Of a DNA stretch of 64,000 nucleotides, positions 1 to 64,000 are shown one piece after another; within the stretch, counting starts at the first letter, position 1, and each line of letters starts with the position of its first letter. The stretch covers positions 1 through 64,000 of IMG/VR virus record IMGVR_UViG_3300017743_000004; one strand, 5' to 3'. The stretch comes from a virus. Position numbers and translations under genes: made by a program. A model generated the notes under the pieces. It was not told the origin of the DNA and made no database searches. It worked only from the letters and a program-made list of their open reading frames with translations.

Positions 1-1
1 A

Positions 2-91
2 GATCGAGTAATTTATCCATCATTGGATCCTATGATATTTGAAGTAAAGACCCCTTCAACTGATATTAAAGGTAGAGTAGTAACATTCTAA
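2..91 (+). CDS. C-terminal end of a truncated gene, possibly baseplate wedge protein
   Basis: Only the last 29 codons are inside the window, reading to a TAA at 89-91 and ending in IKGRVVTF. The tail contains MIFEVKTPSTDIKG, which I associate only loosely with the C-terminus of T4-like gp6 baseplate wedge proteins. The position directly upstream of a giant baseplate-type gene agrees with that, but the fragment is too short to be sure. The next gene starts on the following base. Confidence 0.4.
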   Translation, partial: DRVIYPSLDPMIFEVKTPSTDIKGRVVTF

Positions 92-298
92 ATGGAAAAT
101 ATTAATTTAAATAAAGAAGTTTATAATAAGGATCAATATGAAAAAATTATTGATACCTCTTTTACCCAATTAAATATACCTGAACCCCAAGAAGACCAAC
201 CTCTTCGTACTAATGAAGAAATACAGGGATTACTTAATGAAGTAGACACTTTAAGAAACCAATTAAGCTCCTCATTCAACCCAGAGACATTACCATAA
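92..298 (+). CDS. Small hypothetical protein, baseplate region
   Basis: This is a 68-aa acidic protein with no recognised domain. Its C-terminal half, around EEIQGLLNEVDTLRNQL, is predicted coiled coil by eye. The ATG follows the upstream TAA immediately, and its own stop is followed after one base by the ATG of the giant structural gene, so it is translated within a tight structural operon. It could be a small baseplate component or an assembly factor for the 1733-aa protein. That role is inferred only from position. Confidence 0.6.
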   Translation: MENINLNKEVYNKDQYEKIIDTSFTQLNIPEPQEDQPLRTNEEIQGLLNEVDTLRNQLSSSFNPETLP

Positions 299-299
299 G

Positions 300-3200
300 A
301 TGGCATTAATAACTAACATAGAACCTATAGATCCTACAACTTTTGAATTTCAAGAGTATAGTAATAGTGATGTTAACTTGATTAATGTTGAATCGATTGA
401 ATCATCATTTACCCAAAATGACGATTATATTGAATACCATGTATATGATTTATCTAATCAATTAATATTTTCTGAGGTTGAATTTAATGCATTTAGAAAC
501 TTTAGATTACTAGATAACAATTTAGTATTAGATCCACTACAAGATATTCAAAATTTAGCATTAGATGGAACTTATAATGCTATTTATAACTTTTTAAATC
601 CATTATTAGGATCTAACTCTAATACAAGATATTACATATCTGAGATTTCTTCTGATAGAACAGAAATTAGATTAGATACTACTCAAATCTCATTAACTGA
701 AGCTAACCAAGGTAGAACTGTTGAAGGAACTGGGGTTGCTACTGGTGGTGCTATTAATGAAGTAACAGATTTTATATCAAGGTTTAATTTACAACCTAGA
801 TCATCTACTTTATATCCTGACTTTTACCTTAACTTTGGGGAAAATCAATTAGCCTTAGCAGTTAATATTCAATTAGACGAAAGTGATCCTGTTAATCCTA
901 CAATATTAATTAAACTATACGAACCACTCCCACCCCAGTTTGATCTAAAAACTGAGTTGTGGGTTGTAGAAAAAATAGCAGAACCTGTAGCTTTCCAAGT
1001 AGAAAATACAGAAACATTTGATTTAACAGATTTAAATACTCCTATAGCAGGTCCTAACATTAATTTACCTGTTAAAGATCAACTTAATAACTCCACAGAA
1101 GCAAAATCATTAAATGATTTACAAACTAGTTATACTGCTAGTGTAACAAATCAATTATTAAGTTCAATTTCCCAAAGTGGTGTTACTATTAATGTAGATT
1201 ATACTGAATATGAAAATTTTGTATTCTTTTCTTCTGCTCAAACACGCTTAGATAATTTTAAAACTAAATTAGGAGATTTAGAATTATTAGAGGCATCTGC
1301 CTCTTTAGTATCAGCTTCTTCTGTAAATCCTACGTCCTCACTATTAGTTTCAGAACAAGTTTACAGAAACCAAATTACAGATATTATAACTAATTTTGAT
1401 GGGTATGAATATTTTTTATATTTTACCTCTGGTTCTAAAGCTTGGCCCAAATCAAACACTCAACCTCCATTTTCTAATGTAACAGTAGCTTCGACAGAAG
1501 GTACTAACTTTTATGATACCCAATCAATTTCAGCTTCTTTATATGATGGAGAAAATGATAACGAATTAAAACAAGCTATCCCTGAATATATTAGAGAGGA
1601 TTCTCAAAATTTAGGATTTGATAAGTTTGTAGATATGGTTGGTCAACATTTTGACTCTATTAAACTTTATCAAGATGCTGTTACAGAAAAATATAATACA
1701 AACCCAAGTTTAACCTCAGGTTTATCTAAGGATTTAGTTGGAGATGCTATTAAAGACTTTGGATTAAAACTTTATCAAAGCTCATTTACCAACCAAGAAT
1801 TATTTTCATATGTTTTAGGAGTAGGTACCTCGGGTTCTATTTTACCTCCTACAGGAAGTGAAGTAATTACAAACTATATTTCAGCATCTAACGATAATAT
1901 TCCTGTAGAGGATGTTATTAAAGGAAATTATAAGAAAATTTACCATGCATTACCTTCACTTTTAAAAAGAAAAGGTACTTTAAGGGGATTAAGAGAACTT
2001 ATTAACACATTTGGTGTTCCTGATACTGTTTTACGTATTAGTGAGTTTGGAGGTAAAGATAAAATTGCAATTGATGATTACGATTATTCAGAAAACAAAT
2101 TTAATTTTGCATTACAACCTACATCAGATGGTTCTATAAAGCATATTTTTAGGTCTATAAATAATGACTATCCTTCATCAAATATCACCCCCCAATCTTG
2201 GGTTTTAAGAATTAATCCCGGAAAACTTCCTACTTCCTCTATTCCATATTCTCAATCAATTGCTATTAATAGGGATATTTTTGGTTCTCCTGTAGCTACG
2301 GGTTCATTTGCTTTAGTTTTAGAATATGCTGGTTCTGGGTATGCTACATCTTCAATTCCTTCATCATCCATAAGCTCAAGTTACCAATTTGCGGATTTAA
2401 AACTTATTGTTTCTGGATCTGGTTCAGTACTTGAACCGGTTTCTGCTTCAGTATCTTTACCTTTTTATGATGGGGGATGGTGGAGTATAATGGTTAGGCA
2501 TGAAAATACCCCCGAACTATTAGAAGACACAACATATTCTTTATTTGCTAAAAACGATATTCCTACTGAGAATGGGACTAAGATAGGATTTCAGGCATCA
2601 TCTTCAGTAATAGGTAGAAGTTGGCAACATGCTTCAGCTTTTATAGATTATCCTTCAAATGCTACTAGTAGAGTAATTGCTGGTAAAACTTATACAAATT
2701 CCCAAACTTTACAATATCAAGAAATTAGATGGTATGCTTTACCTTTATCAGAATCATCATTCAATAATTTTGTAACGAATCCTTATTCAATAGAAGGTAA
2801 TACACTAGAAGGAGATCAATCTTCTCAAAATATTCTTACTTTTAGGGCACCTTTGGGTACAATGTTAGACTATGATACCCCCAGTGGTTCTAGTAATTAT
2901 TTTCTTCCATCTACTCACCCAGCAGCTACTAAATTTGTACCTATATCTTCTTGGGAAGGAGGTGTAAATTATGAGAATAACTATGAATATGTTAATCCTA
3001 ATAATATAACTACAGTTCAAAACACAGAACGCATTTATTTGGATTCACCCGGGGTTGGTATTAAAAGTAGAAATAGTGATAAAATTAGAGCAATAAACTT
3101 AGTTGCCCCCACGGGATCTGCTTTATCTCAGTATATTACAATTGAACAATCCTCACCTATATCGGAATCATATACCCCCGATGTAGATTACTTAGAGGTA

Positions 3201-5501
3201 GGATTTTCACCTTCTAACGAGCTTAACGATGATATGATAGCTCAATTAGGAAACTTCAATATTGGGGATTTTATTGGAGATCCAAGACAAGCATCTTCCT
3301 CAAACACATTCTACCCAGACTTTAATAGATTAAAAGATCAATATTTTGAAAAGTACCAAAATGGTAGTTTATTTACTTCATCAGTAGATGTTTCTTATAA
3401 TGTATATGATTTTATAAGGTTAGCTAAATTCTTTGATAATTCCTTATTTAAAATGATTAAAGATTTTGTTCCTGCAAGAACATCTTTATCAACAGGAGTT
3501 ATAGTTAAACCTCACATTTTAGAGAGAACAAAGTATCCTCAACCTCAAGCTACATTTGAAGAACTTTTATACACAGGTTCAGTTAAATCATTCCCATTAG
3601 GATACGAGACAGGATCTTTACTTATCCCATCTGGGGGAGATGGAGGATTTTTAAATCTTACACCTAACGATTTTACACAATCCTTTACTTACAGTATAAC
3701 AACACCATCAGGATCATTAATTGTAACTCAATCAGATAAGAGAGAATTTATAACAGGAGAATATTCGGGTTCACAACTCACAGTGGAAGATGGAGAATTG
3801 AATCCTGATAATCCATTTAAAAAAGTTTCAAATACCCCTGTAAATTATTTAGTAGTATTTACATCGGGTTCAGAAGATGGAGTAACTGAAGGTACAGCGT
3901 CTGTTAATTATAGAATGGATACTGATTTTACTAACAAATATGTATTTAATAGTATTACTTTTAATAATATAGATGCAAATGGGGTTGATCAACAACAAGC
4001 TATAAGAAATCTCACAAAAAATGATACAATTGATTTTAACCTTCCATCAGATTTCGCCGAATCTAATGTTAGAGGAATTGTAACATCAACTTTAAGAGCT
4101 ACAGACACATCATCAAGAGCTGAATTTGATAGAACTTTTAATCCTGCAGTAGGATTTTCCGTAGGGTTAGTTACATTCCCCCTTGAAAACCAAGACTTTA
4201 GATTTAATCCTTACCTCCCGGGTGTTAAATTTGATTATAATGATAATAATGCTTTATTAGGAAACGCTACTCAAGATAGAGAAAGTAGTATTTATTTTGA
4301 TGTTGATTATTCAACCTCACAATTATCAGCAGTAAACCTACAATTAATTTTATCAGGTTCAGCTACAAGAGCACAAACACCTGATTCAAACTATAGTTTA
4401 GCAAGAAGTATTAGACCTAGATATGAGGGTAGTAAAAATACAGACCCAGTCCCACTCCAAATAGTAACAGAAGTCGCCCCAGGTGCTTTTATTTCTAGTT
4501 CTGGTCCCTATGATAGACAACTAATACAATCAACTTCTTCATTAGCACCTATAAACAATTATGTTTCAGCTATTGTAGAGTACGAAGATATATCAATTTC
4601 AGGTTCTGATAATAAACTCCAAAATGAAAGAGTACCCAACAATATTATTTTTATAGACTCTTTAAACCCAGGCGAAACATCAGAAAAAACAAAATCAGAG
4701 GCTGTTTTAGAGCTAGAAAATCAAATTGAAGATCTCCAAAATCAATTAGCTGAGTTTACTGCACCTGTTGAAAAAATAGATAGAGCAATTACTAGAATAC
4801 GTAATTCGGCATTTGATAAAGAATTTGCAGAGTGGTTTACAAAACAAAGAAACTTCCCAACCTCTAATGATATTTTAGAAGAGGTTTTTGGACTTAGAAA
4901 TAATGTTAGAGGAAACTATCAATTTGCCCCCCAAGGTAAACCATATCCGAGATCTTTTGAAGGGTTTGCTGCTTGGATCGCCGAGAATTCTTTTATTTTA
5001 GGGGATTATGTTAAAATTTTAGAAAAAGAAAAAAGAGAATTATTAGTTAATAGAGGACGTGTAAATGAAAAACTTATTAGTTTAGAAAATCGTCTTGAAA
5101 TAATATTAGCTCAAAATTTCTTTAATACAAATATTTCTGGGTTTAGCACATTAGCTAAAGGATCACCTTCATTCTTCCCAACTATTCAACAAATATTCAA
5201 AAAAGGTGATTCTGTAAATCTTTTATCATATGAGGCTTCCTCAATAATAGCGAGTGGTTCAATTCCATTAGTAACTAGAACTGTAGCAGGTTTTAGTTCT
5301 TCAATTGAAACTATAGTATTTGAAGATAAAAGACCTTTCCCACCAGCATTATTTCCAACAGGAAAAGGAGCAATATTTTCAACATTTTCTTCTCCTGTTA
5401 TTAATCGTAATATAATTGATATTACAAAACAAATAGGAAATAATGGAGATAGTGTTATTGTAGGAAATCAAATAACACAACTCCGAGGAAGAGGTGATTA
5501 A
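300..5501 (+). CDS. Giant baseplate/tail structural protein (1733 aa)
   Basis: This very long protein is rich in Ser, Thr, Asn and Gly, as virion proteins often are. It has segments such as KRKGTLRGLRELINTFGVP and GQHFDSIKLYQDAV, which recur in large baseplate-associated proteins of marine T4-like phages. Residues about 1460-1490 (KSEAVLELENQIEDLQNQL) form a coiled coil, and another helical stretch lies near 1560-1600. There is no signal peptide or enzymatic motif. It sits between a probable wedge-protein end and three accessory structural genes, so a role as a gp7/gp10-like wedge or short-fibre-bearing protein is likely. The exact T4 counterpart is not determinable here. Confidence 0.7.
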   Translation: MALITNIEPIDPTTFEFQEYSNSDVNLINVESIESSFTQNDDYIEYHVYDLSNQLIFSEVEFNAFRNFRLLDNNLVLDPLQDIQNLALDGTYNAIYNFLNPLLGSNSNTRYYISEISSDRTEIRLDTTQISLTEANQGRTVEGTGVATGGAINEVTDFISRFNLQPRSSTLYPDFYLNFGENQLALAVNIQLDESDPVNPTILIKLYEPLPPQFDLKTELWVVEKIAEPVAFQVENTETFDLTDLNTPIAGPNINLPVKDQLNNSTEAKSLNDLQTSYTASVTNQLLSSISQSGVTINVDYTEYENFVFFSSAQTRLDNFKTKLGDLELLEASASLVSASSVNPTSSLLVSEQVYRNQITDIITNFDGYEYFLYFTSGSKAWPKSNTQPPFSNVTVASTEGTNFYDTQSISASLYDGENDNELKQAIPEYIREDSQNLGFDKFVDMVGQHFDSIKLYQDAVTEKYNTNPSLTSGLSKDLVGDAIKDFGLKLYQSSFTNQELFSYVLGVGTSGSILPPTGSEVITNYISASNDNIPVEDVIKGNYKKIYHALPSLLKRKGTLRGLRELINTFGVPDTVLRISEFGGKDKIAIDDYDYSENKFNFALQPTSDGSIKHIFRSINNDYPSSNITPQSWVLRINPGKLPTSSIPYSQSIAINRDIFGSPVATGSFALVLEYAGSGYATSSIPSSSISSSYQFADLKLIVSGSGSVLEPVSASVSLPFYDGGWWSIMVRHENTPELLEDTTYSLFAKNDIPTENGTKIGFQASSSVIGRSWQHASAFIDYPSNATSRVIAGKTYTNSQTLQYQEIRWYALPLSESSFNNFVTNPYSIEGNTLEGDQSSQNILTFRAPLGTMLDYDTPSGSSNYFLPSTHPAATKFVPISSWEGGVNYENNYEYVNPNNITTVQNTERIYLDSPGVGIKSRNSDKIRAINLVAPTGSALSQYITIEQSSPISESYTPDVDYLEVGFSPSNELNDDMIAQLGNFNIGDFIGDPRQASSSNTFYPDFNRLKDQYFEKYQNGSLFTSSVDVSYNVYDFIRLAKFFDNSLFKMIKDFVPARTSLSTGVIVKPHILERTKYPQPQATFEELLYTGSVKSFPLGYETGSLLIPSGGDGGFLNLTPNDFTQSFTYSITTPSGSLIVTQSDKREFITGEYSGSQLTVEDGELNPDNPFKKVSNTPVNYLVVFTSGSEDGVTEGTASVNYRMDTDFTNKYVFNSITFNNIDANGVDQQQAIRNLTKNDTIDFNLPSDFAESNVRGIVTSTLRATDTSSRAEFDRTFNPAVGFSVGLVTFPLENQDFRFNPYLPGVKFDYNDNNALLGNATQDRESSIYFDVDYSTSQLSAVNLQLILSGSATRAQTPDSNYSLARSIRPRYEGSKNTDPVPLQIVTEVAPGAFISSSGPYDRQLIQSTSSLAPINNYVSAIVEYEDISISGSDNKLQNERVPNNIIFIDSLNPGETSEKTKSEAVLELENQIEDLQNQLAEFTAPVEKIDRAITRIRNSAFDKEFAEWFTKQRNFPTSNDILEEVFGLRNNVRGNYQFAPQGKPYPRSFEGFAAWIAENSFILGDYVKILEKEKRELLVNRGRVNEKLISLENRLEIILAQNFFNTNISGFSTLAKGSPSFFPTIQQIFKKGDSVNLLSYEASSIIASGSIPLVTRTVAGFSSSIETIVFEDKRPFPPALFPTGKGAIFSTFSSPVINRNIIDITKQIGNNGDSVIVGNQITQLRGRGD

Positions 5502-5517
5502 AAATAAAAACAACACA

Positions 5518-5525
5518 TATTTATT
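5518..5525 (+). promoter_or_regulatory. Late-promoter-like octamer (TATTTATT)
   Basis: TATTTATT is followed by AACAAA, 18 nt before the ATG at 5544. It is one of fifteen copies of the same element before structural or internal-protein genes. Confidence 0.5.
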
Positions 5526-5543
5526 AACAAACATTAATATAAA

Positions 5544-6197
5544 ATGAGATATTTAAATAATTCTATAGTTACTGTAGACGCTATCTTAACTAAAAAAGGT
5601 AGAGAATTATTAGCTAAAAATGATGGTTCATTTAGAATCACACAATTTGCATTAGCAGATGATGAAATCGATTATACACTCTACAATCCTACACACCCTT
5701 CAGGAAGTGCTTTCTTCGGGGAAGCAATTGAAAACATGCCTTTATTAGAGGCCTTTCCCAATGAAACCCAAATTATGAAATACAAGCTTACTACTCTCCC
5801 CAGAGGAACATCTCGTTTGCCTATTTTGGATCTTGGATTATCTTCTGTAGTAATTAGACAAGGAGCTAGTTTAGCAATTACACCTGAAACCTTAAACTAT
5901 TTAGGTGGTAACCAATCCGAATCTTCAGGATATACATTTACAATTTCTGATGTAAGACTATTTGGCAATTTTGAAGGGGTTGGAATTGATACTGCTGAAG
6001 CTAATAATGCTAATTCTGCTACAACTTTAGGAACTAACGTATCCAGAACTGTAGTAGGTACTACATTGAATTTAAGAGCAACAACTATAAATACTCTATT
6101 TGGTGTAAGAGATGATTTAAGTGCCACATTAGTAGTAACAGGAAGAGATTCAGGTGCAAGAATAACAGTACCTGTAACTGTAAATAAAATATCTTAA
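5544..6197 (+). CDS. Structural protein, baseplate/fibre region
   Basis: This 217-aa protein starts MRYLNNSIVTVDAILTKKG. It carries a well-defined N-terminal domain (ITQFALADDEIDYTLYNPTHPSG) that I know as a recurring, unnamed family beside baseplate genes of marine T4-like phages. The C-terminal half is beta-rich and Thr/Val-rich, like an Ig-type or fibre-attachment domain. It follows the giant protein and has its own octamer element. A virion role is very likely, but the specific role is unknown. Confidence 0.6.
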   Translation: MRYLNNSIVTVDAILTKKGRELLAKNDGSFRITQFALADDEIDYTLYNPTHPSGSAFFGEAIENMPLLEAFPNETQIMKYKLTTLPRGTSRLPILDLGLSSVVIRQGASLAITPETLNYLGGNQSESSGYTFTISDVRLFGNFEGVGIDTAEANNANSATTLGTNVSRTVVGTTLNLRATTINTLFGVRDDLSATLVVTGRDSGARITVPVTVNKIS

Positions 6198-6199
6198 TT

Positions 6200-7225
6200 A
6201 TGTCATTTAAAAGATTAGAAACAGACGATTTTGTAATTTCAGCTGATGCTATTACAGGGGTATGTTGGGATAAAGGAGTTACTACTCTAACTAACTTTTT
6301 TACCTCATCTATCCAAAAAGCATCAACATCCGGGGATTATTATTTAAATGTAACAGATGGACCTCCATCTTCTTTATCTGAATCAATTCAATTCGCTATT
6401 GCTTATGGGCAAAAAGATGGGAGTGGTTCAATCCCATTTAATTCAGATTTAACAGGTAAATCCCCAACAAAAACCATTTATGGTCAATATAGAACCATGA
6501 TCAATGAGGATGAAAATACTGATTTTGCCTTTGGGGATTTTGTTTCAACTGAATTTTATGCTCTATCAATAGATAGATCCCGCTTCAAAGAATCATTACT
6601 CCCAGGCTCTTTAAATTTACATATATCAGGTGCTTTATGTCCGATCCATTTAACTGATAATTCTAAAGATGTAGCTTCTTCAACTTTCATAGGTTCAAAT
6701 AGAGTTTTTCAATTAGTTTCGGGATCAAATGGTAGCGCATTTACAGATAGTAATATTTTTACAAATGGGTTCTCAAAACAATCTGGGTCTTACGGATGGT
6801 TTTTACCTGATACAGGATTAATATTATTAAATGCTACAGCATTATCTGCTTCAGCAGCAGGTGGGGGATGTGGTTTACCCGTTACTAGAGAAGTAAATAG
6901 TAATGCAACAAATAACGAAGTATTATTTAATGCTATATCAGCATCCGCTAATTTTCAACTTAACTCCCAAGAAACTATCACATCAGATTTTGTATTTGTG
7001 CGTCCTCGTAGTTCAGAATTTAATTACTCAGGAAACCCCTCATATATTTCAGGCTCAACCGGAGAAGTAGTTTATAATGATTTTATAGATAATCCCCAAA
7101 CATTTATTACTACAGTAGGGTTATATAATGATACAAACGATTTATTAGCTGTAGCTAAATTATCTAAACCATTAATTAAAGACTTTACTAAAGAATCCTT
7201 AATTCGCGTTAAGCTAGACTTTTAA
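6200..7225 (+). CDS. Structural protein, paralogue of the next gene
   Basis: This is a 341-aa beta-rich protein. Its C-terminal about 80 residues (EFNYSGNPSYISGSTGE, then TTVGLYNDTNDLLAVAKLS) match the C-terminal block of the following gene (EFNFTQNPSIVEGS, TTIGLYDEAQNLLAVGKL). The two therefore share an ancestral C-terminal module and have divergent N-terminal regions. The start lies 2 nt after the upstream stop. It probably forms part of the baseplate or proximal fibre apparatus. No catalytic motif is visible. Confidence 0.6.
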   Translation: MSFKRLETDDFVISADAITGVCWDKGVTTLTNFFTSSIQKASTSGDYYLNVTDGPPSSLSESIQFAIAYGQKDGSGSIPFNSDLTGKSPTKTIYGQYRTMINEDENTDFAFGDFVSTEFYALSIDRSRFKESLLPGSLNLHISGALCPIHLTDNSKDVASSTFIGSNRVFQLVSGSNGSAFTDSNIFTNGFSKQSGSYGWFLPDTGLILLNATALSASAAGGGCGLPVTREVNSNATNNEVLFNAISASANFQLNSQETITSDFVFVRPRSSEFNYSGNPSYISGSTGEVVYNDFIDNPQTFITTVGLYNDTNDLLAVAKLSKPLIKDFTKESLIRVKLDF

Positions 7226-7230
7226 AATGA

Positions 7231-8109
7231 ATGAGCGCATTCAAACAATTTTTAGCACAGGACGTATTAGTATCTCCATTTGAGGTAAATAAAGGATTTT
7301 CCTTTACAAGTGAATCATTTTTAGATTCTGATGTTGGTATTGTAGTATTAGATGGAGTTTCCGGGAGTTTTTTAACCAACCAGGATACTACTAGTATAGG
7401 TGATTATCAAGAATTTAAAACACTTGTATTTAATTCTATAAAACATCTATATTATTCAAATTATAGTGTTTCTTCATCAGGTGATCCAATTTCACTACCA
7501 ACAGACATAAGAGGATCTCAACCAGAAGGGGATAGAATCCAAGGAGGTAGACCTTATCCAAACTTTGATAATTACCTACAATCTACATTACATTTTAATA
7601 GATATACCCCCTCTATTTCTTCATCAGTATTATCCATTCCTTCTAAATTATATGGGGACCAAATACAACCTCATTCATTTAAATTAACAGATGGTACTAC
7701 TACTTTTACAGATGATGGGGAAGGAAATATATTAAATAATAATGCTATTGTAGGAAATATATTTTACCCTCATGGCATAGCCGTAGTAACCTCAGGCTCA
7801 ACAAACATAGATTTTGTAACTGGGTCTGTTACTTGTTCATTCTCATCCTCTAGGACTATCTATGAAACCCAATATAAATGTACTTTAAGAGAAAATGAAT
7901 TTAATTTTACTCAAAATCCTTCAATAGTAGAAGGATCCTTATCTGGATCCCTACGAGGGTTTGCAACTGCATCATACTTTGAACCCTACATAACCACAAT
8001 AGGGTTATATGATGAAGCCCAAAATCTATTAGCAGTAGGTAAATTAGCAATCCCATACCCATCCCCCAGATCAACAGATACAACTTTTATAATTAATTTA
8101 GATAGATAA
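7231..8109 (+). CDS. Structural protein, paralogue of the preceding gene
   Basis: This 292-aa protein ends in the same NPS..GS..G / TTIGLYD...LLAVGKL module as its upstream neighbour. The N-terminal part differs and is Ser/Asn-rich. The pair presumably occupies related places in the virion, perhaps as heteromeric baseplate or fibre-attachment subunits. The next gene begins directly at its stop codon, showing tight co-transcription. Confidence 0.6.
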   Translation: MSAFKQFLAQDVLVSPFEVNKGFSFTSESFLDSDVGIVVLDGVSGSFLTNQDTTSIGDYQEFKTLVFNSIKHLYYSNYSVSSSGDPISLPTDIRGSQPEGDRIQGGRPYPNFDNYLQSTLHFNRYTPSISSSVLSIPSKLYGDQIQPHSFKLTDGTTTFTDDGEGNILNNNAIVGNIFYPHGIAVVTSGSTNIDFVTGSVTCSFSSSRTIYETQYKCTLRENEFNFTQNPSIVEGSLSGSLRGFATASYFEPYITTIGLYDEAQNLLAVGKLAIPYPSPRSTDTTFIINLDR

Positions 8110-8580
8110 ATGTGGCAGTATAAACAACAAGTTATAGAATCAGTGGAAGATGTTCCTAAAGATGTTTTTGGTTTTATTTATAGAGTAGTACATGAACCCA
8201 CAGGACAAATTTACATAGGTAAAAAAGTACTTTATTTTAACCTAAAACGTAAACTCACTAAAAAAGATTTAGAGATTTACGAGGGTGTTCAGGGTAGAAA
8301 ACCTAAATTTAAAGTAATACAAAAAGAATCAGATTGGAAAACTTATTATGGTTCTAATACCCAAATCAAACAATGGGTTAAAGAAGGAAAACAAGAAGAA
8401 TTAAAAAGAGAAATTTTAGCTTGGGGATTGGATAAAAAGCACTTAACTTACCTCGAAACAAAGTACTTGTTTATGTACGAGGTATTAGAAAAAGAAGAAT
8501 TCCTTAATGATAACATATTAGGGAAGTTCTTCAAAAAAGATTTTGATGACAAACCAACTGCTACTCTCATTAACCAATAA
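8110..8580 (+). CDS. GIY-YIG-like nuclease domain protein
   Basis: This 156-aa protein contains FIYRVVHEPTGQIYIGKK at about residues 22-39, matching the paired GIY...YIG core of GIY-YIG endonucleases. ESDWKTYYGS follows near residue 77, a companion motif seen in phage members of this family. An acidic residue in the C-terminal helix (YLETKYLF) could be the metal ligand. It overlaps the primase gene by 35 nt, so it is part of the replication operon rather than an obvious homing insertion. A role in DNA processing is inferred, and its substrate is unknown. Confidence 0.6.
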   Translation: MWQYKQQVIESVEDVPKDVFGFIYRVVHEPTGQIYIGKKVLYFNLKRKLTKKDLEIYEGVQGRKPKFKVIQKESDWKTYYGSNTQIKQWVKEGKQEELKREILAWGLDKKHLTYLETKYLFMYEVLEKEEFLNDNILGKFFKKDFDDKPTATLINQ

Positions 8581-9475
8581 AGTTTTAGGAGAAGGCAAAC
8601 CCACAGCAAGAAATAATTACGCGTATAGCTGTCCATTTTGCAATCACCATAAACCAAAACTAGAGGTTAACTTAACAGAAAATAAACAGGGGTTCCATCC
8701 TTGGCATTGTTGGGCATGTGATAAAAAGGGCAAAACAGTCCTATCACTCTTTAATCAATCTAAGACCCACCCAGATTTTATTTTAGAATTAAAAACTATA
8801 GTAAAATACGATTCGGGTAATACCACAGAAAAGAAACGAGAACAATTAAAGTTACCTGATGATTTTGTTTCTTTAAAATCTGTTACTAAAAGCGATATTA
8901 TTGGCAGACACGCGCTTGCATATTTAAAAAAGAGAAATGTCACTATAGACGATATTATACGCCATAACATTGGTTATTGCACTAAAGGACGGTATAAAAA
9001 CATGGTAGTTATACCATCCTATAATGAAGATGGATCTTTAAATTTTTTCGTAGGAAGATCATTTACCGAATCTCATATTAAATATCTTAATCCATCTATT
9101 TCTAAAGATTTCATCCCATTTGAAAACACTATTAATTGGAATTTACCTATTATTATATGTGAAGGGATGTTTGATGCTATTTCTATAAAAAGAAATACCA
9201 TACCATTATTAGGTAAAATATTTCCTCAACCTTTATTAAAAAAACTTGCTTCCTCTCAAGTACAAAAAGTATACATTGCCCTAGATAAAGATGCTTTAAA
9301 ACAGTCTTTAAAATTCTGTGAGTATCTCCTAAATGAAGGGAAAAAAGTATATTTGGTTGATTTAGATCAAAAAGATCCAAGTGAGATGGGTTTTGAGGCT
9401 TTTACTAATCTGGTTCAGAAAACCAACTCCTTAACATTTTACGATTTAATGGAGAAAAAAATAAGTTTATTATGA
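8546..9475 (+). CDS. 61: DNA primase, T4 gp61-like
   Basis: This protein would synthesise RNA primers at the phage replication fork. An N-terminal zinc-binding region has Cys29-x2-Cys32, His34/His35 and Cys55-x2-Cys58 (counted from ATG 8546). A TOPRIM core follows with IICEGMFDAIS and a later IALDKDALK, which hold the acidic metal-binding residues. I chose the ATG at 8546 over the TTG one codon earlier. Its length (309 aa) is close to that of T4-type primases. The neighbouring nuclease genes and the ATGA overlap with the next gene fit a replication/recombination cluster. It lacks the octamer element of the late genes. Confidence 0.8.
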   Translation: MTNQLLLSLTNKVLGEGKPTARNNYAYSCPFCNHHKPKLEVNLTENKQGFHPWHCWACDKKGKTVLSLFNQSKTHPDFILELKTIVKYDSGNTTEKKREQLKLPDDFVSLKSVTKSDIIGRHALAYLKKRNVTIDDIIRHNIGYCTKGRYKNMVVIPSYNEDGSLNFFVGRSFTESHIKYLNPSISKDFIPFENTINWNLPIIICEGMFDAISIKRNTIPLLGKIFPQPLLKKLASSQVQKVYIALDKDALKQSLKFCEYLLNEGKKVYLVDLDQKDPSEMGFEAFTNLVQKTNSLTFYDLMEKKISLL

Positions 9476-10233
9476 ATAACAAAAAGATAGAAAGAGTTTT
9501 AGAAATATCTAAAGACTCTAAACAAATTACCCTCCCCAATTCCAGATACTATCAAAGAAATGGAGAGTATTATCCTTCAATTACCCATGTTTTATCACAT
9601 TACCCTAAAGGAAGATATTTTGAAGATTGGTTAAAAAAGGTAGGTTATAGTTCAGAATATATTGTAAAGAAAGCCTCCGAAGATGGTACTAAAGTTCATA
9701 ATATGATTGAACTTTATCTAAATGGCGAGGAATTTCATTTTTTAAATGCTGAAGGCATACCTCAATATGATATTGAAATTTGGAAGCTATTTTTAAAATT
9801 TGTTGAGTTTTGGGAAGAATATGAGCCCACATTACTAGAAACTGAAGTACATTTGTTCTCTGACAAACTCAAAGTAGCAGGTACCTGTGATATGGTATGT
9901 GAAATGAATAATCAATTGTGGATTGTAGATTTTAAGACTTCAAACCATGTCCATTCAACATATGATTTGCAAGCAGCAGTTTACGGTCAATGTTTTGAAG
10001 AATGTTATGGTATAAAGCCTGACCGTTATGGTATTCTGTGGTTAAAGTCATCTAAACGTGGTCCTTGGGGAACTAAAATCCAAGGTAAAGGATGGGAAAT
10101 GTACGAATCTAAGCGTTCACAAGAAGAAAATTTAGAGATATTTAATGCTTTACATAAAATCTTTAAAGTAGAGAATCCAAATGCAGTACCTGCGTTTGAA
10201 GAATATCCAACTCACATTAAACGAAAAGTCTAA
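9472..10233 (+). CDS. PD-(D/E)XK (RecB/Cas4-like) nuclease
   Basis: This is a 253-aa protein. YYPSITHVLSHYPKG and GTKVHNMIE (with the fold's His) occur early. VAGTCDMVCE followed by LWIVDFKTS supplies the D...D-x-K active-site signature, and the downstream DLQAAVYGQ matches the QxxxY helix of the RecB-type exonuclease family. It probably processes DNA ends in recombination, repair or host-DNA degradation. The ATGA overlap with the primase suggests coupled translation. Confidence 0.75.
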   Translation: MNNKKIERVLEISKDSKQITLPNSRYYQRNGEYYPSITHVLSHYPKGRYFEDWLKKVGYSSEYIVKKASEDGTKVHNMIELYLNGEEFHFLNAEGIPQYDIEIWKLFLKFVEFWEEYEPTLLETEVHLFSDKLKVAGTCDMVCEMNNQLWIVDFKTSNHVHSTYDLQAAVYGQCFEECYGIKPDRYGILWLKSSKRGPWGTKIQGKGWEMYESKRSQEENLEIFNALHKIFKVENPNAVPAFEEYPTHIKRKV

Positions 10234-10241
10234 TATTTATT
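10234..10241 (+). promoter_or_regulatory. Late-promoter-like octamer (TATTTATT)
   Basis: TATTTATT is followed by ATCAAAA, 9 nt before ATG 10251. It marks the switch from the replication genes to the run of putative packaged proteins. Confidence 0.5.
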
Positions 10242-10250
10242 ATCAAAAGT

Positions 10251-11048
10251 ATGATTTCTCTAGTTTCACTTTTAAAAGAAGCTGTTTCGTCCCCCAAAGC
10301 TATTATATTAGCAGGCGCACCTGGAGCAGGAAAAGGTTCAGTATTAAAAGGACTAGATTTATCAGGCTTAAAAACATTTAACTTAGATAATAAGTTTATT
10401 GAATTATTAAAAACATCAAATGTATCCCTTGATTTAAAATCAGGGGACGCAGAATCAAGATCTAAGGCGGCACAAGCAATGGCCGCCGCAACTAAAAATC
10501 TTAAAACAGAACTCATCCCCCAGGCTATTGAAAATAAACAATCCTTTATATTGGATGGTACTGCAGCTTCCTCTAAACAAACTTTAGAATTAAAAAGTCA
10601 ATTAGAAAAAGTAGGGTATGAGGTGATGATGTTGTATGTGTATACTGATTTAGAAACATCTTTAAAACGAAATCAAGAACGATTTGAAAAGTCAGGTGGG
10701 GAAGATAGATCATTGATGCCTTCCATTGTTTTAACTACATGGAATAGTGTAACTAAAAACTTTGATACATATAAGAACGAATTTGAAAATTTTGTTTCTG
10801 TAGCAAACACAGGTAAAAGTGAGACTTTAAAGGACATTAAACAAATTTTAGATAAGTATGTTGAACCTTTTAGACCTACAGATACTAAACCTAAAACTGA
10901 CAAAGAAGAAGAACGTTCTAGAAAACAAGCCGAAAAGCTTAATCAAGAAGTACAACAATTTTTATCCTCGGATAAAGTAAAAGATATAATTGACTCTTCT
11001 GTTTCTTCAGAGGAAGCTCAATCTAAAATTAACGCATTCCTTAAATGA
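10251..11048 (+). CDS. P-loop kinase (zeta-toxin/adenylate-kinase-like), putative packaged protein
   Basis: This 265-aa protein carries a Walker A motif IILAGAPGAGKGS at about residues 18-30 and a kinase-like core with LYVYTDLETSLKRNQER, resembling zeta-toxin-type and nucleoside-kinase folds. The first ten residues, MISLVSLLKE, end in L-K-E before Ala, like a T4-type capsid-targeting leader cut by the prohead protease. The C-terminal 60 residues are charged and helical. It overlaps the next gene by ATGA. Its substrate could be a nucleotide, a sugar nucleotide or RNA. Packaging in the head is inferred. Confidence 0.6.
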   Translation: MISLVSLLKEAVSSPKAIILAGAPGAGKGSVLKGLDLSGLKTFNLDNKFIELLKTSNVSLDLKSGDAESRSKAAQAMAAATKNLKTELIPQAIENKQSFILDGTAASSKQTLELKSQLEKVGYEVMMLYVYTDLETSLKRNQERFEKSGGEDRSLMPSIVLTTWNSVTKNFDTYKNEFENFVSVANTGKSETLKDIKQILDKYVEPFRPTDTKPKTDKEEERSRKQAEKLNQEVQQFLSSDKVKDIIDSSVSSEEAQSKINAFLK

Positions 11049-14000
11049 AAAAACTCGTAGAATCTTTAGTAAATGCCGTTTTAGAGGCAGATGAAAAAGT
11101 TATTGGAATCTATGGTGGTGGATTTAAACCACCTACAGCAGGCCATTACGAGGTAATTGAAAATATCCTTAAAACTAACCCCCAGCTAGATAAACTTTAC
11201 ATAGCCGTAGGGCAAAAAGAAAGAGATGGTATTACACAAGCAGATTCACTTTTAGTGTTTGATGTTTATAAAAAATATTTTCCATTTAAAGTAGAATTTG
11301 TACCTGTAAAATCAGTTTACAATTATATTAAAGATTTTGTTGAGGAAAATCCTGATAAAACAGTAATTGCTTTTAGAGGAGCGAGGGAAGGACAAGAAGA
11401 AGATTTAGTGGATAACGAGACATTTAAAATGTTTTTAGATCGTTACGCACCTGATGTTGAATATAAGCAAGTTAAAACATTAATAACTGGTGTTTCAGGT
11501 ACTAAAGCTAGACAAGCATTAAAATCAGGTAATAAAGAAAAATTCTTTAAATATTTACCTACATCTTTATCAAATCTAGATAGAGATAAAATTTACGATA
11601 TTTTAACTGCTACAGTAGAGGAAAATGCTAAAAAAGCAGCTATAAATGCCTACTCAAGAGAATTAGCCTTAGGGTTAGAAGAACAACAAGGTAAAACCGG
11701 ATACAGAGCCGGCTCTATAAACCCAAAACTTCCTCAAGAAAGATTAAAAGACAGAGGATTTGCTATTAATCGCTCAACTACAGGTTTATTAGGTACAGGA
11801 TTTTATTTTTACGGAGATAAAGATCAAGCTGTAACATCCACCAAAGATGATGGGAGAGATAAATACACAGAAATTGATCTATCTCAATATAAACTCTTTA
11901 CCCCCTCTAACCCAGAAAAATTCTATAATGTAATTAAGAATTTAACACTGTTGTTAACAGATCTTATTTTTGATGAGAAAGTAAATTTTGAAGATGAAAA
12001 TGTAACTAAACAATTAGATTTATACTCAAGTTATTTATCTAAAGAATTAGGATTATCTGATTTAGAAATTGAATTAGCAGCACAATCTTTTATAGATGAT
12101 GTTTCCCAATCTAAAGATGGTGTTTTATTATCTAATCGTATCTTAAGTGATTATGATGGTATAGATTTAACAGGTACCTCATTAGATAATTTTGCAGTTG
12201 GTAGTTTAATATTTGATGGTAAGCTAAAGCCTGGATCTTATACTTCAACTAAAATACAAGATTTAGAGGAAGTTGGTGAAGCTTCTCAAAAACCTTACAA
12301 ATGGTCTAAATCAGAATCTTCTCGTTTTCCTGGTACTATAGATTATAGTTTTATAACAGATAAAGATACCGAATATCAAGCTTATTTTGCCCCTACCTCA
12401 CCAGGATTTTATGAATTTGGGTTTAGTGCAGAAGATGGTGATTTATCAGCAACTATAAATAAAGGTGAATTGTTTAGAGTAATGTCTACCATAGTAGATA
12501 TTATGAAAGATTTTGTAACAACAACACCATGGGATAGAATTGAATTTGAAGGATCTAAAGACTTTGAAAGAGTCGAGAAGGGCGTAGAAGATAAGCGTAG
12601 AGATAAACTATATAGAGCCTATCTTAAAAAGAACCTCTCCAACTTCCCAAATATAGATGTTTTCGTACAAGGTGGTGTAACTTACTTATACAATGAAGAT
12701 GAGAACAGTTTAACTGAAGTTGGTGAAGCTACTCAAAAACCATATAAATGGACAGTAAAAAGAAGTTACTGGGAGCCAACATTAATGGAAATTACTTATA
12801 GTTTTACTACAGATAAAGGTATAAAATATGAAGCATTATTCTACGAAAATGCAGATTATCGGTTTGATTTTCTGTTTTATCCTGAAGATGGAACTGCACT
12901 GGATGTTGTAAATAAAGGTGAATTGTTTAGAGTAATGTCTACCATAGTAGATATTATGAAAGACTTTATAAAAAAAGAAAAATGGAGTGTAATAGAATAT
13001 TCCTCAGCTAAACAATATGAGGATGATGACCGTAGAGAAAAATTATATACTGCTTACTTAAAAAAGAATCTCCCTGATGGTATTAGAGCAGAGGAAATGG
13101 GTGATGGAGATATTATGTTAACAAACCTAAATTTAAAGGAAGCAGACCCTAAAAAAGGTACAGGTAAAAAGCCAAAAGGCAGTGGGCGCAGATTATACAC
13201 AGATGAAAACCCAAAAGATACAGTAAGCATCAAATTCTCTACTAGACAAGATATTGTAGATACCTTAAATAAAAAATCATTTAAAGCTAAATCACATGCT
13301 CGCCAATCCCAGATTATCAACCTTATTCATCAAAGGGTAAGAGCAGCATATGGTAGAGCAAAAGATCCTGCTGTTAAAAAACGTTTAAAAACAGCTTTAG
13401 ATTATATTACAAAACGTAAAGAAGCATCTAAGAAAAAAACCCAACGTTTAAAAAAAGTAAGCGAAGGTGATACTTATGAAAAAATGGCTGCTAAAGGTAA
13501 AAAAGCAGGTAATTTAAAACAGGGTACTGTTAGAAAAAGATTAGGCATTAAAAAAGGTGAAAAAGTTCCAATGTCTAAAATTAATAAAGAAATCTCCCGT
13601 TTAAAGAAAATGGACAAAGATAAAGATAAAAAAGGTGTACAATTGGGGGATAAGAACCAAAAATATTATAAAGCCCTACAATTATCTAAAACTTTAAAGT
13701 CCACAACTAACATTAGAGAAGATATGAATGATACAGATGGGGAATTCCAAAAATTATTATCATCTTTAAGTGATTTTTTAAAACAAAAATTAGAATTAAA
13801 ATCATTACCAAACTTAGAATATATTGATGATGATGTTGAAAACGCTGAAAATATTCTCGGGAATACTGCTTATTATAATCCTAATACCTCTACTATTGTT
13901 TTATACACCAAAGGAAGACACCCTAAAGACATATTAAGGAGCTACGCTCACGAAATGATACATCATAAGCAAAACGAGGATGGTAAATTCGATGGCAGTA

Positions 14001-14110
14001 TTAACACTTTTAATATCAACCAAGACGACTATCTAAAACAAATAGAGGAGGAAGCATATTTAAACGGAAATATTTTATTTAGAAGTTGGGAAAACACTGT
14101 AGAAAAATGA
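11045..14110 (+). CDS. Multidomain protein: NMNAT-like, ADP-ribosyltransferase-like, HExxH peptidase-like
   Basis: This 1021-aa protein shows several modules. Residues 20-190 form a nucleotidyltransferase of the NMNAT/cytidylyltransferase type (GIYGGGFKPPTAGH, later GVSGTKAR in the place of the ISSTxxR motif). Residues about 218-400 resemble ADP-ribosyltransferases (YRAGS, then STTGLLGTGFYFYG). Residues about 410-700 hold a duplicated module of about 150 aa. Residues about 700-890 are very Lys/Arg-rich. The C-terminus holds HEMIHHK (His969, Glu970, His973), a zincin-type HExxH motif with a downstream EEEAYLNG. The first 14 residues (ending AVLE before Ala) resemble a capsid-targeting leader. 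T4 Alt, a packaged ADP-ribosyltransferase, is the nearest functional analogy. The domain calls are by motif only, and activity is inferred. Confidence 0.65.
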   Translation: MKKLVESLVNAVLEADEKVIGIYGGGFKPPTAGHYEVIENILKTNPQLDKLYIAVGQKERDGITQADSLLVFDVYKKYFPFKVEFVPVKSVYNYIKDFVEENPDKTVIAFRGAREGQEEDLVDNETFKMFLDRYAPDVEYKQVKTLITGVSGTKARQALKSGNKEKFFKYLPTSLSNLDRDKIYDILTATVEENAKKAAINAYSRELALGLEEQQGKTGYRAGSINPKLPQERLKDRGFAINRSTTGLLGTGFYFYGDKDQAVTSTKDDGRDKYTEIDLSQYKLFTPSNPEKFYNVIKNLTLLLTDLIFDEKVNFEDENVTKQLDLYSSYLSKELGLSDLEIELAAQSFIDDVSQSKDGVLLSNRILSDYDGIDLTGTSLDNFAVGSLIFDGKLKPGSYTSTKIQDLEEVGEASQKPYKWSKSESSRFPGTIDYSFITDKDTEYQAYFAPTSPGFYEFGFSAEDGDLSATINKGELFRVMSTIVDIMKDFVTTTPWDRIEFEGSKDFERVEKGVEDKRRDKLYRAYLKKNLSNFPNIDVFVQGGVTYLYNEDENSLTEVGEATQKPYKWTVKRSYWEPTLMEITYSFTTDKGIKYEALFYENADYRFDFLFYPEDGTALDVVNKGELFRVMSTIVDIMKDFIKKEKWSVIEYSSAKQYEDDDRREKLYTAYLKKNLPDGIRAEEMGDGDIMLTNLNLKEADPKKGTGKKPKGSGRRLYTDENPKDTVSIKFSTRQDIVDTLNKKSFKAKSHARQSQIINLIHQRVRAAYGRAKDPAVKKRLKTALDYITKRKEASKKKTQRLKKVSEGDTYEKMAAKGKKAGNLKQGTVRKRLGIKKGEKVPMSKINKEISRLKKMDKDKDKKGVQLGDKNQKYYKALQLSKTLKSTTNIREDMNDTDGEFQKLLSSLSDFLKQKLELKSLPNLEYIDDDVENAENILGNTAYYNPNTSTIVLYTKGRHPKDILRSYAHEMIHHKQNEDGKFDGSINTFNINQDDYLKQIEEEAYLNGNILFRSWENTVEK
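12272..13130 (+). repeat. Intragenic tandem duplication (about 150 codons)
   Basis: The two copies begin at 12272 and 12719 with near-identical starts encoding VGEA(S/T)QKPYKW. Inside them a stretch of more than 45 nt is identical (from 12457 and from 12910, encoding NKGELFRVMSTIVDIMKDF). The offset is 447-453 nt, a multiple of three, so the protein module is duplicated in frame. Nucleotide-level identity points to a recent event or gene conversion. Confidence 0.8.
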
Positions 14111-14691
14111 TTAGTTTATTAGAAATATACGAGCAAGAATCCCAAAAATTAGATCCCTCTAAAGTTGTAATCTTTTCAGATATGGATGGAGTGCTTACAG
14201 ACTTTGATAAGTACTATGAGGAGATTACAGGCGTAAATAAAAATTCTAAAATAGCTAAAGACAAAGATATGTTTTATGAGCTATTAAATGATGCCCTAGA
14301 TAGAAAAGGGATGGACTATAGAGATTTCTTTGCCCAAATGCCTCCCTTAGCAGACTATATGGAGTATTGGAATTATATTACCTCATTAGGTCGTCCTGTG
14401 TATTTGCTAACAGCCCCTATGAGACCACCTGAGTCAAGAGATGGAAAAGATGATTGGGCTAAAGAATATTTAACCGGAGTTAAAAAAGTATTATTTTTTG
14501 GAAGCAATTATAAACAAAAAGTAATGGATATTTACTTTAAAATTCCAAAAGATGACCCCTCTCGTAAAAACTTAATACTTATTGACGACAGAGAAGGTAA
14601 TATTACAAATTGGAGAAAAGCAGGTGGAACAGGTATACTACATACAAGCGCAGCCGATACTATCTCCCAGCTTAAAAAATTAGGTTTATGA
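14107..14691 (+). CDS. HAD-family phosphatase, 5'-nucleotidase-like
   Basis: The protein is 194 aa from ATG 14107. The in-frame TTG at 14086 is a less likely start because it lies inside the preceding gene. FSDMDGVLTDFD (Asp25, Asp27) is the HAD nucleophile motif I. YLLTAPM fits motif II and LIDDREGNI fits motif IV. The compact size resembles 5'(3')-deoxyribonucleotidases. The leader MISLLEIYE ends in I-Y-E like its neighbours, so it may be packaged. It could recycle nucleotides from degraded host DNA or act on a signalling nucleotide. Confidence 0.65.
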   Translation: MISLLEIYEQESQKLDPSKVVIFSDMDGVLTDFDKYYEEITGVNKNSKIAKDKDMFYELLNDALDRKGMDYRDFFAQMPPLADYMEYWNYITSLGRPVYLLTAPMRPPESRDGKDDWAKEYLTGVKKVLFFGSNYKQKVMDIYFKIPKDDPSRKNLILIDDREGNITNWRKAGGTGILHTSAADTISQLKKLGL

Positions 14692-15272
14692 GTGAAAACG
14701 TTTTAAAAAAACAGTTCAAAGAAAAAGATGTAAATCGTTTACGTAATATCTTTTCTAAAAACGCGGGCAACAAAACTGTTGTACAGTCCGGTTATTCCAA
14801 AGAACACGTTAAATATAGCGAAGGAGACGTGTGGGTAGAAAATGATAAGCAATGGACTATCAAAGATGGTATCAGACAATCCGTCTCTAAACTAGATAAA
14901 GCTAGACAAACCTCAAATTTTCCAATGTTTTGTCCTTGTTGTAACAAGATGATGAAACATAAAAGTGATAAGCAATTTTGGACATTATATAAAAGATGTT
15001 TTGAATGTCAAGTTGATTTTGAAACAGATTTGAGGATAGAAGGGTTGTGGGATACATATCAAACTAAAATCTTAAACGCTAGTGTAGATAATTTGATTTA
15101 TGATTATGAACATTGGATAGAAGAAATGTTAAATGAAAGTGGTCAGTCTTATATTACTGAAGCAGGTGATGTTGAAAAATGGGCTGGAGGAATTAATGTA
15201 GAAAGAGTTTTAGAATCTAAAGAAAAAACAATAGAATTCTTAAAAGGACTAAAAAAAGATGACAACACTTGA
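14688..15272 (+). CDS. Zinc-ribbon hypothetical protein
   Basis: This 194-aa protein has CPCCNKMMKH near residue 83 and CFECQVDF about 25 residues later, giving two CxxC knuckles of a zinc ribbon. VWVENDKQWTIKDGIRQ before it is a conserved-looking strand-rich piece that I have seen beside such ribbons in marine phage proteins of unknown function. The N-terminus is basic and lacks the (L/I)xE leader. It overlaps both neighbours by about one codon or more. A nucleic-acid or protein-binding role is possible but unproven. Confidence 0.55.
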   Translation: MSENVLKKQFKEKDVNRLRNIFSKNAGNKTVVQSGYSKEHVKYSEGDVWVENDKQWTIKDGIRQSVSKLDKARQTSNFPMFCPCCNKMMKHKSDKQFWTLYKRCFECQVDFETDLRIEGLWDTYQTKILNASVDNLIYDYEHWIEEMLNESGQSYITEAGDVEKWAGGINVERVLESKEKTIEFLKGLKKDDNT

Positions 15273-15867
15273 GTTAATAGGAGTATTATCTGTAGCTATA
15301 ATAACATCAATATTAGGCCCTATAGCCGTAGCTTGGGCTAAAACTAAATTTTCCTCTAAAAAAGATTCCTTAACTAAAGATATAGATGCCTCAGAGCAAG
15401 TTCAGGAGCAAATTGAAGATTTATTAGATGAATTAAACGCCGATAGAGTATGGATTTCAATGTTCCATAACGGAGGTCATCTTTATCCAACAGGAAAATC
15501 ACTCCAAAAATTCTCCATCATGTATGAGACTTTAGGAGTAGGACATTCCAAATCCATTAAAGAAACATTCCAGAATGTACCTATTTCTTTATTTGCTAAA
15601 ACCATGGGTAAACTAAATAAAGATGGAGAAATTAAAGCTAGTATTAAATGTCAAGAAGGTAACTTTGGATTAACAGCATTTTTAACTGAATATGGTTCCA
15701 AATGTTTATTAATGTTAGCATTAGAAGATTTACAGGAACATTTTATAGGGATGTTAACAGTTGAGTTTGCATACGATCGCGAAGAACTCTCGGAAGATGA
15801 GTTAATATTTATAACACAGAAAACATCTGTGATAGGAACATTATTATCAACTTTTGTAAAAAAATAA
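15259..15867 (+). CDS. Membrane-anchored GAF-like protein
   Basis: This 202-aa protein has an N-terminal hydrophobic helix (about residues 5-27, LIGVLSVAIITSILGPIAVA) and a short coiled coil. A soluble domain follows (ADRVWISMFHNGGHLYPTG ... LEDLQEHFIGMLTVEF) with the strand-helix rhythm of a GAF domain. It would sit in the inner membrane with the sensor-like domain in the cytoplasm. The function is unknown, and superinfection exclusion or lysis timing are only possibilities. Confidence 0.5.
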   Translation: MTTLELIGVLSVAIITSILGPIAVAWAKTKFSSKKDSLTKDIDASEQVQEQIEDLLDELNADRVWISMFHNGGHLYPTGKSLQKFSIMYETLGVGHSKSIKETFQNVPISLFAKTMGKLNKDGEIKASIKCQEGNFGLTAFLTEYGSKCLLMLALEDLQEHFIGMLTVEFAYDREELSEDELIFITQKTSVIGTLLSTFVKK

Positions 15868-15868
15868 T

Positions 15869-16330
15869 ATGAGTATAAAACTTTCTAAATCCGACATGGA
15901 TAAACTCCACTCCAAAGGAGAAGGCGAAATTGGTGGTGAAAAAATAACTTACGACCAAGTCAACGAAAAAAAGGTTGAATTAGACGATAAAACTAAATTC
16001 CAACTAGATTTAAAACATCTTTTAGATAAGCATGTAGTTAAAGAAATGGCCGAAGAAGTAATGAAACAAAAAGGCTATTCAAAATTTCTAGTGTCTAAAG
16101 ATAATCCTAAAGGTGAAACTTCAGGTTTAGATGATAAAACTTTAAGTAAGATTTTAATGCAAATTGGTAGTAAAGTTAAAGAAACAATCCAATTAGGAGA
16201 AAATCTAAACGAGGAATTATGTGCTAAAGGTAAAGCCTATATTAGAAAAAGAAAAGCGGCAGGTGAAAAATCATCAGCTTACCTTTCGGGACGTGCTGTT
16301 AAGGTTTGTAAAGGACAAATGAAAGGATAA
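15869..16330 (+). CDS. Hypothetical protein with a conserved C-terminal Cys/Lys motif
   Basis: This 153-aa, highly charged helical protein ends in ELCAKGKAYIRKRKAAGEK followed by SSAYLSGRAVKVCKG. That C-terminal block recurs in marine phage proteins and probably forms a small basic domain with two Cys. The middle has IQLGENLNEELCAKG, which contains an L-N-E that could be a processing site just before the basic domain. A cleaved basic peptide inside the head is conceivable but speculative. Confidence 0.5.
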   Translation: MSIKLSKSDMDKLHSKGEGEIGGEKITYDQVNEKKVELDDKTKFQLDLKHLLDKHVVKEMAEEVMKQKGYSKFLVSKDNPKGETSGLDDKTLSKILMQIGSKVKETIQLGENLNEELCAKGKAYIRKRKAAGEKSSAYLSGRAVKVCKGQMKG

Positions 16331-16332
16331 TT

Positions 16333-16923
16333 ATGAGCTTTGATTTAAAAAAATATTTAGCAAATAATATACTGCTAACTGAAGATATTGGAAATTTACC
16401 TCAATTAGACCCAACTGATTTAAAAGGGGTAGATTTAACTAAAGCAGTAAAAGAAACTTTAGATGAAGATGAAATTCTTAATGAAGCTCTTGCAACTTTA
16501 GTAGTAGGTGGTATTTTAGCCGCTCCTAAACTTATTAATTGGTTAGGTAAAGCTATTAAATCAATTCAAAAGTTTTTTAATAAGAAAAGTGAAACAGAAG
16601 TAGCAGATTCTATTGCAGAGTTTGGACATAAATGGGAAAAACTTTACCTAAAAGCTATCATATCAGTTATTAAGCTTACAGGATTTGCTAAGTCCCAATG
16701 GAAAATGAAAGACGGAGAAATAGACGAACAAAAATTAGTTACTATTGCAAAAATGATATTAATGGTTATTTTAATAGTAGCTGCATCACTTGGTATAGGA
16801 GGAGTAATTTCAGCAAAATCCTCAATTGTTAAAGCTCTAGAAGGAACTTTTACTGGGGTTAAAGGTACTGAAATAAAGGCCTTACTTAGTACAATTATGA
16901 CCCAACTTTCTTCCTTTAAATAA
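16333..16923 (+). CDS. Putative packaged membrane-active protein
   Basis: The protein is 196 aa. The leader MSFDLKKYLANNILLTE ends in L-T-E before Asp and shares the F-D/N-L-x-K/E-Y-L pattern with three later genes. Two hydrophobic stretches follow, a short one near residues 55-70 (LATLVVGGILAAP) and a strong transmembrane segment near 137-157 (AKMILMVILIVAASLGIGGVI), with an amphipathic helix between. If packaged and injected it could insert in the host inner membrane, for example to help DNA entry. That role is inference only. Confidence 0.5.
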   Translation: MSFDLKKYLANNILLTEDIGNLPQLDPTDLKGVDLTKAVKETLDEDEILNEALATLVVGGILAAPKLINWLGKAIKSIQKFFNKKSETEVADSIAEFGHKWEKLYLKAIISVIKLTGFAKSQWKMKDGEIDEQKLVTIAKMILMVILIVAASLGIGGVISAKSSIVKALEGTFTGVKGTEIKALLSTIMTQLSSFK

Positions 16924-16930
16924 ACTTCAA

Positions 16931-17209
16931 ATGACCCCAGAACGTCTAAAAGAAATAATTAAAGAATCACTCCGAGATTGGTTTAAAAAAGAAGATTGGG
17001 TTCGAATCGATACCCAAGGTAATATTACTGGTCCTTGTGGTACAATGAAAAAAGGAAAAGCCACCACAAGATGTCTCCCCAGAAAAAAAGCTCAATCTTT
17101 AACTAAAGCACAAAGAGCAGCTACCGCTAGAAAAAAAGTTAGAGGTAGTAAAAAAGGCAAACAATTTGTAAGGAATACGAAAAAAGCTACTTACAAGAAA
17201 AAATCATAA
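16931..17209 (+). CDS. Small basic Cys-containing protein, putative packaged DNA-binding protein
   Basis: This 92-aa protein is strongly basic. The leader MTPERLKEIIKE ends in I-K-E before Ser. WVRIDTQGNITGPCGTMKK and TRCLPRKKAQSL form a small two-Cys motif, and the tail is a run of Lys/Arg/Ala/Thr. The composition fits binding to packaged DNA or RNA. The ATG is 7 nt after the upstream stop. Confidence 0.5.
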   Translation: MTPERLKEIIKESLRDWFKKEDWVRIDTQGNITGPCGTMKKGKATTRCLPRKKAQSLTKAQRAATARKKVRGSKKGKQFVRNTKKATYKKKS

Positions 17210-17217
17210 TATTTATA
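17210..17217 (+). promoter_or_regulatory. Late-promoter-like octamer (TATTTATA)
   Basis: TATTTATA is followed by AACAAAAT, a full-consensus copy, with 13 nt to ATG 17231. Confidence 0.55.
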
Positions 17218-17230
17218 AACAAAATTAATC

Positions 17231-17935
17231 ATGGCAAATAAATTTGACCTAGAAAAATATTTAAAAGAAAATAAAGTACTTTCTCAATCTGGGAGATCTT
17301 TAATTTCAGAAGCTAGACCTAGTGGATTCGGTAGTGGAACAGGACGTAGTAAAACTATCGCTAAAGGTGGAGAAGGTAACCCCGAAGTTATAGCTAAACT
17401 TAAAGCTAAGGAAAAAGAAGAAGAAGAAAAGCTTGCAAAATCCAAAGAAGCTAGAAAATTCAAAATGATTGACGGTGTTCCTCATAAGTTTAAGGATGGA
17501 AAATTTGTACCCTTAAAGAAAAAGATGCAGGAAATGGATGATGATGATACTGGTGCTTCATTAGAAGACCTCTACCAAATGGACCAGGAAATGTTAGATA
17601 AGCTAAAAAGAGATAAAAAATATCCTGATCTTGATGATGTAGTAGATCCTGATGATCCGTTTGATTTAGAACTTCAACGTGCTATGGATAATGATGATAT
17701 GATGGAGGCTAAAGATGATGAAGTAGAAGACATCGATGTTGAAGACGACGAGGAAATGGAAGTAGAAGAGCCTGCTGATGATGAGCCTATAATGGGAGAT
17801 GAAATCTCAGATGAGAAACAAGACCTTCAAAAACAACTCACCCAGGCATACAATTCAGCCTTAAAAATGGGAGATGAAAAGTTAACTACACAGTTATCTA
17901 ATACTATTACATATTACTTAAAAACTTTGTTTTAA
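17231..17935 (+). CDS. Acidic hypothetical protein with capsid-targeting-like leader
   Basis: This is a 234-aa protein. Its N-terminus has FDLEKYLKENKVLS followed by GRSLISE before Ala (residue 27), the same leader pattern as several neighbours. The body is very acidic from about residue 98 (EMDDDDTGASLEDL, then EVEDIDVEDDEEMEVEE) and ends in a helix-rich segment. The composition is like scaffold-core or internal head proteins. It could be a minor prohead core component that is processed during maturation. Confidence 0.5.
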   Translation: MANKFDLEKYLKENKVLSQSGRSLISEARPSGFGSGTGRSKTIAKGGEGNPEVIAKLKAKEKEEEEKLAKSKEARKFKMIDGVPHKFKDGKFVPLKKKMQEMDDDDTGASLEDLYQMDQEMLDKLKRDKKYPDLDDVVDPDDPFDLELQRAMDNDDMMEAKDDEVEDIDVEDDEEMEVEEPADDEPIMGDEISDEKQDLQKQLTQAYNSALKMGDEKLTTQLSNTITYYLKTLF

Positions 17936-17945
17936 ATAAATAATT

Positions 17946-18119
17946 ATGGATACACAAGAACTAAAAGAACAATTAGACACGTTATACGAAACATTTTCTA
18001 CCGAACATGAGGGTAGCTCTAAGGCAGCTCATGGTAGAGCACGTAAGGCTTTATCTGAAATTAAAAATGTAATTAAAGAATATAGAGCAGCTTCAATCAA
18101 TGAAGACAAGCAAAAGTAA
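17946..18119 (+). CDS. Hc1/histone-H1-like small protein (57 aa)
   Basis: The gene reads ATG at 17946 to TAA at 18117-18119. The protein has MDTQELKEQLDTLYETF, then HGRARKALSEIKNVIKEYR, closely resembling the short histone-H1-like (Hc1) proteins common in Bacteroidetes, which share a K/A-A-x-x-R-A/V-R-K-A-L/M-x-E-I/L-K core. It ends in ASINEDKQK. It overlaps the next gene by 20 nt. It probably binds or compacts DNA, in the virion or in the cell. The family match also points to the host phylum. Confidence 0.6.
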   Translation: MDTQELKEQLDTLYETFSTEHEGSSKAAHGRARKALSEIKNVIKEYRAASINEDKQK

Positions 18120-18885
18120 TATAAACGAAAAAAAGCTTAGCAAAGCAGAACTAAATCGTAGAGAAGAGATCATCAAAGATCTCAAAGGCAACAAACGTGA
18201 GTTTGTTAAACGTTATGGGAAGGATGCCGAAAAAGTAATGTATGCTAGAGCAACTAACATAGCTAAAAAACAAGCCGAAGCCATGAATCCAGAATCTGCA
18301 AATAAAATTAAAGAAGCTATTAAAACAGCTTTAATGGGCCCCGTATCAGAGCAACAACCATCAACTGATAAGTATGATGATAATCCTGCTTTAAAAGGAA
18401 AACAAAGCGAATTACCAGATGGTCTTCAAAAAGCCATTATTAAAAAAGCAGGAGGTAAAGTGCAAGAAGATGATAGAGTTGATTATACATTTTTTGCAAA
18501 AAGGGTACTTGAGGATTTAATGAAAAATGGATTAGGTAAAGAAGATATTAGGCGTGTAATGTTCCAAATGGAATTTATCATGCAAAAGCCTGATATGTTT
18601 ACAGAAGGCGATTTAGATGTTGGACATCAAGACGATGAGCCAAATATGATAAGAGCTAACCTATACCAATTAACTACATATTCTGCCGAACTTATGCATA
18701 TGATGAAAAAGTATGATGATATGGCAGGTGAGGTAGATTTTCCCCATTGGTGGCAAGCCAAAATAACTAAAGCCTTGGATTACATGGAGAAAGCTAAACA
18801 TTACTTAGAAAATAAAGAAGCTTTAGCCAAAATAGATTCCATGACAGATAGAGTAATGGAAAATGTACTTAAAAAACTCCAATGA
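18100..18885 (+). CDS. Hypothetical helical protein, phage-conserved N-terminal motif
   Basis: The protein is 261 aa. The first ten residues end in SNINE before Lys, a possible processing site. KLSKAELNRREEIIKDLKG and FVKRYGKDAEKVMYARAT form a module common in T4-like phage proteins of unknown function. The C-terminal 130 residues (DYTFFAKRVLEDLMKNGLG ... FPHWWQAKITKALDYMEKA) are entirely helical. No active site is seen. It overlaps the next gene by ATGA. Confidence 0.5.
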   Translation: MKTSKSNINEKKLSKAELNRREEIIKDLKGNKREFVKRYGKDAEKVMYARATNIAKKQAEAMNPESANKIKEAIKTALMGPVSEQQPSTDKYDDNPALKGKQSELPDGLQKAIIKKAGGKVQEDDRVDYTFFAKRVLEDLMKNGLGKEDIRRVMFQMEFIMQKPDMFTEGDLDVGHQDDEPNMIRANLYQLTTYSAELMHMMKKYDDMAGEVDFPHWWQAKITKALDYMEKAKHYLENKEALAKIDSMTDRVMENVLKKLQ

Positions 18886-19361
18886 CAAGAGAAGAACTCC
18901 GGGATAGAATTAGAACTATAGTAAAGTCTATTTATCAAGATAGAACTGACCTTGATATGCCCAAAGCAGAGTATGATGAAATCACAAAATTTCCTCAACT
19001 CAAACAGGCCCTCACAGATCTACTTACCCCAGAGTTCGATATGTTTATAGATACTATAGATTATGTAGCACCTAAACCTACTACTTTCCGTATTAATTTA
19101 AAAAACGGAGAAAATTTTATGCTAGTATATGATCCTCGTTCATTTGTAGCTAAAATTGAAGGTAAAAAATATTATATTTTAAATTTAAATGAGCTTGAGT
19201 TAGCATGTATAGCATTAGCTCGTTTATTATCATATGGAGAGTCTTTATCTCCGGAAGAGGCCGAAGCAGCAGAAACAGCAGCCGCGGAAACTACAGCCGA
19301 TGAATTTGATACAGAGGAGCCTGCTGAAGAACCTGCTGAAGAAACTCCTGAAGAATTATAA
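18882..19361 (+). CDS. Hypothetical protein with acidic Ala/Glu-rich tail
   Basis: This is a 159-aa protein with a folded alpha/beta N-terminal part of about 115 residues (TFRINLKNGENFMLVYDPRSF, then EGKKYYILNLNELELACIALA). A low-complexity tail of Glu/Ala/Thr/Pro follows, repeating EEPAEE. There is no recognised family. The TAATG junction couples it to the next gene. The acidic tail could mimic DNA or interact with basic packaged proteins. Confidence 0.5.
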   Translation: MTREELRDRIRTIVKSIYQDRTDLDMPKAEYDEITKFPQLKQALTDLLTPEFDMFIDTIDYVAPKPTTFRINLKNGENFMLVYDPRSFVAKIEGKKYYILNLNELELACIALARLLSYGESLSPEEAEAAETAAAETTADEFDTEEPAEEPAEETPEEL

Positions 19362-19843
19362 TGAAAAATTTTGACCTAAAAGAATATTTAAAAGACACTA
19401 AAAAGTGTCCTACTCCTACTCAGGATGTAGCCTTAAATACAGCTAATAGAGATAGAGCAATTCAAGCTGACTTTATTAGATATGGTCCTTTAAATGTAGA
19501 AAAACCTGGTGATTATTGGGAAATAACTGCTAAAAAATGGAATACTACAGTTGAAGCCGCTAAAGCCTCAAGATGTGCTAATTGTGTAGCATTCGATGTT
19601 TCACCTAGAATGATTGATAAATGCATACCTGCGATAGCTTCTGAACCTGTTGAAGATAAAGATGGGATTTTAGGTTATTGTTGGATGCACCAATTTAAAT
19701 GTCATTCAGCAAGATCATGTAATACTTGGGCTGCAGGTGGGCCTATCAGTAAAAATGACGTATCTTACGATTGGCAAAAAAGAAATTTAAAAGCAGCTCT
19801 AGACCCAGAACCCATAGATCCTGATATGTACAAAGACGATTAA
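19361..19843 (+). CDS. Cys-rich protein, HiPIP-like iron-sulfur or zinc candidate
   Basis: The protein is 160 aa with MKNFDLKEYL at the N-terminus, the same start as other leader-bearing genes here. It has Cys72-x2-Cys75 (RCANCVAFD), Cys88, and Cys107, Cys114, Cys120 in GYCWMHQFKCHSARSC. The CxxC-x12-C-x18-GYC spacing recalls high-potential iron-sulfur proteins, but zinc binding is also possible. No other electron-transfer gene is adjacent except the FAD oxidoreductase 3 kb away. Confidence 0.5.
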   Translation: MKNFDLKEYLKDTKKCPTPTQDVALNTANRDRAIQADFIRYGPLNVEKPGDYWEITAKKWNTTVEAAKASRCANCVAFDVSPRMIDKCIPAIASEPVEDKDGILGYCWMHQFKCHSARSCNTWAAGGPISKNDVSYDWQKRNLKAALDPEPIDPDMYKDD

Positions 19844-21085
19844 ATGGACGCATTAGAAAAATTTTTAAATAGTGTAGCTTATAAATTTGATAAAGGGTAT
19901 CCTGATGTAAATAATGCACAGGATATTTCTCTTTTAGAAGAATTAATCAGCAAAACATTAGGTGAATCCTTCAGTTTTGATATCTTGAAAGAAGAATTAT
20001 TTATTTTTGAAGCTACAGATAGAGAAATCTCATCGAATACTAAAAAAGCAGTAGCTGATATTATCCAAAACGCAGATTCATCTTTTGGGTTTAAAGCTCA
20101 ATCCAACGCAAATCGTTTAGGTAATCCTAACAAAGTAGATCCTGAAAAAGTCCAACAGGTATTTAAAGATACTATTGGTGTTGAAGGAGAAATTAAAATT
20201 TATAATCCACGTTCAGGACCTAACCCCTCAGGTAAATTCGATATGTATGAATTTGATTCTGAAAAATACGGTCCTGTTAGAATTGTTTTAAGTGGTGGAG
20301 GTAACGCTGGTGAAAAATACGAGAAAGAATTCGTAGCTAAATCTAAAGCAACAGCAGGAGATTCTAAAGAAAACCTTCCAACAGACCTTAAAACATTATA
20401 TTCTTCCTTAGGTATTGATAATACTAAACTAACCCCAGACGATATCGAGTTTGCGGGTGCTACAGACACAAAAAGATCACTATCACTAGAAGGTCCCAAA
20501 GATATTGGTAAAATCATTTCGGACATGACCATTAAATATAATGGTAAAGAATATTATATCTCATTAAAAAATAAAGCAGGTTCAGGTATCTACTCAGGTA
20601 AAAATATACCTTTCATCTATGATAAAGATGGTATTGTAGTATATGATGCTTCTAAAAAAGGAAGTGCTCCTGGTATTGATTTATTGTTTGACATTTTTAA
20701 TATAGATGAAGAAAAGTTAGCCCAAGGTTTAAATAATTTTAAAAATCAAGAAGGTGAGGTTGATAGTTTTTCTCCAGTAGATATTGATAAAGATAAATTT
20801 AAAAACTTACTTGCTTCATCTTTAGGATATGGTTATTATTATGTTAGAGAAAAAGGAAAAGGTGATGTAAAAGTTATTCCTTTGCTTACAGCTGAAGACG
20901 CTATGGATGCTGTTGGTACTATTAAGAATACTCAAGTTAAATATCCTGGTCCTAATACAAAACAATTAACTATAAAAATTGATACTGATAGTCCTACATT
21001 TGGATCATCACAATATCAAGTAGCAGTTAGGAATACCCAAGGTAAATTTTTACCATTATCATTAAGAATTTCAAAAGTTAAATAA
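19844..21085 (+). CDS. Hypothetical 413-aa protein in the internal-protein cluster
   Basis: I do not recognise a family. The first 56 residues are helical and end in LFIFE before Ala, a good (L/I)xE processing site. The remainder is alpha/beta with recurring strands (GPVRIVLSGGGNAGEKYEKEF, KYNGKEYYISLKNKAGSGIY). The conserved-looking ISLKNKAG and SGGGN segments could form a nuclease or binding fold of the PD-(D/E)XK type (E/D upstream, xLK core), but the evidence is weak. Confidence 0.5.
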   Translation: MDALEKFLNSVAYKFDKGYPDVNNAQDISLLEELISKTLGESFSFDILKEELFIFEATDREISSNTKKAVADIIQNADSSFGFKAQSNANRLGNPNKVDPEKVQQVFKDTIGVEGEIKIYNPRSGPNPSGKFDMYEFDSEKYGPVRIVLSGGGNAGEKYEKEFVAKSKATAGDSKENLPTDLKTLYSSLGIDNTKLTPDDIEFAGATDTKRSLSLEGPKDIGKIISDMTIKYNGKEYYISLKNKAGSGIYSGKNIPFIYDKDGIVVYDASKKGSAPGIDLLFDIFNIDEEKLAQGLNNFKNQEGEVDSFSPVDIDKDKFKNLLASSLGYGYYYVREKGKGDVKVIPLLTAEDAMDAVGTIKNTQVKYPGPNTKQLTIKIDTDSPTFGSSQYQVAVRNTQGKFLPLSLRISKVK

Positions 21086-21087
21086 CT

Positions 21088-21879
21088 ATGTGCGACTGTG
21101 GATGTAATACTTGCGACAATACTAAAATCTCGTTAAACGAGAGCTTAGTCCCTAAACAATTAGCCCCACAGATCCTATCCGAGGGCTTAAACTACCATTT
21201 AGAAAACAATATTCCATTATACGAGAATATCTACCAGTATGGTTCAGAAAAGTATTTTACTTTACTAAACGAGGCTAGAAAATTATACACTAGAGGAATG
21301 TTAGATTTAAATGAAGATGATGAAGATTTAATTAGAACTAACATTGGTGCTTTTGGAATATGCGAAGGTAAAAGAGTTCCTTTAGATTTTCCCATGTTGA
21401 ACGAGGATTTAGACGAACAAAAAGAGTATACTAAAGGTGATTTTGAACAAATGGCTTCAAGGGAATTTAAACCCGGAGAAGCTACTAATTCAGATATAGT
21501 AGCCCTTGCTAGAAAAGCATTTTTGGATTATAAGTTTGGGAGAGGATTTAAACAATATTTCCCTAAAACTTTTTTAGACGAAGCTAAAAAGAAAAAGAAA
21601 AAAGACCCTCCAATTGGAAAACCAATGCGTTCCTCCTCAGGAGGTAAAGCATATAAAGTATATGTTAAAGATCCTAAAACTGGAAATATCAAAACAATAC
21701 GTTTCGGTTCAGGTGGATTAAAAGCTAAAATTAATGACCCAAAGGCAAGAGCAGCGTTTTCAAAACGTCATAATTGCCCACAAAAGAAAGATAGAACTAA
21801 GGCCTCATATTGGTCTTGTAGACTACCACGTTATGCAAAATTACTCGGACTTAAATCAAGCTTCAGTGGATTCTGGTAA
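21088..21879 (+). CDS. Hypothetical protein with conserved basic Cys C-terminal domain
   Basis: This 263-aa protein opens with a Cys cluster, MCDCGCNTCDNTK, then ISLNE, ILSE and TLLNE, three consecutive (L/I)xE sites within about 75 residues. The C-terminal 90 residues (KPMRSSSGGKAYKVYVKDP, FGSGGLKAKIND, FSKRHNCPQKKDRTKASYW, CRLPRYAKLLGL) are a basic two-Cys domain found widely, unnamed, in T4-like phages. Multiple processing sites suggest it is cut to small peptides in the prohead. That is inference. Confidence 0.55.
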   Translation: MCDCGCNTCDNTKISLNESLVPKQLAPQILSEGLNYHLENNIPLYENIYQYGSEKYFTLLNEARKLYTRGMLDLNEDDEDLIRTNIGAFGICEGKRVPLDFPMLNEDLDEQKEYTKGDFEQMASREFKPGEATNSDIVALARKAFLDYKFGRGFKQYFPKTFLDEAKKKKKKDPPIGKPMRSSSGGKAYKVYVKDPKTGNIKTIRFGSGGLKAKINDPKARAAFSKRHNCPQKKDRTKASYWSCRLPRYAKLLGLKSSFSGFW

Positions 21880-22141
21880 ACTACCATTCACTCAAGAAAA
21901 ACAAGGTAAATATATTATTCGTGAATTCTCTCACCTAGAAGACGATTCAGCTTTCAAGTGGCATAGAGATGAACAGAATAGAAGAGTTACAGTGTTGGAG
22001 GGTGAAGGGTGGAAGTTTCAATTTGATGAAAAACTCCCCATTCATTTATCCCCAGGTACTAGAATTGATATTCCTAAATTAATAGTTCATAGGATTATTA
22101 AAGGAAAAACTGATTTGAAAATTAGAATTTTAGAATATTAA
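21833..22141 (+). CDS. Cupin-like small protein
   Basis: The ATG at 21833 gives about 102 aa. The frame is open from 21734, but that start lies deep in the previous gene. The sequence (FKWHRDEQNRRVTVLEGEG, then LHIxLSPGTRIDIPKLIVHRI-type pattern) matches the two strands of a small cupin or quercetin-dioxygenase-like barrel, with His residues at both conserved sites. The overlap with the upstream gene is 47 nt. A metal-dependent enzyme or sugar/metabolite binding are options. Confidence 0.55.
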   Translation: MQNYSDLNQASVDSGKLPFTQEKQGKYIIREFSHLEDDSAFKWHRDEQNRRVTVLEGEGWKFQFDEKLPIHLSPGTRIDIPKLIVHRIIKGKTDLKIRILEY

Positions 22142-22144
22142 CCA

Positions 22145-22152
22145 TATTTATA
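22145..22152 (+). promoter_or_regulatory. Late-promoter-like octamer (TATTTATA)
   Basis: A full-consensus TATTTATA-AACAAAAT copy, 12 nt before ATG 22165. Confidence 0.55.
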
Positions 22153-22164
22153 AACAAAATTAAA

Positions 22165-22596
22165 ATGGGCAACTTTAATTTAAAAAAATATTTAGCTGAA
22201 GGTAGATTACTTAACGAATACGCCCCAAACATCAGTCTTTATGATGAAGACAATAGAATTTCCGCTGCTATAACCAGGTTTGTTAAAAAGGCTATGGATG
22301 ATGAGAAAACGGGAGATCAGATAATGGATATTATAATCACAAGAGCAAAGGACGGTATTGAAAAATGGCAGAGATCAAAAAAAGATACTGGAAAAGGTAG
22401 AGTAAACGAAGGTATCTTTGGTACTTCTTATGAAGAGAAGTTAAACAAGGCTATAGATAGGTTTGTTCAAAAAAGAATGGACTATGGGGGAGTTGGTGTA
22501 TTAGATACAATACAGAATATCTTAAGAAATATAGCAAAGGATGAAATCAGACGATATGATCGCATCAAACGAGGTCTATACGTTGCTAAAAAATAA
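22165..22596 (+). CDS. Hypothetical protein with capsid-targeting-like leader
   Basis: The protein is 143 aa. MGNFNLKKYLAEGRLLNE is followed by Tyr, a clear copy of the shared leader. The mature part shows an internal repeat: ISAAITRFVKKAMDDEKTGDQ and LNKAIDRFVQKRMDYGGVG are two similar helical units, each followed by a D-x-I-x-x-I-L/I helix. It is positively charged overall. It is followed by the structured non-coding region and a terminator, so it closes this operon. Confidence 0.5.
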   Translation: MGNFNLKKYLAEGRLLNEYAPNISLYDEDNRISAAITRFVKKAMDDEKTGDQIMDIIITRAKDGIEKWQRSKKDTGKGRVNEGIFGTSYEEKLNKAIDRFVQKRMDYGGVGVLDTIQNILRNIAKDEIRRYDRIKRGLYVAKK

Positions 22597-22601
22597 AACA
22601 C

Positions 22602-22646
22602 TATAAACACCTAGATTCATAGCCTAGGGGCTCGAAAGAGTTTATA
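22602..22646 (+). other. Possible compact three-way RNA junction
   Basis: A 6-7 bp closing helix (22602-22608 with 22640-22646) encloses a hairpin with stem CCTAG/CTAGG (22610-22614 with 22624-22628) and a second hairpin CTC-GAAA-GAG (22631-22640) with a GNRA tetraloop. It lies between the stop of the 143-aa gene and an intrinsic terminator. It may be a 3' stabilising structure or a small RNA. No known riboswitch or ribozyme core was recognised. Confidence 0.35.
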
Positions 22647-22659
22647 AAATATGACAGCT

Positions 22660-22695
22660 GTGGCGTCACCAAAACTTGGAGACGTCACTTTTTTT
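22660..22695 (+). terminator. Intrinsic terminator
   Basis: GTGGCGTC (22660-22667) pairs with GACGTCAC (22681-22688) with one G-U pair and is followed by T7. It separates the packaged-protein operon from the FAD oxidoreductase cassette. Confidence 0.75.
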
Positions 22696-22702
22696 ATGTA
22701 TA
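22695..22702 (+). promoter_or_regulatory. TATGTATA promoter-like element
   Basis: TATGTATA, continuing as TTCA, sits just after the terminator and 25 nt before ATG 22728. Related copies occur at 36995 and 63288. A partial match (GTATATTCA, 24103-24111) precedes the 24128 gene. It may be a non-late promoter class. Confidence 0.35.
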
Positions 22703-22727
22703 TTCAATCAGTAAACTTTAAAATTAA

Positions 22728-24092
22728 ATGGCAGAAAAACTAGTAATCGTAGGAGCAGGTGTAGCAGGTGTAAACGCAGCTACCAAACTCGTAGACAATG
22801 GCTATCCCGGTGAAAACATCACCATCATTGATATGGGAAAATCCCCATATGAAAGAAAACCCGAAGAAGTAATGACAGGCTTCCTTGGAGCAGGTGGTTG
22901 GAGCGATGGTAAACTTACTTACCATACAGCAATCGGAGGTCATATGTCTAAGTATTGTGGAGAGGATAAGGCAATGGAATTGTTTGATGAGGTAATCAAC
23001 AACTTTAAACGTTTCCACCCTAAACCAGAGGAAGTACAATGTTCAGACCCTCAAGCAGAACCAGATTTTATTAAACCATATTTTGGTTTACGTTTATTCC
23101 CTGTGTGGCACGTTGGTACAGATTATCTACATGAGATTGGTAAAAATTGGTATGATTATCTAGTTGATAAAGGTGTTAAATTCGAATGGGAGACTAAAGT
23201 AACTGCAATTGATTTTGAAGATCAAATTGTATCTATAGGAACCGTAGATGAAATTGAATATGATCGCCTAATGTTTGCCGTCGGTAAATCAGGTATCGAT
23301 TTTGGTAAACAACTAGCGGACGATTATTCATTCCCTACTGAACCTAAACCAGTTCAAATAGGAGTACGATTTGAAGCCCCACAAAAACACTTTCAAAAAC
23401 TAATCGATATTTCATACGATTTTAAATTGTATCGTAAATTCGAAGATAAAGGAGTTTCCCTTCGTTCATTCTGTACAAACAACAATGCTGCTTATGTTGC
23501 CCTTGAAGAAACATATGGGGATTATTCGTACAACGGACATGCTAAAAAAGGAGAAGATTACAGAAACGATATGACCAATTTTGGTATCTTGATGGAAATT
23601 AATGGTATTGAAGAACCATTCAAATGGTCAAGAGAGCTAGTTTCTAAAGTACAAAAACATTCTGTAGTTCCTGGTGAAGGGTATGGTGGAAACAAAGCTC
23701 AAGGACGTCACCAAGCCAAATACAAAGCAGGTCTGTATTATACCCCTGATAGTGAAAAATGGAAATCTAAAACCTCAGAAGGGGATTGGGTTAAAGCACA
23801 TTATATTAATGAAAATGGTTTACAACAAGTTAAAGATCATTTCCAAGGTTACTATTCATACATTGATGATTTTATCGAGGATATGAAAAAAGTATTCCCT
23901 ACACTTGGGGATGATTGGGGCGTTTATATTCCCGAGGTAAAATATCTCTCCCCAGAACCACTTGTAGACTATAGCAACCTAGCACTTGAACAATTTGACA
24001 ATGTGCACTTCGTAGGAGATGCTCTATCTGCTCGTGGTATTACAGTTTCCGGAGCACAAGGAATTTATGTTGCGGAAGGGTTGTTATCCTGA
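22728..24092 (+). CDS. FAD-dependent oxidoreductase
   Basis: The protein is 454 aa. The Rossmann dinucleotide motif VIVGAGVAGVNAA is at residues 6-18, and a second FAD motif VHFVGDALSARGITVSGAQ sits at the C-terminus, followed by GIYVAEGL. The central part has several His/Tyr/Trp-rich loops and no Cys pair typical of disulfide reductases. It resembles bacterial NAD(P)/FAD-dependent dehydrogenases of unassigned substrate. It is isolated by an upstream terminator and promoter-like element, and its codons look more C-ending than those of its neighbours, which suggests acquisition from a bacterium. It is unusual for a phage. Confidence 0.7.
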   Translation: MAEKLVIVGAGVAGVNAATKLVDNGYPGENITIIDMGKSPYERKPEEVMTGFLGAGGWSDGKLTYHTAIGGHMSKYCGEDKAMELFDEVINNFKRFHPKPEEVQCSDPQAEPDFIKPYFGLRLFPVWHVGTDYLHEIGKNWYDYLVDKGVKFEWETKVTAIDFEDQIVSIGTVDEIEYDRLMFAVGKSGIDFGKQLADDYSFPTEPKPVQIGVRFEAPQKHFQKLIDISYDFKLYRKFEDKGVSLRSFCTNNNAAYVALEETYGDYSYNGHAKKGEDYRNDMTNFGILMEINGIEEPFKWSRELVSKVQKHSVVPGEGYGGNKAQGRHQAKYKAGLYYTPDSEKWKSKTSEGDWVKAHYINENGLQQVKDHFQGYYSYIDDFIEDMKKVFPTLGDDWGVYIPEVKYLSPEPLVDYSNLALEQFDNVHFVGDALSARGITVSGAQGIYVAEGLLS

Positions 24093-24102
24093 GGAATTTT
24101 TC

Positions 24103-24111
24103 GTATATTCA
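24103..24111 (+). promoter_or_regulatory. GTATATTCA promoter-like element
   Basis: GTATATTCA is preceded by TTTTTC, 16 nt before ATG 24128. The same nonamer occurs at 22698-22706 before the FAD gene, so the two probably share a regulatory class. Confidence 0.3.
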
Positions 24112-24127
24112 CATAAAATAAAATCAA

Positions 24128-24421
24128 ATGGCTAAAAGGCAAAAAGCTTACGAATACAAAACAATTAATTCAAGAGGTGCTCATATGTCCTTGTTTAGAG
24201 AATTGGGTAGTGAAAGTTGGAAGCTCCATTCATGGGATGGTCCTGCAGTTAAAATCCATGATAGGGATCATATTGACTCAACATTCTCAAAAAATGAATA
24301 CCATTTGTATGGACGTTTTTTGGAAAAGGAACAATGGCAAGAACGTAAATCACAACGTGAAGGTATTCCATTCTACAAGAATCCATCTATGAAACATCTA
24401 ATCTCTGATTACAGAAACTAA
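24128..24421 (+). CDS. Small protein with one DGPA-type repeat
   Basis: This 97-aa protein contains HSWDGPAVKIHDRDH followed by YHLYGRFLEKEQW. This matches a single unit of the H-x-x-DGPA ... Y-x-x-G-x-L-x-x-E-x-W repeat found in some phage and eukaryotic giant-virus proteins. The rest is charged. It abuts the kinase gene (TAATG). The function is unknown, and the same upstream element as the FAD gene suggests joint expression. Confidence 0.5.
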   Translation: MAKRQKAYEYKTINSRGAHMSLFRELGSESWKLHSWDGPAVKIHDRDHIDSTFSKNEYHLYGRFLEKEQWQERKSQREGIPFYKNPSMKHLISDYRN

Positions 24422-24957
24422 TGAGGATAGGATTAACAGGTACAATGTCCGTTGGAAAAACAACTCTGGTGAATCAACTTATTGGTTTGCCGGAGTTGGA
24501 CGGCTATATCAAACGTACAGAGCGTTCTAAGTATTTGATGGAAATGGGAATTCCATTGAACACAGATTCGACATTAAAAGGTCAAACTGTATTTTTAGCA
24601 GAACGTGCTAGCGAGCTAATGCAAGATAAAATTCTTACAGATAGAACTGTAATTGATGTAATGGCGTTTGCATTTTTATCTCAATCAATGACAAACAAGG
24701 AGAAAAAACATTTCCTTAAACTAGCATCTAAACTCATCCCAGAATATGATGTTATTGTATATTTGTCTCCAAACGGAATTCCTATTGAAGATAATTCTGT
24801 AAGAGAAACAAATCCATTCTATAGAAATCAAGTTGACTCTGTTATCAGATCATTTCTTCAAGAACATAGAAGCAAAATTAACTCACTTGTAAAATTAGAG
24901 AATCCTAATAATAGACTATTAGAATTTAAAGAGAGGATAGTTTGGGAGAGAATGTGA
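24421..24957 (+). CDS. P-loop kinase, NadR/AAA_28-like
   Basis: The protein is 178 aa with Walker A GTMSVGKTTL at about residues 6-15. A DRTVIDVMAFA block follows (the DRS/DRT motif of nucleoside and ribosylnicotinamide kinases), then YDVIVYLSP and a lid-like region with RETNPFYRNQVD. This architecture fits the AAA_28 group that includes the kinase part of NadR. Deoxynucleoside, nicotinamide riboside or another small molecule are possible substrates. The neighbouring genes give no direct choice, but NAD-linked domains occur elsewhere in the window. Confidence 0.65.
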   Translation: MRIGLTGTMSVGKTTLVNQLIGLPELDGYIKRTERSKYLMEMGIPLNTDSTLKGQTVFLAERASELMQDKILTDRTVIDVMAFAFLSQSMTNKEKKHFLKLASKLIPEYDVIVYLSPNGIPIEDNSVRETNPFYRNQVDSVIRSFLQEHRSKINSLVKLENPNNRLLEFKERIVWERM

Positions 24958-24965
24958 TATTTATA
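24958..24965 (+). promoter_or_regulatory. Late-promoter-like octamer (TATTTATA)
   Basis: TATTTATA is followed by ATCAAAA, 17 nt before ATG 24983. It restarts the late/internal-protein set after the metabolic cassette. Confidence 0.5.
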
Positions 24966-24982
24966 ATCAAAACCTTTATCTA

Positions 24983-25303
24983 ATGAAAATATCTGAACTT
25001 AGAAAACTTATCAAAGAAGAAATTCTTAAAGAAATGGCTGTTAATGAAATGGCTAAAATTCAAGGTGAATTAAAAACCGCAATTGAAAAAGTCATTGACG
25101 GAAATGAAGATCTTACTGGATTGGAACTTAAAAAGAAAATCAGAGGAAACGAAAAAGTAAAAGATATTCTTGATAAGAATGATGAAGATCTTTTTGATAA
25201 TCAACTTAATAGATTTATTAAAGAAAAAAAGGGCGAATTAGAGCTTAAAAAGAGAGGTAGAAAGAAAGGAGGTAAAAATAAGCCGAAGGATGAAAAAAAG
25301 TGA
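24983..25303 (+). CDS. Small basic protein with capsid-targeting-like leader
   Basis: The protein is 106 aa. The leader MKISELRKLIKEEILKE is followed by Met, with two (L/I)-K-E sites. The rest is helical, with a strongly basic tail (KKRGRKKGGKNKPKDEKK) suited to binding packaged DNA. It overlaps the next gene by 14 nt. Confidence 0.5.
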   Translation: MKISELRKLIKEEILKEMAVNEMAKIQGELKTAIEKVIDGNEDLTGLELKKKIRGNEKVKDILDKNDEDLFDNQLNRFIKEKKGELELKKRGRKKGGKNKPKDEKK

Positions 25304-25602
25304 TTTAAAATCCTATATTAGGGAAAATATCATCGAAATTCTTTCTGAGGAAGAAGAGGAAACAGAAGGTACAATTAAAGCTAAAGCTGACGCTTACAGA
25401 GATTTAGCGAATGCTAAAAAAGAAGCAGGTATTGAGGAAGAGGTGTCTCCTACTATTCGTCAAAAAAAAGGAGACCCAACGCCTCCTAAACGCTGCTTTA
25501 AAAAAGTATAAAAAAGCTGAGTCTGAAGAAGACAAGGAAAAGTTTTTAAAGAGAATAAAACGATACACCACTATCCAAAATGAGTTGGAAAGAATCAAAT
25601 AG
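25290..25602 (+). CDS. Small leader-bearing protein interrupted by a frame change at an A8 run
   Basis: The start frame gives MKKSDLKSYIRENIIEILSE plus an acidic helix and stops at 25511 after an out-of-character tail (GDPTPPKRCFKKV). Removing one A from the A8 run at 25462-25469 joins it to an open frame encoding KKETQRLLNAALKKYKKAE and ending at 25602, which gives one continuous helical protein of about 104 aa. The cause could be a sequencing or assembly indel, transcriptional slippage, or a real mutation. The leader resembles those of the packaged proteins. Confidence 0.5.
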
Positions 25603-26146
25603 AATAATTGTTTTTCTATTAGGTGTAGCAGGTGGGTTTTTTTTAGTAGATAAATGTAGCGCACCCACTGTTATAACTAATACAGAGATTGAATATAAGT
25701 GGGATACCATACAAACAGAGGTATCCCATTATGTTCCTAAACCTGTCCCTTATCCTGTTGAGGTAGTAAGATGGGATACATTTAAAACTTCTATAGATAC
25801 TGCCTTTATTTTAAAGGATTATTTCTCTAAAATATTTTATAGAGATTCTATAGTTCAAGATTCTGTCTCTATCATTATCGAGGACACTGTCACTCGAAAC
25901 CGAATTGTATCTCGTTACCTAAATTATACCCTAAGGTACCCAACTAAAATTGTTACAAACGAAGTATATGTTCCTAAAAACGAGTACTTTTATGGAGCAC
26001 AACTTGTATCAGGGAGGGAAGGATTTGCGTATATAGGCCCTGAACTTAGTTTAAAAACAAAAACAAATAATTTATATCAATTTGGGATAGGAATAAATAA
26101 CCAATTAGCTCCTGTTATATCCCTTTCTATTAACTGGAAGTTTTAA
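25580..26146 (+). CDS. Membrane-anchored envelope protein, possible unimolecular spanin
   Basis: The protein is 188 aa. An N-terminal hydrophobic helix (IIVFLLGVAGGFFLV) is followed by Cys. A long periplasmic-type region rich in strands follows (YVPKPVPYPVEVVRWDT, IVSRYLNYTLRYPTKI). The C-terminus ends in alternating hydrophobic strands and a final Phe (LAPVISLSINWKF), as in Bacteroidetes outer-membrane proteins. Its position next to the terminase and its topology would fit a u-spanin linking inner and outer membranes in lysis. No lysis gene is certain nearby, so this is a hypothesis. Confidence 0.45.
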   Translation: MSWKESNRIIVFLLGVAGGFFLVDKCSAPTVITNTEIEYKWDTIQTEVSHYVPKPVPYPVEVVRWDTFKTSIDTAFILKDYFSKIFYRDSIVQDSVSIIIEDTVTRNRIVSRYLNYTLRYPTKIVTNEVYVPKNEYFYGAQLVSGREGFAYIGPELSLKTKTNNLYQFGIGINNQLAPVISLSINWKF

Positions 26147-27729
26147 TGGCCCAAGAGAATATTAAAAAAATAATTGCCGCTGAATATATAAAATGTGCAA
26201 AAGATCCTGTATATTTTATGCGCAAGTATTGTTATATTCAACACCCACAAAGAGGTAGAATCTTATTCCATTTATTCCCATTCCAGGAAAAAGTATTAGA
26301 TTTATTTCAAAATCATAATTACTCAATTATAAACAAATCCCGTCAGTTAGGTATCTCTACTTTATCTGCAGGATATTCTTTATGGTTAATGTTATTCCAT
26401 AAGGACAAAAACATTCTTTGTATAGCTACAAAACAGGAAACAGCTAAAAACATGGTAAACAAGGTAAAGTTTATGTATGATAACTTACCTTCCTGGTTAA
26501 GAGTAGACTTTGCAGAAAATAACCGTTTAAATTTAAGATTAACAAACGGGTCTCAAATTAAAGCAACATCAGCATCTTCAGATGCAGGTAGATCAGAAGC
26601 CGTTTCTTTACTACTAATTGATGAGGCTGCCTTCATTGAAAATATTGGTGAGATATGGGCTTCAGCTCAACAAACCCTAGCTACAGGTGGTGGGTGTATT
26701 GCCATTTCAACCCCTTATGGAACCGGAAATTGGTTTCATCAAACATGGGTTAGAGCAGAACAACAAGACAACGAGTTTATCCCCATCCGTTTACCTTGGT
26801 ATGTCCACCCCGAACGAGATGAAGATTGGAGAAAAAATCAAGATAAATTACTAGGAGACCCTAAAATAGCATCCCAAGAGTGTGATTGTGATTTTAACAC
26901 CTCTGGTGATACTGTTTTTTCAGGGGAAATGATAGAATTTTATTCTGAAACATCACAAAAAGATCCTCTTGAAAAAAGAGGAGCAGATCAAAATCTTTGG
27001 GTATGGGAACCTGTAGACTACTCTAGGGATTATATGGTAGTAGCAGACGTAGCTAGAGGTGATAGTAAAGACTTTTCAGCATTCCATGTAATAGATGTTG
27101 AATCAAACACCCAGGTAGCTGAATACCGTGGACAATTATCAACTAAAGAATTTGGACATTTACTAGTGGGTATTGCTTCTGAATACAATGAAGCTTTACT
27201 AGTAATAGAAAATGCTAATATTGGATGGGCTGTTTTACAGGTAGTAATAGATAGAGGATATAGAAACATTTATCAATCACCTAAAAGTGGAGATATAACA
27301 TCCGATTCGTATTTTGACCAATATAATAACAACTCGGCCTTAGTGCCTGGTTTTATAATGTCATTAAGAACTCGTCCTTTGGTGATACAAAAATTTAACG
27401 AGTATTTTATTGATAAATCAGTAACAATTAATTCAAAAAGATTGTTACAAGAAATGAGAGTGTTTGTATGGAAATCGGGTAGAGCGGAAGCTCAACAAGG
27501 TTATAATGATGATTTAGTTATGAGTTTTGCAATTGCAATGTATATGAGAGACACAGCATTTAAATTTAAACAACAAGGTTTGGATTTAACTAAGGCTGCC
27601 TTAAATAATATTACTACAAACAAAACAAATTATAATTTTGCTTATAACCCTAACAAGTATAGTAACGTTCCTAATCCATATGAAATCAAAACAAAGGATG
27701 GAAACGAATCAATAGACTGGTTATTATAA
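26146..27729 (+). CDS. 17: Terminase large subunit (gp17-like)
   Basis: This is the 527-aa packaging motor ATPase and nuclease. A degenerate Walker A (SRQLGIST, residues 65-72) precedes Walker B LLLIDE (residues 155-160) and the coupling region ISTPYGTGN. The C-terminal RNase-H-type nuclease shows VVADVARGDSKDFSAFHV, holding the first acidic metal ligand, and a later NDDLVMSFA with another acidic pair. The length is slightly below T4 gp17. It overlaps the preceding gene by one base (TAATG) and precedes the portal gene in the canonical order. Confidence 0.93.
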   Translation: MAQENIKKIIAAEYIKCAKDPVYFMRKYCYIQHPQRGRILFHLFPFQEKVLDLFQNHNYSIINKSRQLGISTLSAGYSLWLMLFHKDKNILCIATKQETAKNMVNKVKFMYDNLPSWLRVDFAENNRLNLRLTNGSQIKATSASSDAGRSEAVSLLLIDEAAFIENIGEIWASAQQTLATGGGCIAISTPYGTGNWFHQTWVRAEQQDNEFIPIRLPWYVHPERDEDWRKNQDKLLGDPKIASQECDCDFNTSGDTVFSGEMIEFYSETSQKDPLEKRGADQNLWVWEPVDYSRDYMVVADVARGDSKDFSAFHVIDVESNTQVAEYRGQLSTKEFGHLLVGIASEYNEALLVIENANIGWAVLQVVIDRGYRNIYQSPKSGDITSDSYFDQYNNNSALVPGFIMSLRTRPLVIQKFNEYFIDKSVTINSKRLLQEMRVFVWKSGRAEAQQGYNDDLVMSFAIAMYMRDTAFKFKQQGLDLTKAALNNITTNKTNYNFAYNPNKYSNVPNPYEIKTKDGNESIDWLL

Positions 27730-27737
27730 TATTTATA
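27730..27737 (+). promoter_or_regulatory. Late-promoter-like octamer (TATTTATA)
   Basis: TATTTATA, only 4 nt before the portal ATG at 27742. A transcript initiating from it would miss or begin at that start codon, so the copy may serve a downstream gene or be leaderless. Confidence 0.45.
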
Positions 27738-27741
27738 AGAT

Positions 27742-29604
27742 ATGGCTCAGAAGGACCTTTTTTCAAGATTACAAAGACTATTCTCTACTGATGTAGTAAT
27801 CCGTAATGTAGGCGGTAACCTCAAAGTAGTAGATACAGATCATATTCAGACCTCAGGTGAATATGCTACGAATTCCTTAATGGATAGGTATTCAAGATTA
27901 TATAAAAACCCTGCAGCAACCTCTTTATATGGTCAACAATTTAATCTTAATTATCAGTATCTAAGACCACAAATTTATTCTGATTATGATGCTATGGACC
28001 AAGATGCTATTATTGCATCTGCCCTAGATATCATATCAGATGAATCTACCCTCCAGAATGAAATGGGTGAGGTATTAAGAATTAGATCTAGTGATGATTC
28101 ACTACAAAAGATCCTATATAATTTATTTTATGATGTTTTAAACATTGAATTTAATCTTTGGAGTTGGATTCGCCAAATGTGTAAGTATGGTGATTTCTTC
28201 TTAAAACTAGAAATCTCAGAAAAATTTGGTGTTTATAATGTCATCCCATATTCTGCTTTCCATATTGAAAGAAAAGAAAATTTTGATATTGAAAACCCAT
28301 CAAAAGTAGAATTTTTATATAACCCCCAAGGAAATTATGGTGGTGGGTCAGGGTATACTTACACACCTAACCAAGAAGAAAAAAATAGAATTGTATTTGA
28401 TAACTACGAGATGGTTCACTTTAGATTATTAACTGATCTAAATTATCTCCCTTATGGTAGATCCTATATTGAACCCGCTCGTAGACTATTTAAACAATAT
28501 ACTTTAATGGAGGATGCTATGTTAATTCATAGAATTGTTCGTGCTCCTGAAAAACGTATTTTTTACGTAAATGTAGGTGGTATCCCACCAAACGAGGTAG
28601 AGCAGTTTATGCAAAAAACTATCTCAACTATGAAGCGTACTCCTCACGTTGATCAAGAAACTGGGGAATATAACTTAAAGTATAATATGCAAAACCTATT
28701 GGAAGACTTTTATATTCCAATTAGGGGAAATGATACAACTACAAAAATTGATACTACTAAAGGTTTAGATTACGATGGTATCCAAGACGTAGAATATTTA
28801 AGAGATAAATTATTTGCTGCTTTAAAAGTACCTAAAGCATTCTTAGGGTACGATGAAAATGTAGAAGGTAAAGCAACATTAGCAGCAGAAGATATTAGGT
28901 TCGCTCGTACAATCGATAGAATCCAAAGAATTATAGTTTCCGAATTATATAAAATAGCCTTCATTCACCTCTACACCCAGGGATATGATGAGGATTCATT
29001 GACAAATTTTGAACTTTCATTAAATACTCCTTCAATCATTTATGATCAGGAGAGAATTGCATTAATGAAAGAAAAGGTAGAATTAGCTTCATCTATGATG
29101 GAGAATAATTTATTACCTACTGATTGGATTTACGATAACATATTCCACTTATCAGAAAATGAATTTAACGAATATAGAGATCTGATTGTACAAGATGCTA
29201 AACGTAAGTTTAGATTAAATCAGATTGAAAGTGAAGGTAACGATCCTGTTACAACAGGTAAATCATATGGTACACCACACGATTTAGCCTCTTTATATGG
29301 TAAGGGAAGGTACGAAGACAATTCAGTACCTGATGGGTATGACGAAAAAGAATCTCTAGGTAGACCTAAAGAAAAAGTCACTAAAAGAAATACCCAAGAC
29401 GATAACTTTGGTAAGGATAGAATTGGTAGCAAAGGCAACAAAGTTGACGACCAACCAGATGCAAATTTAAACTTTAAAGGGGGTTCTCCACTCGCTTTAG
29501 AAGTTTTAGAAAAAAATAGATCATTAATAGAATCCCTAAAAACTAGAAATAATAAAAAATCTAACGGTGATTCATTGCTAGATGAATCTCAAATTAGGGA
29601 ATAA
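27742..29604 (+). CDS. 20: Portal vertex protein (gp20-like)
   Basis: The protein is 620 aa, in the size and position typical of T4 gp20. Recognisable family features are PQIYSDYDAMDQDAIIASALDI near residue 75, the helical IEPARRLFKQYTLMEDAMLIHRI stem region, and RAPEKRIFYVNVGGIPPNE. The C-terminal 100 residues are charged and low-complexity. It forms the dodecameric ring through which gp17 pumps DNA and to which the neck attaches. Confidence 0.92.
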   Translation: MAQKDLFSRLQRLFSTDVVIRNVGGNLKVVDTDHIQTSGEYATNSLMDRYSRLYKNPAATSLYGQQFNLNYQYLRPQIYSDYDAMDQDAIIASALDIISDESTLQNEMGEVLRIRSSDDSLQKILYNLFYDVLNIEFNLWSWIRQMCKYGDFFLKLEISEKFGVYNVIPYSAFHIERKENFDIENPSKVEFLYNPQGNYGGGSGYTYTPNQEEKNRIVFDNYEMVHFRLLTDLNYLPYGRSYIEPARRLFKQYTLMEDAMLIHRIVRAPEKRIFYVNVGGIPPNEVEQFMQKTISTMKRTPHVDQETGEYNLKYNMQNLLEDFYIPIRGNDTTTKIDTTKGLDYDGIQDVEYLRDKLFAALKVPKAFLGYDENVEGKATLAAEDIRFARTIDRIQRIIVSELYKIAFIHLYTQGYDEDSLTNFELSLNTPSIIYDQERIALMKEKVELASSMMENNLLPTDWIYDNIFHLSENEFNEYRDLIVQDAKRKFRLNQIESEGNDPVTTGKSYGTPHDLASLYGKGRYEDNSVPDGYDEKESLGRPKEKVTKRNTQDDNFGKDRIGSKGNKVDDQPDANLNFKGGSPLALEVLEKNRSLIESLKTRNNKKSNGDSLLDESQIRE

Positions 29605-29612
29605 TATTTATA
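29605..29612 (+). promoter_or_regulatory. Late-promoter-like octamer (TATTTATA)
   Basis: TATTTATA is followed by ACAAA, 12 nt before ATG 29625. Confidence 0.5.
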
Positions 29613-29624
29613 ACAAACTGGAAA

Positions 29625-30497
29625 ATGTCAATAAAGCATTCAAAATATAAGAATACGGGTATTTTATTTGAACTTTTAGTAAGAAGGGTTACAGCTGATA
29701 CCCTCAACGAAAAGGAATCCCCCGCATTAAAATTAATTAAAAAATATTTTTCTAAAACAGAATTATCTAAGGAGTTAAAACTTTACGAATCTGTATCTAA
29801 ATCAAACGGGATATCAGAAAACCAAGCTAACTCTTTAATTCAAACTTTATTAGAAAATTCTAAAAGACTAAATAGAAAAACTTTAAAGTCTGAAAAGTAT
29901 AACTTAATTTCTGAGATTAAGGGTTTTTATAATCTAGATGAGTTTTTTAAAACTAAACTTCCTAATTATAAAACATTTTCCTCATTCTTTACACTTTTGG
30001 AAATTTACAACACCAATCTCTATATCAACCCAGATGAGATTGTTAAAAACAAACAAACCCTTCTAGAACAAATTTGTAAAGCAAATATCTCTGAAAATTC
30101 AGTTAAAGAAAACTTAGTAAATGAGTTTCAAACATACGATAAAGATTTAAGATTACTTACTTATAAACTCTTATTAGAAAAATTTAACACCAAGTACTCT
30201 AACCTTAATAGATATCAGAAACAAATCTTAAAAGAATTTATTACCTCTGTAGATTCTACTCCTAAGTTAAGAGAAATTTATAATTTAAGATCTTCTCAAT
30301 TAAAAGCAATTTTAGAAACATTTAATAAAAAAATTACAGATAATGTAATTAAAATTAAATTGAATGAAGTTGTGTCTTTATTAGAAGTTAAAACTAATAA
30401 ATGTTCTGTTAAATCAAATGATATTTTTAATTTACTTCAATATTTTGAATTAATTGAAGAATTAAATAAAATTCATGGACCTAAGAGATCGAATTAA
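29625..30497 (+). CDS. Prohead-region helical protein between portal and protease
   Basis: This 290-aa, Lys-rich, all-helical protein begins MSIKHSKYKNTGILFELLVRR. The same YKNTGILFELLVRRVTADT block occurs in other marine T4-like phages, always unnamed and near the portal gene. Position suggests a prohead core or portal-associated assembly role like T4 gp67/gp68, but there is no sequence evidence for that identity. It overlaps the next gene by 23 nt. Confidence 0.55.
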   Translation: MSIKHSKYKNTGILFELLVRRVTADTLNEKESPALKLIKKYFSKTELSKELKLYESVSKSNGISENQANSLIQTLLENSKRLNRKTLKSEKYNLISEIKGFYNLDEFFKTKLPNYKTFSSFFTLLEIYNTNLYINPDEIVKNKQTLLEQICKANISENSVKENLVNEFQTYDKDLRLLTYKLLLEKFNTKYSNLNRYQKQILKEFITSVDSTPKLREIYNLRSSQLKAILETFNKKITDNVIKIKLNEVVSLLEVKTNKCSVKSNDIFNLLQYFELIEELNKIHGPKRSN

Positions 30498-30720
30498 AGA
30501 AATAATAAAAAATAGATTCCTTACCAAAGAAATCTCTACAACAGGTACAGGCGCTACTTTTACCCCGGGCACGGGCGAACAATATGCAACCCCCAAAGCA
30601 TTTAGAAAAAAAGGTACTAAACCTGTAATATATTACTATAAATTAGGCTTTAAACCCGTTAACAAAACAAAGTTACGCAAAGCAGCGAAGGGAATAGAAG
30701 TAGTCGATATTTATAAGTAA
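30475..30720 (+). CDS. 81-aa protein sharing the mature N-terminal motif of the major capsid protein
   Basis: Residues about 22-40 read STTGTGATFTPGTGEQYATP, closely matching the sequence right after the predicted processing site of the capsid protein (SLTGTGGTFAAGTGEQYAS). The preceding FLTKE resembles a protease site. The C-terminal half is basic and ends VIYYYKLGFKPVN ... VVDIYK. It may be a head-associated peptide occupying the same binding site as the capsid N-arm, or a substrate of the same protease. The one-base overlap (TAATG) links it to the next gene. Confidence 0.6.
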   Translation: MDLRDRIKEIIKNRFLTKEISTTGTGATFTPGTGEQYATPKAFRKKGTKPVIYYYKLGFKPVNKTKLRKAAKGIEVVDIYK

Positions 30721-30956
30721 TGGGCTACGGCTATAAATTAAAGGAAAACCAAGATCCTAAACAATTCCAACAAGAGAGAATTGAAGGATTTGAAAAAATT
30801 AGTGATAGAATGTTTGAGATTGCCTCTCTATTAAGAAAAGCAAAATTAAACACTAAACAATTTTATGAGGAAAATCCTGACTCATATAATGTTGTATACG
30901 GAACAGATTTGATTCAGGACTATTTAGAAGATATAACTACATTACTAAACAAATGA
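30720..30956 (+). CDS. Small hypothetical protein, prohead region
   Basis: The 78-aa helical protein starts MGYGYKLKENQDPKQFQQER and has YLEDITTLLNK at the end. Similar small proteins sit between portal and protease in other T4-like phages, where core proteins gp67 and gp68 are found. There is no motif beyond helices. It overlaps both neighbours by a few bases, so it is certainly part of the head operon. Confidence 0.55.
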   Translation: MGYGYKLKENQDPKQFQQERIEGFEKISDRMFEIASLLRKAKLNTKQFYEENPDSYNVVYGTDLIQDYLEDITTLLNK

Positions 30957-31786
30957 AAACAATTCAAGAACATTACATAGCTTTAAAAGAGGGAAAAACC
31001 TCTAAATCTTATTTTCATAAGTTAGCTAAATCATTATTTCCACATTTGGTATCTAACCAAAATTCATTTAATGATTCTCTTAAAATCTTAAAAAATAGAG
31101 GTATTATTACTGAAGAGGTTAAAGCCGTAGAGAAAAAAACATCTAAAGATGTAATGGATGTTCAGGCTAAGCAATACAACTATCAAGATAAAAACAATAT
31201 TGATACTGTATATGGGGCTGAATTTTTAAAGGGATTTTATGCGGAAATTAAAGACCCTGCTAATAAAGATAAAACCCCAGATGATATTAAAGAAATTGTT
31301 AGAAAAAATTTAACTAAATCTGCTACTCATTATACAGAAAATTCCGCTTTTGGAATCAAGGGTATCGGATATGGTAAAGCAGAACAACCTAAAGAAGTAA
31401 CAGGTAAATATAAGTCTTCAGGATATGGTGATTTGAAAGAATCTAAAGTTCCTACAATGACTGAACTTTTACTTGAAGGTAAAAAGAAAACAAATTCAGT
31501 AGAAGATAAATTATCCGAAATTGAAGAGAGTGGTGCAATCGTTACTTTAGAAACTCAAATCGAGGCTGTAGAAGAAATGATTGAAACAAAATGTCAAAGA
31601 TTAGAAATGATCTCCGAAGACGATAACCTATCAGAGTTAGTAGATCCAAAGAGAATTAAGGAACTGCAAAAGGAAATTAAGATCTTAGAAAAGAGAAAAG
31701 CCAAAATGCAGAAAATGTACGAAAAACTAACCGGAAAGGCTAAGAAAAAACAAATCGTAGATGAAACAAATACTGATAGAGACTAA
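30953..31786 (+). CDS. Putative prohead core protein
   Basis: The protein is 277 aa. The first 13 residues, MKTIQEHYIALKE followed by Gly, resemble the T4 internal-protein leader and end in a perfect L-K-E site. The next part is basic and helical, and the last 100 residues form a long coiled coil (LETQIEAVEEMIETKCQRLE, LVDPKRIKELQKEIKILEKRK). Position just before the protease fits a core or internal protein. It overlaps the protease gene by 26 nt. Confidence 0.55.
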   Translation: MKTIQEHYIALKEGKTSKSYFHKLAKSLFPHLVSNQNSFNDSLKILKNRGIITEEVKAVEKKTSKDVMDVQAKQYNYQDKNNIDTVYGAEFLKGFYAEIKDPANKDKTPDDIKEIVRKNLTKSATHYTENSAFGIKGIGYGKAEQPKEVTGKYKSSGYGDLKESKVPTMTELLLEGKKKTNSVEDKLSEIEESGAIVTLETQIEAVEEMIETKCQRLEMISEDDNLSELVDPKRIKELQKEIKILEKRKAKMQKMYEKLTGKAKKKQIVDETNTDRD

Positions 31787-32357
31787 TATCTTTAAACCTA
31801 CTGTTTCTATCAATGAAGGTAAAACCTCATCTGATGGAAATTTACTAGTACAAGGTATCCTTTCTACAGCCGAAAAACAAAACGGCAATGGTAGAGAGTA
31901 TCCAATGGAAATCCTTGAAAGAGAAATTAATAAATACATGGAGGTAGTTAAGGAAAACAGAGCATTAGGTGAGTTAGATCACCCTGATTCTCAAGTTGTT
32001 AACCTTAAAAACGTATCCCATAAAATCAACGATATGAAATTCGTTGGAAAAAAAGTAATGGGCACTATTGAAATTTTACCTACCCCATCCGGAAATATTT
32101 TAAAAGCACTATTTGCAAGCAACGTTCCTGTAGGAATTTCTTCTCGTGGGATGGGCTCTCTAAAACAAGTAGGAGAAGTAATGGAGGTGCAAGACGATTT
32201 CGAACTCTTATGTTATGATTTTGTCTCTACCCCTTCTAACCCAGGATCCTACATGAGTCCTTTAAACGAATCTCTTACTGAATCCAATATTTATAATAAA
32301 ACCAATTCTATCATTACAGATATTTTATGCTCTAACGATAGATGTCCAATTTACTAA
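31761..32357 (+). CDS. 21: Prohead core protease (gp21-like)
   Basis: This 198-aa serine protease of the T4 gp21 type has catalytic His74 in GELDHPDS and Ser127/Ser128 in VGISSRGMG, with the conserved GREYPMEILEREI near residue 45. The N-terminus contains SINE before Gly20, a likely autocleavage site. It would process the scaffold, the capsid protein and leader-bearing internal proteins at (L/I)xE sites. Unlike T4, an extra gene separates it from the scaffold gene. Confidence 0.9.
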   Translation: MKQILIETNIFKPTVSINEGKTSSDGNLLVQGILSTAEKQNGNGREYPMEILEREINKYMEVVKENRALGELDHPDSQVVNLKNVSHKINDMKFVGKKVMGTIEILPTPSGNILKALFASNVPVGISSRGMGSLKQVGEVMEVQDDFELLCYDFVSTPSNPGSYMSPLNESLTESNIYNKTNSIITDILCSNDRCPIY

Positions 32358-32360
32358 AAT

Positions 32361-33989
32361 ATGGCTACATTATTTGAAAGTTGTTCTGCGATTATGTATG
32401 CAGGTACTTTTTTAGGAGATAATTCCCAAAAAGGTACCTCATTTTCATTTTTACCAACTTCAGGAATTGGGGATTTTGATTATACAGGTTCTACAGGTAT
32501 TACAGGATCTTCAAGAATTAATTCTACTTTAAATTTTCAGGAATTTACTATAAATGCTACCCCTAAAATAGATTATTCTTATACAAATGAAAATTTTGCA
32601 TTTATAAGTGGGGGTGTTGTAGCTGATAAAACTATTTCTTCCTCTATTCTTCAAGGTTCATCTACAGGAAATTTAATTTTAGAGGGAGAAACTAATAATC
32701 ATTTTGTTACCCCTATTACTTTTACAACAGCAAATGTAAATGTAGCTTCAAGTTCTTTAGATAAATTTATAACTGAAGGAAACTATGATTATAATATAGT
32801 AACATTCCAAGAAGATAACACACCAGGCGAACAAGCACGTTTAGATTTTCAATTCAACGCATTTTCTGATGATGTAGAAAGAATAGTTAAAATTTCTTAT
32901 TGTGTAAGTGGAGGTTTTCCTTTTAATTCAGTTACTGCAGATAAAGCTAGAATCTTAAAAATTCAAGGCCAATCTTTTGATCAGTTTTCAAATTTAGTGG
33001 GAACCGGAGAAGATATTCTAATTAACCCTTCAGAATATACTAATGCTAAACTTGATCCTGATTCAGCTTCTATATTTGTAAGATCAGGTTTTAATAATTT
33101 AGAAGTTACAGATATCGGGGATGGTTGGTTAAGACTAGCCCACCTCTCCAGAATGAGTGGATCAGTAGGAACAAATGATGTTTTAAGAGTTAGATATGTT
33201 ACCCACACAGGCAACCCAGATGGAGGCTTAAATGTAGGAAATAATAGCCCTGGTTCTGGTTCTTCAGGGGCACCTAATGGAAGTTTTACTTCAAGTATAG
33301 CAACATTCTCAATTGCTAATTTACAGTTAGAAGTTATAGAAGATAGTATTACTGGTTCTTTATCTGGTTCAGCTGATTCTGTAAGGAATAGAAATGCCTT
33401 AGCATTCATGCCTGCTACCTCTTATATTCCAACAAGTGCTTCAGCAATTACAAAACCCTCAGAATCACTTGAATTACCATTAACTTCATCTACAATTGAT
33501 AATTTTCTTACAGATCTAAACCAAGGTACAATAATTACAAGATTTGCATGGACACCTTTATCAGGATCAGATGAAGCATCTTCTAATCACTTTGCATTAT
33601 TAAAAACAGGTTCAGCTCCATCCTCAGATTATTTAAGAATAGATGGTAGAGGAATTTATTATAGATCATCATCAGCAATATTCTCCCCATTATCTACTAA
33701 CCAATCCCAGATCCCTTATTTAACTCAATCGGGTAGTTTAACACCTACAACATATCACAATTATGCATTTACTTGGAGTGGGTCTGAAATCTCATGTTCT
33801 ATAGATAGTGGTTCAATTATAACCGCTAAAGGACCTTGGACTGGGAGTAGTGGAGAACAATTAGAATATATTACAGGAATAACTAATATTTCACATAATA
33901 CACAAGTAAGATTACAATACATTATGGTATCCCCTCATAAATTTAGTGCGGATGCTCTTAAAAATTCTACAAATACTACCATAGTTTAA
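32361..33989 (+). CDS. Fibre-like glycan-binding protein inserted in the head operon
   Basis: The protein is 542 aa. The central region has GWLRLAHLSRMSGS, ... FSIANLQLEV and ATSYIPTSASAIT, the signature of a carbohydrate-binding-like domain common in tail fibres. The C-terminal 170 residues resemble a concanavalin/LamG sandwich (FAWTPLSGSDE, YHNYAFTWSGSEISCSIDSG, QVRLQYIMVSPHKF). Low-complexity Ser/Gly linkers separate the parts. Its place between protease and scaffold genes suggests a capsid decoration or head fibre, although a tail role is possible. Confidence 0.55.
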   Translation: MATLFESCSAIMYAGTFLGDNSQKGTSFSFLPTSGIGDFDYTGSTGITGSSRINSTLNFQEFTINATPKIDYSYTNENFAFISGGVVADKTISSSILQGSSTGNLILEGETNNHFVTPITFTTANVNVASSSLDKFITEGNYDYNIVTFQEDNTPGEQARLDFQFNAFSDDVERIVKISYCVSGGFPFNSVTADKARILKIQGQSFDQFSNLVGTGEDILINPSEYTNAKLDPDSASIFVRSGFNNLEVTDIGDGWLRLAHLSRMSGSVGTNDVLRVRYVTHTGNPDGGLNVGNNSPGSGSSGAPNGSFTSSIATFSIANLQLEVIEDSITGSLSGSADSVRNRNALAFMPATSYIPTSASAITKPSESLELPLTSSTIDNFLTDLNQGTIITRFAWTPLSGSDEASSNHFALLKTGSAPSSDYLRIDGRGIYYRSSSAIFSPLSTNQSQIPYLTQSGSLTPTTYHNYAFTWSGSEISCSIDSGSIITAKGPWTGSSGEQLEYITGITNISHNTQVRLQYIMVSPHKFSADALKNSTNTTIV

Positions 33990-34008
33990 ATTTTCTTAAT
34001 TTTTCTGA

Positions 34009-34043
34009 AGATGGCACATACGTATCACGGTAATGTGCCATCT
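34009..34043 (+). other. Hairpin in the intergenic region before the scaffold gene
   Basis: AGATGGCACAT (34009-34019) pairs perfectly with ATGTGCCATCT (34033-34043), 11 bp with a 13-nt loop. No T-run follows, so it may be an RNA-processing or stabilising element rather than a classical terminator. Confidence 0.6.
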
Positions 34044-34076
34044 CTATATATGGTACCTAATTAATCGATCTAATAT

Positions 34077-34097
34077 TACGTTTTTTAAATAAACGTA
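34077..34097 (+). terminator. Weak terminator-like hairpin
   Basis: TACGTTT pairs with AAACGTA across a TTTAAAT loop, followed by TTTT. It lies 29 nt before the scaffold ATG. The stem is AT-rich and weak. With the hairpin at 34009 it makes a structured leader for the scaffold and capsid mRNA. Confidence 0.35.
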
Positions 34098-34126
34098 TTT
34101 TCACAAACAATTTAAATTTTGGAAAA

Positions 34127-35254
34127 ATGGCTGATAAGCAATTATTAAAAGAGGCCATTGCAGAAGCTAAAACCATTAAAGAAGTTGCTATTGCAAACGC
34201 AAAAGCTGCTCTTGAAGAAACCTTCTCTCCAGTGCTAAAAGAAAAATTAGCAGCTATGATGGAAGAAGATGAAAAAATGGAAGAGGCTGATACAATGGAA
34301 GAAGCTAAAAACGAAATGGAAGAAGATGAAAAAATGGATGAAACTTATTCCTACCAAGAAGAAGGTATGGATCAGAATGAAAACATGGATGAAGCTTCTT
34401 TAGAGGAGTTATTAGCTGAACTCGAAGAAGGTGAAGACACGAACGAGGAAGATAAAGTGAACGAGGCTGAATTGGATGAAGCTGAAGGCGATATGGACCT
34501 CGAAGAAATGTCTGAAGACGAATTAAAATCATTCGTCGAAGAAGTTATTGAAGATATGGTTCAAGCTGGTGAATTAGAAGCCGGTGGTGATCCTGTTGAA
34601 ATGTCTGATGAAGAAGAAGAAGAGGAAGGTAAAGAGGAAATGGAAATGGATTCTATGGAAGAAGTTAACATTGACGAATTACTTTCAGAAGAAGACGTAA
34701 ACGAGTTTGATCTTGCAGGCGCAGAAATGATTGCTCCTGAACTTATCGGTGGCGTCATTGCCGCACTTGGAGCACTTGGATTAGGTGCAGCGATCGATAA
34801 AGAGGAACTTAAGAAAATGTCATCTGACAAGCTTAAGGCTCTTGCTGCAAAACTCGGTGTAGGTAAGAAGAACGAGGAAGTCGAAGAAGGAGACATAGAG
34901 GAAATGAAGGAAGAGTTAGATGAGTTAAAAGGTGAACTTTCCGAAGTTAACTTACTCAATGCTAAACTTCTTTACACCAACAAGCTCTTCCGTTCTAGAA
35001 GCTTAACAGAATCACAAAAAGTAAAAGTTTTATCAACATTTGATAAAGCTACTTCGGTAAAAGAAGTTAAATTAGTATTTGAGACACTCTCAGACTCATT
35101 AACTACTTCCCAGGTTGTAAAAGAAAATAAAGGTTCCGCATCTAGACCCACAGGTGGGGCTAGTAAAAATCCTCAACCGATCTTAGAATCTAACGATCAG
35201 GTTAGGAGATGGCAAAAATTAGCCGGTATTACTACCGATAAATCCTATACATAA
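34127..35254 (+). CDS. 22: Prohead scaffolding core protein (gp22-like)
   Basis: The protein is 375 aa and extremely acidic from about residue 45 to 195 (runs of Glu, Asp and Met), with helical N- and C-terminal segments (EAIAEAKTIKEVAIANAKAAL, EEMKEELDELKGELSEVNLLN, LFRSRSLTESQKVKVLSTFDK). The C-terminal helix pattern and the position immediately upstream of the capsid gene are those of T4 gp22. Multiple Glu-containing sites would allow it to be degraded to peptides by gp21. Its codons shift to G/C-ending forms like the capsid gene, suggesting high expression. Confidence 0.85.
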   Translation: MADKQLLKEAIAEAKTIKEVAIANAKAALEETFSPVLKEKLAAMMEEDEKMEEADTMEEAKNEMEEDEKMDETYSYQEEGMDQNENMDEASLEELLAELEEGEDTNEEDKVNEAELDEAEGDMDLEEMSEDELKSFVEEVIEDMVQAGELEAGGDPVEMSDEEEEEEGKEEMEMDSMEEVNIDELLSEEDVNEFDLAGAEMIAPELIGGVIAALGALGLGAAIDKEELKKMSSDKLKALAAKLGVGKKNEEVEEGDIEEMKEELDELKGELSEVNLLNAKLLYTNKLFRSRSLTESQKVKVLSTFDKATSVKEVKLVFETLSDSLTTSQVVKENKGSASRPTGGASKNPQPILESNDQVRRWQKLAGITTDKSYT

Positions 35255-35256
35255 AA

Positions 35257-36924
35257 ATGGAATTAGTAAACAACTTAGTCAACGAATCCGCAGAGTCGTT
35301 TAGAAACATGCAAAGCGACGCTGCAAGATTAGCTGGTAAGTGGGAAAAGACAGGTTTACTTGAGGGCTTAGATAATGAGCTTGAAAAGAACAACATGTCA
35401 CTTATCCTCGAAAACCAAGCTAAGCAATTATTGAACGAAAGTTCATTAACAGGTACTGGTGGTACCTTCGCAGCAGGAACTGGTGAGCAGTATGCCTCTG
35501 TAGTCTTACCTATGGTAAGAAAGATTTTTGGACAGGTAGCTGCCCAAGAATTCGTATCTGTTCAACCAATGAATTTACCTTCAGGTCTGGTATTCTTCTT
35601 AGATTTCCAATATGGAACTAGTAAGACTCCTTTCTCAGCTGGTGATTCGCTTTATGGAAACACTGGTTCCGACCAGTTCCCATTCTCAACTGCTGAATCT
35701 AATCTGAATCAAGCAAACACTGGTGGATTATATGGTGCAGGTAAGTTCTCTTACTCTACAAATAATCATACTGCTTCTACTGGTATTACTTCTGCCTCAG
35801 CAACTTTTGCAGATGTTAATTTTGACTCCAGATTATCTTCATCAATTGTAAATGGAGATATTGTTAAATTAACTGTTGGAACTGCTAGAACTACTTTAGC
35901 GGATTTAGATAAAGAAGCTGTAAGAAGCTTTATTATCTCCTCAGGTTCTAATGTTACCTCAGATAATATCCTTCCTGCTTTTACAAAGTATGATGAAGGT
36001 GCTAATACTGTAACTTTCTTTACTACTGGATCGGATATTACAATCCACCAAACTAGTTCATATGTAGTAGAATACAGTAAGCAAACCAAAGATAACGCAA
36101 GAGGTGATTTCGAAGCAGGTGCTGCATTTGCTGTACCTAATGCTCAGTCTGCTGCTAATATCTCAATCCCAGAAATTAATATCGGAATGAGATCATTAGG
36201 TATTATTGCTAAGACTAAAAAGCTGAAGGCAGTATTCACTCCTGAACTCGCTCAGGACTTGAACGCTTACCAAGCTTTAGATGCCGAAGCTGAAGTTACC
36301 AACATCATGTCTGAGTACATTTCCTTAGAAATTGACTTGGAAATTCTTGATATGTTGATGGCTGATGCTTTAACAACTGAGTTCTGGTCTGCTAAGAACA
36401 ACAGAGTAATTAATGATGCCAAGACTGCTTTCGAAGCTGAAGGAACAAACGGATTCTACAACACACAGGGTCAGTGGTTCCAAACATTAGGTACCAAGCT
36501 TCAGAAGGTATCTAACAAGATCCACCAATTAACTTTAAGAGGTGGTGCCAACTTCATGGTAATCTCTCCAACTGTAGCTACTGTTATTGAGTCAATCCCA
36601 GGATTCGCCTCAAACTCTGATGGTGATGCTGCTAACATGGAGTACGCGTTTGGTGTACAAAAGGCAGGTACTTTGAACAGCCGCTACACTGTGTACAAGA
36701 ACCCTTACATGAATGAAAATACCATTCTGATGGGTTACAGAGGTACTCAGTTCTTAGAGGCAGGTGCTGTATTCGCTCCTTATGTACCGTTGATCCAAAC
36801 TCCATTAGTATACGATCCTGACACGTTCGTACCTAGAAAAGGTCTCTTAACACGCTACGCTAAGAAGATGTTAAGACCAGAATTCTACGGTAAGGTCTTC
36901 GTGAATGGATTGAACACTCTCTAA
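35257..36924 (+). CDS. 23: Major capsid protein (gp23-like)
   Basis: The protein is 555 aa. The N-terminal delta region ends at QAKQLLNE61, a matching (L/I)xE site for gp21, followed by SSLTGTGGTFAAGTGEQYA and VVLPMVRKIFGQVAAQEFVSVQP, the family's N-arm. RGGANFMVISPTVATVIESI and the C-terminal KKMLRPEFYGKVFVNGLN are typical of gp23. It forms the icosahedral shell hexamers. Codon usage is richer in C-ending codons than in neighbouring genes, in keeping with very high expression, and a strong terminator follows. Confidence 0.95.
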   Translation: MELVNNLVNESAESFRNMQSDAARLAGKWEKTGLLEGLDNELEKNNMSLILENQAKQLLNESSLTGTGGTFAAGTGEQYASVVLPMVRKIFGQVAAQEFVSVQPMNLPSGLVFFLDFQYGTSKTPFSAGDSLYGNTGSDQFPFSTAESNLNQANTGGLYGAGKFSYSTNNHTASTGITSASATFADVNFDSRLSSSIVNGDIVKLTVGTARTTLADLDKEAVRSFIISSGSNVTSDNILPAFTKYDEGANTVTFFTTGSDITIHQTSSYVVEYSKQTKDNARGDFEAGAAFAVPNAQSAANISIPEINIGMRSLGIIAKTKKLKAVFTPELAQDLNAYQALDAEAEVTNIMSEYISLEIDLEILDMLMADALTTEFWSAKNNRVINDAKTAFEAEGTNGFYNTQGQWFQTLGTKLQKVSNKIHQLTLRGGANFMVISPTVATVIESIPGFASNSDGDAANMEYAFGVQKAGTLNSRYTVYKNPYMNENTILMGYRGTQFLEAGAVFAPYVPLIQTPLVYDPDTFVPRKGLLTRYAKKMLRPEFYGKVFVNGLNTL

Positions 36925-36948
36925 TAGAGTATTTGATCAGTAAAATCA

Positions 36949-36975
36949 AGAGCCGCTTTTTGCGGCTCTTTTTTT
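36949..36975 (+). terminator. Strong intrinsic terminator after the capsid gene
   Basis: AGAGCCGC (36949-36956) pairs with GCGGCTCT (36962-36969) around TTTTT and runs into a T-tract. It ends the head transcription unit. Confidence 0.9.
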
Positions 36976-36994
36976 ATCTCCTATAGGTAACTAA

Positions 36995-37002
36995 TATGTA
37001 TA
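36995..37002 (+). promoter_or_regulatory. TATGTATA promoter-like element
   Basis: TATGTATA, 23 nt before ATG 37026 and just past the capsid terminator. The same octamer is found before the FAD oxidoreductase gene and before the 63310 gene. Confidence 0.35.
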
Positions 37003-37025
37003 GGTGAATAAGTAAATGTAAAAAA

Positions 37026-37937
37026 ATGTTGCAAACACCATCTCAATTAACGGTTCCGAGTTATTTAATGAACTTCCCGTTTTCGCTATCTACAGATCAT
37101 CCTAATAATGTTTGGATGAAAGAAATGAGTCCCGAGGACTTACAAATAAACCAATCTAGAGCGTATCGCCAATTTTTAGAATTATATAATTTTTTAGCAG
37201 GTGGTTCTTTAGTTTATCTATTACCGACTGAAGATAACTTCCAGGATTTAGTTTATACAGCTAATCTAGGAATTTATCTACCTCATTTAAAAGATAATAA
37301 TATTTTATTATCAAACTTTACTTCAATCCCTCGTCAAGGGGAAGAGTTAATTGGAGAAAAGTTTTTACAACAAATGGGTTATAATACTTTTATCACCCCT
37401 ACAAAATGGGAAGGTGAAGCCGATTTAAAATATTTGTACGATAATGTTTATATAGGGGGATATGGAATCCGTTCACAAAAAGAAACTTATGAGTGGATGG
37501 AAAAAGAATTTGATATGAACATTATTAAGGTTGAAATGGTAGATGAATATTTGTATCATTTGGACTGTAGTATTTTCCCGTTATCTAACGATAAAACTAT
37601 GGTTTGTACGTCGTTGTATAACGATGAGGAAATAGCGCATATAGAACAATATACTGAGATAATCCCCGTATCTGAAGATGATGCAATGGGGGGTATTACA
37701 AATTCCGTAAGAATGGGTAATACTATTTTATGTGCCTCAAACATTGTAGAGTTAAAACGTACAGATGAGAATTACGATCACGAAAAAAATAAACTTGCTA
37801 CTTTAGAAAAAATATGTGCCCATGAGGGAATGGAGCCCGTTATATTTAATTTATCAGAATACATGAAATCAGGAGCAATGCTCTCATGTATGGTTATGCA
37901 TCTAAATTACGTTGATCAAGTAAAATCTCTTCTATAA
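37026..37937 (+). CDS. Amidinohydrolase/amidinotransferase family protein (DDAH-like)
   Basis: The 303-aa protein has the guanidino-modifying (pentein) signatures: NFQDLVYTANLGIYL (Asp74, Asn80), WEGEADLKYL (residues 128-137), YLYHLDCSIFPL with catalytic His178, and GAMLSCMVMHLNY with catalytic Cys288. The set fits dimethylarginine dimethylaminohydrolase, arginine deiminase or amidinotransferase-type enzymes. It would act on arginine or a methylated or otherwise substituted guanidine. It is followed after one base by the PS decarboxylase gene. It is rare in phages, and a host-metabolism role is inferred. Confidence 0.75.
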   Translation: MLQTPSQLTVPSYLMNFPFSLSTDHPNNVWMKEMSPEDLQINQSRAYRQFLELYNFLAGGSLVYLLPTEDNFQDLVYTANLGIYLPHLKDNNILLSNFTSIPRQGEELIGEKFLQQMGYNTFITPTKWEGEADLKYLYDNVYIGGYGIRSQKETYEWMEKEFDMNIIKVEMVDEYLYHLDCSIFPLSNDKTMVCTSLYNDEEIAHIEQYTEIIPVSEDDAMGGITNSVRMGNTILCASNIVELKRTDENYDHEKNKLATLEKICAHEGMEPVIFNLSEYMKSGAMLSCMVMHLNYVDQVKSLL

Positions 37938-37938
37938 A

Positions 37939-38694
37939 ATGGCAAAAGCTTTACAAGAGTGGTTGGATACAGATGTTAAAAATCTAAAGAAAAAACCAAT
38001 TAAGGATCTATCAAGTATATTCTTCTTTAGAGACCCTATTAGACCACAACTTATAGACCCAGATAGATTCTATTCCCCAGCAGATGGAACTATTCTATAC
38101 CAAAAAATAGTAGATTATCCAAACGAACCTATTGTAGAGATTAAGGGAGTAGATTATACATTACAGGATGTTCTACAAGATCCTGACTATAACCAACCAG
38201 CATTAGTTATAGGAATTTTTATGTCATTTTATGATGTTCATGTAAATAGAATTCCTTATGGAGGTGTTTTAACTTACCAAGCTTTAGATGCAATCGAGAG
38301 TTATAATAAACCTATGTTGGCTGTAGAACATGATATTCTAAGTAGGACGATCAATCCTAACAATATGGGTTATTTAACTAACAACGAGAGAATGTGGAAT
38401 AAAATATATTCACCTTCCATAGATTACACATATTATTTAGTTCAAATTGCGGATGAAGATGTAAATGTGATTTCACATTTTACGAATGATCAAAATGAAA
38501 TTTTTGCACAAAACGAAAGGTTTTCTTTTATTAGATGGGGTTCTCAGGTTGATTTAGTTTTACCACTTGATGAAAGGTTTGACTTTCAAACGTTACAAAA
38601 CGTAACAGACCACGTTGAAGCTGGAGTAGATCCATTAGTAGAAATTAAACCAACAGAACATGAGCTCAAATCACCATACCGATCCTATTTTTAA
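37939..38694 (+). CDS. psd: Phosphatidylserine decarboxylase proenzyme
   Basis: The protein is 251 aa. YSPADGTI (residues 45-52, with Asp49), FMSFYDVHVNRIPYGG (residues 94-109), and the C-terminal RWGSQVDLVLP, whose Gly201-Ser202 bond is where self-cleavage would create the pyruvoyl cofactor. All are hallmark PSD motifs. The substitution of W-G-S for the L-G-S-T or F-G-S core keeps the critical Ser. It converts phosphatidylserine to phosphatidylethanolamine at the membrane. No PS synthase is visible in the window. It overlaps the PhoH gene by 35 nt. Confidence 0.8.
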   Translation: MAKALQEWLDTDVKNLKKKPIKDLSSIFFFRDPIRPQLIDPDRFYSPADGTILYQKIVDYPNEPIVEIKGVDYTLQDVLQDPDYNQPALVIGIFMSFYDVHVNRIPYGGVLTYQALDAIESYNKPMLAVEHDILSRTINPNNMGYLTNNERMWNKIYSPSIDYTYYLVQIADEDVNVISHFTNDQNEIFAQNERFSFIRWGSQVDLVLPLDERFDFQTLQNVTDHVEAGVDPLVEIKPTEHELKSPYRSYF

Positions 38695-39346
38695 CGAGAA
38701 AAAAAGACCTAAAAATCCTATTAAGTTTAATTTATCTTTAAATAGCGAGCAAAAAGAAGCAAAAAAGCATATTATAGAAAATCCTGTTACAATTCTAAGA
38801 GGAGCAGCAGGTTCAGGTAAAACTTTAGTGGCGTGTCAAGCTGCTTTAGATATGTTATTTACTAAACAGGTCGAAAGAATTATAATTACTCGCCCTACTG
38901 TCTCAAAAGAAGAAATAGGATTCCTCCCAGGGGATATTAAAGAAAAAATGGATCCCTGGTTAGCACCTGTCCATCAAAATCTATTTAAACTTTATAATAA
39001 AGATAAAGTAATGAAAGAAATAGATGAAGGTAGGATTGAAATCATCCCATTTGCATTTATGCGAGGTATTACATTTACAGAAAGTTTTGTAATTGTAGAT
39101 GAAGCCCAAAACGTAACTCATAACCAAATGGAAATGGTTATAGGACGTTTAGGAAGAAATTCAAAAATGGTAATTTGTGGTGATGTTTCTCAAATTGATT
39201 TACGTTATAAAAAGGAATCAGGGTTTGCTTTTTTACCAAATATTGAAGCACAAGTTGAAGGCTTTAAGTTAATAACTTTAAGACATAACCATAGACATGA
39301 TATAGTTCAGCCAATTTTAGATATTTATTCTAATTATAGAGATTAA
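38660..39346 (+). CDS. phoH: PhoH-like P-loop ATPase
   Basis: The protein is 228 aa. Walker A is RGAAGSGKTLVACQAALD near residue 48. ITRPTVSKEEIGFLPGDIKEKM, Walker B FVIVDEAQNVTHNQ and GDVSQIDL follow, all diagnostic of PhoH. PhoH is widespread in marine phages. Its biochemical role is still unclear, with RNA helicase or ribonuclease partner proposals. The upstream overlap with PSD suggests a shared transcript. Confidence 0.9.
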   Translation: MSSNHHTDPIFNEKKRPKNPIKFNLSLNSEQKEAKKHIIENPVTILRGAAGSGKTLVACQAALDMLFTKQVERIIITRPTVSKEEIGFLPGDIKEKMDPWLAPVHQNLFKLYNKDKVMKEIDEGRIEIIPFAFMRGITFTESFVIVDEAQNVTHNQMEMVIGRLGRNSKMVICGDVSQIDLRYKKESGFAFLPNIEAQVEGFKLITLRHNHRHDIVQPILDIYSNYRD

Positions 39347-39354
39347 TATTTATC
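39347..39354 (+). promoter_or_regulatory. Late-promoter-like octamer (TATTTATC)
   Basis: TATTTATC, with only 3 nt before the ATG at 39358. It is the least canonical of the fifteen copies. Confidence 0.4.
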
Positions 39355-39357
39355 ATC

Positions 39358-39645
39358 ATGGCCGAAACAGTTATATTTAAGTGGGATACAGCTAATTTTA
39401 CTTGGGATAACAATCCATATACATGGGACGAAGTAGAATTAGTAAAAGAGTTAGCAGGAGGAGGAAGTAGTTATCAAGAAATTTTTAAAGATGAAGAAAA
39501 AAAGAAAAAATTCATCAAATTGTTATGCAAGGTCCAAGGTAAAGAATATAAAGAAACTCACGAAGTAAAAAAGGTTAAAGTAAAAGCAAAAGATGTTAAA
39601 CTTGTAATTAAAGAAGTTTTAAACATCGATATAAAAGTAAAATAA
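39358..39645 (+). CDS. Small protein with tandem Trp-Asp repeats
   Basis: The protein is 95 aa. Its first 30 residues contain three W-D units (FKWDTANFTWDNNPYTWDEV) at 8- to 9-residue spacing, a pattern seen in small virion-associated phage proteins of unknown role. The rest is Lys-rich and amphipathic. It follows the head genes and begins the next late unit. Confidence 0.5.
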   Translation: MAETVIFKWDTANFTWDNNPYTWDEVELVKELAGGGSSYQEIFKDEEKKKKFIKLLCKVQGKEYKETHEVKKVKVKAKDVKLVIKEVLNIDIKVK

Positions 39646-39906
39646 ATGAACGATATTTTATTAGAAGCATTAGGAGGATTAGGAGCTGTTGTTACTGCCT
39701 TTCTTTATACAAAGTGGCAAACTAATTTGAACCATAAAGAAATTGAGGAAATCAAGGATAAAATGGAAGAAAATGAAAAAAGTGATGCTGCCCGTGACAC
39801 TAAAATTGCTATATTAGAGACTCAAAGTAGTACTATTGTATCAAGATTAGAAAAAATGGAAGATACCCTTCAAAAAATATTTGAAAAAATCAATAATATA
39901 AGATAA
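39646..39906 (+). CDS. Small TM plus coiled-coil protein, holin-like candidate
   Basis: This 86-aa protein has one N-terminal hydrophobic helix (LLEALGGLGAVVTAFLYTKWQ) and a long coiled coil (HKEIEEIKDKMEENEKSDAA ... LEKMEDTLQKIFEKI). The arrangement resembles XhlA/BhlA-type lysis accessory proteins, but tail or head assembly roles are equally possible. It starts on the base after the previous stop. Confidence 0.45.
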   Translation: MNDILLEALGGLGAVVTAFLYTKWQTNLNHKEIEEIKDKMEENEKSDAARDTKIAILETQSSTIVSRLEKMEDTLQKIFEKINNIR

Positions 39907-39908
39907 TT

Positions 39909-40475
39909 ATGTATACACTTTTTACAGATAAAACAGAGGTATTTGAATGTGATTTACAATTAGAGGGAGCTTCTCTTAAAAAATCCTTCGCTCGACTCCT
40001 TATTGAATCCCCAGACATTAGCTTAGTATTTAACGGTGAAATTTCCTCATCTGGGAAATGTAAAATTCCTGTTAAAAAACTAAAGGGGCTATTAGATGAG
40101 AATGTAAAAGGTAAAATCAAATTAGAGGTAGTAGCAGAAGATACTTATTTTACTCCTTGGAGTGATGATTTTAAAATCGATGCTTCTAAAAAATTAACTG
40201 TAGAAGTTAAATCCCAATCCCCTTCAAAACCTATTTTGGAGGCAAAACCAAAAGTATCTGTAAAAGCTTCTACACCTAAGGTTGCCAAACCAAAAGAAAG
40301 AAACCATATTCACATACTAACTGAGGCGTTCAAGAAAAAAGATATTACCATTAAAAATATTTTAGAGAACAAAGAGTTAGTAAACAAAGTATTAGATGCG
40401 TATATTAAAAAGTTTAAAGTCGACCCTAAACAAAAAACACCAATTTTAGAAGGTATCGTAAATAAACTTTATTAA
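39909..40475 (+). CDS. Hypothetical structural-region protein
   Basis: The protein is 188 aa. The N-terminal 95 residues form a beta-rich domain (TLFTDKTEVFECDLQLEGA, SLVFNGEISSSGKCKIPVKKL). A Pro/Lys linker (PSKPILEAKPKVSVKASTPK) and a C-terminal helical part (IHILTEAFKKKDITIKNI, LVNKVLDAYIKKFKV) follow. I have seen the C-terminal helical block near fibre genes of similar phages, without a name. Position before the big fibre suggests a structural or assembly role. Confidence 0.5.
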   Translation: MYTLFTDKTEVFECDLQLEGASLKKSFARLLIESPDISLVFNGEISSSGKCKIPVKKLKGLLDENVKGKIKLEVVAEDTYFTPWSDDFKIDASKKLTVEVKSQSPSKPILEAKPKVSVKASTPKVAKPKERNHIHILTEAFKKKDITIKNILENKELVNKVLDAYIKKFKVDPKQKTPILEGIVNKLY

Positions 40476-40488
40476 AATAGAATAAGTT

Positions 40489-43281
40489 ATGGCGTTACCT
40501 GATTTTACGGGACAAAATATACAAGATACCTACCAAAGAGTAGTTCAAACTGATGGGTCCCTCTTGTACAATGGTACAGGTAGTATTTTAAATACCCTCC
40601 CTGTAACAGCATCTCACGCTATTTCAGCCTCATATGCTGTTTCTGCATCTCACGAAATTATAAAAGAGGTAAGTTCCTCATTTGCTGATACTGCTTCATT
40701 TGTTAATCCTTTAAATCAGGATGTTACTATTACAGGTTCAGGTGATTTAATTTTAAATGCAGGCAGTGATATTATAGGTCCTTCTACTTTTAGAATTTAC
40801 TCTGATTTTTCTAATAGAGGTAGAATTGATTTATTTTCCACAACAGGAGTTGGTGCAGCAAATGTAAAACTATACGGAGGTACATCTACATTAGAATTAC
40901 AACACGATAGTGGAGTTGAAATTATAGGCTCCACTAAAATACAAGGCTTAGGTACAACAGACGCAACCACTGCTTTAAGAGTAGAAGACGCAAATGCTTC
41001 TGCTTCTTTTATAGTAAGAGATGATGGTAACGTAGGTATAGGTACAACTTCTCCTGTAGGAATACTTCATGCTTATTCAACCTCTGCACCTGTTATAGAA
41101 AGCCCTTCTAATGCAGCTATAATAATTAGAAGAAATGATAATACAAACTATTCATCACTTCTTAAATACCATTCAGGTAATTCAGAAAAGTTTGTAGCAG
41201 GGTTGTCTGATGCAGGGGATTTTACAAACTCTACAGGTGAGGAATATTTTATCGGTACAACCAAAACAAATCCTTTATTAGTATTAAAGAACGATGGTAA
41301 ATTAGGTATAGGTACAACATCACCATCATATAAATTAGATGTAAGTGGTAGCGGTAATTTTACAGATGGATTAGACATAACAGGCTCTCTTAATGTAACA
41401 GCAGGTAACGTAGGTATAGGAACTAATGTACCTTCCTCAAGACTCCAAGTTAAAGGTTCAGGTACAACATCCTCAACTACAGCTTTAAGAGTAGAAAATG
41501 CAAATTCATCTGCTTCTTTAGTTATAACAGATGATAGTTTAATTCAAGTAGATAATCCACCTTTTACAACTTCAACAGCAGCTGATTTTGAAGGTATACT
41601 TTTAAGTAATACTGCTGAAATTAGGAGTAATAGCAATGCTTCGGGTAGAGTAGCTGGGTTTAGATTATTTAACCCTAGTACTTCAACTGGTCAATTAGAA
41701 TTATATAGAGCAGGAGTAGTAACTACCCAATTAACATCAGGTGACCAAACTTCTAATAACTATTCTTTTGTAACCTATGGTAACTTTGGATTGGGTACTT
41801 CAACACCTGATAAAGGTAAGTTAGTAATATCAAGTAATTCAATTAGAACTGTCGCAGAATCTATACTGTATGTAACAGGTAGTACTTCAGATAGTTACGA
41901 TTTAGCAAGATTTGTATCCGATGATACTGCTAGAGTAGTTATTACTAATAGTGGAAGTGTAGGTATAGGTACAACATCACCCACCGAAAAACTAACCATA
42001 GAAGGTAACATATCAGCATCAGGAGATTTAGCAATTCAAGGATTTCCAAGTGTATCCGCATCCTTGGCATCATCAGGAGGTGGAGGTGGTGGTTCTCAAA
42101 CCCTACAACAAGTATTAGATACAGGTAATACCGCAGCATCTGATATGACCCTTAACGGGGAATTAAATGTAAACGGAATCCAATTCACCACCTCTAGCAA
42201 TGAACAATCTCTTGGTATAGGTAATAATGTATTAAGTAATAATACAGGAACTGATGTTACTGCTATCGGAAGAATAGCAGGTCAAAACAATTCAGGCTCT
42301 AATTGTGTTATGATTGGGGAAAGTGCTGGTTCAAATAATAGCGGTAGTTCTACTGTTATGATTGGAGAACTTGCAGGTTCATTAAACAAAGGTAATGATT
42401 GTGTACTTATAGGTTACACAGCAGGTGCTAATAACTTTGGTAATCAACAAGTCTTTATAGGATTTAATGCAGGTAAAAACCAATATTCTGGATCAGTAAG
42501 TGGTGTTGATGCTACTAATAATGTAAGTATAGGATTTAGAGCAGGAGAATTTAGTTCTGGGAGTAATGTCTTGGTAGGTGCTGACACTGGTAGAAATAAT
42601 CAAGGAACTAATAATGCATTTATAGGATCAGGAAACGCCGCAGGAGGAGCTAACACAGGAGATGGAAATATTGGAATTGGTGCAAATGCTCTTTCCACAA
42701 ACCAGGGGGATCATAATATAGCATTTGGTAGAGATGCATTAAAAGTTAATGAAAGAGATTATAGTGTAGCAATAGGTCATAGTACCCTTAAAAATCAAAC
42801 AACTGGTCAATATAATATTGCTATAGGAAGGGATGCCGGTGCTAATGGTGCTGCGGCTCTTACGGGGCAACAAAATATTTTTATTGGATATGATGTTACT
42901 TATGGAAATTCATCAGGTGGTTTACTAGGGGCAATTGGTATAGGGAATTCTATTGATTTAACTCAATCTTATTCCATTGTATTAGGTAGACCAACTTATA
43001 CTTATATGAAAGTAGGAATAGGAACTTCTACACCTACTGCTAGACTTCATGTAAAAAGTGGATTTACAACTAGCGCCCAAATGGCTTTCCTTGTTGAAGA
43101 TTCAAATGGAACTGATTTATTCAAAGTAACATCTGATGGTAGAATAGGTATACCCATTTCAGTAACACCATCAGGTACCTCAGATTCACAAGGAAGTCAA
43201 GGTGATATATCTTATGATGATGATTATTTTTATGTAAAAACTTCTGCTGGTTGGAAAAGAGCAGCATTATCAACTTTCTAA
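40489..43281 (+). CDS. Large trimeric tail-fibre/adhesin-like protein
   Basis: This is a 930-aa protein. GNVGIGTTSP-type units recur (for example near 41029, 41305, 41410 and 41960), interspersed with beta-rich linkers. From about residue 580 there is a series of YadA-head-like units (MIGESAGSNNSGS, MIGELAGSLNKGN, LIGYTAGANNFGN, FIGFNAGKNQ). These are hallmarks of trimeric beta-helical fibres. The C-terminus (QGDISYDDDYFYVKTSAGWKR) is a short capping domain without an S74 chaperone. It probably binds the host surface. Confidence 0.8.
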   Translation: MALPDFTGQNIQDTYQRVVQTDGSLLYNGTGSILNTLPVTASHAISASYAVSASHEIIKEVSSSFADTASFVNPLNQDVTITGSGDLILNAGSDIIGPSTFRIYSDFSNRGRIDLFSTTGVGAANVKLYGGTSTLELQHDSGVEIIGSTKIQGLGTTDATTALRVEDANASASFIVRDDGNVGIGTTSPVGILHAYSTSAPVIESPSNAAIIIRRNDNTNYSSLLKYHSGNSEKFVAGLSDAGDFTNSTGEEYFIGTTKTNPLLVLKNDGKLGIGTTSPSYKLDVSGSGNFTDGLDITGSLNVTAGNVGIGTNVPSSRLQVKGSGTTSSTTALRVENANSSASLVITDDSLIQVDNPPFTTSTAADFEGILLSNTAEIRSNSNASGRVAGFRLFNPSTSTGQLELYRAGVVTTQLTSGDQTSNNYSFVTYGNFGLGTSTPDKGKLVISSNSIRTVAESILYVTGSTSDSYDLARFVSDDTARVVITNSGSVGIGTTSPTEKLTIEGNISASGDLAIQGFPSVSASLASSGGGGGGSQTLQQVLDTGNTAASDMTLNGELNVNGIQFTTSSNEQSLGIGNNVLSNNTGTDVTAIGRIAGQNNSGSNCVMIGESAGSNNSGSSTVMIGELAGSLNKGNDCVLIGYTAGANNFGNQQVFIGFNAGKNQYSGSVSGVDATNNVSIGFRAGEFSSGSNVLVGADTGRNNQGTNNAFIGSGNAAGGANTGDGNIGIGANALSTNQGDHNIAFGRDALKVNERDYSVAIGHSTLKNQTTGQYNIAIGRDAGANGAAALTGQQNIFIGYDVTYGNSSGGLLGAIGIGNSIDLTQSYSIVLGRPTYTYMKVGIGTSTPTARLHVKSGFTTSAQMAFLVEDSNGTDLFKVTSDGRIGIPISVTPSGTSDSQGSQGDISYDDDYFYVKTSAGWKRAALSTF

Positions 43282-43300
43282 TAATAAAAACAAAAAACAA

Positions 43301-43627
43301 ATGGCTATACAAGCAACTTCAACATTCGAATATAATTCCGGAGTATACACAAACCCTTACTTTAGAATTGTTTTAAATTTACCACAAGATGGTCAACAAA
43401 CCCCAGTAGACTGTTTTATGTATTCTTCACAAGATGCATATATTTCTGGAAGTGGGCAAATTGCATGTTTTCCTTTCTATATTAATAATGCATCAGCTTC
43501 AGTTGATAACAGCGGAGATAATGTAATTAACAAATACCTCTTGTTTGTTACAGAACAAATTACAGGTTCATTAGAAACAATGTCTTCAGGTTCTACATTT
43601 AATATTATTGAGATACCAACTCTCTAA
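43301..43627 (+). CDS. Small structural protein next to the fibre
   Basis: This 108-aa beta-rich protein (FEYNSGVYTNPYFRIVLNLPQ, ending FNIIEIPTL) is 20 nt downstream of the fibre gene and upstream of the neck genes. There is no recognised family. It could be a fibre-tip or fibre-attachment subunit, or a fibre chaperone. Confidence 0.5.
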   Translation: MAIQATSTFEYNSGVYTNPYFRIVLNLPQDGQQTPVDCFMYSSQDAYISGSGQIACFPFYINNASASVDNSGDNVINKYLLFVTEQITGSLETMSSGSTFNIIEIPTL

Positions 43628-43635
43628 TATTTATA
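43628..43635 (+). promoter_or_regulatory. Late-promoter-like octamer (TATTTATA)
   Basis: TATTTATA is followed by ACAAAAA, 10 nt before ATG 43646. It opens the neck gene unit. Confidence 0.5.
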
Positions 43636-43645
43636 ACAAAAACCA

Positions 43646-44800
43646 ATGGCAAATATCTCTATCTGGCCTGGCTCATCCTCATTCTCCCCAGGTGATACTC
43701 CAAGAGGTTTATATGATACAGACTCAGATTTCCAATCTGATGCGGATAAAGTTGCAAATTTTTGTGCTAGAAGATTAGGATATCCTCTAGTTGATGTAGA
43801 ATTGCAAGACTTAAACTTTTATACTGCTTTTGAGGAAGCCATTACCACTTATGGAAATGAGCTTTATGCTTATAAAGTTAAAGAAGATTATTTATCTTTA
43901 GAGGGAGCTCCTACATCATCTAACTTAAATCATTCGTTAGCTACGCCGAATTTAGGTCCTGTAGTGCGTTTATCCGAACAGTATGCTACCGAGGCTGGAA
44001 CTGGAGGAAACGTTGATTATAGAACAGGTTCTTTTACATTAACATCTTCTATCCAAGACTACGATTTCGATACTTTCGCTTCCCAAAACGGAATTACAGG
44101 AAGTGATATGGAGATTAAAAAAGTATTTTATGAGCCTTCTCCTGCGATTGAAAGGTTTTATGATCCATTTGCTGGAACTGGATATGGTTTTGTAGGTTTA
44201 ATGGATGCTTTTGGATTTGGTGGATTCTCTCCTGCTGTACAATTCTTAATGATGCCTTTAAGCTTTGACATGGCAAGAATGCAACAAATTGAAATGGCAG
44301 ATACTGTAAGAAGGTCTAACCATACCTTCCAGATCAGAAACAATAAATTAAAAATATTCCCTATTCCAAAATCAGGAGATCAAGGCTCTAAATTATATTT
44401 TGAATACATTTTAAAATCTGATCGTTTAGCAACTGCTACCCAAGATGCTTCAGATAAAATTACAAATGTTTCAAATGTTCCATATACTAACCCTGTTTAC
44501 CTACAAATAAACTCGATAGGAAGACAGTGGATTTTTGAATATACATTGGCATTAGCTAAAGAAATGTTAGGATATGTGAGAGGAAAATATTCAACTGTAC
44601 CTATCCCAAATTCTGATGTAACTTTAAACCAAGGGGATTTGATTTCTGCTGCTACAGCAGAGAAAAATGCCTTAATAGAAAAGCTAAGAGGATACTTTGA
44701 TGAAACTTCAAGAAAATCTTTATTAGAAAGAAAATCACAAGAAGGAGATTTTAAACAACAGGAACTTAATAAGGTTCCTATGACAATTTTTGTAGGATGA
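43646..44800 (+). CDS. 13: Neck protein (gp13-like)
   Basis: The protein is 384 aa. The N-terminal block GLYDTDSDFQSDADKVANFCARRLGYP followed by ELQDLNFYTAFEEAITTYGNE matches the head-completion/neck protein of T4-like cyanophages. FSTVPIPNSDVTLN-type sequence and GQRQWIF-like helices follow. It joins the portal to the tail. It lies directly upstream of further connector genes, as in T4 (13-14-15). The assignment is by motif and order. Confidence 0.6.
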   Translation: MANISIWPGSSSFSPGDTPRGLYDTDSDFQSDADKVANFCARRLGYPLVDVELQDLNFYTAFEEAITTYGNELYAYKVKEDYLSLEGAPTSSNLNHSLATPNLGPVVRLSEQYATEAGTGGNVDYRTGSFTLTSSIQDYDFDTFASQNGITGSDMEIKKVFYEPSPAIERFYDPFAGTGYGFVGLMDAFGFGGFSPAVQFLMMPLSFDMARMQQIEMADTVRRSNHTFQIRNNKLKIFPIPKSGDQGSKLYFEYILKSDRLATATQDASDKITNVSNVPYTNPVYLQINSIGRQWIFEYTLALAKEMLGYVRGKYSTVPIPNSDVTLNQGDLISAATAEKNALIEKLRGYFDETSRKSLLERKSQEGDFKQQELNKVPMTIFVG

Positions 44801-45135
44801 TTAAATTAAAACAAATTTTAAGCGAGATTTTAAACACTTACTCTGTAGAGGGTTATATTTTATCTGACCGTAAAGAAAATGTAAGTGATATTAATGCCCA
44901 AATTAGAGCTCTAGAGAAAGTCACCATTGTAGATAACATTACCCCAGAGGACTATCCACAAAAGGAAAATATAGAATATACTAAAATTAAAATCAAGTTT
45001 ATTACCCACACAAACGATCCTAAACAAGATATAGAAAATTTTAGGAAAGAAATTTTAACTTCGGATGAAGGAAATGTAAGAATAGCTGGGGTAAGATCGG
45101 TAAAATTTAACTTAGATTCCCTTAAAAGAATATAA
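44797..45135 (+). CDS. Hypothetical protein with leader-like N-terminus
   Basis: The protein is 112 aa. MIKLKQILSE at the start looks like the short (L/I)xE leader of the internal proteins. The rest is a ferredoxin-like alpha/beta unit (YTKIKIKFITHTNDPKQDIE, NVRIAGVRSVKFNL). It overlaps the neck gene by ATGA and the next by TAATG. Its function is unknown. It could be a small packaged or connector-assembly protein. Confidence 0.5.
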   Translation: MIKLKQILSEILNTYSVEGYILSDRKENVSDINAQIRALEKVTIVDNITPEDYPQKENIEYTKIKIKFITHTNDPKQDIENFRKEILTSDEGNVRIAGVRSVKFNLDSLKRI

Positions 45136-45632
45136 TGGCACTTTTTGGAGGCGAAAGAGACATATCATTATTTAGACATTTAAACCGTGAATTGGTCAAT
45201 GATATTGTTCAACAACAGTTAGGAATCTATAAGTTAGAACTTTCTGCTACTACCTCTAATATTTACGGGGAATCTATGGATAAAACCTATAGAGATCCTG
45301 TTTTAATTAATGGATTAATTGTAAGAGGAGACCAAAATATTACAGATGATGATTTTGGTCCTGATTTAAAAAGAGACTTTAAATTTTCAGTATTAAGAGC
45401 AGACTTAGTAGATGTAGATTTAGTATGTGAAATAGGAGATATTGTATTGTGGAATGATTTATACTTTGAAGTTCATCAAATTATAGAAAATCAATTATTC
45501 GTAGGTAAAAACCCTGACTATGCTTATGGGGATAATGAATATCTTAAAAAGTTTGGTACTTCACTTTCAATCAACTTAGATACCCATTTAGTAAGACCAG
45601 ATGTAGTAGGAATAAAACAAACTAGACTTTAA
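45135..45632 (+). CDS. Putative neck/head-tail connector protein (gp14 position)
   Basis: The protein is 165 aa. RDISLFRHLNRELVNDIVQQQLGIYKL and LWNDLYFEVHQIIENQLFVGKNPDY resemble the connector-type proteins that occupy the gp14 position in marine T4-like phages. It is shorter than T4 gp14. The operon order (13-like, this gene, 15-like) supports a head-tail joining role. Sequence identity to gp14 is not proven. Confidence 0.5.
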   Translation: MALFGGERDISLFRHLNRELVNDIVQQQLGIYKLELSATTSNIYGESMDKTYRDPVLINGLIVRGDQNITDDDFGPDLKRDFKFSVLRADLVDVDLVCEIGDIVLWNDLYFEVHQIIENQLFVGKNPDYAYGDNEYLKKFGTSLSINLDTHLVRPDVVGIKQTRL

Positions 45633-46546
45633 TGGCTAAAAGAAAACCTATACCAAAAACCCAAAAAGAACTCGCAGCAGAATTAACTAATAATCCTGTT
45701 GATACTTCTTATACTAAAAGGGATTTTAATAGGGCTTTAAATACTAAAGTAACACATAAAGATCCTAAACCCTTTACTGTGGGTATTCAGGATATTGACG
45801 AGTCTATTTTATTTTATTTTCAAAATGTAATTAAACCCACCATTTCTAAAAATGGTCAAAATTTAGAAGTCCCCATCTATTACGGTTCCCCAGAAAGATG
45901 GTCTGCTATACAAAAAGATGGGTTTATGAGAGGGAGAGATGGTCAACTTTTAATCCCTGCAGTCGTATTTAAACGTACTAATATGACTCGTCAAAGATAT
46001 ACTAATAAAATATTAAGCTTAGACAATCAGGTTCAAAATTTTTATACATTTCAACCAAAATTCACCAAAGAAAATGCTTATGATAATTTCTTTGCTGAAA
46101 ACGGGTTAAATAATAGAAAACCTACTCAAAAAACCATTTTATCTGTAGTTCCTGATTTTGTAACTATGAATTATTCATGTGTGATTTTTACAGATTTTGT
46201 AGAACATATGAATAAAATCACAGAAGCTATAAATTATGCCTCTGATTCGTATTGGGGTGATCCTGCTAGGTTTAAATTTAAATCCTCAATTGATAGTTTT
46301 TCTTCAACAGTAGAATTACAAGCAGGAGAACAAAGAGCAGTAAAAACCACCTTTGATATTAAATTACAAGGCTACCTAATCCCAGATGTAGCAATTAAAG
46401 ATTTATCTTACGATAGAGTAACATATTCACCTTCTAAGATAATATTTACAATGGAGACTGTTTCAGGGGTTGAAACATTCACCGAACAACAGGTAGTAAT
46501 AGAACAATTAGATAGCTCACTAGAGGGTGGGGGGGATTTAGGATAA
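45632..46546 (+). CDS. Tail completion/sheath terminator-like protein (gp15-like)
   Basis: The protein is 304 aa. VPIYYGSPERWSAIQKDGF, LLIPAVVFKRTNM and VNMYxxxxIFTDFVEHMNK-type segments are shared with the proximal tail sheath stabiliser family of T4-like phages. It ends with a beta-rich domain (FDIKLQGYLIPD). It would cap the tail and bind the neck. The order after the neck genes fits. Confidence 0.55.
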   Translation: MAKRKPIPKTQKELAAELTNNPVDTSYTKRDFNRALNTKVTHKDPKPFTVGIQDIDESILFYFQNVIKPTISKNGQNLEVPIYYGSPERWSAIQKDGFMRGRDGQLLIPAVVFKRTNMTRQRYTNKILSLDNQVQNFYTFQPKFTKENAYDNFFAENGLNNRKPTQKTILSVVPDFVTMNYSCVIFTDFVEHMNKITEAINYASDSYWGDPARFKFKSSIDSFSSTVELQAGEQRAVKTTFDIKLQGYLIPDVAIKDLSYDRVTYSPSKIIFTMETVSGVETFTEQQVVIEQLDSSLEGGGDLG

Positions 46547-46551
46547 AAATT

Positions 46552-47445
46552 ATGTCAACATTTTCATCAACAGAAATTACTGAAGCTTCAAGTACTACTT
46601 TTGTAGGTATTACTGGTTCTATATTTAATAGTTCAAGTTTAGATGAATCTGGTTCACAAGAAATACTTCAACCTTACTATATGGAGATTTTAGTTGATCC
46701 TGATAGAAGAGGAGAAGCTTATCAATACGATCCTCAAACAGATACCCATCAATTTAAAATAAATTATTCTGACCAAAAAGGGCCTGATAATGGTCTCCAA
46801 CTTCGATCAGAGTATAATTATTTTACTACTCATTCATTTCAAGTAAGATTCCTTAAATTCAATGGGGTAGACGGAGAATTTTGTCAAACCTTTTCCCAAC
46901 ATGACCCTCCTTCAATCGCTGCGGAGTATGATTTAGGGCTAGCTAGTGGATATAGATCCCAATTAGCTAATAATATTAAGTATGAGGGTACTAAAAAATT
47001 CTTCTCTCTAAAACTTAGAGCATCAAACCCAGACCCAAACGTTGTTTCTGATCAAGTCTTTATTTTATCATCTTCATTAGAGATGGGAGAATGGTTTGAT
47101 GTAGAATATCGTTACACTTGGGGTGCTAATAGAAATTCGACGGTAATCGGAAAAATAAATAACGAAACTGTAGTTCAGGAAAACGTAGATACTCTTTGGA
47201 ACCAAAATGAAACCTTTTATGTTTTAATAGGATGCTACCAGGATGGTGATATTGGAAAAAAAGGAATAGAAACTATTACTCAAGTTCGTAATTATAAGAT
47301 GGGTGATTCTTCGGGAATGTTTCAAGTTTTACCTAATTATGATAAACAAATTAGTGATAAAAATAATGAACCTCCTAATAATATTTCTTTTCCATTAGAC
47401 CCAAGGTCATCTGCCCAAAACGTTAATGGTTCAAATCCTTATTAA
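46552..47445 (+). CDS. Polysaccharide-lyase/concanavalin-like structural protein
   Basis: The protein is 297 aa. FFSLKLRASNPDPN, GEWFDVEYRYTWGANRNSTV, GKINNETVVQENVDTLW and FYVLIGCYQDGD follow the strand order of heparin-lyase I/alginate-lyase-type beta-jelly-roll (PL-family-like) proteins. I see no certain catalytic residues. It shares an opening (EILVDPDRRGEAYQYDPQTD) with the next gene (EVWRDPNKPGAYKYINREN). A glycan-binding or degrading virion role is inferred. Confidence 0.45.
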   Translation: MSTFSSTEITEASSTTFVGITGSIFNSSSLDESGSQEILQPYYMEILVDPDRRGEAYQYDPQTDTHQFKINYSDQKGPDNGLQLRSEYNYFTTHSFQVRFLKFNGVDGEFCQTFSQHDPPSIAAEYDLGLASGYRSQLANNIKYEGTKKFFSLKLRASNPDPNVVSDQVFILSSSLEMGEWFDVEYRYTWGANRNSTVIGKINNETVVQENVDTLWNQNETFYVLIGCYQDGDIGKKGIETITQVRNYKMGDSSGMFQVLPNYDKQISDKNNEPPNNISFPLDPRSSAQNVNGSNPY

Positions 47446-47447
47446 AT

Positions 47448-48746
47448 ATGCCTCAATATCTTTTAAAAAATATACCTGTATCAGACCAATATGTAGAAGG
47501 GTCTTATCAATATGTTTCTGAAGTATGGAGAGACCCAAATAAACCAGGTGCATACAAATACATAAATAGAGAGAATAAAGCAAGAACTAAATTACAAGGA
47601 GTAACAGGTAAAAAACATGTTTTTACAGTAAGTGATGATAAGGTAGCAGGTAGAAATGCTGCTTATTTAAGATTATTCACTACTAATTTAGTTAGATTCT
47701 CTTTTAATCTATCCATCCCAGATAGTTCAAGTATGGACTTACAAGATGCTGAGGATTTTATTACTGTTTTCCAAATGGAACATCCTTTGTTTTCCGCTAA
47801 CGAATACCGAAAAGGACATTCATATGCTTGGGATACCCCAGCTAAAGTTCATATTAAAAAAGATATTGCAGCATCAACCTCCGCGGGATTTGATAAATAC
47901 TATTGCGAATGTGTTTATAGAGAATTAGAAGTATCAGGAAGTTGGGCTGACTATCAATCAGGTAAAAAATACCCTCCACCTTCATATCCTACCTCTTCAG
48001 ATCTTCCCGCAGGATATAGACCTTTTCATATCCCAACTTCATTTTACCCACCCTCCGAAAAAACTTTACAAACTTCGTCTTTATTTATACAAGGAGATAC
48101 TATACTAATAGCATGTGTTTTTGATTTACAGAAACAAATGGGAGGGAGAATTATTAGTATTTTTAATACCCCTTTAGATGATGTAGATAGGGAAAGAGAT
48201 ACTCCTGCTGATTGGGGTTCAATGGAAATGTCAAGGTATTATCCTAATTATGGACTAGAGTTATCTCCCTCAGTTGCCGCTAGAGGCAATACAAACATAA
48301 TTGAAATATATGACCCTACAATAGGAGAAAATATTACAGCAGTTCCTGATCTCTATACTAGCAATTTTATTACATTTGCATCTCAATCATTTATAGAGGA
48401 CTACGAATACCCATTACCATCTCCGGAATATGGGTTAAAAGCATTAGATACAAATATTCTTTTTAATTGGGATCCTACAGATTTAACAACCCCATCAGGA
48501 TCCGAAGGAACAAGTACAAACAAAGTTACTACACTAGTATCCCCTCAAGGTAAAAGATATAAATCACCCCCAGGAGGTGGAGGAACTAGTAAATTAATTA
48601 ATGCTCATATAGTACCTGATTTTGGTAGAGTTAAAACTTTTAATGAAGTTGAATTTTTATTTAGTAAAGATGTCCATTCAGTACAAACGGAAAATAAAGT
48701 CTCCATAACTTCTTTTTATAACAAGATAAAATCAACCCCAGTTTAA
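47448..48746 (+). CDS. Putative receptor-binding/fibre protein
   Basis: This 432-aa beta-rich protein opens similarly to its upstream neighbour (YVSEVWRDPNKPGAYKYINREN). It has a Pro-rich middle (KKYPPPSYPTSSDLPAGYRPF) and a C-terminal Ser/Gly-rich stretch (SPQGKRYKSPPGGGGTSKL). It has no known catalytic motif. It lies in a block of glycan-related virion genes before the sheath, so it may be part of a fibre or a side appendage. Confidence 0.5.
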   Translation: MPQYLLKNIPVSDQYVEGSYQYVSEVWRDPNKPGAYKYINRENKARTKLQGVTGKKHVFTVSDDKVAGRNAAYLRLFTTNLVRFSFNLSIPDSSSMDLQDAEDFITVFQMEHPLFSANEYRKGHSYAWDTPAKVHIKKDIAASTSAGFDKYYCECVYRELEVSGSWADYQSGKKYPPPSYPTSSDLPAGYRPFHIPTSFYPPSEKTLQTSSLFIQGDTILIACVFDLQKQMGGRIISIFNTPLDDVDRERDTPADWGSMEMSRYYPNYGLELSPSVAARGNTNIIEIYDPTIGENITAVPDLYTSNFITFASQSFIEDYEYPLPSPEYGLKALDTNILFNWDPTDLTTPSGSEGTSTNKVTTLVSPQGKRYKSPPGGGGTSKLINAHIVPDFGRVKTFNEVEFLFSKDVHSVQTENKVSITSFYNKIKSTPV

Positions 48747-48749
48747 TAA

Positions 48750-48757
48750 TATTTATT
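48750..48757 (+). promoter_or_regulatory. Late-promoter-like octamer (TATTTATT)
   Basis: TATTTATT, 5 nt before the small ATG at 48763. Confidence 0.4.
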
Positions 48758-48762
48758 ATAAA

Positions 48763-48900
48763 ATGGCGGATAATACAAAATCTGTAGATCAAAATAAGGT
48801 GCCTAGAATTGGAAGTAAATCTCCAACTCAAATACCTTCTCAAATACAGGTTAGATATGAACCTCCTATTATAGAAGCTGGGGGAGAAATAACAGAATAA
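48763..48900 (+). CDS. Short (45-aa) hypothetical protein
   Basis: ATG 48763 to TAA 48898-48900 encodes MADNTKSVDQNKVPRIGS and ends YEPPIIEAGGEITE. It is too short for a family match and is Pro/Ser-rich. Its start context, with the octamer just upstream, and its tight fit between two genes (4 nt before ATG 48904) support translation. It may be a minor virion peptide. Confidence 0.45.
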   Translation: MADNTKSVDQNKVPRIGSKSPTQIPSQIQVRYEPPIIEAGGEITE

Positions 48901-48903
48901 AAC

Positions 48904-49485
48904 ATGGCAAAAAGAAATAATAGATTAATTTTACCTGATTTTTTTGGAACTAAATCTACTTTAGAAAATAATTCTATAGTAAATACAACATCCCCATTAC
49001 AACCAGGAGAAACTATATTTGAAAAGGATACAGGACAATTTAAAACGAATTTAACTGATTCTACTCTAGCTTGGAATTCCTCATCATACACAGGTAATAC
49101 AATTAGATTTGAAGATTTAACAGCTTTAAGGGCATATGAGTATCCTTTGGCAAATCAATTATTTCATACTGTATCACCCCAAAGATTTTTTTATTACGAC
49201 GCAACCGATTCTACTTCCACAGATAATAGTGTAGATGTAATTACTACAGTAGGAGGGAAAAGATATAAGCAATTTTCCAATTTTCCATTTACAGGTAGTG
49301 CATCCGTATCAGGTAGTTTAACTGTATCAGGTAGTTTTATATTTAGTGGAACGGGTTCAACTCCTTTTTCTATAGCTAATCTTCCGACTATTGATCCGGG
49401 TGTAGCGGGAGCTCTTTATACAACAGGAAGTGAATTTTTTGGGTCGGATGCGGGCACCGGTAAAAAAGTATTAATGATCTCATAA
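48904..49485 (+). CDS. Fibre/adhesin-like protein
   Basis: The protein is 193 aa. LQPGETIFEKDTGQFKTNL and RFEDLTALRAYEYPLAN are followed by repeats of SGSLTVSG and SGSFIFSG and a C-terminal AGTGKKVLMIS. The pattern is typical of short fibre or collar-type proteins with low-complexity spacer repeats. It lies in the glycan-binding block. Its exact position in the virion is unknown. Confidence 0.5.
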   Translation: MAKRNNRLILPDFFGTKSTLENNSIVNTTSPLQPGETIFEKDTGQFKTNLTDSTLAWNSSSYTGNTIRFEDLTALRAYEYPLANQLFHTVSPQRFFYYDATDSTSTDNSVDVITTVGGKRYKQFSNFPFTGSASVSGSLTVSGSFIFSGTGSTPFSIANLPTIDPGVAGALYTTGSEFFGSDAGTGKKVLMIS

Positions 49486-49486
49486 A

Positions 49487-50662
49487 ATGGCAGTATACAA
49501 AATATTTCCTGAAAAAGACGCAACTCTATACTCTGCTTACCCTACAATGAATACCGGAAGGGATGAGATTTTAGAAATAGCAAATCTCCAACCTGAAAAT
49601 TCAAATGTTCCCGAAGACGTAAGAAGAACATTAATTAAATTTTCTGAAGGGGATATAAACGAAGTTATAACTAATGACATCCCCACAGATTTAGTAGCGT
49701 CTGAATCATATTCGGCTTCATTAAGATTATTTATAGCGGATGCTACTTCTATCCCTACAGATTATAATATTGAAGCCTATCCTGTGTGGATAGGAGTAAA
49801 TGCCAAAACCTATGAAATGGGGACAGGAAAATTTCTGGATTCTCCTCAAACCACAAATGGTGTTTCTTGGGTTTATAGAATTAAAAGTGGAAGTGAACAA
49901 TGGACTCTAGACCCAGATGAACTACCTAGTGGAGTAGCCTTAGATTATGGAACTACCCCTGGGGGTGGGAATTGGTATATTAATAATTCTGTTTATGATA
50001 ATATCTTTACTAATCAAAGATTTTTTTATAATGATGATCAAGATATTAATATAGATGTTACTGATTCTATTAAAGCATTTTATACGGCGTCATTAAGTAG
50101 TCCTTCTAATATAGTTGAGGGTGGTATAATAAATGATGGGTTTATATTAAAACTTCCATCTACAGTTGAATTTTCAGATGCCTATATGGGTCTAAAATTC
50201 TTTTCAGTAGATACTCATACAATATACCCTCCCTGTTTAGAATTAAAGTGGAATGATACTGTATATTCTACAGGTTCACTATCTACAATCTCACAAACCC
50301 CATTTGTAATAACATTTAAATCAAACCAACCTAAATACACCCAGGGTTCTACCCAAAGATTCAGATTAAACGTGCGTCCCCAATTCCCAACACGTACATT
50401 CCAAACTTCATCAGTGTATTTAAATAATCATTATTTACCTCAAGAATCATTTTACGCAATAAAAGATTTAGATACAGGTGAATTTATAATAAATTTTGAT
50501 AATACATGCACTAAAATATCAGCAGACAGTACTTCAAGTTATTTTGATGTATTTATGAATGGGTTACAACCCGAGAGATATTATAAAGTATGTATTAAAA
50601 CTACTATTGATGGTAGTACAGTTATATTAAGTGAAGGTTTAACGTTTAAAGTAAGTTTATAA
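49487..50662 (+). CDS. DNRLRE/CBM-type glycan-binding structural protein
   Basis: The protein is 391 aa. The N-terminal VYKIFPEKDATLYSAYPTMN, then RRTLIKFSEGDINEV, match the DNRLRE/carbohydrate-binding family (the F-x-x-x-D-A-T-L-Y-x-x-x-P-x-x-N pattern and Arg-x-L-x-x-F). Later strands (GFILKLPSTVEFSDAYMGLKF) complete a beta sandwich. The C-terminal 130 residues are an unrelated Ig-like domain. It would bind extracellular polysaccharide on marine Bacteroidetes. This is predicted from motif. Confidence 0.55.
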   Translation: MAVYKIFPEKDATLYSAYPTMNTGRDEILEIANLQPENSNVPEDVRRTLIKFSEGDINEVITNDIPTDLVASESYSASLRLFIADATSIPTDYNIEAYPVWIGVNAKTYEMGTGKFLDSPQTTNGVSWVYRIKSGSEQWTLDPDELPSGVALDYGTTPGGGNWYINNSVYDNIFTNQRFFYNDDQDINIDVTDSIKAFYTASLSSPSNIVEGGIINDGFILKLPSTVEFSDAYMGLKFFSVDTHTIYPPCLELKWNDTVYSTGSLSTISQTPFVITFKSNQPKYTQGSTQRFRLNVRPQFPTRTFQTSSVYLNNHYLPQESFYAIKDLDTGEFIINFDNTCTKISADSTSSYFDVFMNGLQPERYYKVCIKTTIDGSTVILSEGLTFKVSL

Positions 50663-50663
50663 A

Positions 50664-50912
50664 ATGGAATCAGTAAAATTAGAACAAGAAGAAATCCAAA
50701 AATTATCTAAAATTCAAGAACACCAACAAAATTTTATTGTTGAGTTAGGTAGACTAGAGTATGATATTACACTTTTAGAATTTCAAAAAGACAAAATCCA
50801 AGAAGAAATAGAGCAGTTAGCTCAATCCTCCCAAGACCTAGCTAAAGAACTCGAAACTAAGTATGGGGCGGGTACCATAAATATGGAAAAAGGAGAGTTT
50901 TATAAACAATAG
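50664..50912 (+). CDS. Small coiled-coil protein
   Basis: The protein is 82 aa, almost entirely coiled coil (IQKLSKIQEHQQNFIVELGRL, DKIQEEIEQLAQSSQDLAKEL). Similar prefoldin-like small proteins occur near sheath genes in T4-like phages. It probably assists tail or fibre assembly. It is the last gene before the sheath promoter-like element. Confidence 0.5.
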   Translation: MESVKLEQEEIQKLSKIQEHQQNFIVELGRLEYDITLLEFQKDKIQEEIEQLAQSSQDLAKELETKYGAGTINMEKGEFYKQ

Positions 50913-50933
50913 TTCTTTTGACAAAGTAAATAA

Positions 50934-50941
50934 TATTTATA
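50934..50941 (+). promoter_or_regulatory. Late-promoter-like octamer (TATTTATA)
   Basis: TATTTATA is followed by ATCAAAAAT, 17 nt before the sheath ATG at 50959. Confidence 0.55.
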
Positions 50942-50958
50942 ATCAAAAATACTAAAAA

Positions 50959-52680
50959 ATGGCAGAAGTCCTTCTTTCACCTGGTGTTTTAACAAGAGAA
51001 AACGACCAGTCCTTCTTAACACAGCAACCCATTCAAGCAGGAGCTTGTATTGTGGGTCCTACAGCAAAAGGTCCTACTACTCCTACTTTAGTCCGCTCAT
51101 ATTCTGATTATGTAAACAGATTTGGTACTACTATAGTTTCGGGTTCACAGGTATACTCATATTTTACAAATATCTCAGCCCAAAATTATTTTAATAATGG
51201 TGGTACTACTTTATTAGTAGCAAGAGTTACCTCAGGTACATTTACCTCAGCAACATCTTCGTATATAGCAACCGGATCAGGAGCTGCTACTAATACTTCC
51301 CCATTCACACTAAGAACTCTCTCAGAAGGGGCTATAATGAATACCGGAGATACTGAAGGAACTAATAATACTTTAGCTTCAGGATCAATTGATAATGTTA
51401 GGTGGGAAATACCTACAGTAAATACAGCCTCAGGTGAATTTTCACTATTAATTAGACAGGGTAGTGACAGTCAAACAGAAAAAGTAGTTTTAGAATCTTA
51501 TGATGGTTTATCATTAGATCCTAAATCATCTAATTTTATTTCTAAAGTAATAGGTAATACTAGAGAATCTGTAGTAACCACAGCTGATGGAACTTTTATT
51601 CAAGTATCAGGTAGTTTTCCAAACACTTCTAGATATGTAATAGTAGATAAAGTCCATGCTTTAACTCCTGATTATTTAGATAATAATGGAACTGCAAAAA
51701 CTATTTTCACAGGTTCTTTACCTTCTGTTTCAAGTGGTTCATTTGGTGGAGCTTTAGGAAATCAATTTAAAGCTTCTGAGGAAGCCTTATTCTATCAGAA
51801 TATTGCAGCAGGCAATATCCAGGGATTAGATGATACTGATTACGCAACTACTTTTACTTTATTGAATAATAAAGATGAATATCAATTCAATGTAATCTCA
51901 GCTCCTGGTATTACTAGAGATTTACATCCCACCCAATTTAACTCTTTAGTTAATTTAGCCCAAACTAGAACAGATACAATCGCAGTAGCTGATTTAGTAG
52001 GATACAATTCAACAATTGGAGCTGTAACTACACAAGCAGGAAATGTAAATAGCTCATATGCTGCTTCATATTGGCCATGGGTACAAATTAATGACCCTGA
52101 TACAGGAGAATATGTATTTGTCCCTGCTTCAACATTAATCCCAGGTGTATATGCATTTAACGATTCTGTTGCAGAACCTTGGTTTGCACCCGCGGGTATT
52201 AACAGAGGTGGATTAGATACAGTAGTACGTCCTGAGAAGAAATTAACTCAATCAAATAGAGATACTTTATACGGTGGTAAAGTAAATCCAATTGCAGTAT
52301 TTCCTAATACAGGAACGGTAGTATTTGGTCAGAAAACATTACAGAAAAAAGCATCTGCTTTAGACCGCGTAAATGTTAGAAGACTGTTAATTGCTCTTAA
52401 ATCATTTATTGGTCAAACAGCCGCTAACTTAGTATTTGAACAAAATACTATCACCACAAGAAACAACTTCTTAACTCAAGTAAACCCATATTTAGAATCA
52501 GTTCAACAAAGACAGGGATTATTTGCCTTTAGAGTTGTAATGGATGATACAAATAATACACCTGATGTAATCGACAGAAATCAATTAGTTGGTCAGATTT
52601 TCTTACAGCCAACTAGAACAGCAGAATTTATTGTACTTGATTTCAACGTGTTGCCTACAGGAGTTGAATTTCCATCTTAA
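50959..52680 (+). CDS. 18: Tail sheath protein (gp18-like)
   Basis: The protein is 573 aa with EVLLSPGVLTRENDQSFLTQQ at the N-terminus, a middle variable region, and the conserved C-terminal sheath core: VNPIAVFPNTGTVVFGQKTL, KASALDRVNVRRLLIALK, GLFAFRVVMDDTNNTPD and the final GQIFLQPTRTAEFIVLDF. This is the contractile sheath subunit. It is preceded by the octamer and followed by the tail tube gene, as in T4. Confidence 0.93.
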   Translation: MAEVLLSPGVLTRENDQSFLTQQPIQAGACIVGPTAKGPTTPTLVRSYSDYVNRFGTTIVSGSQVYSYFTNISAQNYFNNGGTTLLVARVTSGTFTSATSSYIATGSGAATNTSPFTLRTLSEGAIMNTGDTEGTNNTLASGSIDNVRWEIPTVNTASGEFSLLIRQGSDSQTEKVVLESYDGLSLDPKSSNFISKVIGNTRESVVTTADGTFIQVSGSFPNTSRYVIVDKVHALTPDYLDNNGTAKTIFTGSLPSVSSGSFGGALGNQFKASEEALFYQNIAAGNIQGLDDTDYATTFTLLNNKDEYQFNVISAPGITRDLHPTQFNSLVNLAQTRTDTIAVADLVGYNSTIGAVTTQAGNVNSSYAASYWPWVQINDPDTGEYVFVPASTLIPGVYAFNDSVAEPWFAPAGINRGGLDTVVRPEKKLTQSNRDTLYGGKVNPIAVFPNTGTVVFGQKTLQKKASALDRVNVRRLLIALKSFIGQTAANLVFEQNTITTRNNFLTQVNPYLESVQQRQGLFAFRVVMDDTNNTPDVIDRNQLVGQIFLQPTRTAEFIVLDFNVLPTGVEFPS

Positions 52681-52696
52681 AAACGTAACTTAGTAA

Positions 52697-52704
52697 TATT
52701 TATA
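52697..52704 (+). promoter_or_regulatory. Late-promoter-like octamer (TATTTATA)
   Basis: A full-consensus TATTTATA-AACAAAAT copy, 13 nt before the tube ATG 52718. Confidence 0.6.
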
Positions 52705-52717
52705 AACAAAATATAAA

Positions 52718-53206
52718 ATGGCAGTATTAGATCCGAACGAAATTTTCTTCACAGCATTTGAGCCTAAAGTAAAAAATAGGTTTATCGCTTATATTGATGG
52801 ATTTCCTTCTTATATAATTAAAGGAGTAAACGCAGTCACTATCGATAATGGAGAACAAGTATTAAACCACATTAACGTTTACCGTAAAGTAAAAGGTAAG
52901 TCAAAGTGGGGTGATGTGCAGTTTACATTATACGATCCAATTACTCCTTCAGGTGCTCAAGCAATGATCGAATGGATCAGATTACACCATGAATCTGTAA
53001 CAGGTAGAGATGGTTATTCCGATTTCTATAAGAAAGATATTACATTCAATGTAATTGATCCTGTAGGCTCTATCATCTCAGAGTGGATTATGAAAGGTGC
53101 TTTCATTAAAACCGCTAACTGGGGTGATTATTCATATGATGAAGATGGTACAATCCAAAACCTTACAATGACTGTAGGTATGGATTACTGTGTATTGAAC
53201 TTCTAA
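52718..53206 (+). CDS. 19: Tail tube protein (gp19-like)
   Basis: The protein is 162 aa, the size of T4 gp19. VLDPNEIFFTAFEPKVKNRF, YIIKGVNAV, KWGDVQFTLYDPITPSGAQ and DYSYDEDGTIQNLTMTVGMD are consistent with the tube subunit fold. It has its own promoter-like element and is followed by a terminator, allowing high separate expression of the tube. Confidence 0.9.
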   Translation: MAVLDPNEIFFTAFEPKVKNRFIAYIDGFPSYIIKGVNAVTIDNGEQVLNHINVYRKVKGKSKWGDVQFTLYDPITPSGAQAMIEWIRLHHESVTGRDGYSDFYKKDITFNVIDPVGSIISEWIMKGAFIKTANWGDYSYDEDGTIQNLTMTVGMDYCVLNF

Positions 53207-53237
53207 TACTTCGCTGCTACCTTAGGTAGTTAATAAA

Positions 53238-53268
53238 AACCCTGACTACGAGTTGGTCGGGGTTTTTT
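53238..53268 (+). terminator. Intrinsic terminator after the tail tube gene
   Basis: AACCCTGAC (53238-53246) pairs with GTCGGGGTT (53256-53264) with one T-G pair and overlaps a T-run to 53268. Confidence 0.85.
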
Positions 53269-53277
53269 GTTTTCGTA

Positions 53278-53285
53278 TATTTATA
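53278..53285 (+). promoter_or_regulatory. Late-promoter-like octamer (TATTTATA)
   Basis: A full-consensus copy 13 nt before ATG 53299, directly after the terminator, so it would start a new transcript. Confidence 0.6.
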
Positions 53286-53298
53286 AACAAAATGTTTT

Positions 53299-54024
53299 AT
53301 GTCTGAACTAAAGTTCCCTACAGAAATTATAGATTTACCCTCAAAGGGTTTACTATATCCCAAAGAAAATCCATTGTCTTCAGGTCAAGTTGAAATGAAA
53401 TACATGACCGCTAAAGAAGAAGATATTTTAACCAACCAAGCTTACATTAATAAAGGAATTGTACTAGATAAACTTATTGAATCTCTAGTAGTTTCTCCTA
53501 TCAATGTAAATGATCTACTTGTAGGTGATAAAAATGCCATTTTAGTAGCCTCTAGAGTACTAGGTTATGGTAAAGAATATGAATTTACATATGATGGTGA
53601 AAAGCTTGAAGTCGATTTATCTACCCTAGATAATAAACCTTTAAACGAGGAATTATTTAAAGATGGAGTTAATAATTTTGATTTTATTTGCCCTACCTCA
53701 GGTACTAAAATTACCTTCAAATATATTACCGGACACGACGAAAAGAAAATTGATAGAACTGTTGCAGGTTATAAAAAACTCAATAAAGATGCCTCCCCAG
53801 AACTATCAACTCGTTTGAAGTATATTATTACCTCAGTAGAAGGTGATTCAGAGCAAAAAACAATTAACGATTTTGTAGATAACTATCTTTTAGCTCGCGA
53901 TTCAAGAGCCTTAAGAGAGTATATTAAAAAAATTCAACCCGACGTTGATCTTACATTCGTTGCCCCGGATGGTGAGGTAGTTGACATTCCGATGGGATTA
54001 AGCTTTTTTTGGCCTGACCTCTGA
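53299..54024 (+). CDS. 26: gp26-like baseplate/tail assembly chaperone (zero-frame product)
   Basis: The protein is 241 aa. LPTEIIDLPSKGLLYPKENPL, EMKYMTAKEEDILTNQAYI, DLLVGDKNAILVASRVLGYG and YLLARDSRALREYIKKIQPDV are strongly conserved in the gp26-type baseplate/tail assembly protein of T4-like phages. It ends IPMGLSFFWPDL at a TGA. The T7 run at 54004-54010 just before the stop sits over an open +1 frame that continues for more than 100 codons. Confidence 0.8.
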   Translation: MSELKFPTEIIDLPSKGLLYPKENPLSSGQVEMKYMTAKEEDILTNQAYINKGIVLDKLIESLVVSPINVNDLLVGDKNAILVASRVLGYGKEYEFTYDGEKLEVDLSTLDNKPLNEELFKDGVNNFDFICPTSGTKITFKYITGHDEKKIDRTVAGYKKLNKDASPELSTRLKYIITSVEGDSEQKTINDFVDNYLLARDSRALREYIKKIQPDVDLTFVAPDGEVVDIPMGLSFFWPDL

Positions 54025-54322
54025 GCTAGCACCTCAAGTCAGATTCAACATATTTAGACAAATCCATGAAATTATTTTTCATGGGAAAGGAGGATATGAT
54101 TATCCTACAGTGTATAGCATGCCCATTTGGCTCAGAAAATACACCTACTCCCAGATTAATGAATTCTATGAGAAACAAGCTAAATCATATGAGGATGCCT
54201 CTAAAGGATCAAACACCCAAACAGCTATCGATACCGATGGTAAGGTAAATCCACAAGCATTCCGCGAAAATCAGGTTGTAGAACGCAAGCCAACCTATTC
54301 AACAAGGGCATCTAAAAAATGA
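54002..54322 (+). CDS. Frameshift extension of the gp26-like chaperone
   Basis: No ATG is present in this frame before well into the domain. Reading from the T7 region gives FFGLTSELAPQVRFNIFRQI, then HEIIFHGKGGYDYPTVYSMP, IWLRKYTYSQINEFYEKQA and a charged tail ending STRASKK. The pattern fits the second half of a tail-assembly chaperone, made by +1 (or -2) frameshifting near 54004-54012. It lies immediately upstream of the tape-measure-like gene, as G/GT does in other tailed phages. A GTG at 54110 is possible but would omit the conserved N-terminal half. Confidence 0.6.
   Translation, partial: AFFGLTSELAPQVRFNIFRQIHEIIFHGKGGYDYPTVYSMPIWLRKYTYSQINEFYEKQAKSYEDASKGSNTQTAIDTDGKVNPQAFRENQVVERKPTYSTRASKK
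54004..54010 (+). promoter_or_regulatory. Candidate slippery site (T7)
   Basis: The zero frame reads AGC TTT TTT TGG. A +1 shift after TTT TTT T gives GGC CTG ACC and enters the extension frame. The run sits four codons before the zero-frame TGA. Confidence 0.5.
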
Positions 54323-54329
54323 TGCCCTT
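54304..54329 (+). other. Perfect hairpin at the end of the chaperone extension
   Basis: AAGGGCATC (54304-54312) pairs perfectly with GATGCCCTT (54321-54329) around an 8-nt loop. It includes the stop codon and has no T-run, so it is probably an mRNA stabiliser or weak terminator before the next octamer. Confidence 0.55.
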
Positions 54330-54332
54330 CAA

Positions 54333-54340
54333 TATTTATA
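54333..54340 (+). promoter_or_regulatory. Late-promoter-like octamer (TATTTATA)
   Basis: TATTTATA is followed by ACAAAAT, 13 nt before ATG 54354. Confidence 0.55.
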
Positions 54341-54353
54341 ACAAAATACCCTA

Positions 54354-56378
54354 ATGTCCAAGAAAGAAGAACAAGAAAGGCTAGGCATTGTACAAGAAAT
54401 AGCTAATGTTGTTATTGCTCAAACTAAGGAATTAAAGGAGCAATCTATAGAAAGAAATAAAATTCGATCTCTTGCTAGGGAAACAGTTAAATTAGCCGAA
54501 GAACAATTATTTTTTGACAAAGATTCTGTAGCTACCCAAGAGGGTTTAGATGCTGTATTAAAAAAACAAGCTCAAACCCAAGAAGCTCTAAAAAGAATAA
54601 AAGCTCAAAAGAACACTTTAGATGTCAAAGATAAAAAGCTTAAGGCAGAACTACTTAAAAATTTAAAAGAACAAAGAAAAGAACTTAAGAAAATAAATCA
54701 AAATTATCAGGAACAAGTTGAATTAGGGGAAAAAGTACAAAAGAATTTTGGTGTTAAAGTTATGGACTCTCTAGAAGACATAGCTACCAAAATTCCAGGC
54801 CTAAGAAAATTCTCAGGACCTTTTAAGGAGGCCTCACAATCAGCAAGAAAACAAGCTTTACATTTAGCTAAAGGTGGAAAAGGAATGGGTGCACTTGCCA
54901 AAGGTGCAGGTACTCTCCTTAAAAGAATGGGCCCACTTGCTCTTTTAGGGGCAGTTACTAGTTTCTTTAAAATGTTAGTAGCATCTGATAAAGCTATTGA
55001 AGATCTAGCTAGGAGTACTAATATATCATATGGTGAATCCCAAAAATTAAGGCAAGAATTTTTAGGAATCCAACAAACTTCCAACTCTCTTTTTATCAAT
55101 ATGGAAAGAGTCGGGAAGGCTTTCCAAGATATTAGTACAACATTAGGAACAGGGGGAAATGTTATTGGAAAATCTAAAGAATTATTAGCTACTTTTGCAG
55201 ATATCCAAGGAAGAACTGGTATGACTAGTGACCAGTTAATGGGAATAGCTGATCTTGCTTTAACCACCAGTGGTAATTTAGAAGGGGTTACTAAAGAGTT
55301 TTTAGCTCAAGCTAAACTTACTTCAATAAATAATGGAGTATTACTAAATACTAAAACTTTAATGGCAGATATTTCTAATGTTTCAGCTGCCACTACATTA
55401 TCATTAGGAAAAAACCCACCAGCAATAGCTAGAGCAGTAGCAGAAGCTAAATCATTAGGGTTTGAACTAAATAGAATAGAATCTATTCAATCTTCTTTAT
55501 TAGATTTTGAATCCTCTATTGCGGCAGAATTAGAAGCTGAAGTTTTATTAGGAAAGGATCTTAATTTAAATAAAGCAAGGGAAGCTGCTTTAAATAATGA
55601 TTTAGGCACATTAGCCAGAGAAATATCTAGAGAAGCAGGAACTTCAGCTGAATTTACTAAAATGAACTTTATCCAACAGGAAGCAATTGCTAAAGCTGTT
55701 GGGATGAATCGTGAAGAATTAGCTAAAATTTTATTTGTTCAAGAAAAAATAGCTAATTTTTCAGGTGACGCCGCTGAAGAAAATAAAAAACTCCTTAATG
55801 ACAGAATTAAAGCCGTAGGATTAGAACAAGCTATGGCCGAATTCAAAGAAGGTGAATTTAAAACATTAAAAGAACAAGCTGGGATTTCAACAACTCTTAA
55901 TGAGTTAATGCAAAATCTTCAAAAACTTATAGCTGGAAATGCCGAAAAAATATTAGGTCTTGCAGAATCTCTTATATCAAGCATAGATACTGTTGGGAAT
56001 TTTATTACCAAGAGTTCTGGGTTTTTTAATATGTTCGCAGGATCAGTTTCTTTCAACCCAGCTCTAGTAGCTAAAGGTAGGGCGCAAATCGCCATCGCGG
56101 AATCAGAAAATATTAATGATGGTGTAATTACCCCAACAAATGGTTTAGTTGTATCCTCAGGTGCTGGCAGTATAAACTTAGCCTCTAACGATTCAATAGT
56201 AGGAAATAAAAATGGTATTATAGCAGGCACCAACCTATTTGATATTTCACCATTAGTTACAGAAATGCAACAAATGAGAGCTATAATGGCCCAAATTTTA
56301 AGTAAAGATACAAATGTATACCTTGATGCAGATAAGGTAGGTACCTCATTTAATATTAATACTGTTAGTATTCAATAA
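54354..56378 (+). CDS. Tail tape-measure-like protein
   Basis: The protein is 674 aa. The N-terminal 140 residues are coiled coil (EGLDAVLKKQAQTQEALKRI, KNLKEQRKELKKINQNYQE). A Gly/Ala-rich hydrophobic segment follows near 180-205 (GGKGMGALAKGAGTLLKRMG, PLALLGAVTSFFKML), then a long helical domain (FLGIQQTSNSLFINMERVG, LLATFADIQGRTGMTSDQLM). This is the tape-measure architecture, positioned directly after the chaperone pair. The C-terminus (ISPLVTEMQQMRAIMAQIL) may contact the baseplate. The T4 counterpart would be gp29. Confidence 0.7.
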   Translation: MSKKEEQERLGIVQEIANVVIAQTKELKEQSIERNKIRSLARETVKLAEEQLFFDKDSVATQEGLDAVLKKQAQTQEALKRIKAQKNTLDVKDKKLKAELLKNLKEQRKELKKINQNYQEQVELGEKVQKNFGVKVMDSLEDIATKIPGLRKFSGPFKEASQSARKQALHLAKGGKGMGALAKGAGTLLKRMGPLALLGAVTSFFKMLVASDKAIEDLARSTNISYGESQKLRQEFLGIQQTSNSLFINMERVGKAFQDISTTLGTGGNVIGKSKELLATFADIQGRTGMTSDQLMGIADLALTTSGNLEGVTKEFLAQAKLTSINNGVLLNTKTLMADISNVSAATTLSLGKNPPAIARAVAEAKSLGFELNRIESIQSSLLDFESSIAAELEAEVLLGKDLNLNKAREAALNNDLGTLAREISREAGTSAEFTKMNFIQQEAIAKAVGMNREELAKILFVQEKIANFSGDAAEENKKLLNDRIKAVGLEQAMAEFKEGEFKTLKEQAGISTTLNELMQNLQKLIAGNAEKILGLAESLISSIDTVGNFITKSSGFFNMFAGSVSFNPALVAKGRAQIAIAESENINDGVITPTNGLVVSSGAGSINLASNDSIVGNKNGIIAGTNLFDISPLVTEMQQMRAIMAQILSKDTNVYLDADKVGTSFNINTVSIQ

Positions 56379-56386
56379 TATTTATA
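56379..56386 (+). promoter_or_regulatory. Late-promoter-like octamer (TATTTATA)
   Basis: TATTTATA is followed by AACAAA, 6 nt before ATG 56393. Confidence 0.5.
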
Positions 56387-56392
56387 AACAAA

Positions 56393-57007
56393 ATGTCGCT
56401 TAAAGATAAAACCTCAATATATCAGCCACTCACTCCCAAAACTCGAAAGGCAGGAAGCGCTTTTGGTAATTTACTTAACCAAGCAATCGTAGTAAAGAAT
56501 GCTTCGCAAACAGGTAAATCCCCAAATTCAGACTTGTTACCCCAAGCTACTAACATAAAAAGTAATTTTGTTGAAGGTAATCCAACCTCAACAAAGTTTT
56601 CACAAACTGTATCCGTTAATAGTGTTTCCCCTACTTTCCATAAATCATCCCTTCCACCAAGAGATAAAGGAACATCAAATAACTTTGTCCAAGGTGATAG
56701 AAGATCTAATAAAATTTTACAAGGTACTACAGTCAGAAGTAATTCCCCAATAGGTAATCCATCTACAGGGAAAACTAACCAAACTAATAATGCCTTTTTT
56801 AATGTAGGTAAAGCTAGTCAATTCTCTACCTCAGGAGATTTTATTAATTCTTTTTCTGGTAAAAAAGTATCGTCAGGAGCAACTGTTCCCCCTACATTTA
56901 CTTTTATGGAATTATTTTTCCAAAGGGTTGGAACCTCTGGTGGAACTGAAGAAAATACTACTCCAATAAATACCTTTTTTACTAAAATTAATACAGTTGA
57001 AGTTTAA
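56393..57007 (+). CDS. Low-complexity baseplate-region protein
   Basis: The protein is 204 aa, Asn/Ser/Thr/Lys-rich. It has an imperfect internal repeat, SNFVEGNPTSTKFSQTVSVNS and NNFVQGDRRSNKILQGTTVRS, at about 44-residue spacing. It ends FMELFFQRVGTSGGTEENTT. No family is recognised. The one-base overlap with the next gene (TAATG) places it in the hub operon. Confidence 0.5.
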   Translation: MSLKDKTSIYQPLTPKTRKAGSAFGNLLNQAIVVKNASQTGKSPNSDLLPQATNIKSNFVEGNPTSTKFSQTVSVNSVSPTFHKSSLPPRDKGTSNNFVQGDRRSNKILQGTTVRSNSPIGNPSTGKTNQTNNAFFNVGKASQFSTSGDFINSFSGKKVSSGATVPPTFTFMELFFQRVGTSGGTEENTTPINTFFTKINTVEV

Positions 57008-58335
57008 TGCCTTTAATAGATCTAAAATCTAGGTTAAGTGATTTAAAGTACGGTAAAGATAGACCCGGAGGGGGCAATTCTGTCCCACTTCAACCCTTTG
57101 TCAGAAAATCCCCCCCTAGTGGGAGATCAGTTAAATCACCTGATTTTTTAGTAAGAAATGGATTTTTATTTCCATTTTCTTTAATAGACGACTTTATTAG
57201 AGTAGGAACTTATTTTACTTCGGTTGATGGTTTACTTTTTATAGCAAAACAAAATGCTTTGGCATTAACTTCTCCAACTAAAAGTAAAACAGTTTTAGAA
57301 TTTTTAAAAAGAGATGCTTATAGTCCTATAACCTCATTAGCTCAAGTTGCTCTATCAGGGTTAGGAGTCCATTTTACAGGAAAAGGTTTTAATCCTGTGG
57401 GGAATATTGATTACATCCCACCTATTAAAGAAAGAACATCCAGAGTTGGATATTCAAGATCACCAGGCCTTATAGATCCACCAGGTATTAGCTTTAAAGG
57501 TGTTCCTGATGAGGTAAAACAGAAAAAAGATCCATTTAAAACTAAAGGAATTGATTCTGAACCTTTAGATAAAGTTAATGCTCTTTCTATTTATAAAAGT
57601 AGTGATGTAGATAATACAAAACCTATTAATGATTTTATAAAATTTAGAATAGCAGCTATAGACAATGTAAACCCAACCCAAAAAGAGTATATTCATTTTA
57701 GAGCATTTTTAAATGGGTTTACAGATAATTATAGTGCCCAATGGAATGGGTTTAGATACCCAAATAGAGGTGAACAATTTTATAAATATGGTGGGTTTGA
57801 TAGAACTTTTTCATTAACTTGGACAGTATATGCCCAATCAAAGGCAGAATTGATTCCTATGTACCAAAAGTTAAACTTTCTAGCTTCCCTTTTAGCACCT
57901 GATTATGGTACAAATGGGTTTATGAAAGGAAATTTAATAGAACTTACAGTTGGTGGTTACCTCTTCAACCAACCCGGCTTTATTACTAGCTTAACTTATA
58001 CAGCCCCAGAAGATACACCATATGAAATAGGGGTGGTTAATTCTCCCCCATTATCTATTGGGGGTGAAGGAGAACAAGACCTTTCAGTAAAAGAATTACC
58101 TTATAGAATTAATGTAAGTACTTTTAACTTTACACCAATCCATAACTTTGTTCCTGAAAAACAAAAGAACTTATATAATGGTTTAGGTAATTCTATTTCA
58201 GAATTTGGAAACCAAAGATATATAGCTTTACAATCCGAAAATAATAATTATTCTAGTGATGCAGGTGTAAGACCAAATGGGGGTAAAATTGATTCTAAAG
58301 TATTAATTAATAAACCTGTAAATTCTAATGGCTAA
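57007..58335 (+). CDS. Baseplate/tube-initiator protein (gp48/gp54-like)
   Basis: The protein is 442 aa. The central KEYIHFRAFLNGFTDNYSAQW, then FRYPNRGEQFYKYGGFDRTF, AELIPMYQKLNFLASLLAPDY, MKGNLIELTVGGYLFNQPGF and SLTYTAPEDTPYEI form a domain widely shared with tail tube-baseplate junction proteins of T4-like phages. It likely sits at the tube base between gp19 and the hub. The N-terminal 190 residues are more variable. It overlaps the next gene by 8 nt. Confidence 0.6.
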   Translation: MPLIDLKSRLSDLKYGKDRPGGGNSVPLQPFVRKSPPSGRSVKSPDFLVRNGFLFPFSLIDDFIRVGTYFTSVDGLLFIAKQNALALTSPTKSKTVLEFLKRDAYSPITSLAQVALSGLGVHFTGKGFNPVGNIDYIPPIKERTSRVGYSRSPGLIDPPGISFKGVPDEVKQKKDPFKTKGIDSEPLDKVNALSIYKSSDVDNTKPINDFIKFRIAAIDNVNPTQKEYIHFRAFLNGFTDNYSAQWNGFRYPNRGEQFYKYGGFDRTFSLTWTVYAQSKAELIPMYQKLNFLASLLAPDYGTNGFMKGNLIELTVGGYLFNQPGFITSLTYTAPEDTPYEIGVVNSPPLSIGGEGEQDLSVKELPYRINVSTFNFTPIHNFVPEKQKNLYNGLGNSISEFGNQRYIALQSENNNYSSDAGVRPNGGKIDSKVLINKPVNSNG

Positions 58336-58627
58336 TCGTTATAATACAATACCACAAACTAGAATTGAAGGAAAACGTGTTTACCAAAATGTTAAATATC
58401 CTGACATTCCGTTATCTGAAAATGATATTTATGTGCAATCATCTCAAGGAGATAGATTCGATATTTTAGCACAACAATACTATGGTGATTCATCTCTATG
58501 GTGGGTTATTTCTTCTGCTAATAATGATTTACCACAGGATTCTTTAGTAATACCTTTAAGACAACAAATTAGAATCCCCTCAAATCCCTCAATAGCTATC
58601 CAGCTATTTGAATCTTTAAATTCTTAA
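58328..58627 (+). CDS. 53: Baseplate protein with LysM-like fold (gp53-like)
   Basis: The protein is 99 aa. VKYPDIPLSENDIYVQSSQGDRFDILAQQYYGDSSLWWVI and PQDSLVIPLRQQIRIPSN form the DRxDxLAxxYYGDxxLWW core of a LysM/tail-protein-X-like fold that T4 gp53 homologues share. The length is about half that of T4 gp53. It lies between the tube-initiator-like and hub genes. Confidence 0.7.
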   Translation: MANRYNTIPQTRIEGKRVYQNVKYPDIPLSENDIYVQSSQGDRFDILAQQYYGDSSLWWVISSANNDLPQDSLVIPLRQQIRIPSNPSIAIQLFESLNS

Positions 58628-58630
58628 GTT

Positions 58631-61471
58631 ATGGGAAATATTGTAGGAGAACCTTTTCCTTCATTTGTAAAAAATCAAGTCGATTCTCGCCAAAAGGTTT
58701 ATGGTAAAAAAGACAGGGATGTAAAAGACTTACAATATCTAAATAATAGAACCTCTTGGATTAAATTAGGTTCTTCAATTAATATAGATGAATTTTCTAA
58801 AAAATATAGAGATTTAGGAGAAGAGTATAGAGATAATGAATTAGCTAAACAGCTAGTTTTATTTGGTGGCTCACAAAACGATATTGGGGGTGCTGTTGAT
58901 TTAAATTCTAATATAAATCGTTTTGGAAGAGATAGTTTAAGTACCGCTTATGGGTTTGGTGGGTTAGAGTTCGGTCAAGTTCCAATGCCTGGGATTCAGT
59001 CTGTAGAAACTAAAACTTTAAATAGAGGATCAATAAAAAGGGCAAATGTAACTATTGTAGCCCATAATCCTAAACAATTTGAATTAATAGAAATATTATA
59101 TTTAAGATTAGGTTATCATGTTTTACTGGAGTATGGACATTCCTCATATTTGGATGATGATGGGGAATTACAAACCCAACCCCCAACCTTAATGAGTAAA
59201 TTTTTAGATGGAGAATTTTCTACTCCATACCAAGTTTTAGATGCTATACAATCCCAAAAAGTTACAACTAGAGGAAATTATGATGCTCTATTAGGTAAAG
59301 TTGATAAATTTTTCTGGGAATTTAACCCGGATGGTACCTACAAAATCTCATTAAGTTTAGTATCTATAGGAGATGTAATTCAGTCTCTTAATTTAAATAC
59401 TACTAAATCTTTTAATAAAGATACTGATGAACCTATAGAATTAAATTATAGAGGAAATGAATTGGCTAAACAATTTAAATCAAGAATTTCAGAACTTAAA
59501 AGGGTAAATACTGTACAAGGAAAAGAACCCCAAACCTCTGTTCTTACTTCTAAACTTCCTAATGGGTCTAAAATTGTTACATATAAAAAACATTCATTTA
59601 CAGGAGAAAAGGGAACAACAACCGTAAAAAATAGGTTCTATTATATTAGATTTTCTGAATTTTTACGAGTCTTAGAAAAAAACTTAGTATTTACATTAGA
59701 CCTAAATAATAAAATTCCTGCTTTAAAATTTGATACTGATATTGCTAGTAATTTAATGTATTATGATCCTAATGTATTTACTTTAGATCCTAGAATATGC
59801 ACAGCGGATTATGAACTTCCTTTTTCGGATGAAACTAGATATTTATTTAACCAACATCTTCAATTTGATGCATTCGAAGAAAAAAATTTTAAAGCTGAAA
59901 TAGGGGAAACTTCTTATGGAAGAATAATGAATATTTTTCTAGAAATGAATTTTATCTTAGATGTCTTGGAAAAAAATGTAGATGAAAATGGAAAGGTTCC
60001 TTTATTAAATTTTTTAAAGTCTATATTAAAAGAAGTAAATAATAATTTCTCCAACTCTACTGAATTAGACGTATTTTTAGATGAAACTACTAATAAAGTA
60101 AAAATTCTTGAACAAAGATCTCTTCCAAATTTAGAATCTATATTAAAACAATTTGAATTACCAAATTCAAATACAATATTTGACATTTATGGATATTCAA
60201 GTAATCAAACTTTAGGATTTGTAAAAACATTTAATTTTAAAACTGAAATATCAAACGCATTATCAACTACAATTTCGATAGGAGCTCAATCTAGTGGAAC
60301 TATAAAAGGAGAAAATTTTAGTGCATTTTCAAATTGGAATAGAGGTTTAATAGATAGGATATCACCTGTAAAAAGTAACCCTTTAAGTTCTAAAAATTCT
60401 TTATCTCTTGATGATATAAAAAATCAAATTTCTTCTAAAGAAGAAGAACTAAATAAAACTAAAATAACTTTTTTGGGAGAATTATTAGGATATTCTTCCC
60501 CAGGAATTCCATCTTTCAAACCAACTTCCGTAAATTCTTTTTTAGATTTGCAAAAAGATTGTTATGAATTAGCAGAAGAAATTGAAAATCTTAAACAACA
60601 ACAAAGAATACTTGAAGGTAATCAAGAAGGAAAAACGAACGAAAAAGTTTTTTCAAATTCTATAGCATTTTTACCCCTAAATTTATCTTTAACTTTAGAT
60701 GGTCTCTCAGGATTTAAAATCTATCAATCTTTCCTTTTAAGACAAGGTTTATTACCCAAAAATTACCCAGACAACCTAAGATTTTTAATTAAAGGGGTTT
60801 CTAATACAATTAATTCCGAAGGATGGACTACTACAATAGAAACTTTATCACAGCCAACATTTACTAAAACTCCTAAACAATTAATCTTTGGGGATAAATT
60901 ACCTTCAACAGATTTTGTTGTATTAGCCCGCCTTTCGGATATTATTGAAGAACAAATAGAAACTCCTAATGCTGATATATTAAGAGAAACTTTACAAAAG
61001 TTAGGATATAGTGAAAAAATAGGATCTTCAGATGGAACAGACCCCGGACCACAAATATCTAGTGGAGGGGATATTACCTCGAATATGGAAAAAGTTGCTT
61101 CTGCTGTACTTACTACTCTAAAACAAAAACTACCTAATCTTTCTATAGAAGTAACAGGTGGAAATGATTTATTCCACCAAAAACTCCAGGATTCAAAATC
61201 TAGACATAAAAAAGGTAATGGATTAGATTTTGTTATTAGTCCTAATAATCTTTCTAATGTAGAAAAAGTAGAAAGTATTTTACAGGGATATTCTGGGGGT
61301 TCTACTTCCGAACTTCCTATAAGATATTTAAATGAATACGCTACTAAAAGTAAAAATGCTACAGGAAATCATTTCCATTTATCAGTAGGGGCTGGGACTG
61401 AAGGACGAAAAGAATTCTTCCTTGCTAAAAGAGAAATAAGAAAGGGAAAAATCGAAAAGTTTGTAGTATGA
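58631..61471 (+). CDS. Baseplate hub protein with C-terminal M15-like peptidase domain
   Basis: The protein is 946 aa. Residues 1-700 resemble hub proteins of marine T4-like phages (EFGQVPMPGIQSVETKTLNR, RANVTIVAHNPKQFELIEIL, YHVLLEYGHSSYL). The C-terminal 140 residues contain SRHKKGNGLDFVI (His about 858, Asp about 865) and NHFHLSVG (His about 914/916), the zinc-ligand pattern of M15-type D,D-peptidases. Such a domain would open peptidoglycan during injection, as the lysozyme domain of T4 gp5 does. The fold identity is inferred from the ligands. Confidence 0.65.
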   Translation: MGNIVGEPFPSFVKNQVDSRQKVYGKKDRDVKDLQYLNNRTSWIKLGSSINIDEFSKKYRDLGEEYRDNELAKQLVLFGGSQNDIGGAVDLNSNINRFGRDSLSTAYGFGGLEFGQVPMPGIQSVETKTLNRGSIKRANVTIVAHNPKQFELIEILYLRLGYHVLLEYGHSSYLDDDGELQTQPPTLMSKFLDGEFSTPYQVLDAIQSQKVTTRGNYDALLGKVDKFFWEFNPDGTYKISLSLVSIGDVIQSLNLNTTKSFNKDTDEPIELNYRGNELAKQFKSRISELKRVNTVQGKEPQTSVLTSKLPNGSKIVTYKKHSFTGEKGTTTVKNRFYYIRFSEFLRVLEKNLVFTLDLNNKIPALKFDTDIASNLMYYDPNVFTLDPRICTADYELPFSDETRYLFNQHLQFDAFEEKNFKAEIGETSYGRIMNIFLEMNFILDVLEKNVDENGKVPLLNFLKSILKEVNNNFSNSTELDVFLDETTNKVKILEQRSLPNLESILKQFELPNSNTIFDIYGYSSNQTLGFVKTFNFKTEISNALSTTISIGAQSSGTIKGENFSAFSNWNRGLIDRISPVKSNPLSSKNSLSLDDIKNQISSKEEELNKTKITFLGELLGYSSPGIPSFKPTSVNSFLDLQKDCYELAEEIENLKQQQRILEGNQEGKTNEKVFSNSIAFLPLNLSLTLDGLSGFKIYQSFLLRQGLLPKNYPDNLRFLIKGVSNTINSEGWTTTIETLSQPTFTKTPKQLIFGDKLPSTDFVVLARLSDIIEEQIETPNADILRETLQKLGYSEKIGSSDGTDPGPQISSGGDITSNMEKVASAVLTTLKQKLPNLSIEVTGGNDLFHQKLQDSKSRHKKGNGLDFVISPNNLSNVEKVESILQGYSGGSTSELPIRYLNEYATKSKNATGNHFHLSVGAGTEGRKEFFLAKREIRKGKIEKFVV

Positions 61472-62070
61472 CATATTTTCCTAAATCCTCCACAATAAAT
61501 AACCTATATTCTAATGGGGAACTCTTTAACCCTAAAACTAGAGATCCTTATGTAGGATATTATTATGAAACCCATAATGGAAAATATTTCGCAGGTAGAA
61601 ATCCTAATGAGTTAGCTACTCAAATTGAGTTAATTATTATTACTAGTGAAGAATCTGATTTGTTCCAAATACAAGATTTAAGATTCTCTACTGCAAATAA
61701 TATTAATTATTCTATCTTAAAAGAAGAATCTCAACAATTAGAAAAACTCCAACCATTCCTAAACTCTGTTCCCACTCCTACCCCCCAGGATTACCAAATA
61801 GGAGAATTCCAAAGATACTTTGCTAAAAAAGTAAATGAGGAAAAATACACAGAGATTTCTTTAACTACATTTAACGAGTTAAAAGCACAAGATCCAAAAT
61901 ATTTCTTTTCTCAATTCACACAATTTTCTTTACCTTGGAAATTAATAGGTGAAAAAGAACAAGTAGCTAGAACAAATAAAAACATAATCGAATTAACTGA
62001 GAGACAAAACAATGTATTTTTCCTTGGAAAATTCCTAAAATTTAATTACCTTCAGTTTTATAAAAACTAG
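61468..62070 (+). CDS. Baseplate-region structural protein
   Basis: The protein is 200 aa. Its N-terminal part, with YVGYYYETHNGKYFAGRNPNE, is a recurring module at the ends of marine T4-like baseplate operons. The rest is alpha/beta with no enzymatic motif. It overlaps the hub gene by ATGA. It may be a wedge or hub accessory protein. Confidence 0.5.
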   Translation: MTYFPKSSTINNLYSNGELFNPKTRDPYVGYYYETHNGKYFAGRNPNELATQIELIIITSEESDLFQIQDLRFSTANNINYSILKEESQQLEKLQPFLNSVPTPTPQDYQIGEFQRYFAKKVNEEKYTEISLTTFNELKAQDPKYFFSQFTQFSLPWKLIGEKEQVARTNKNIIELTERQNNVFFLGKFLKFNYLQFYKN

Positions 62071-62073
62071 GTT

Positions 62074-63287
62074 ATGTTTTGGTTAATAGAGACTCCTGAA
62101 CAATTTGAGGAGTTATGTTATAAAGGTTTTAAACAAGTGTATTTAGAGGTAGTGCCCTCTTTAGATTACATTAGCTGCATCTTTATAGCTACCCCTCAAA
62201 AAAATATATTTTATCAATTGACCATTCTGAGGCTTTATCCTTAGAGATAGATCCGGTTTTAAAATGGTTAGAGGGAATGGAAAAAATACAGGTAAAAAAT
62301 AAGGTAGATACTATACAATATTTACCATTTAAAAATATAGAGGATATTTCAATGCAAACATCCCACCCCACCATACATCCATCCATATTTCAGGATATAC
62401 AATCAAGAACACATAACATAAACTATACAGTGCCTATATCAAAGGTATTTGAAAAATGCGATGCAGCCTATGAGAAGGTAAAGCACTTACAATATAAACA
62501 ATATTATGACTTCTATAACACTAAAGCATCAATCGTGTTCGGTGCCCTCTCTAAAAACGGCATACCAATTGACACAAAACTATTCGAGGACAAATATGAG
62601 TATAAACCACCCTCAGATCAAATTTACCCCGAATACAACTTTAAAACAGCAACCCGCAGACCCTCTTGTTTATACAATGGTATAAACTTTCTAGCGTTAA
62701 ATAAAGAGGATGGTTCACGGGAGGTGATAAAGCCAAAGAACGATTGCGTTATAGAAATAGATATTTCATCTTACCATCCTACTATCTTAGCTAACTTAAT
62801 AGGTTATAATTTTGGTGGAGAAAACATTCACCAACATTTTGCTGATCTATACGGAGTAGATTATAAAAAAGCTAAAGAGCTTACATTCAAGCAACTATAT
62901 GGAGGAATATTTAAAGAATACAAAAACATAGAATTTTTCAAACAAACACAAACTTTTATAGATAATCTCCACTCCCAATATAACCAACAAGGTTATATAG
63001 AGTCTCCTATATCAAAATGGAGATTCGAAAAGGAAATTCTGGGGGAAATTAAGCCTCAAAAATTATTTAATTATTTATTGCAAGAGATAGAAACATCCCA
63101 GAATATTGGCTTGATGTGGGAAATATTTAAAACTTTAAATGGAAAAAATTCTTATTTATTTTTATACGTTTATGATGCGTTTGTCTTCGATTGGGATACC
63201 AAAGAGGATATTGAGGAAGTGGTTTCGATATTTAAAAAACGTGGTTTGGTAACCACCATCAAAACAGGAGAAACGTATAATTTGTAA
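62074..63287 (+). CDS. DNA polymerase palm (family-A-type), frame change near the start
   Basis: From ATG 62074 (MFWLIETPEQFEELCYKGF), the frame stops at 62244. At the A7 run 62198-62204 a -1 change joins it to the frame that continues to 63287 (ILSIDHSEALSLEIDP, then MEKIQ), about 404 aa in total. Motif A is EIDISSYHPTIL (catalytic Asp), motif B KELTFKQLYGG, and motif C YVYDAFVFD, with GYIESPISKWRFEKEI and NYLLQEIE resembling the NxxxQG region of family A. It lacks an obvious exonuclease domain, unlike T4 gp43. The 336-aa ORF from ATG 62277 would give the palm alone. Confidence 0.65.
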
Positions 63288-63295
63288 TATGTATA
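63288..63295 (+). promoter_or_regulatory. TATGTATA element before a small gene and gp32
   Basis: TATGTATA followed by ACAAAAT, 14 nt before the ATG at 63310. The ACAAAAT tail is the same as after the late octamer, so it may be a variant of that element. Confidence 0.35.
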
Positions 63296-63309
63296 ACAAA
63301 ATATATGTT

Positions 63310-63693
63310 ATGAATAAATTATATTGTACCTTTGTAGAAGAAGATCAAATTGAATCTAAAATTGAGGAATTAGGTACGCATTATTCTATCTTGAATAATA
63401 AGGTTTTCGCTTTATACATTAAATCAACTAATGAGTACGCTTTAACCTATAATATCGATAGGCAAGTAAATAGTGCTATCCCAACTAATACTATTCTAGT
63501 TCATAGAAAAAAAGAATCAAACACACTCTATACAATCAATGCTTTGAACGTGTTGATTAAAACTTTAAATGGAGGAGTAGTTGATACTAAATTCCCAATT
63601 CAGTGGATCCATTATAGAAATTGTATTTTACTTACAAATCATAATGATCTAAGACAATTAGATACAAAAGTCTACAAAATCTTTGAATTATAG
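63310..63693 (+). CDS. Hypothetical protein upstream of gp32
   Basis: The protein is 127 aa from ATG 63310. An in-frame ATG at 63289 adds seven residues but would lie within the TATGTATA element, so I prefer 63310. The sequence is alpha/beta (LYCTFVEEDQIESKIEELG, TKFPIQWIHYRNCILL) without a known motif. Its place between the polymerase and gp32 suggests a replication or recombination role. In T4, gp33 and gp59 lie near gp32, but no specific match is seen. Confidence 0.5.
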   Translation: MNKLYCTFVEEDQIESKIEELGTHYSILNNKVFALYIKSTNEYALTYNIDRQVNSAIPTNTILVHRKKESNTLYTINALNVLIKTLNGGVVDTKFPIQWIHYRNCILLTNHNDLRQLDTKVYKIFEL

Positions 63694-63751
63694 TTTGGTG
63701 GCTTAATCCCCAATCATTATATTTAGTCTATTATTAACCTTAAAATTAATT

Positions 63752-64000
63752 ATGGACTTAAATCAGATCAAATCAAAATTAGCTTCCATGCAACAGCCAC
63801 AAGGTGGCACGAGAGAGAAGCGCGACTTTACCAAGATCTTCTGGAAACCAAGAGAAGAAGGTAAGTATCAAATCAGGATTGTTCCTTCCAAGAACAACAA
63901 AAACAACCCATTCCAGGAAGTATTTGTACACTATGGAATTAACAAGTATCCTATGTTTGCCCTTACAAATTGGAATGAAAAAGATCCTATTGTAGAGTTT
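63752..64000 (+). CDS. 32: Single-stranded DNA-binding protein (gp32-like), truncated by window end
   Basis: Translation from ATG 63752 gives MDLNQIKSKLASMQ, then KIFWKPREEGKYQIRIVP, NPFQEVFVHYGINKYPMFALTNW and EKDPIVEF, the conserved N-terminal and core start of T4 gp32. The first 83 residues are present and the rest lies outside the window. gp32 coats ssDNA in replication and repair. It follows a spacer of 58 nt with no octamer copy. Confidence 0.85.
   Translation, partial: MDLNQIKSKLASMQQPQGGTREKRDFTKIFWKPREEGKYQIRIVPSKNNKNNPFQEVFVHYGINKYPMFALTNWNEKDPIVEF

What the first reader, a model, noticed from the sequence alone, without database searches (positions are those of the whole stretch)
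11045..14110. A single 1021-aa protein joins NMNAT-like, ADP-ribosyltransferase-like and HExxH peptidase-like domains
The N-terminus shows GIYGGGFKPPTAGH and GVSGTKAR (NMNAT-type), followed by YRAGS...STTGLLGTGFYFYG (ART-like), a duplicated module, a basic tract and HEMIHH. An enzyme that could make NAD and one that consumes NAD in the same chain, with a packaging-type leader, would be an injected effector broader than T4 Alt. A peptidase in cis could release the modules. I know of no described protein of this layout.
Basis: partly seen in the sequence, partly recalled or inferred. Interest (0 to 1): 0.85.

Follow-up and report, generated by a model that had tools for sequence, protein, structure and literature searches.

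The report
Phage polyprotein of packaged effector modules
The 1021-residue phage protein is most likely not one enzyme but a chain of seven small proteins (a nucleotidyltransferase, an ADP-ribosyltransferase-like module, DNA-binding-like modules, a metallopeptidase and others) that the phage's own head protease would cut apart inside the capsid for delivery into the host, and hundreds of related viruses reshuffle the same modules.

Summary
The chain is the local version of a very large family in uncultured T4-like phages, with Flavobacterium phage immuto the only cultured relative found. The relatives keep an N-terminal HIGH-superfamily nucleotidyltransferase and a HExxH zincin, and shuffle the rest: 37 module orders in 98 complete chains. 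Nearly every module edge carries [L/I/V]-x-E (408/453 against 113 expected), the cut motif of T4 prohead protease gp21. The window encodes a gp21 homologue, and its capsid protein has the same motif at the gp23-like site. Low-confidence breaks in the AlphaFold model fall on predicted sites. The best reading is a polyprotein: gp21 would cut it in the prohead into seven proteins of 10-22 kDa that are injected with the DNA. The ART call is moderately supported: an independent module family, predicted fold closest to viral ART-PolyVal. The nucleotidyltransferase fold is certain, its substrate is not (best structural match CoaD). The HExxH domain need not be the releasing protease. Closest known things are polyvalent proteins and T4 internal proteins; this joins the two. 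No cleavage or packaging has been observed.

The parts
11045..11086 (+). Leader (residues 1-14), amphipathic helix ending ..NAVLE|A: predicted capsid-targeting propeptide
   Evidence: sequence; helix 2-13 in the model; similar leaders in relatives and neighbours
11087..11623 (+). HIGH-superfamily nucleotidyltransferase module (residues 15-193), TxGH and SGTxxR motifs
   Evidence: pLDDT >90; Foldseek PPAT/NadD, best E 3e-7
11624..11683 (+). Short tag module NAKKAAINAYSRELALGLEE (residues 194-213), recurring helical spacer ending in LEE|
   Evidence: 34 of 169 chains carry the motif
11684..12280 (+). ADP-ribosyltransferase-like module (residues 214-412): GYRAG, S..GLLGTG[YF]YF, YDGIDLT..D.F..GSLIF
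   Evidence: module family; AF2 pLDDT 78, pTM 0.75; closest to viral ART-PolyVal predictions
12281..12727 (+). DUF6934-like module a (residues 413-561; conserved cut after 409 LEE|VGEA or 412)
12728..13141 (+). DUF6934-like module b (residues 562-699; conserved cut after 558 LTE|VGEA or 561)
   Evidence: 50% identical to a
13142..13465 (+). Basic module K, DPKKGTGKKPKGSGRRLYTDE.. (residues 700-807, net +22)
   Evidence: distant match in Pelagibacter phages
13466..13720 (+). Basic module T, GDTYEKMAAKGKKAGNLKQGTVRKRL.. (residues 808-892, net +17)
13721..14107 (+). HExxH zincin-type module (residues 893-1021)
   Evidence: pLDDT >90; helix, three strands, HExxH helix, Glu helix
13949..13963 (+). 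HEMIH motif (residues 969-973)
   Evidence: sequence; H969, E970, H973 invariant
10251..11048 (+). Upstream P-loop kinase-like protein with leader SLLKE|A
14107..14691 (+). 5'-deoxyribonucleotidase (NT5C-like, HAD), own leader IYE|Q; a C-terminal module of the polyprotein in many relatives
15869..16330 (+). Small basic protein whose C-terminal ..NLNE|ELCAKGKAYIRKRKAAGEKSSAYLSGRAVKVCKGQM.. is a polyprotein module in relative L013
31761..32357 (+). T4 gp21-type prohead protease (predicted processing enzyme); own SINE|G and PLNE|S, LTE|S sites
   Evidence: (phrog_207, E 1.3e-53)
34127..35254 (+). Scaffold-like acidic core protein, 9.3 [ILVM]xE per 100 aa
35257..36924 (+). gp23-type major capsid protein; predicted maturation site QLLNE|SS at residue 61
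   Evidence: aligned QIVSE|A in immuto; 56% identity

Best explanation
The gene encodes a precursor polyprotein of head-internal proteins in a T4-like phage of (probably) Bacteroidota. The N-terminal helix steers the chain into the prohead core. The phage's gp21-type protease then cuts after [L/I/V]-x-E at the module borders (near residues 14, 193, 213, 409/412, 558/561, 699, 807 and 892). This would give seven mature proteins of 10-22 kDa: a nucleotidyltransferase, an ART-like enzyme, two DUF6934 proteins, two strongly basic, probably nucleic-acid-binding proteins and a zincin. They stay with the DNA and enter the cell with it. Shown here: module structure, shuffling, site pattern, presence of the protease, matching motif in the capsid protein. 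Inferred: cleavage, packaging, injection, enzyme activities.
For: Module shuffling: 98 complete non-redundant chains show 37 module orders, 87 with both NTase and HExxH. Edges: 408/453 module edges have [ILVM]xE within 8 residues (113 expected), while [ILVM]xD and xK are at or below expectation and a shifted motif is only modestly above it. Independent alignment-end junctions: 426/867 against 157+-32. Site profile L/I/V - N/K/T - E | N/G/A. T4 gp21 cuts after L/I-x-E (PMC9026906). gp21 homologue in the window and in 11 of 28 relatives' records, most of them fragments, including complete immuto. Same motif at the capsid protein site, LLNE|S in the window and IVSE|A in immuto, and dense in the core proteins. 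AF2 breaks at 559-562, 698-723, 805-824, 884-897 coincide with sites 561, 699, 807, 892. L002 has 99-100% identical modules but one extra 67-aa module inserted exactly between K and T. The nucleotidase is a module in relatives and a separate gene with its own leader here. The ART module occurs in four different contexts, flanked by sites each time.
Against: No mass spectrometry of any member. The motif is short, and about a quarter of random positions lie within 8 residues of one. Similar motifs lie inside folded domains (residues 39, 101, 582, 651, 1002), so accessibility must matter. The K-module end has a site in only 22/38 cases. Alignment-end junctions in other long ORFs of the same loci also show mild enrichment (30% against 17%; 26% against a 16% base rate after removing obvious members), perhaps because those genes lie in the same head operon. 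Most relatives are fragments, so gp21 could be checked only in some.
Confidence: 0.73

Rival explanations
1. Polyvalent protein processed in cis: the HExxH zincin itself releases the modules, in the head or after injection, as proposed for polyvalent proteins.
For: HExxH module is in nearly every chain; the concept and fold description match PMC5512222.
Against: Borders carry the capsid-protease motif, which also marks leaders of neighbours without HExxH, the capsid protein and the core proteins. Some chains carry a second, different HExxH module, so peptidases look like cargo.
Confidence: 0.12
2. An uncut multi-enzyme injected as one chain, a larger analogue of T4 Alt, with the [LIV]xE motifs being only helix ends between domains.
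For: Leader present; Alt itself is packaged after loss of only a 7-residue propeptide (PMC9026906).
Against: Control motifs at the same borders are not enriched in the same way; a chain of this size with seven domains would be an awkward load for a tail tube (inference); the nucleotidase switches between fused and separate.
Confidence: 0.08
3. A core or scaffold protein whose modules serve assembly and are cleared from the head, the enzymes being degenerate.
For: High density of gp21-type sites is typical of core proteins; most T4 core fragments leave the head.
Against: Catalytic motifs of NTase and zincin are invariant. Modules in a relative include a superoxide dismutase and a plastocyanin-like domain with strong family scores.
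Confidence: 0.05

Closest known systems
Polyvalent proteins (Iyer et al. 2017, PMC5512222)
   Same: 2-15 unrelated domains in one phage chain, predicted to be injected; zincin as hub domain; ART common; explicit analogy to viral polyproteins
   Different: Their proposed processing is by the embedded zincin and their ARTs are H-Y-D type. Here borders carry gp21-type sites, the constant HIGH-type NTase module is not in their description as read, and the phages are T4-like
T4 internal proteins IPI-III and Alt with capsid-targeting sequences, cut by gp21 (PMC9026906)
   Same: N-terminal targeting helix ending in a [L/I]-x-E type site, gp21 homologue, small basic proteins of similar size, ART among the cargo
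   Different: T4 makes each as a separate gene with one N-terminal cut; here many modules share one leader and have internal cuts
phiKZ/SPN3US head and ejection proteins with multiple protease sites (PMC5694885, PMC10052503)
   Same: Capsid protease cutting after a glutamate (A-x-E, S-x-E), multiple cuts per substrate, large internal protein load
   Different: There the multiple cuts trim propeptides; here they would separate mature functional domains
Flavobacterium phage immuto gp88, annotated NMN adenylyltransferase NadR (NC_055915)
   Same: Cultured homologue: NTase and HExxH modules, same gene order with primase, exonuclease and nucleotidase
   Different: Has an N-terminal Pol-beta-type NTase and a second HExxH; lacks ART, DUF6934, K and T modules; annotated as a single enzyme
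T4 Alt
   Same: Head-packaged ADP-ribosyltransferase idea
   Different: No sequence match to Alt; ART-like module lacks an identified R-S-E glutamate

Membership tests
Polyvalent proteins | Several domains of unrelated biochemistry in one phage polypeptide | tested here: met
Polyvalent proteins | Zincin-like MPTase: helix, three strands, HExxH helix, second helix with Glu | tested here: met
   with the description
Polyvalent proteins | ART of Tox-ART-HYD2/ART-PolyVal clade with H-Y-D | tested here: inconclusive
   Foldseek hits to ART-PolyVal predictions at 3e-3 to 8e-3, but invariant R where H is expected and acid not identified; PDB no significant hit
Polyvalent proteins | Delivered with the DNA | not testable with these tools
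   needs virion proteomics
gp21-processed T4 internal proteins | N-terminal propeptide ending in L/I-x-E | tested here: met
   VLE|A at 14, leader helix. P3 is V rather than L/I; V is also seen at the aligned site of the immuto capsid protein
gp21-processed T4 internal proteins | Prohead protease of the gp21 family in the same genome | tested here: met
gp21-processed T4 internal proteins | Cleavage and presence in the mature head | not testable with these tools
   inferred only
NMN adenylyltransferase | HIGH-superfamily fold with [H/T]xGH and SxTxxR | tested here: met
NMN adenylyltransferase | NMN as substrate | not testable with these tools
   structure search ranks PPAT above NadD; archaeal MJ0541 ranks first by profile
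ADP-ribosyltransferase | ART fold | tested here: inconclusive
ADP-ribosyltransferase | Conserved catalytic triad (R-S-E or H-Y-[EDQ]) | tested here: inconclusive
   R7, S30, Y40 of the module invariant; conserved acids D157, D160, D167 but none assigned
T4 Alt | Sequence similarity to Alt family | tested here: not met
   no Pfam, PHROG or PDB match of that kind

The most novel reading that the evidence does not exclude
Tailed phages have true polyproteins: one precursor carries an exchangeable bank of injected effectors, and head maturation itself, through the gp21 protease, turns it into a set of separate virion proteins, with the [LIV]xE borders acting as standard joints that allow module insertion and shuffling.
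Probability: 0.62. Interest if true: 0.87.

Novelty: new variant of a known kind. Interest (0 to 1): 0.78.

Why it matters
If true, capsid maturation doubles as polyprotein processing, a strategy known from RNA viruses but, as far as the papers searched here show, not described for tailed phages (PMC5512222 draws only an analogy). The question is directly testable in one cultured phage.

Tried and rejected
ART: direct searches with the window module (phages, plasmids, genomes, PDB) found nothing real; the two hits L020 and L180 at E 1e-6 were inspected and are chance, hinging on AAQSFIDDVS. A degenerate DNA pattern for GLLGTG[FY]YF then found the true family. Full-length AlphaFold left the ART region unresolved; the module alone with its family gave a usable model. 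Rejected: T4 Alt relative (no match); HExxH as the sole releasing peptidase; a substrate assignment to NMN. The K, T and HExxH modules were searched in cultured phages for proteomics support: only immuto, plus weak Pelagibacter and Synechococcus phage matches. A negative control on neighbouring ORFs was not perfectly null.
Full report
Observation. The ORF at 11045-14110 (+) is intact, 1021 aa, and its ATG overlaps the stop of the gene before it. The window is 64.0 kb of a 68.6-kb virus record. It encodes terminase, portal and a gp21-type head protease and a gp23-type capsid protein 56% identical to that of Flavobacterium phage immuto, so this is a T4-like phage, probably of a Bacteroidota host (inference).

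Relatives. Direct search found 16 loci in IMG/VR and immuto as the only cultured relative. After removing near-duplicates, 118 chains remained; 98 are complete and show 37 module orders, and 87 of these carry both NTase and HExxH. The middle is free: other chains carry Fe/Mn superoxide dismutase (4.5e-29) and plastocyanin (6.8e-14) in L091, Tox-ART-HYD1 (1.4e-4) in L136 in the same slot as the window's ART, a KptA/Tpt1-like stretch in L086 (weak, 0.0046), Pol-beta NTases in L101 and L109, and a deoxyribonucleotidase in about half of the chains tested. Modules also change order: in L013 the sequence is NTase-HExxH-T-...-K. The near-identical L002 has one extra 67-aa module inserted between K and T, with the flanking modules 99-100% identical: an insertion of one unit at a predicted joint.

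The joints. In the window chain, [ILV]xE motifs fall at 14, 193, 213, 409/412, 558/561, 699, 807 and 892, which are the module borders; a few others lie inside domains. Three tests were made. On the first 17 chains, [ILV]xE followed by A/G/S/N/D is 4.3-fold enriched at alignment ends while control motifs are near 1. On 116 chains, 426 of 867 collapsed junctions have [ILVM]xE within 6 residues against 157+-32 in shifted placements. On module edges placed by homology to the window's modules, 408 of 453 have it within 8 residues against 113 expected; [ILVM]xD gives 100 (129 expected), [ILVM]xK 163 (161), [ILVM]xxE 156 (120). These counts are not fully independent because the chains are related. 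The site profile is L/I/V, then N/K/T, then E, then N/G/A. T4 gp21 cuts after L/I-x-E (PMC9026906). The window's capsid protein has LLNE|SS and immuto's IVSE|AN at the aligned gp23-like site, the gp21 homologues carry such sites near their ends, and the core-like proteins are dense in them while tail proteins are not. The negative control on other long ORFs in the same loci was not clean: 30% against 17%, or 26% against a 16% base rate after removal of obvious members. I read this as due to other head-operon proteins, but it is a caveat.

Structure. AlphaFold2 of the whole chain with 33 sequences gives pLDDT above 90 for the NTase and the HExxH module and low-confidence breaks at 559-562, 698-723, 805-824 and 884-897, on the predicted sites 561, 699, 807 and 892. 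Foldseek places the NTase with PPAT/CoaD (best E 3e-7, target TM about 0.8) and NadD (about 0.6); by profile, archaeal NMNAT MJ0541 comes first at 6e-4. So the superfamily is certain and the substrate is not. The HExxH module has the helix, three strands, HExxH helix and Glu helix described for polyvalent zincins.

The ART question. No family or PDB search recognised the module. A degenerate DNA pattern for its central motif found real relatives and a profile scan one more: L181, L187-L192, L194, L205. They show the module after the NTase, at the start of a chain before a DUF6934-like module (L190), before a second HYD1-like stretch and HExxH (L194), and in a Pol-beta NTase chain (L205), each time flanked by [ILV]xE sites. 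Alone with this family, AlphaFold2 gives pLDDT 78 and pTM 0.75. Against predicted viral structures the best named hits are PolyVal ADP-ribosyltransferase (E 3e-3, probability 0.87) and ART-PolyVal-like (8e-3, 0.89); solved structures give nothing significant. R, S and Y of the first two motifs are invariant; the third catalytic residue could not be assigned. I put the ART fold at about 0.75 and activity lower.

Mechanism and rivals. The best-supported model is a precursor polyprotein, targeted to the prohead core by its leader, cut by gp21 into proteins of 9.6-22 kDa, and injected. The nucleotidase, a module in many relatives and a separate gene with its own leader in the window, is a natural comparison. 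Cis-processing by the zincin, delivery as one uncut chain, and a purely structural role are less likely but not excluded; no cleavage has been observed.

Known work. Polyvalent proteins are the nearest concept (PMC5512222), with zincins as proposed processors. A 2022 survey of viral NAD systems (PMC9503650) describes NadM, NadR and head-packaged ARTs but, in the passages found, no such fusion. Searches for a phage polyprotein in the library returned nothing relevant. The library lacks most subscription papers, so absence there is weak evidence.

Noticed in passing
L091:3062-6829: A relative carries an Fe/Mn superoxide dismutase and a plastocyanin-like domain inside the same chain, between predicted cut sites.
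   Followed up: partly
L194:10704-12278 and L136:3603-6011: A second, different ART-like stretch (YHYT.., HYD1 type; Pfam Tox-ART-HYD1 1.4e-4 in L136) follows the window-type ART in L194 and stands in its slot in L136.
   Followed up: partly
L002:6001-9264: Near-identical chain with one extra 67-aa module (SRYRAIEKRGDKYYYIQDN..) inserted between K and T; it hints at recent module gain or loss.
   Followed up: partly
window 16931-17209: 92-aa protein with net charge +22 and a leader LKEIIKE|S: a likely packaged DNA-binding protein.
   Followed up: no
window 24421-24957: P-loop ATPase (GLTGTMSVGKTTL) that by eye resembles NadR-type kinases; could pair with the NTase module.
   Followed up: no
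window 29625-30497 and 30953-31786: Two proteins between portal and gp21 with 6-7 [ILVM]xE per 100 aa and no PHROG match: candidate core proteins like gp67/gp68.
   Followed up: no
NC_055915 gp88 (L001:11173-13896): Annotated as NMN adenylyltransferase NadR, although it is a multi-module chain with a Pol-beta-type NTase and two HExxH motifs; the annotation looks misleading.
   Followed up: yes

What the first reader, a model, noticed from the sequence alone, without database searches (positions are those of the whole stretch)
30475..30720. 81-aa protein carries the same motif as the mature N-arm of the major capsid protein
STTGTGATFTPGTGEQYATP in this small protein and SLTGTGGTFAAGTGEQYAS right after the capsid processing site are nearly the same, and both follow a Glu-terminated helical leader. 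Two unrelated proteins sharing a post-cleavage motif suggests a common docking site in the head, or a processing signal extending beyond the cut. The small protein may be a capsid-arm mimic.
Basis: seen in the sequence. Interest (0 to 1): 0.7.

Follow-up and report, generated by a model that had tools for sequence, protein, structure and literature searches.

The report
Small head protein copying capsid arm
In a large group of uncultured T4-like phages, a small protein of the head operon carries, right after a predicted protease cut, almost the same 20 residues that begin the mature major capsid protein, and the two versions change together between lineages, which suggests both plug into the same place in the phage head.

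Summary
The 81-aa protein (30475-30720) and the gp23-type major capsid protein (MCP, 35257-36924) share 14 of 20 residues just after a Glu that ends a helical leader. The match is confined to that segment: hhalign probability 94.5, 27 columns. The small protein is a conserved family with hundreds of relatives, always between portal and gp21 protease. An IMG/VR pattern scan found the motif only in gp23-type MCPs and this family, plus one related-looking protein. Across 94 genomes the two copies resemble each other more within a genome than between genomes (p=5e-5). Sister pairs agree more weakly: 24 against 10, Wilcoxon p=4e-4. Identical residues do not share codons more than expected, so recent gene conversion is unlikely. 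The segment maps to the T4 gp23* N-fist. Best reading: a protease-released mimic of the capsid N-fist that docks at the same site in the head. Docking, cleavage and virion presence are inferred. One clade lost the motif from the small protein while its MCP kept it. T4 and RB49 show no such sharing.

The parts
30475..30720 (+). 81-aa small head protein (mimic carrier), located where T4 has genes 67/68
   Evidence: ORF; relatives; synteny portal<small<protease<MCP in all genomes with each gene found; T4 gene order
30475..30531 (+). predicted 19-aa helical leader (propeptide) ending FLTKE
   Evidence: sequence; helix in the family model ends at the equivalent Glu; Glu invariant in A1 and A3
30532..30591 (+). 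post-cleavage module ISTTGTGATFTPGTGEQYAT
   Evidence: 14/20 identical to the MCP module; profile match prob 94.5 limited to this segment
30592..30717 (+). family-specific part PKAFRKKG...YYYKLGFKPV..., not shared with the MCP
   Evidence: alignments A1 and A3; hhalign match stops at YAT
30720..30956 (+). 78-aa ORF equal to the C-terminal helical domain of the fused (~165-aa) form found in most relatives
   Evidence: in 58 of 65 relatives with this domain it lies in the same ORF as the small protein; helices with pLDDT about 90
35257..36924 (+). major capsid protein, gp23 family
   Evidence: PF07068 2.4e-69; phrog_138
35257..35439 (+). predicted 61-aa MCP propeptide ending LLNE
   Evidence: Glu invariant in A4; T4 gp23 loses 65 residues at the same place, PMC9958956
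35440..35499 (+). MCP post-cleavage module SSLTGTGGTFAAGTGEQYAS, position of the T4 N-fist (gp23* residues 66-91)
   Evidence: alignment to gp23*; N-fist definition PMC7136217
31761..32357 (+). prohead protease, gp21 family (predicted to cut both)
   Evidence: PF03420 7.6e-28
34127..35254 (+). acidic gp22-like scaffold, lacks the module
   Evidence: position and composition; motif absent
27742..29604 (+). portal, gp20 family
   Evidence: PF07230 3.4e-68

Best explanation
The small protein is a prohead component whose short helical leader is removed by the gp21-type protease. The cut exposes an N-terminal module that copies the N-fist module of the mature capsid protein. After maturation the module inserts, as the MCP N-fist does, into the inter-capsomer site, probably where MCP N-fists are absent or unsatisfied (around the portal, at vertices, or on the inner face of the shell), and so anchors the small protein in the head. 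Shown here: motif identity, near-exclusivity, constant register after a Glu, parallel change with the MCP between lineages, no sign of DNA copying, conserved position in the head operon. Inferred: cleavage, presence in the virion, and docking at the same site.
For: 14/20 identity, far above shuffles. Profile-profile match restricted to the post-cleavage segment. Pattern scan: 101 of 118 carriers are MCPs, 16 belong to the small family, 1 is a related-looking protein, none clearly unrelated. Own-genome similarity 0.386 against 0.277 after shuffling, p=5e-5; partial Mantel r=0.25, above all 2000 permutations; within-clade shuffles p=2e-4 at the 0.25 and wider thresholds. Sister-pair swaps 24 against 10, Wilcoxon p=3.6e-4. 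Lineage-specific versions occur in both proteins: IASNSYFTSGGQGENW with IASNSGFTSGGEGENH, TNQGGGTFTAGQGAQW with TSQGGASFSPGEGAQY, TGAGSSAGTFTPG with TGAGPSAGTFTPG, SVGGG..F with GTGGG..F. 926 identical residues with 450 same codons against 510 expected. Synteny 94/94 for small-protease-MCP. T4 N-fist is ordered by inter-capsomer contacts and disordered where it faces the portal (PMC7136217). Precedent for two head proteins sharing a short capsid-binding motif: SaPI1 CpmB and 80alpha scaffold RIIK (PMC5644958).
Against: No virion proteomics, cleavage data or structure for this group was found with the tools used. One clade (L094, L100, L101, L103, L104, L107, L111, L115, L168, L256, L271) has lost the module from the small protein while its MCP keeps it, so docking is not universally needed. 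Coupling is clear between clades but not between very close relatives. The sister-pair sign test is only p=0.012, or 0.059 when short modules are included. The window's own cut site has Thr, not Leu/Ile, at P3. T4 and RB49 core proteins show no equivalent.
Confidence: 0.57

Rival explanations
1. Extended protease recognition: the gp21-type protease reads residues after the cut, and both substrates keep the same prime-side sequence for efficient or timed cleavage.
For: The module starts directly after the predicted P1 Glu with constant register (E-x-S-x-T-G) in both proteins. Coevolution with the protease would also make both change together.
Against: Other expected substrates in the same genomes (gp22-like scaffold, protease, neighbouring core-like ORFs) lack the module. 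Small proteins of one clade keep the E|xS context without the module. T4 and phiKZ-type proteases cut after a short motif with few other determinants (PMC9026906). Residues up to +20 are far for a protease site.
Confidence: 0.17
2. Homotypic contact: the small protein's module pairs directly with MCP modules (like with like, for example beta pairing), recruiting it to the shell without occupying the MCP's own pocket.
For: Glycine/serine/threonine-rich low-complexity segments, parallel change in both copies, predicted disorder of the isolated module.
Against: No direct evidence. In T4 the equivalent segment packs against four neighbouring subunits (PMC9958956).
Confidence: 0.14
3. Shared descent only: the segment was copied once between the genes, or is repeatedly homogenised by gene conversion, and has no common partner.
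For: Both genes lie about 5 kb apart in one operon; the segments are clearly alike.
Against: Synonymous codons at identical residues match no more than codon usage predicts, so recent conversion is unlikely. Independent drift from one ancestor would not give higher within-genome than between-genome similarity.
Confidence: 0.07

Closest known systems
T4 gp23* N-fist (residues 66-91 of gp23)
   Same: First 20-25 residues after the gp21 cut of the major capsid protein; same alignment position.
   Different: In T4 and RB49 no core protein (gp67, gp68, gp22) or gp24 copies it; the sequence of the segment itself differs.
T4 prohead core proteins gp67 and gp68
   Same: Small ORFs between portal and protease genes; gp67 has 80 aa, the window protein 81.
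   Different: No sequence relationship (hhalign prob 0.1 and 0.3); gp67/gp68 are degraded to peptides, while here a conserved post-cut part is retained in sequence.
T4 internal proteins with a capsid targeting sequence (IPI-IPIII)
   Same: Short N-terminal leader ending in a Glu cut site (PMC9026906).
   Different: The part after the cut mimics the MCP arm; T4 internal proteins are not reported to do so in the papers read.
SaPI1 CpmB and 80alpha scaffolding protein (shared RIIK motif)
   Same: Two head-assembly proteins share a short motif and bind the same capsid site (PMC5644958).
   Different: There the motif is C-terminal, in scaffold-type proteins, and not part of the capsid protein itself.

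Membership tests
gp23 major capsid protein (for the MCP) | Pfam PF07068 match | tested here: met
   2.4e-69
gp21 substrate (small protein) | L/I-X-E before the cut | tested here: inconclusive
   P3 is L or I in 85 of 94 relatives, V or M in 8, but T in the window type. Presence of Glu was required by the extraction script; it is also present in relatives the script missed.
gp21 substrate (small protein) | actual cleavage | not testable with these tools
   needs virion mass spectrometry
T4 gp67/gp68 family | gene position between portal and protease | tested here: met
T4 gp67/gp68 family | sequence homology | tested here: not met
   hhalign prob 0.1 (gp67) and 0.3 (gp68); no significant Pfam match
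Capsid decoration or cement proteins | binding to the mature shell | not testable with these tools
   no structure or proteomics; no PDB sequence match, no confident fold match
T4 internal protein with capsid targeting sequence | short N-terminal targeting peptide removed by gp21 | tested here: inconclusive
   a helical leader ending in Glu is present; targeting not tested

The most novel reading that the evidence does not exclude
A phage-encoded mimic of the major capsid protein's own N-fist: a small protein that, once its leader is removed, fills vacant N-fist sites (for example around the portal, where T4 N-fists are disordered, or at vertices) and whose module is kept matched to the capsid lattice by coevolution.
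Probability: 0.33. Interest if true: 0.82.

Novelty: new variant of a known kind. Interest (0 to 1): 0.64.

Why it matters
It would show that a tailed phage uses molecular mimicry inside its own capsid: a minor protein copies the segment that cements the shell during expansion. It gives a function to a widespread family with no Pfam or informative PHROG assignment, and a sequence handle (a post-cleavage motif) for finding head proteins that bind the shell. The natural module variants also provide ready-made specificity tests.

Tried and rejected
Looking for the 81-aa protein in isolated phages by tblastn: none; distant members found by gene position and sequence in Flavobacterium phage immuto and Microcystis phage Mel-JY01. 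Widespread cytoplasmic motif: rejected; one relative in 84,980 genomes, on a Flavobacteriaceae MAG contig that also holds the MCP; no PDB match. Gene conversion: not supported. Homology to gp67/gp68: rejected. A third motif protein in the clade that lost it: none found. Structure: MCP model too poor to place the arm (pLDDT 54), not searched further; small-family model found no fold match. T4/RB49 core proteins against the N-fist: one marginal value for T4 gp21 (0.006 of shuffles) not repeated in RB49, taken as chance.

Full report
What is there. The window is most of a 68.6-kb virus record and holds a T4-like head operon: large terminase 26146-27729, portal gp20 27742-29604, a 290-aa ORF 29625-30497, the 81-aa protein 30475-30720, a 78-aa ORF 30720-30956, a 277-aa ORF 30953-31786, gp21-type protease 31761-32357, a 542-aa ORF with a weak lectin-like match, an acidic scaffold 34127-35254 and a gp23-type major capsid protein (MCP) 35257-36924. 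T4 has genes 20, 67, 68, 21, 22, 23 in that order.

Observation. The 81-aa protein reads MDLRDRIKEIIKNRFLTKE|ISTTGTGATFTPGTGEQYATPKAF.... The MCP reads ...AKQLLNE|SSLTGTGGTFAAGTGEQYASVVLPMVRK. Aligned without gaps, 14 of 20 residues are identical. The local alignment score is 81; the next best window ORF scores 46, and 5000 shuffles reach 58. Shuffling only the 20-residue MCP module never gets above 54. No other window protein has the motif. A profile-profile comparison of the two families gives probability 94.5 and E 7e-8, and the match covers only the cut and the 20 residues after it.

Family and setting. The 81-aa protein has at least 376 relatives in IMG/VR. In most, the 81-aa and 78-aa ORFs are one protein of about 165 aa (58 of 65 cases), so the gene is split in the window. 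In every one of 94 genomes with both proteins the order is small protein, protease, MCP on one strand; the 290-aa ORF precedes it in 93/93 and the portal in 91/91. The part upstream of the cut is not constant: it may be a 13-25-aa helix, or a domain of 100-200 aa (for example L005, L125, L137-L139), yet the module stays directly after the Glu. The Glu was required by the extraction script, but it is also present in the unselected alignment A1 and in relatives that the script missed. The MCP segment aligns with the start of mature T4 gp23*, which is the N-fist, residues 66-91. The N-fist contacts four subunits, forms during expansion from a disordered prohead segment, and is disordered in the five subunits that face the portal (PMC9958956; PMC7136217).

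Exclusivity. A degenerate DNA pattern for TGTGx[ST]FxxGxGE[NQ][YW]A was run over IMG/VR. Of 118 motif-bearing proteins, 101 are MCPs (two truncated), 16 belong to the small family and one (L193, 294 aa) is an odd protein with the same E-plus-module arrangement and a helical-looking C-terminus. In 84,980 cellular genomes one relative of the small protein was found, on a MAG contig that also encodes the MCP.

Parallel change. 99 distinct MCP/small pairs were extracted and 94 kept. Similarity of the two modules within a genome averages 0.386, against 0.277 (sd 0.009) when partners are shuffled, p=5e-5. With one genome per clade the excess stays. Shuffling only within clades of similar MCP body gives p=2e-4 at thresholds of 0.25 and wider, but p=0.066 at 0.15, so very close relatives carry little signal. 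A partial Mantel test that corrects for MCP-body distance gives r=0.25, above all 2000 permutations. On a tree of MCP bodies, swapping partners between nearest independent pairs makes the match worse in 24 of 34 pairs (sign p=0.012, Wilcoxon p=3.6e-4); including short modules it is 26 of 41 (sign p=0.059, Wilcoxon p=0.005). The effect therefore comes from a handful of clade-level shifts with large effect: the SNS/SGG type (7/7 genomes), the SGT-x-GEN type (4/5), the GGG long type (6/7), the TGAGxAG type (9/9, with L076 lying apart from the others on the tree), and single cases such as L078 and L118. Class boundaries were set by eye after seeing the sequences, so those fractions are descriptive.

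Not gene conversion. At 926 identical residues in the paired modules the codon is the same 450 times; codon usage of the MCP genes predicts about 510. The likeness is kept at the protein level.

Exceptions. A clade of eleven extracted genomes has small proteins of the form E|MSTSAGAGAYSTPYAF, without the module, while the MCP keeps TGTG..; no other protein of those loci has taken it over. Immuto and Mel-JY01 have short divergent modules in the small protein and divergent MCP arms. T4 and RB49 gp67, gp68, gp22 and gp24 do not resemble their gp23 N-fist.

Mechanism. The simplest account of exclusivity, fixed position after a predicted cut, and parallel change is a common partner site. The N-fist site on the shell is the natural candidate, since the MCP copy must bind there if these phages mature like T4. 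The small protein would be carried into the prohead, lose its leader to the protease, and dock through its exposed module. Its C-terminal helical part (pLDDT about 90 in the family model) would then be held at the shell. Models are consistent with a helical leader ending at the Glu and an unstructured module, but the MCP model is poor. An extended protease site is less likely because other substrates lack the module and because some small proteins keep the cut context without it. Direct pairing between the two modules remains possible. SaPI1 CpmB and the 80alpha scaffold are a solved case of two head proteins sharing a motif for one capsid site (PMC5644958).

Limits. Cleavage, presence in virions and docking are not shown. 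The window's own small protein has Thr at P3. The statistics rest on alignments of 20-residue glycine-rich segments and on incomplete metagenomic contigs. Novelty is judged from a limited set of open papers and from general knowledge.

Noticed in passing
window 24983-25303 and 25290-25511: Two small ORFs start with leaders (MKISELRKLIKEEILKE, MKKSDLKSYIRENIIEILSE) very like those of small-protein relatives (L212, L180, L183, L207), hinting at a shared capsid-targeting leader for several core proteins.
   Followed up: partly
window 16333, 17231 and 22165 (starts): Three ORFs share a second leader type, F(D/N)L.KYL....LL, followed by a Glu in two of them; possibly another targeting peptide.
   Followed up: no
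L210:1561-1929, L223:3566-3931, L217, L238: Small-family proteins with a second, shorter unit: ...FDYLEE|MHYGTPHAF...EEMGY, a tandem repeat of the cut-site plus TPxAF core.
   Followed up: no
L005, L125, L137-L139: Long variants of the small protein carry an N-terminal domain of about 100-200 aa before the cut site; its fate after cleavage is unknown.
   Followed up: no
window 32361-33989: A 542-aa protein with a weak Laminin_G_3 match sits between protease and scaffold genes; possibly a surface decoration protein.
   Followed up: no
window 29625-30497: A 290-aa protein of unknown function directly after the portal gene is conserved at the same place in 93 of 94 related genomes.
   Followed up: partly
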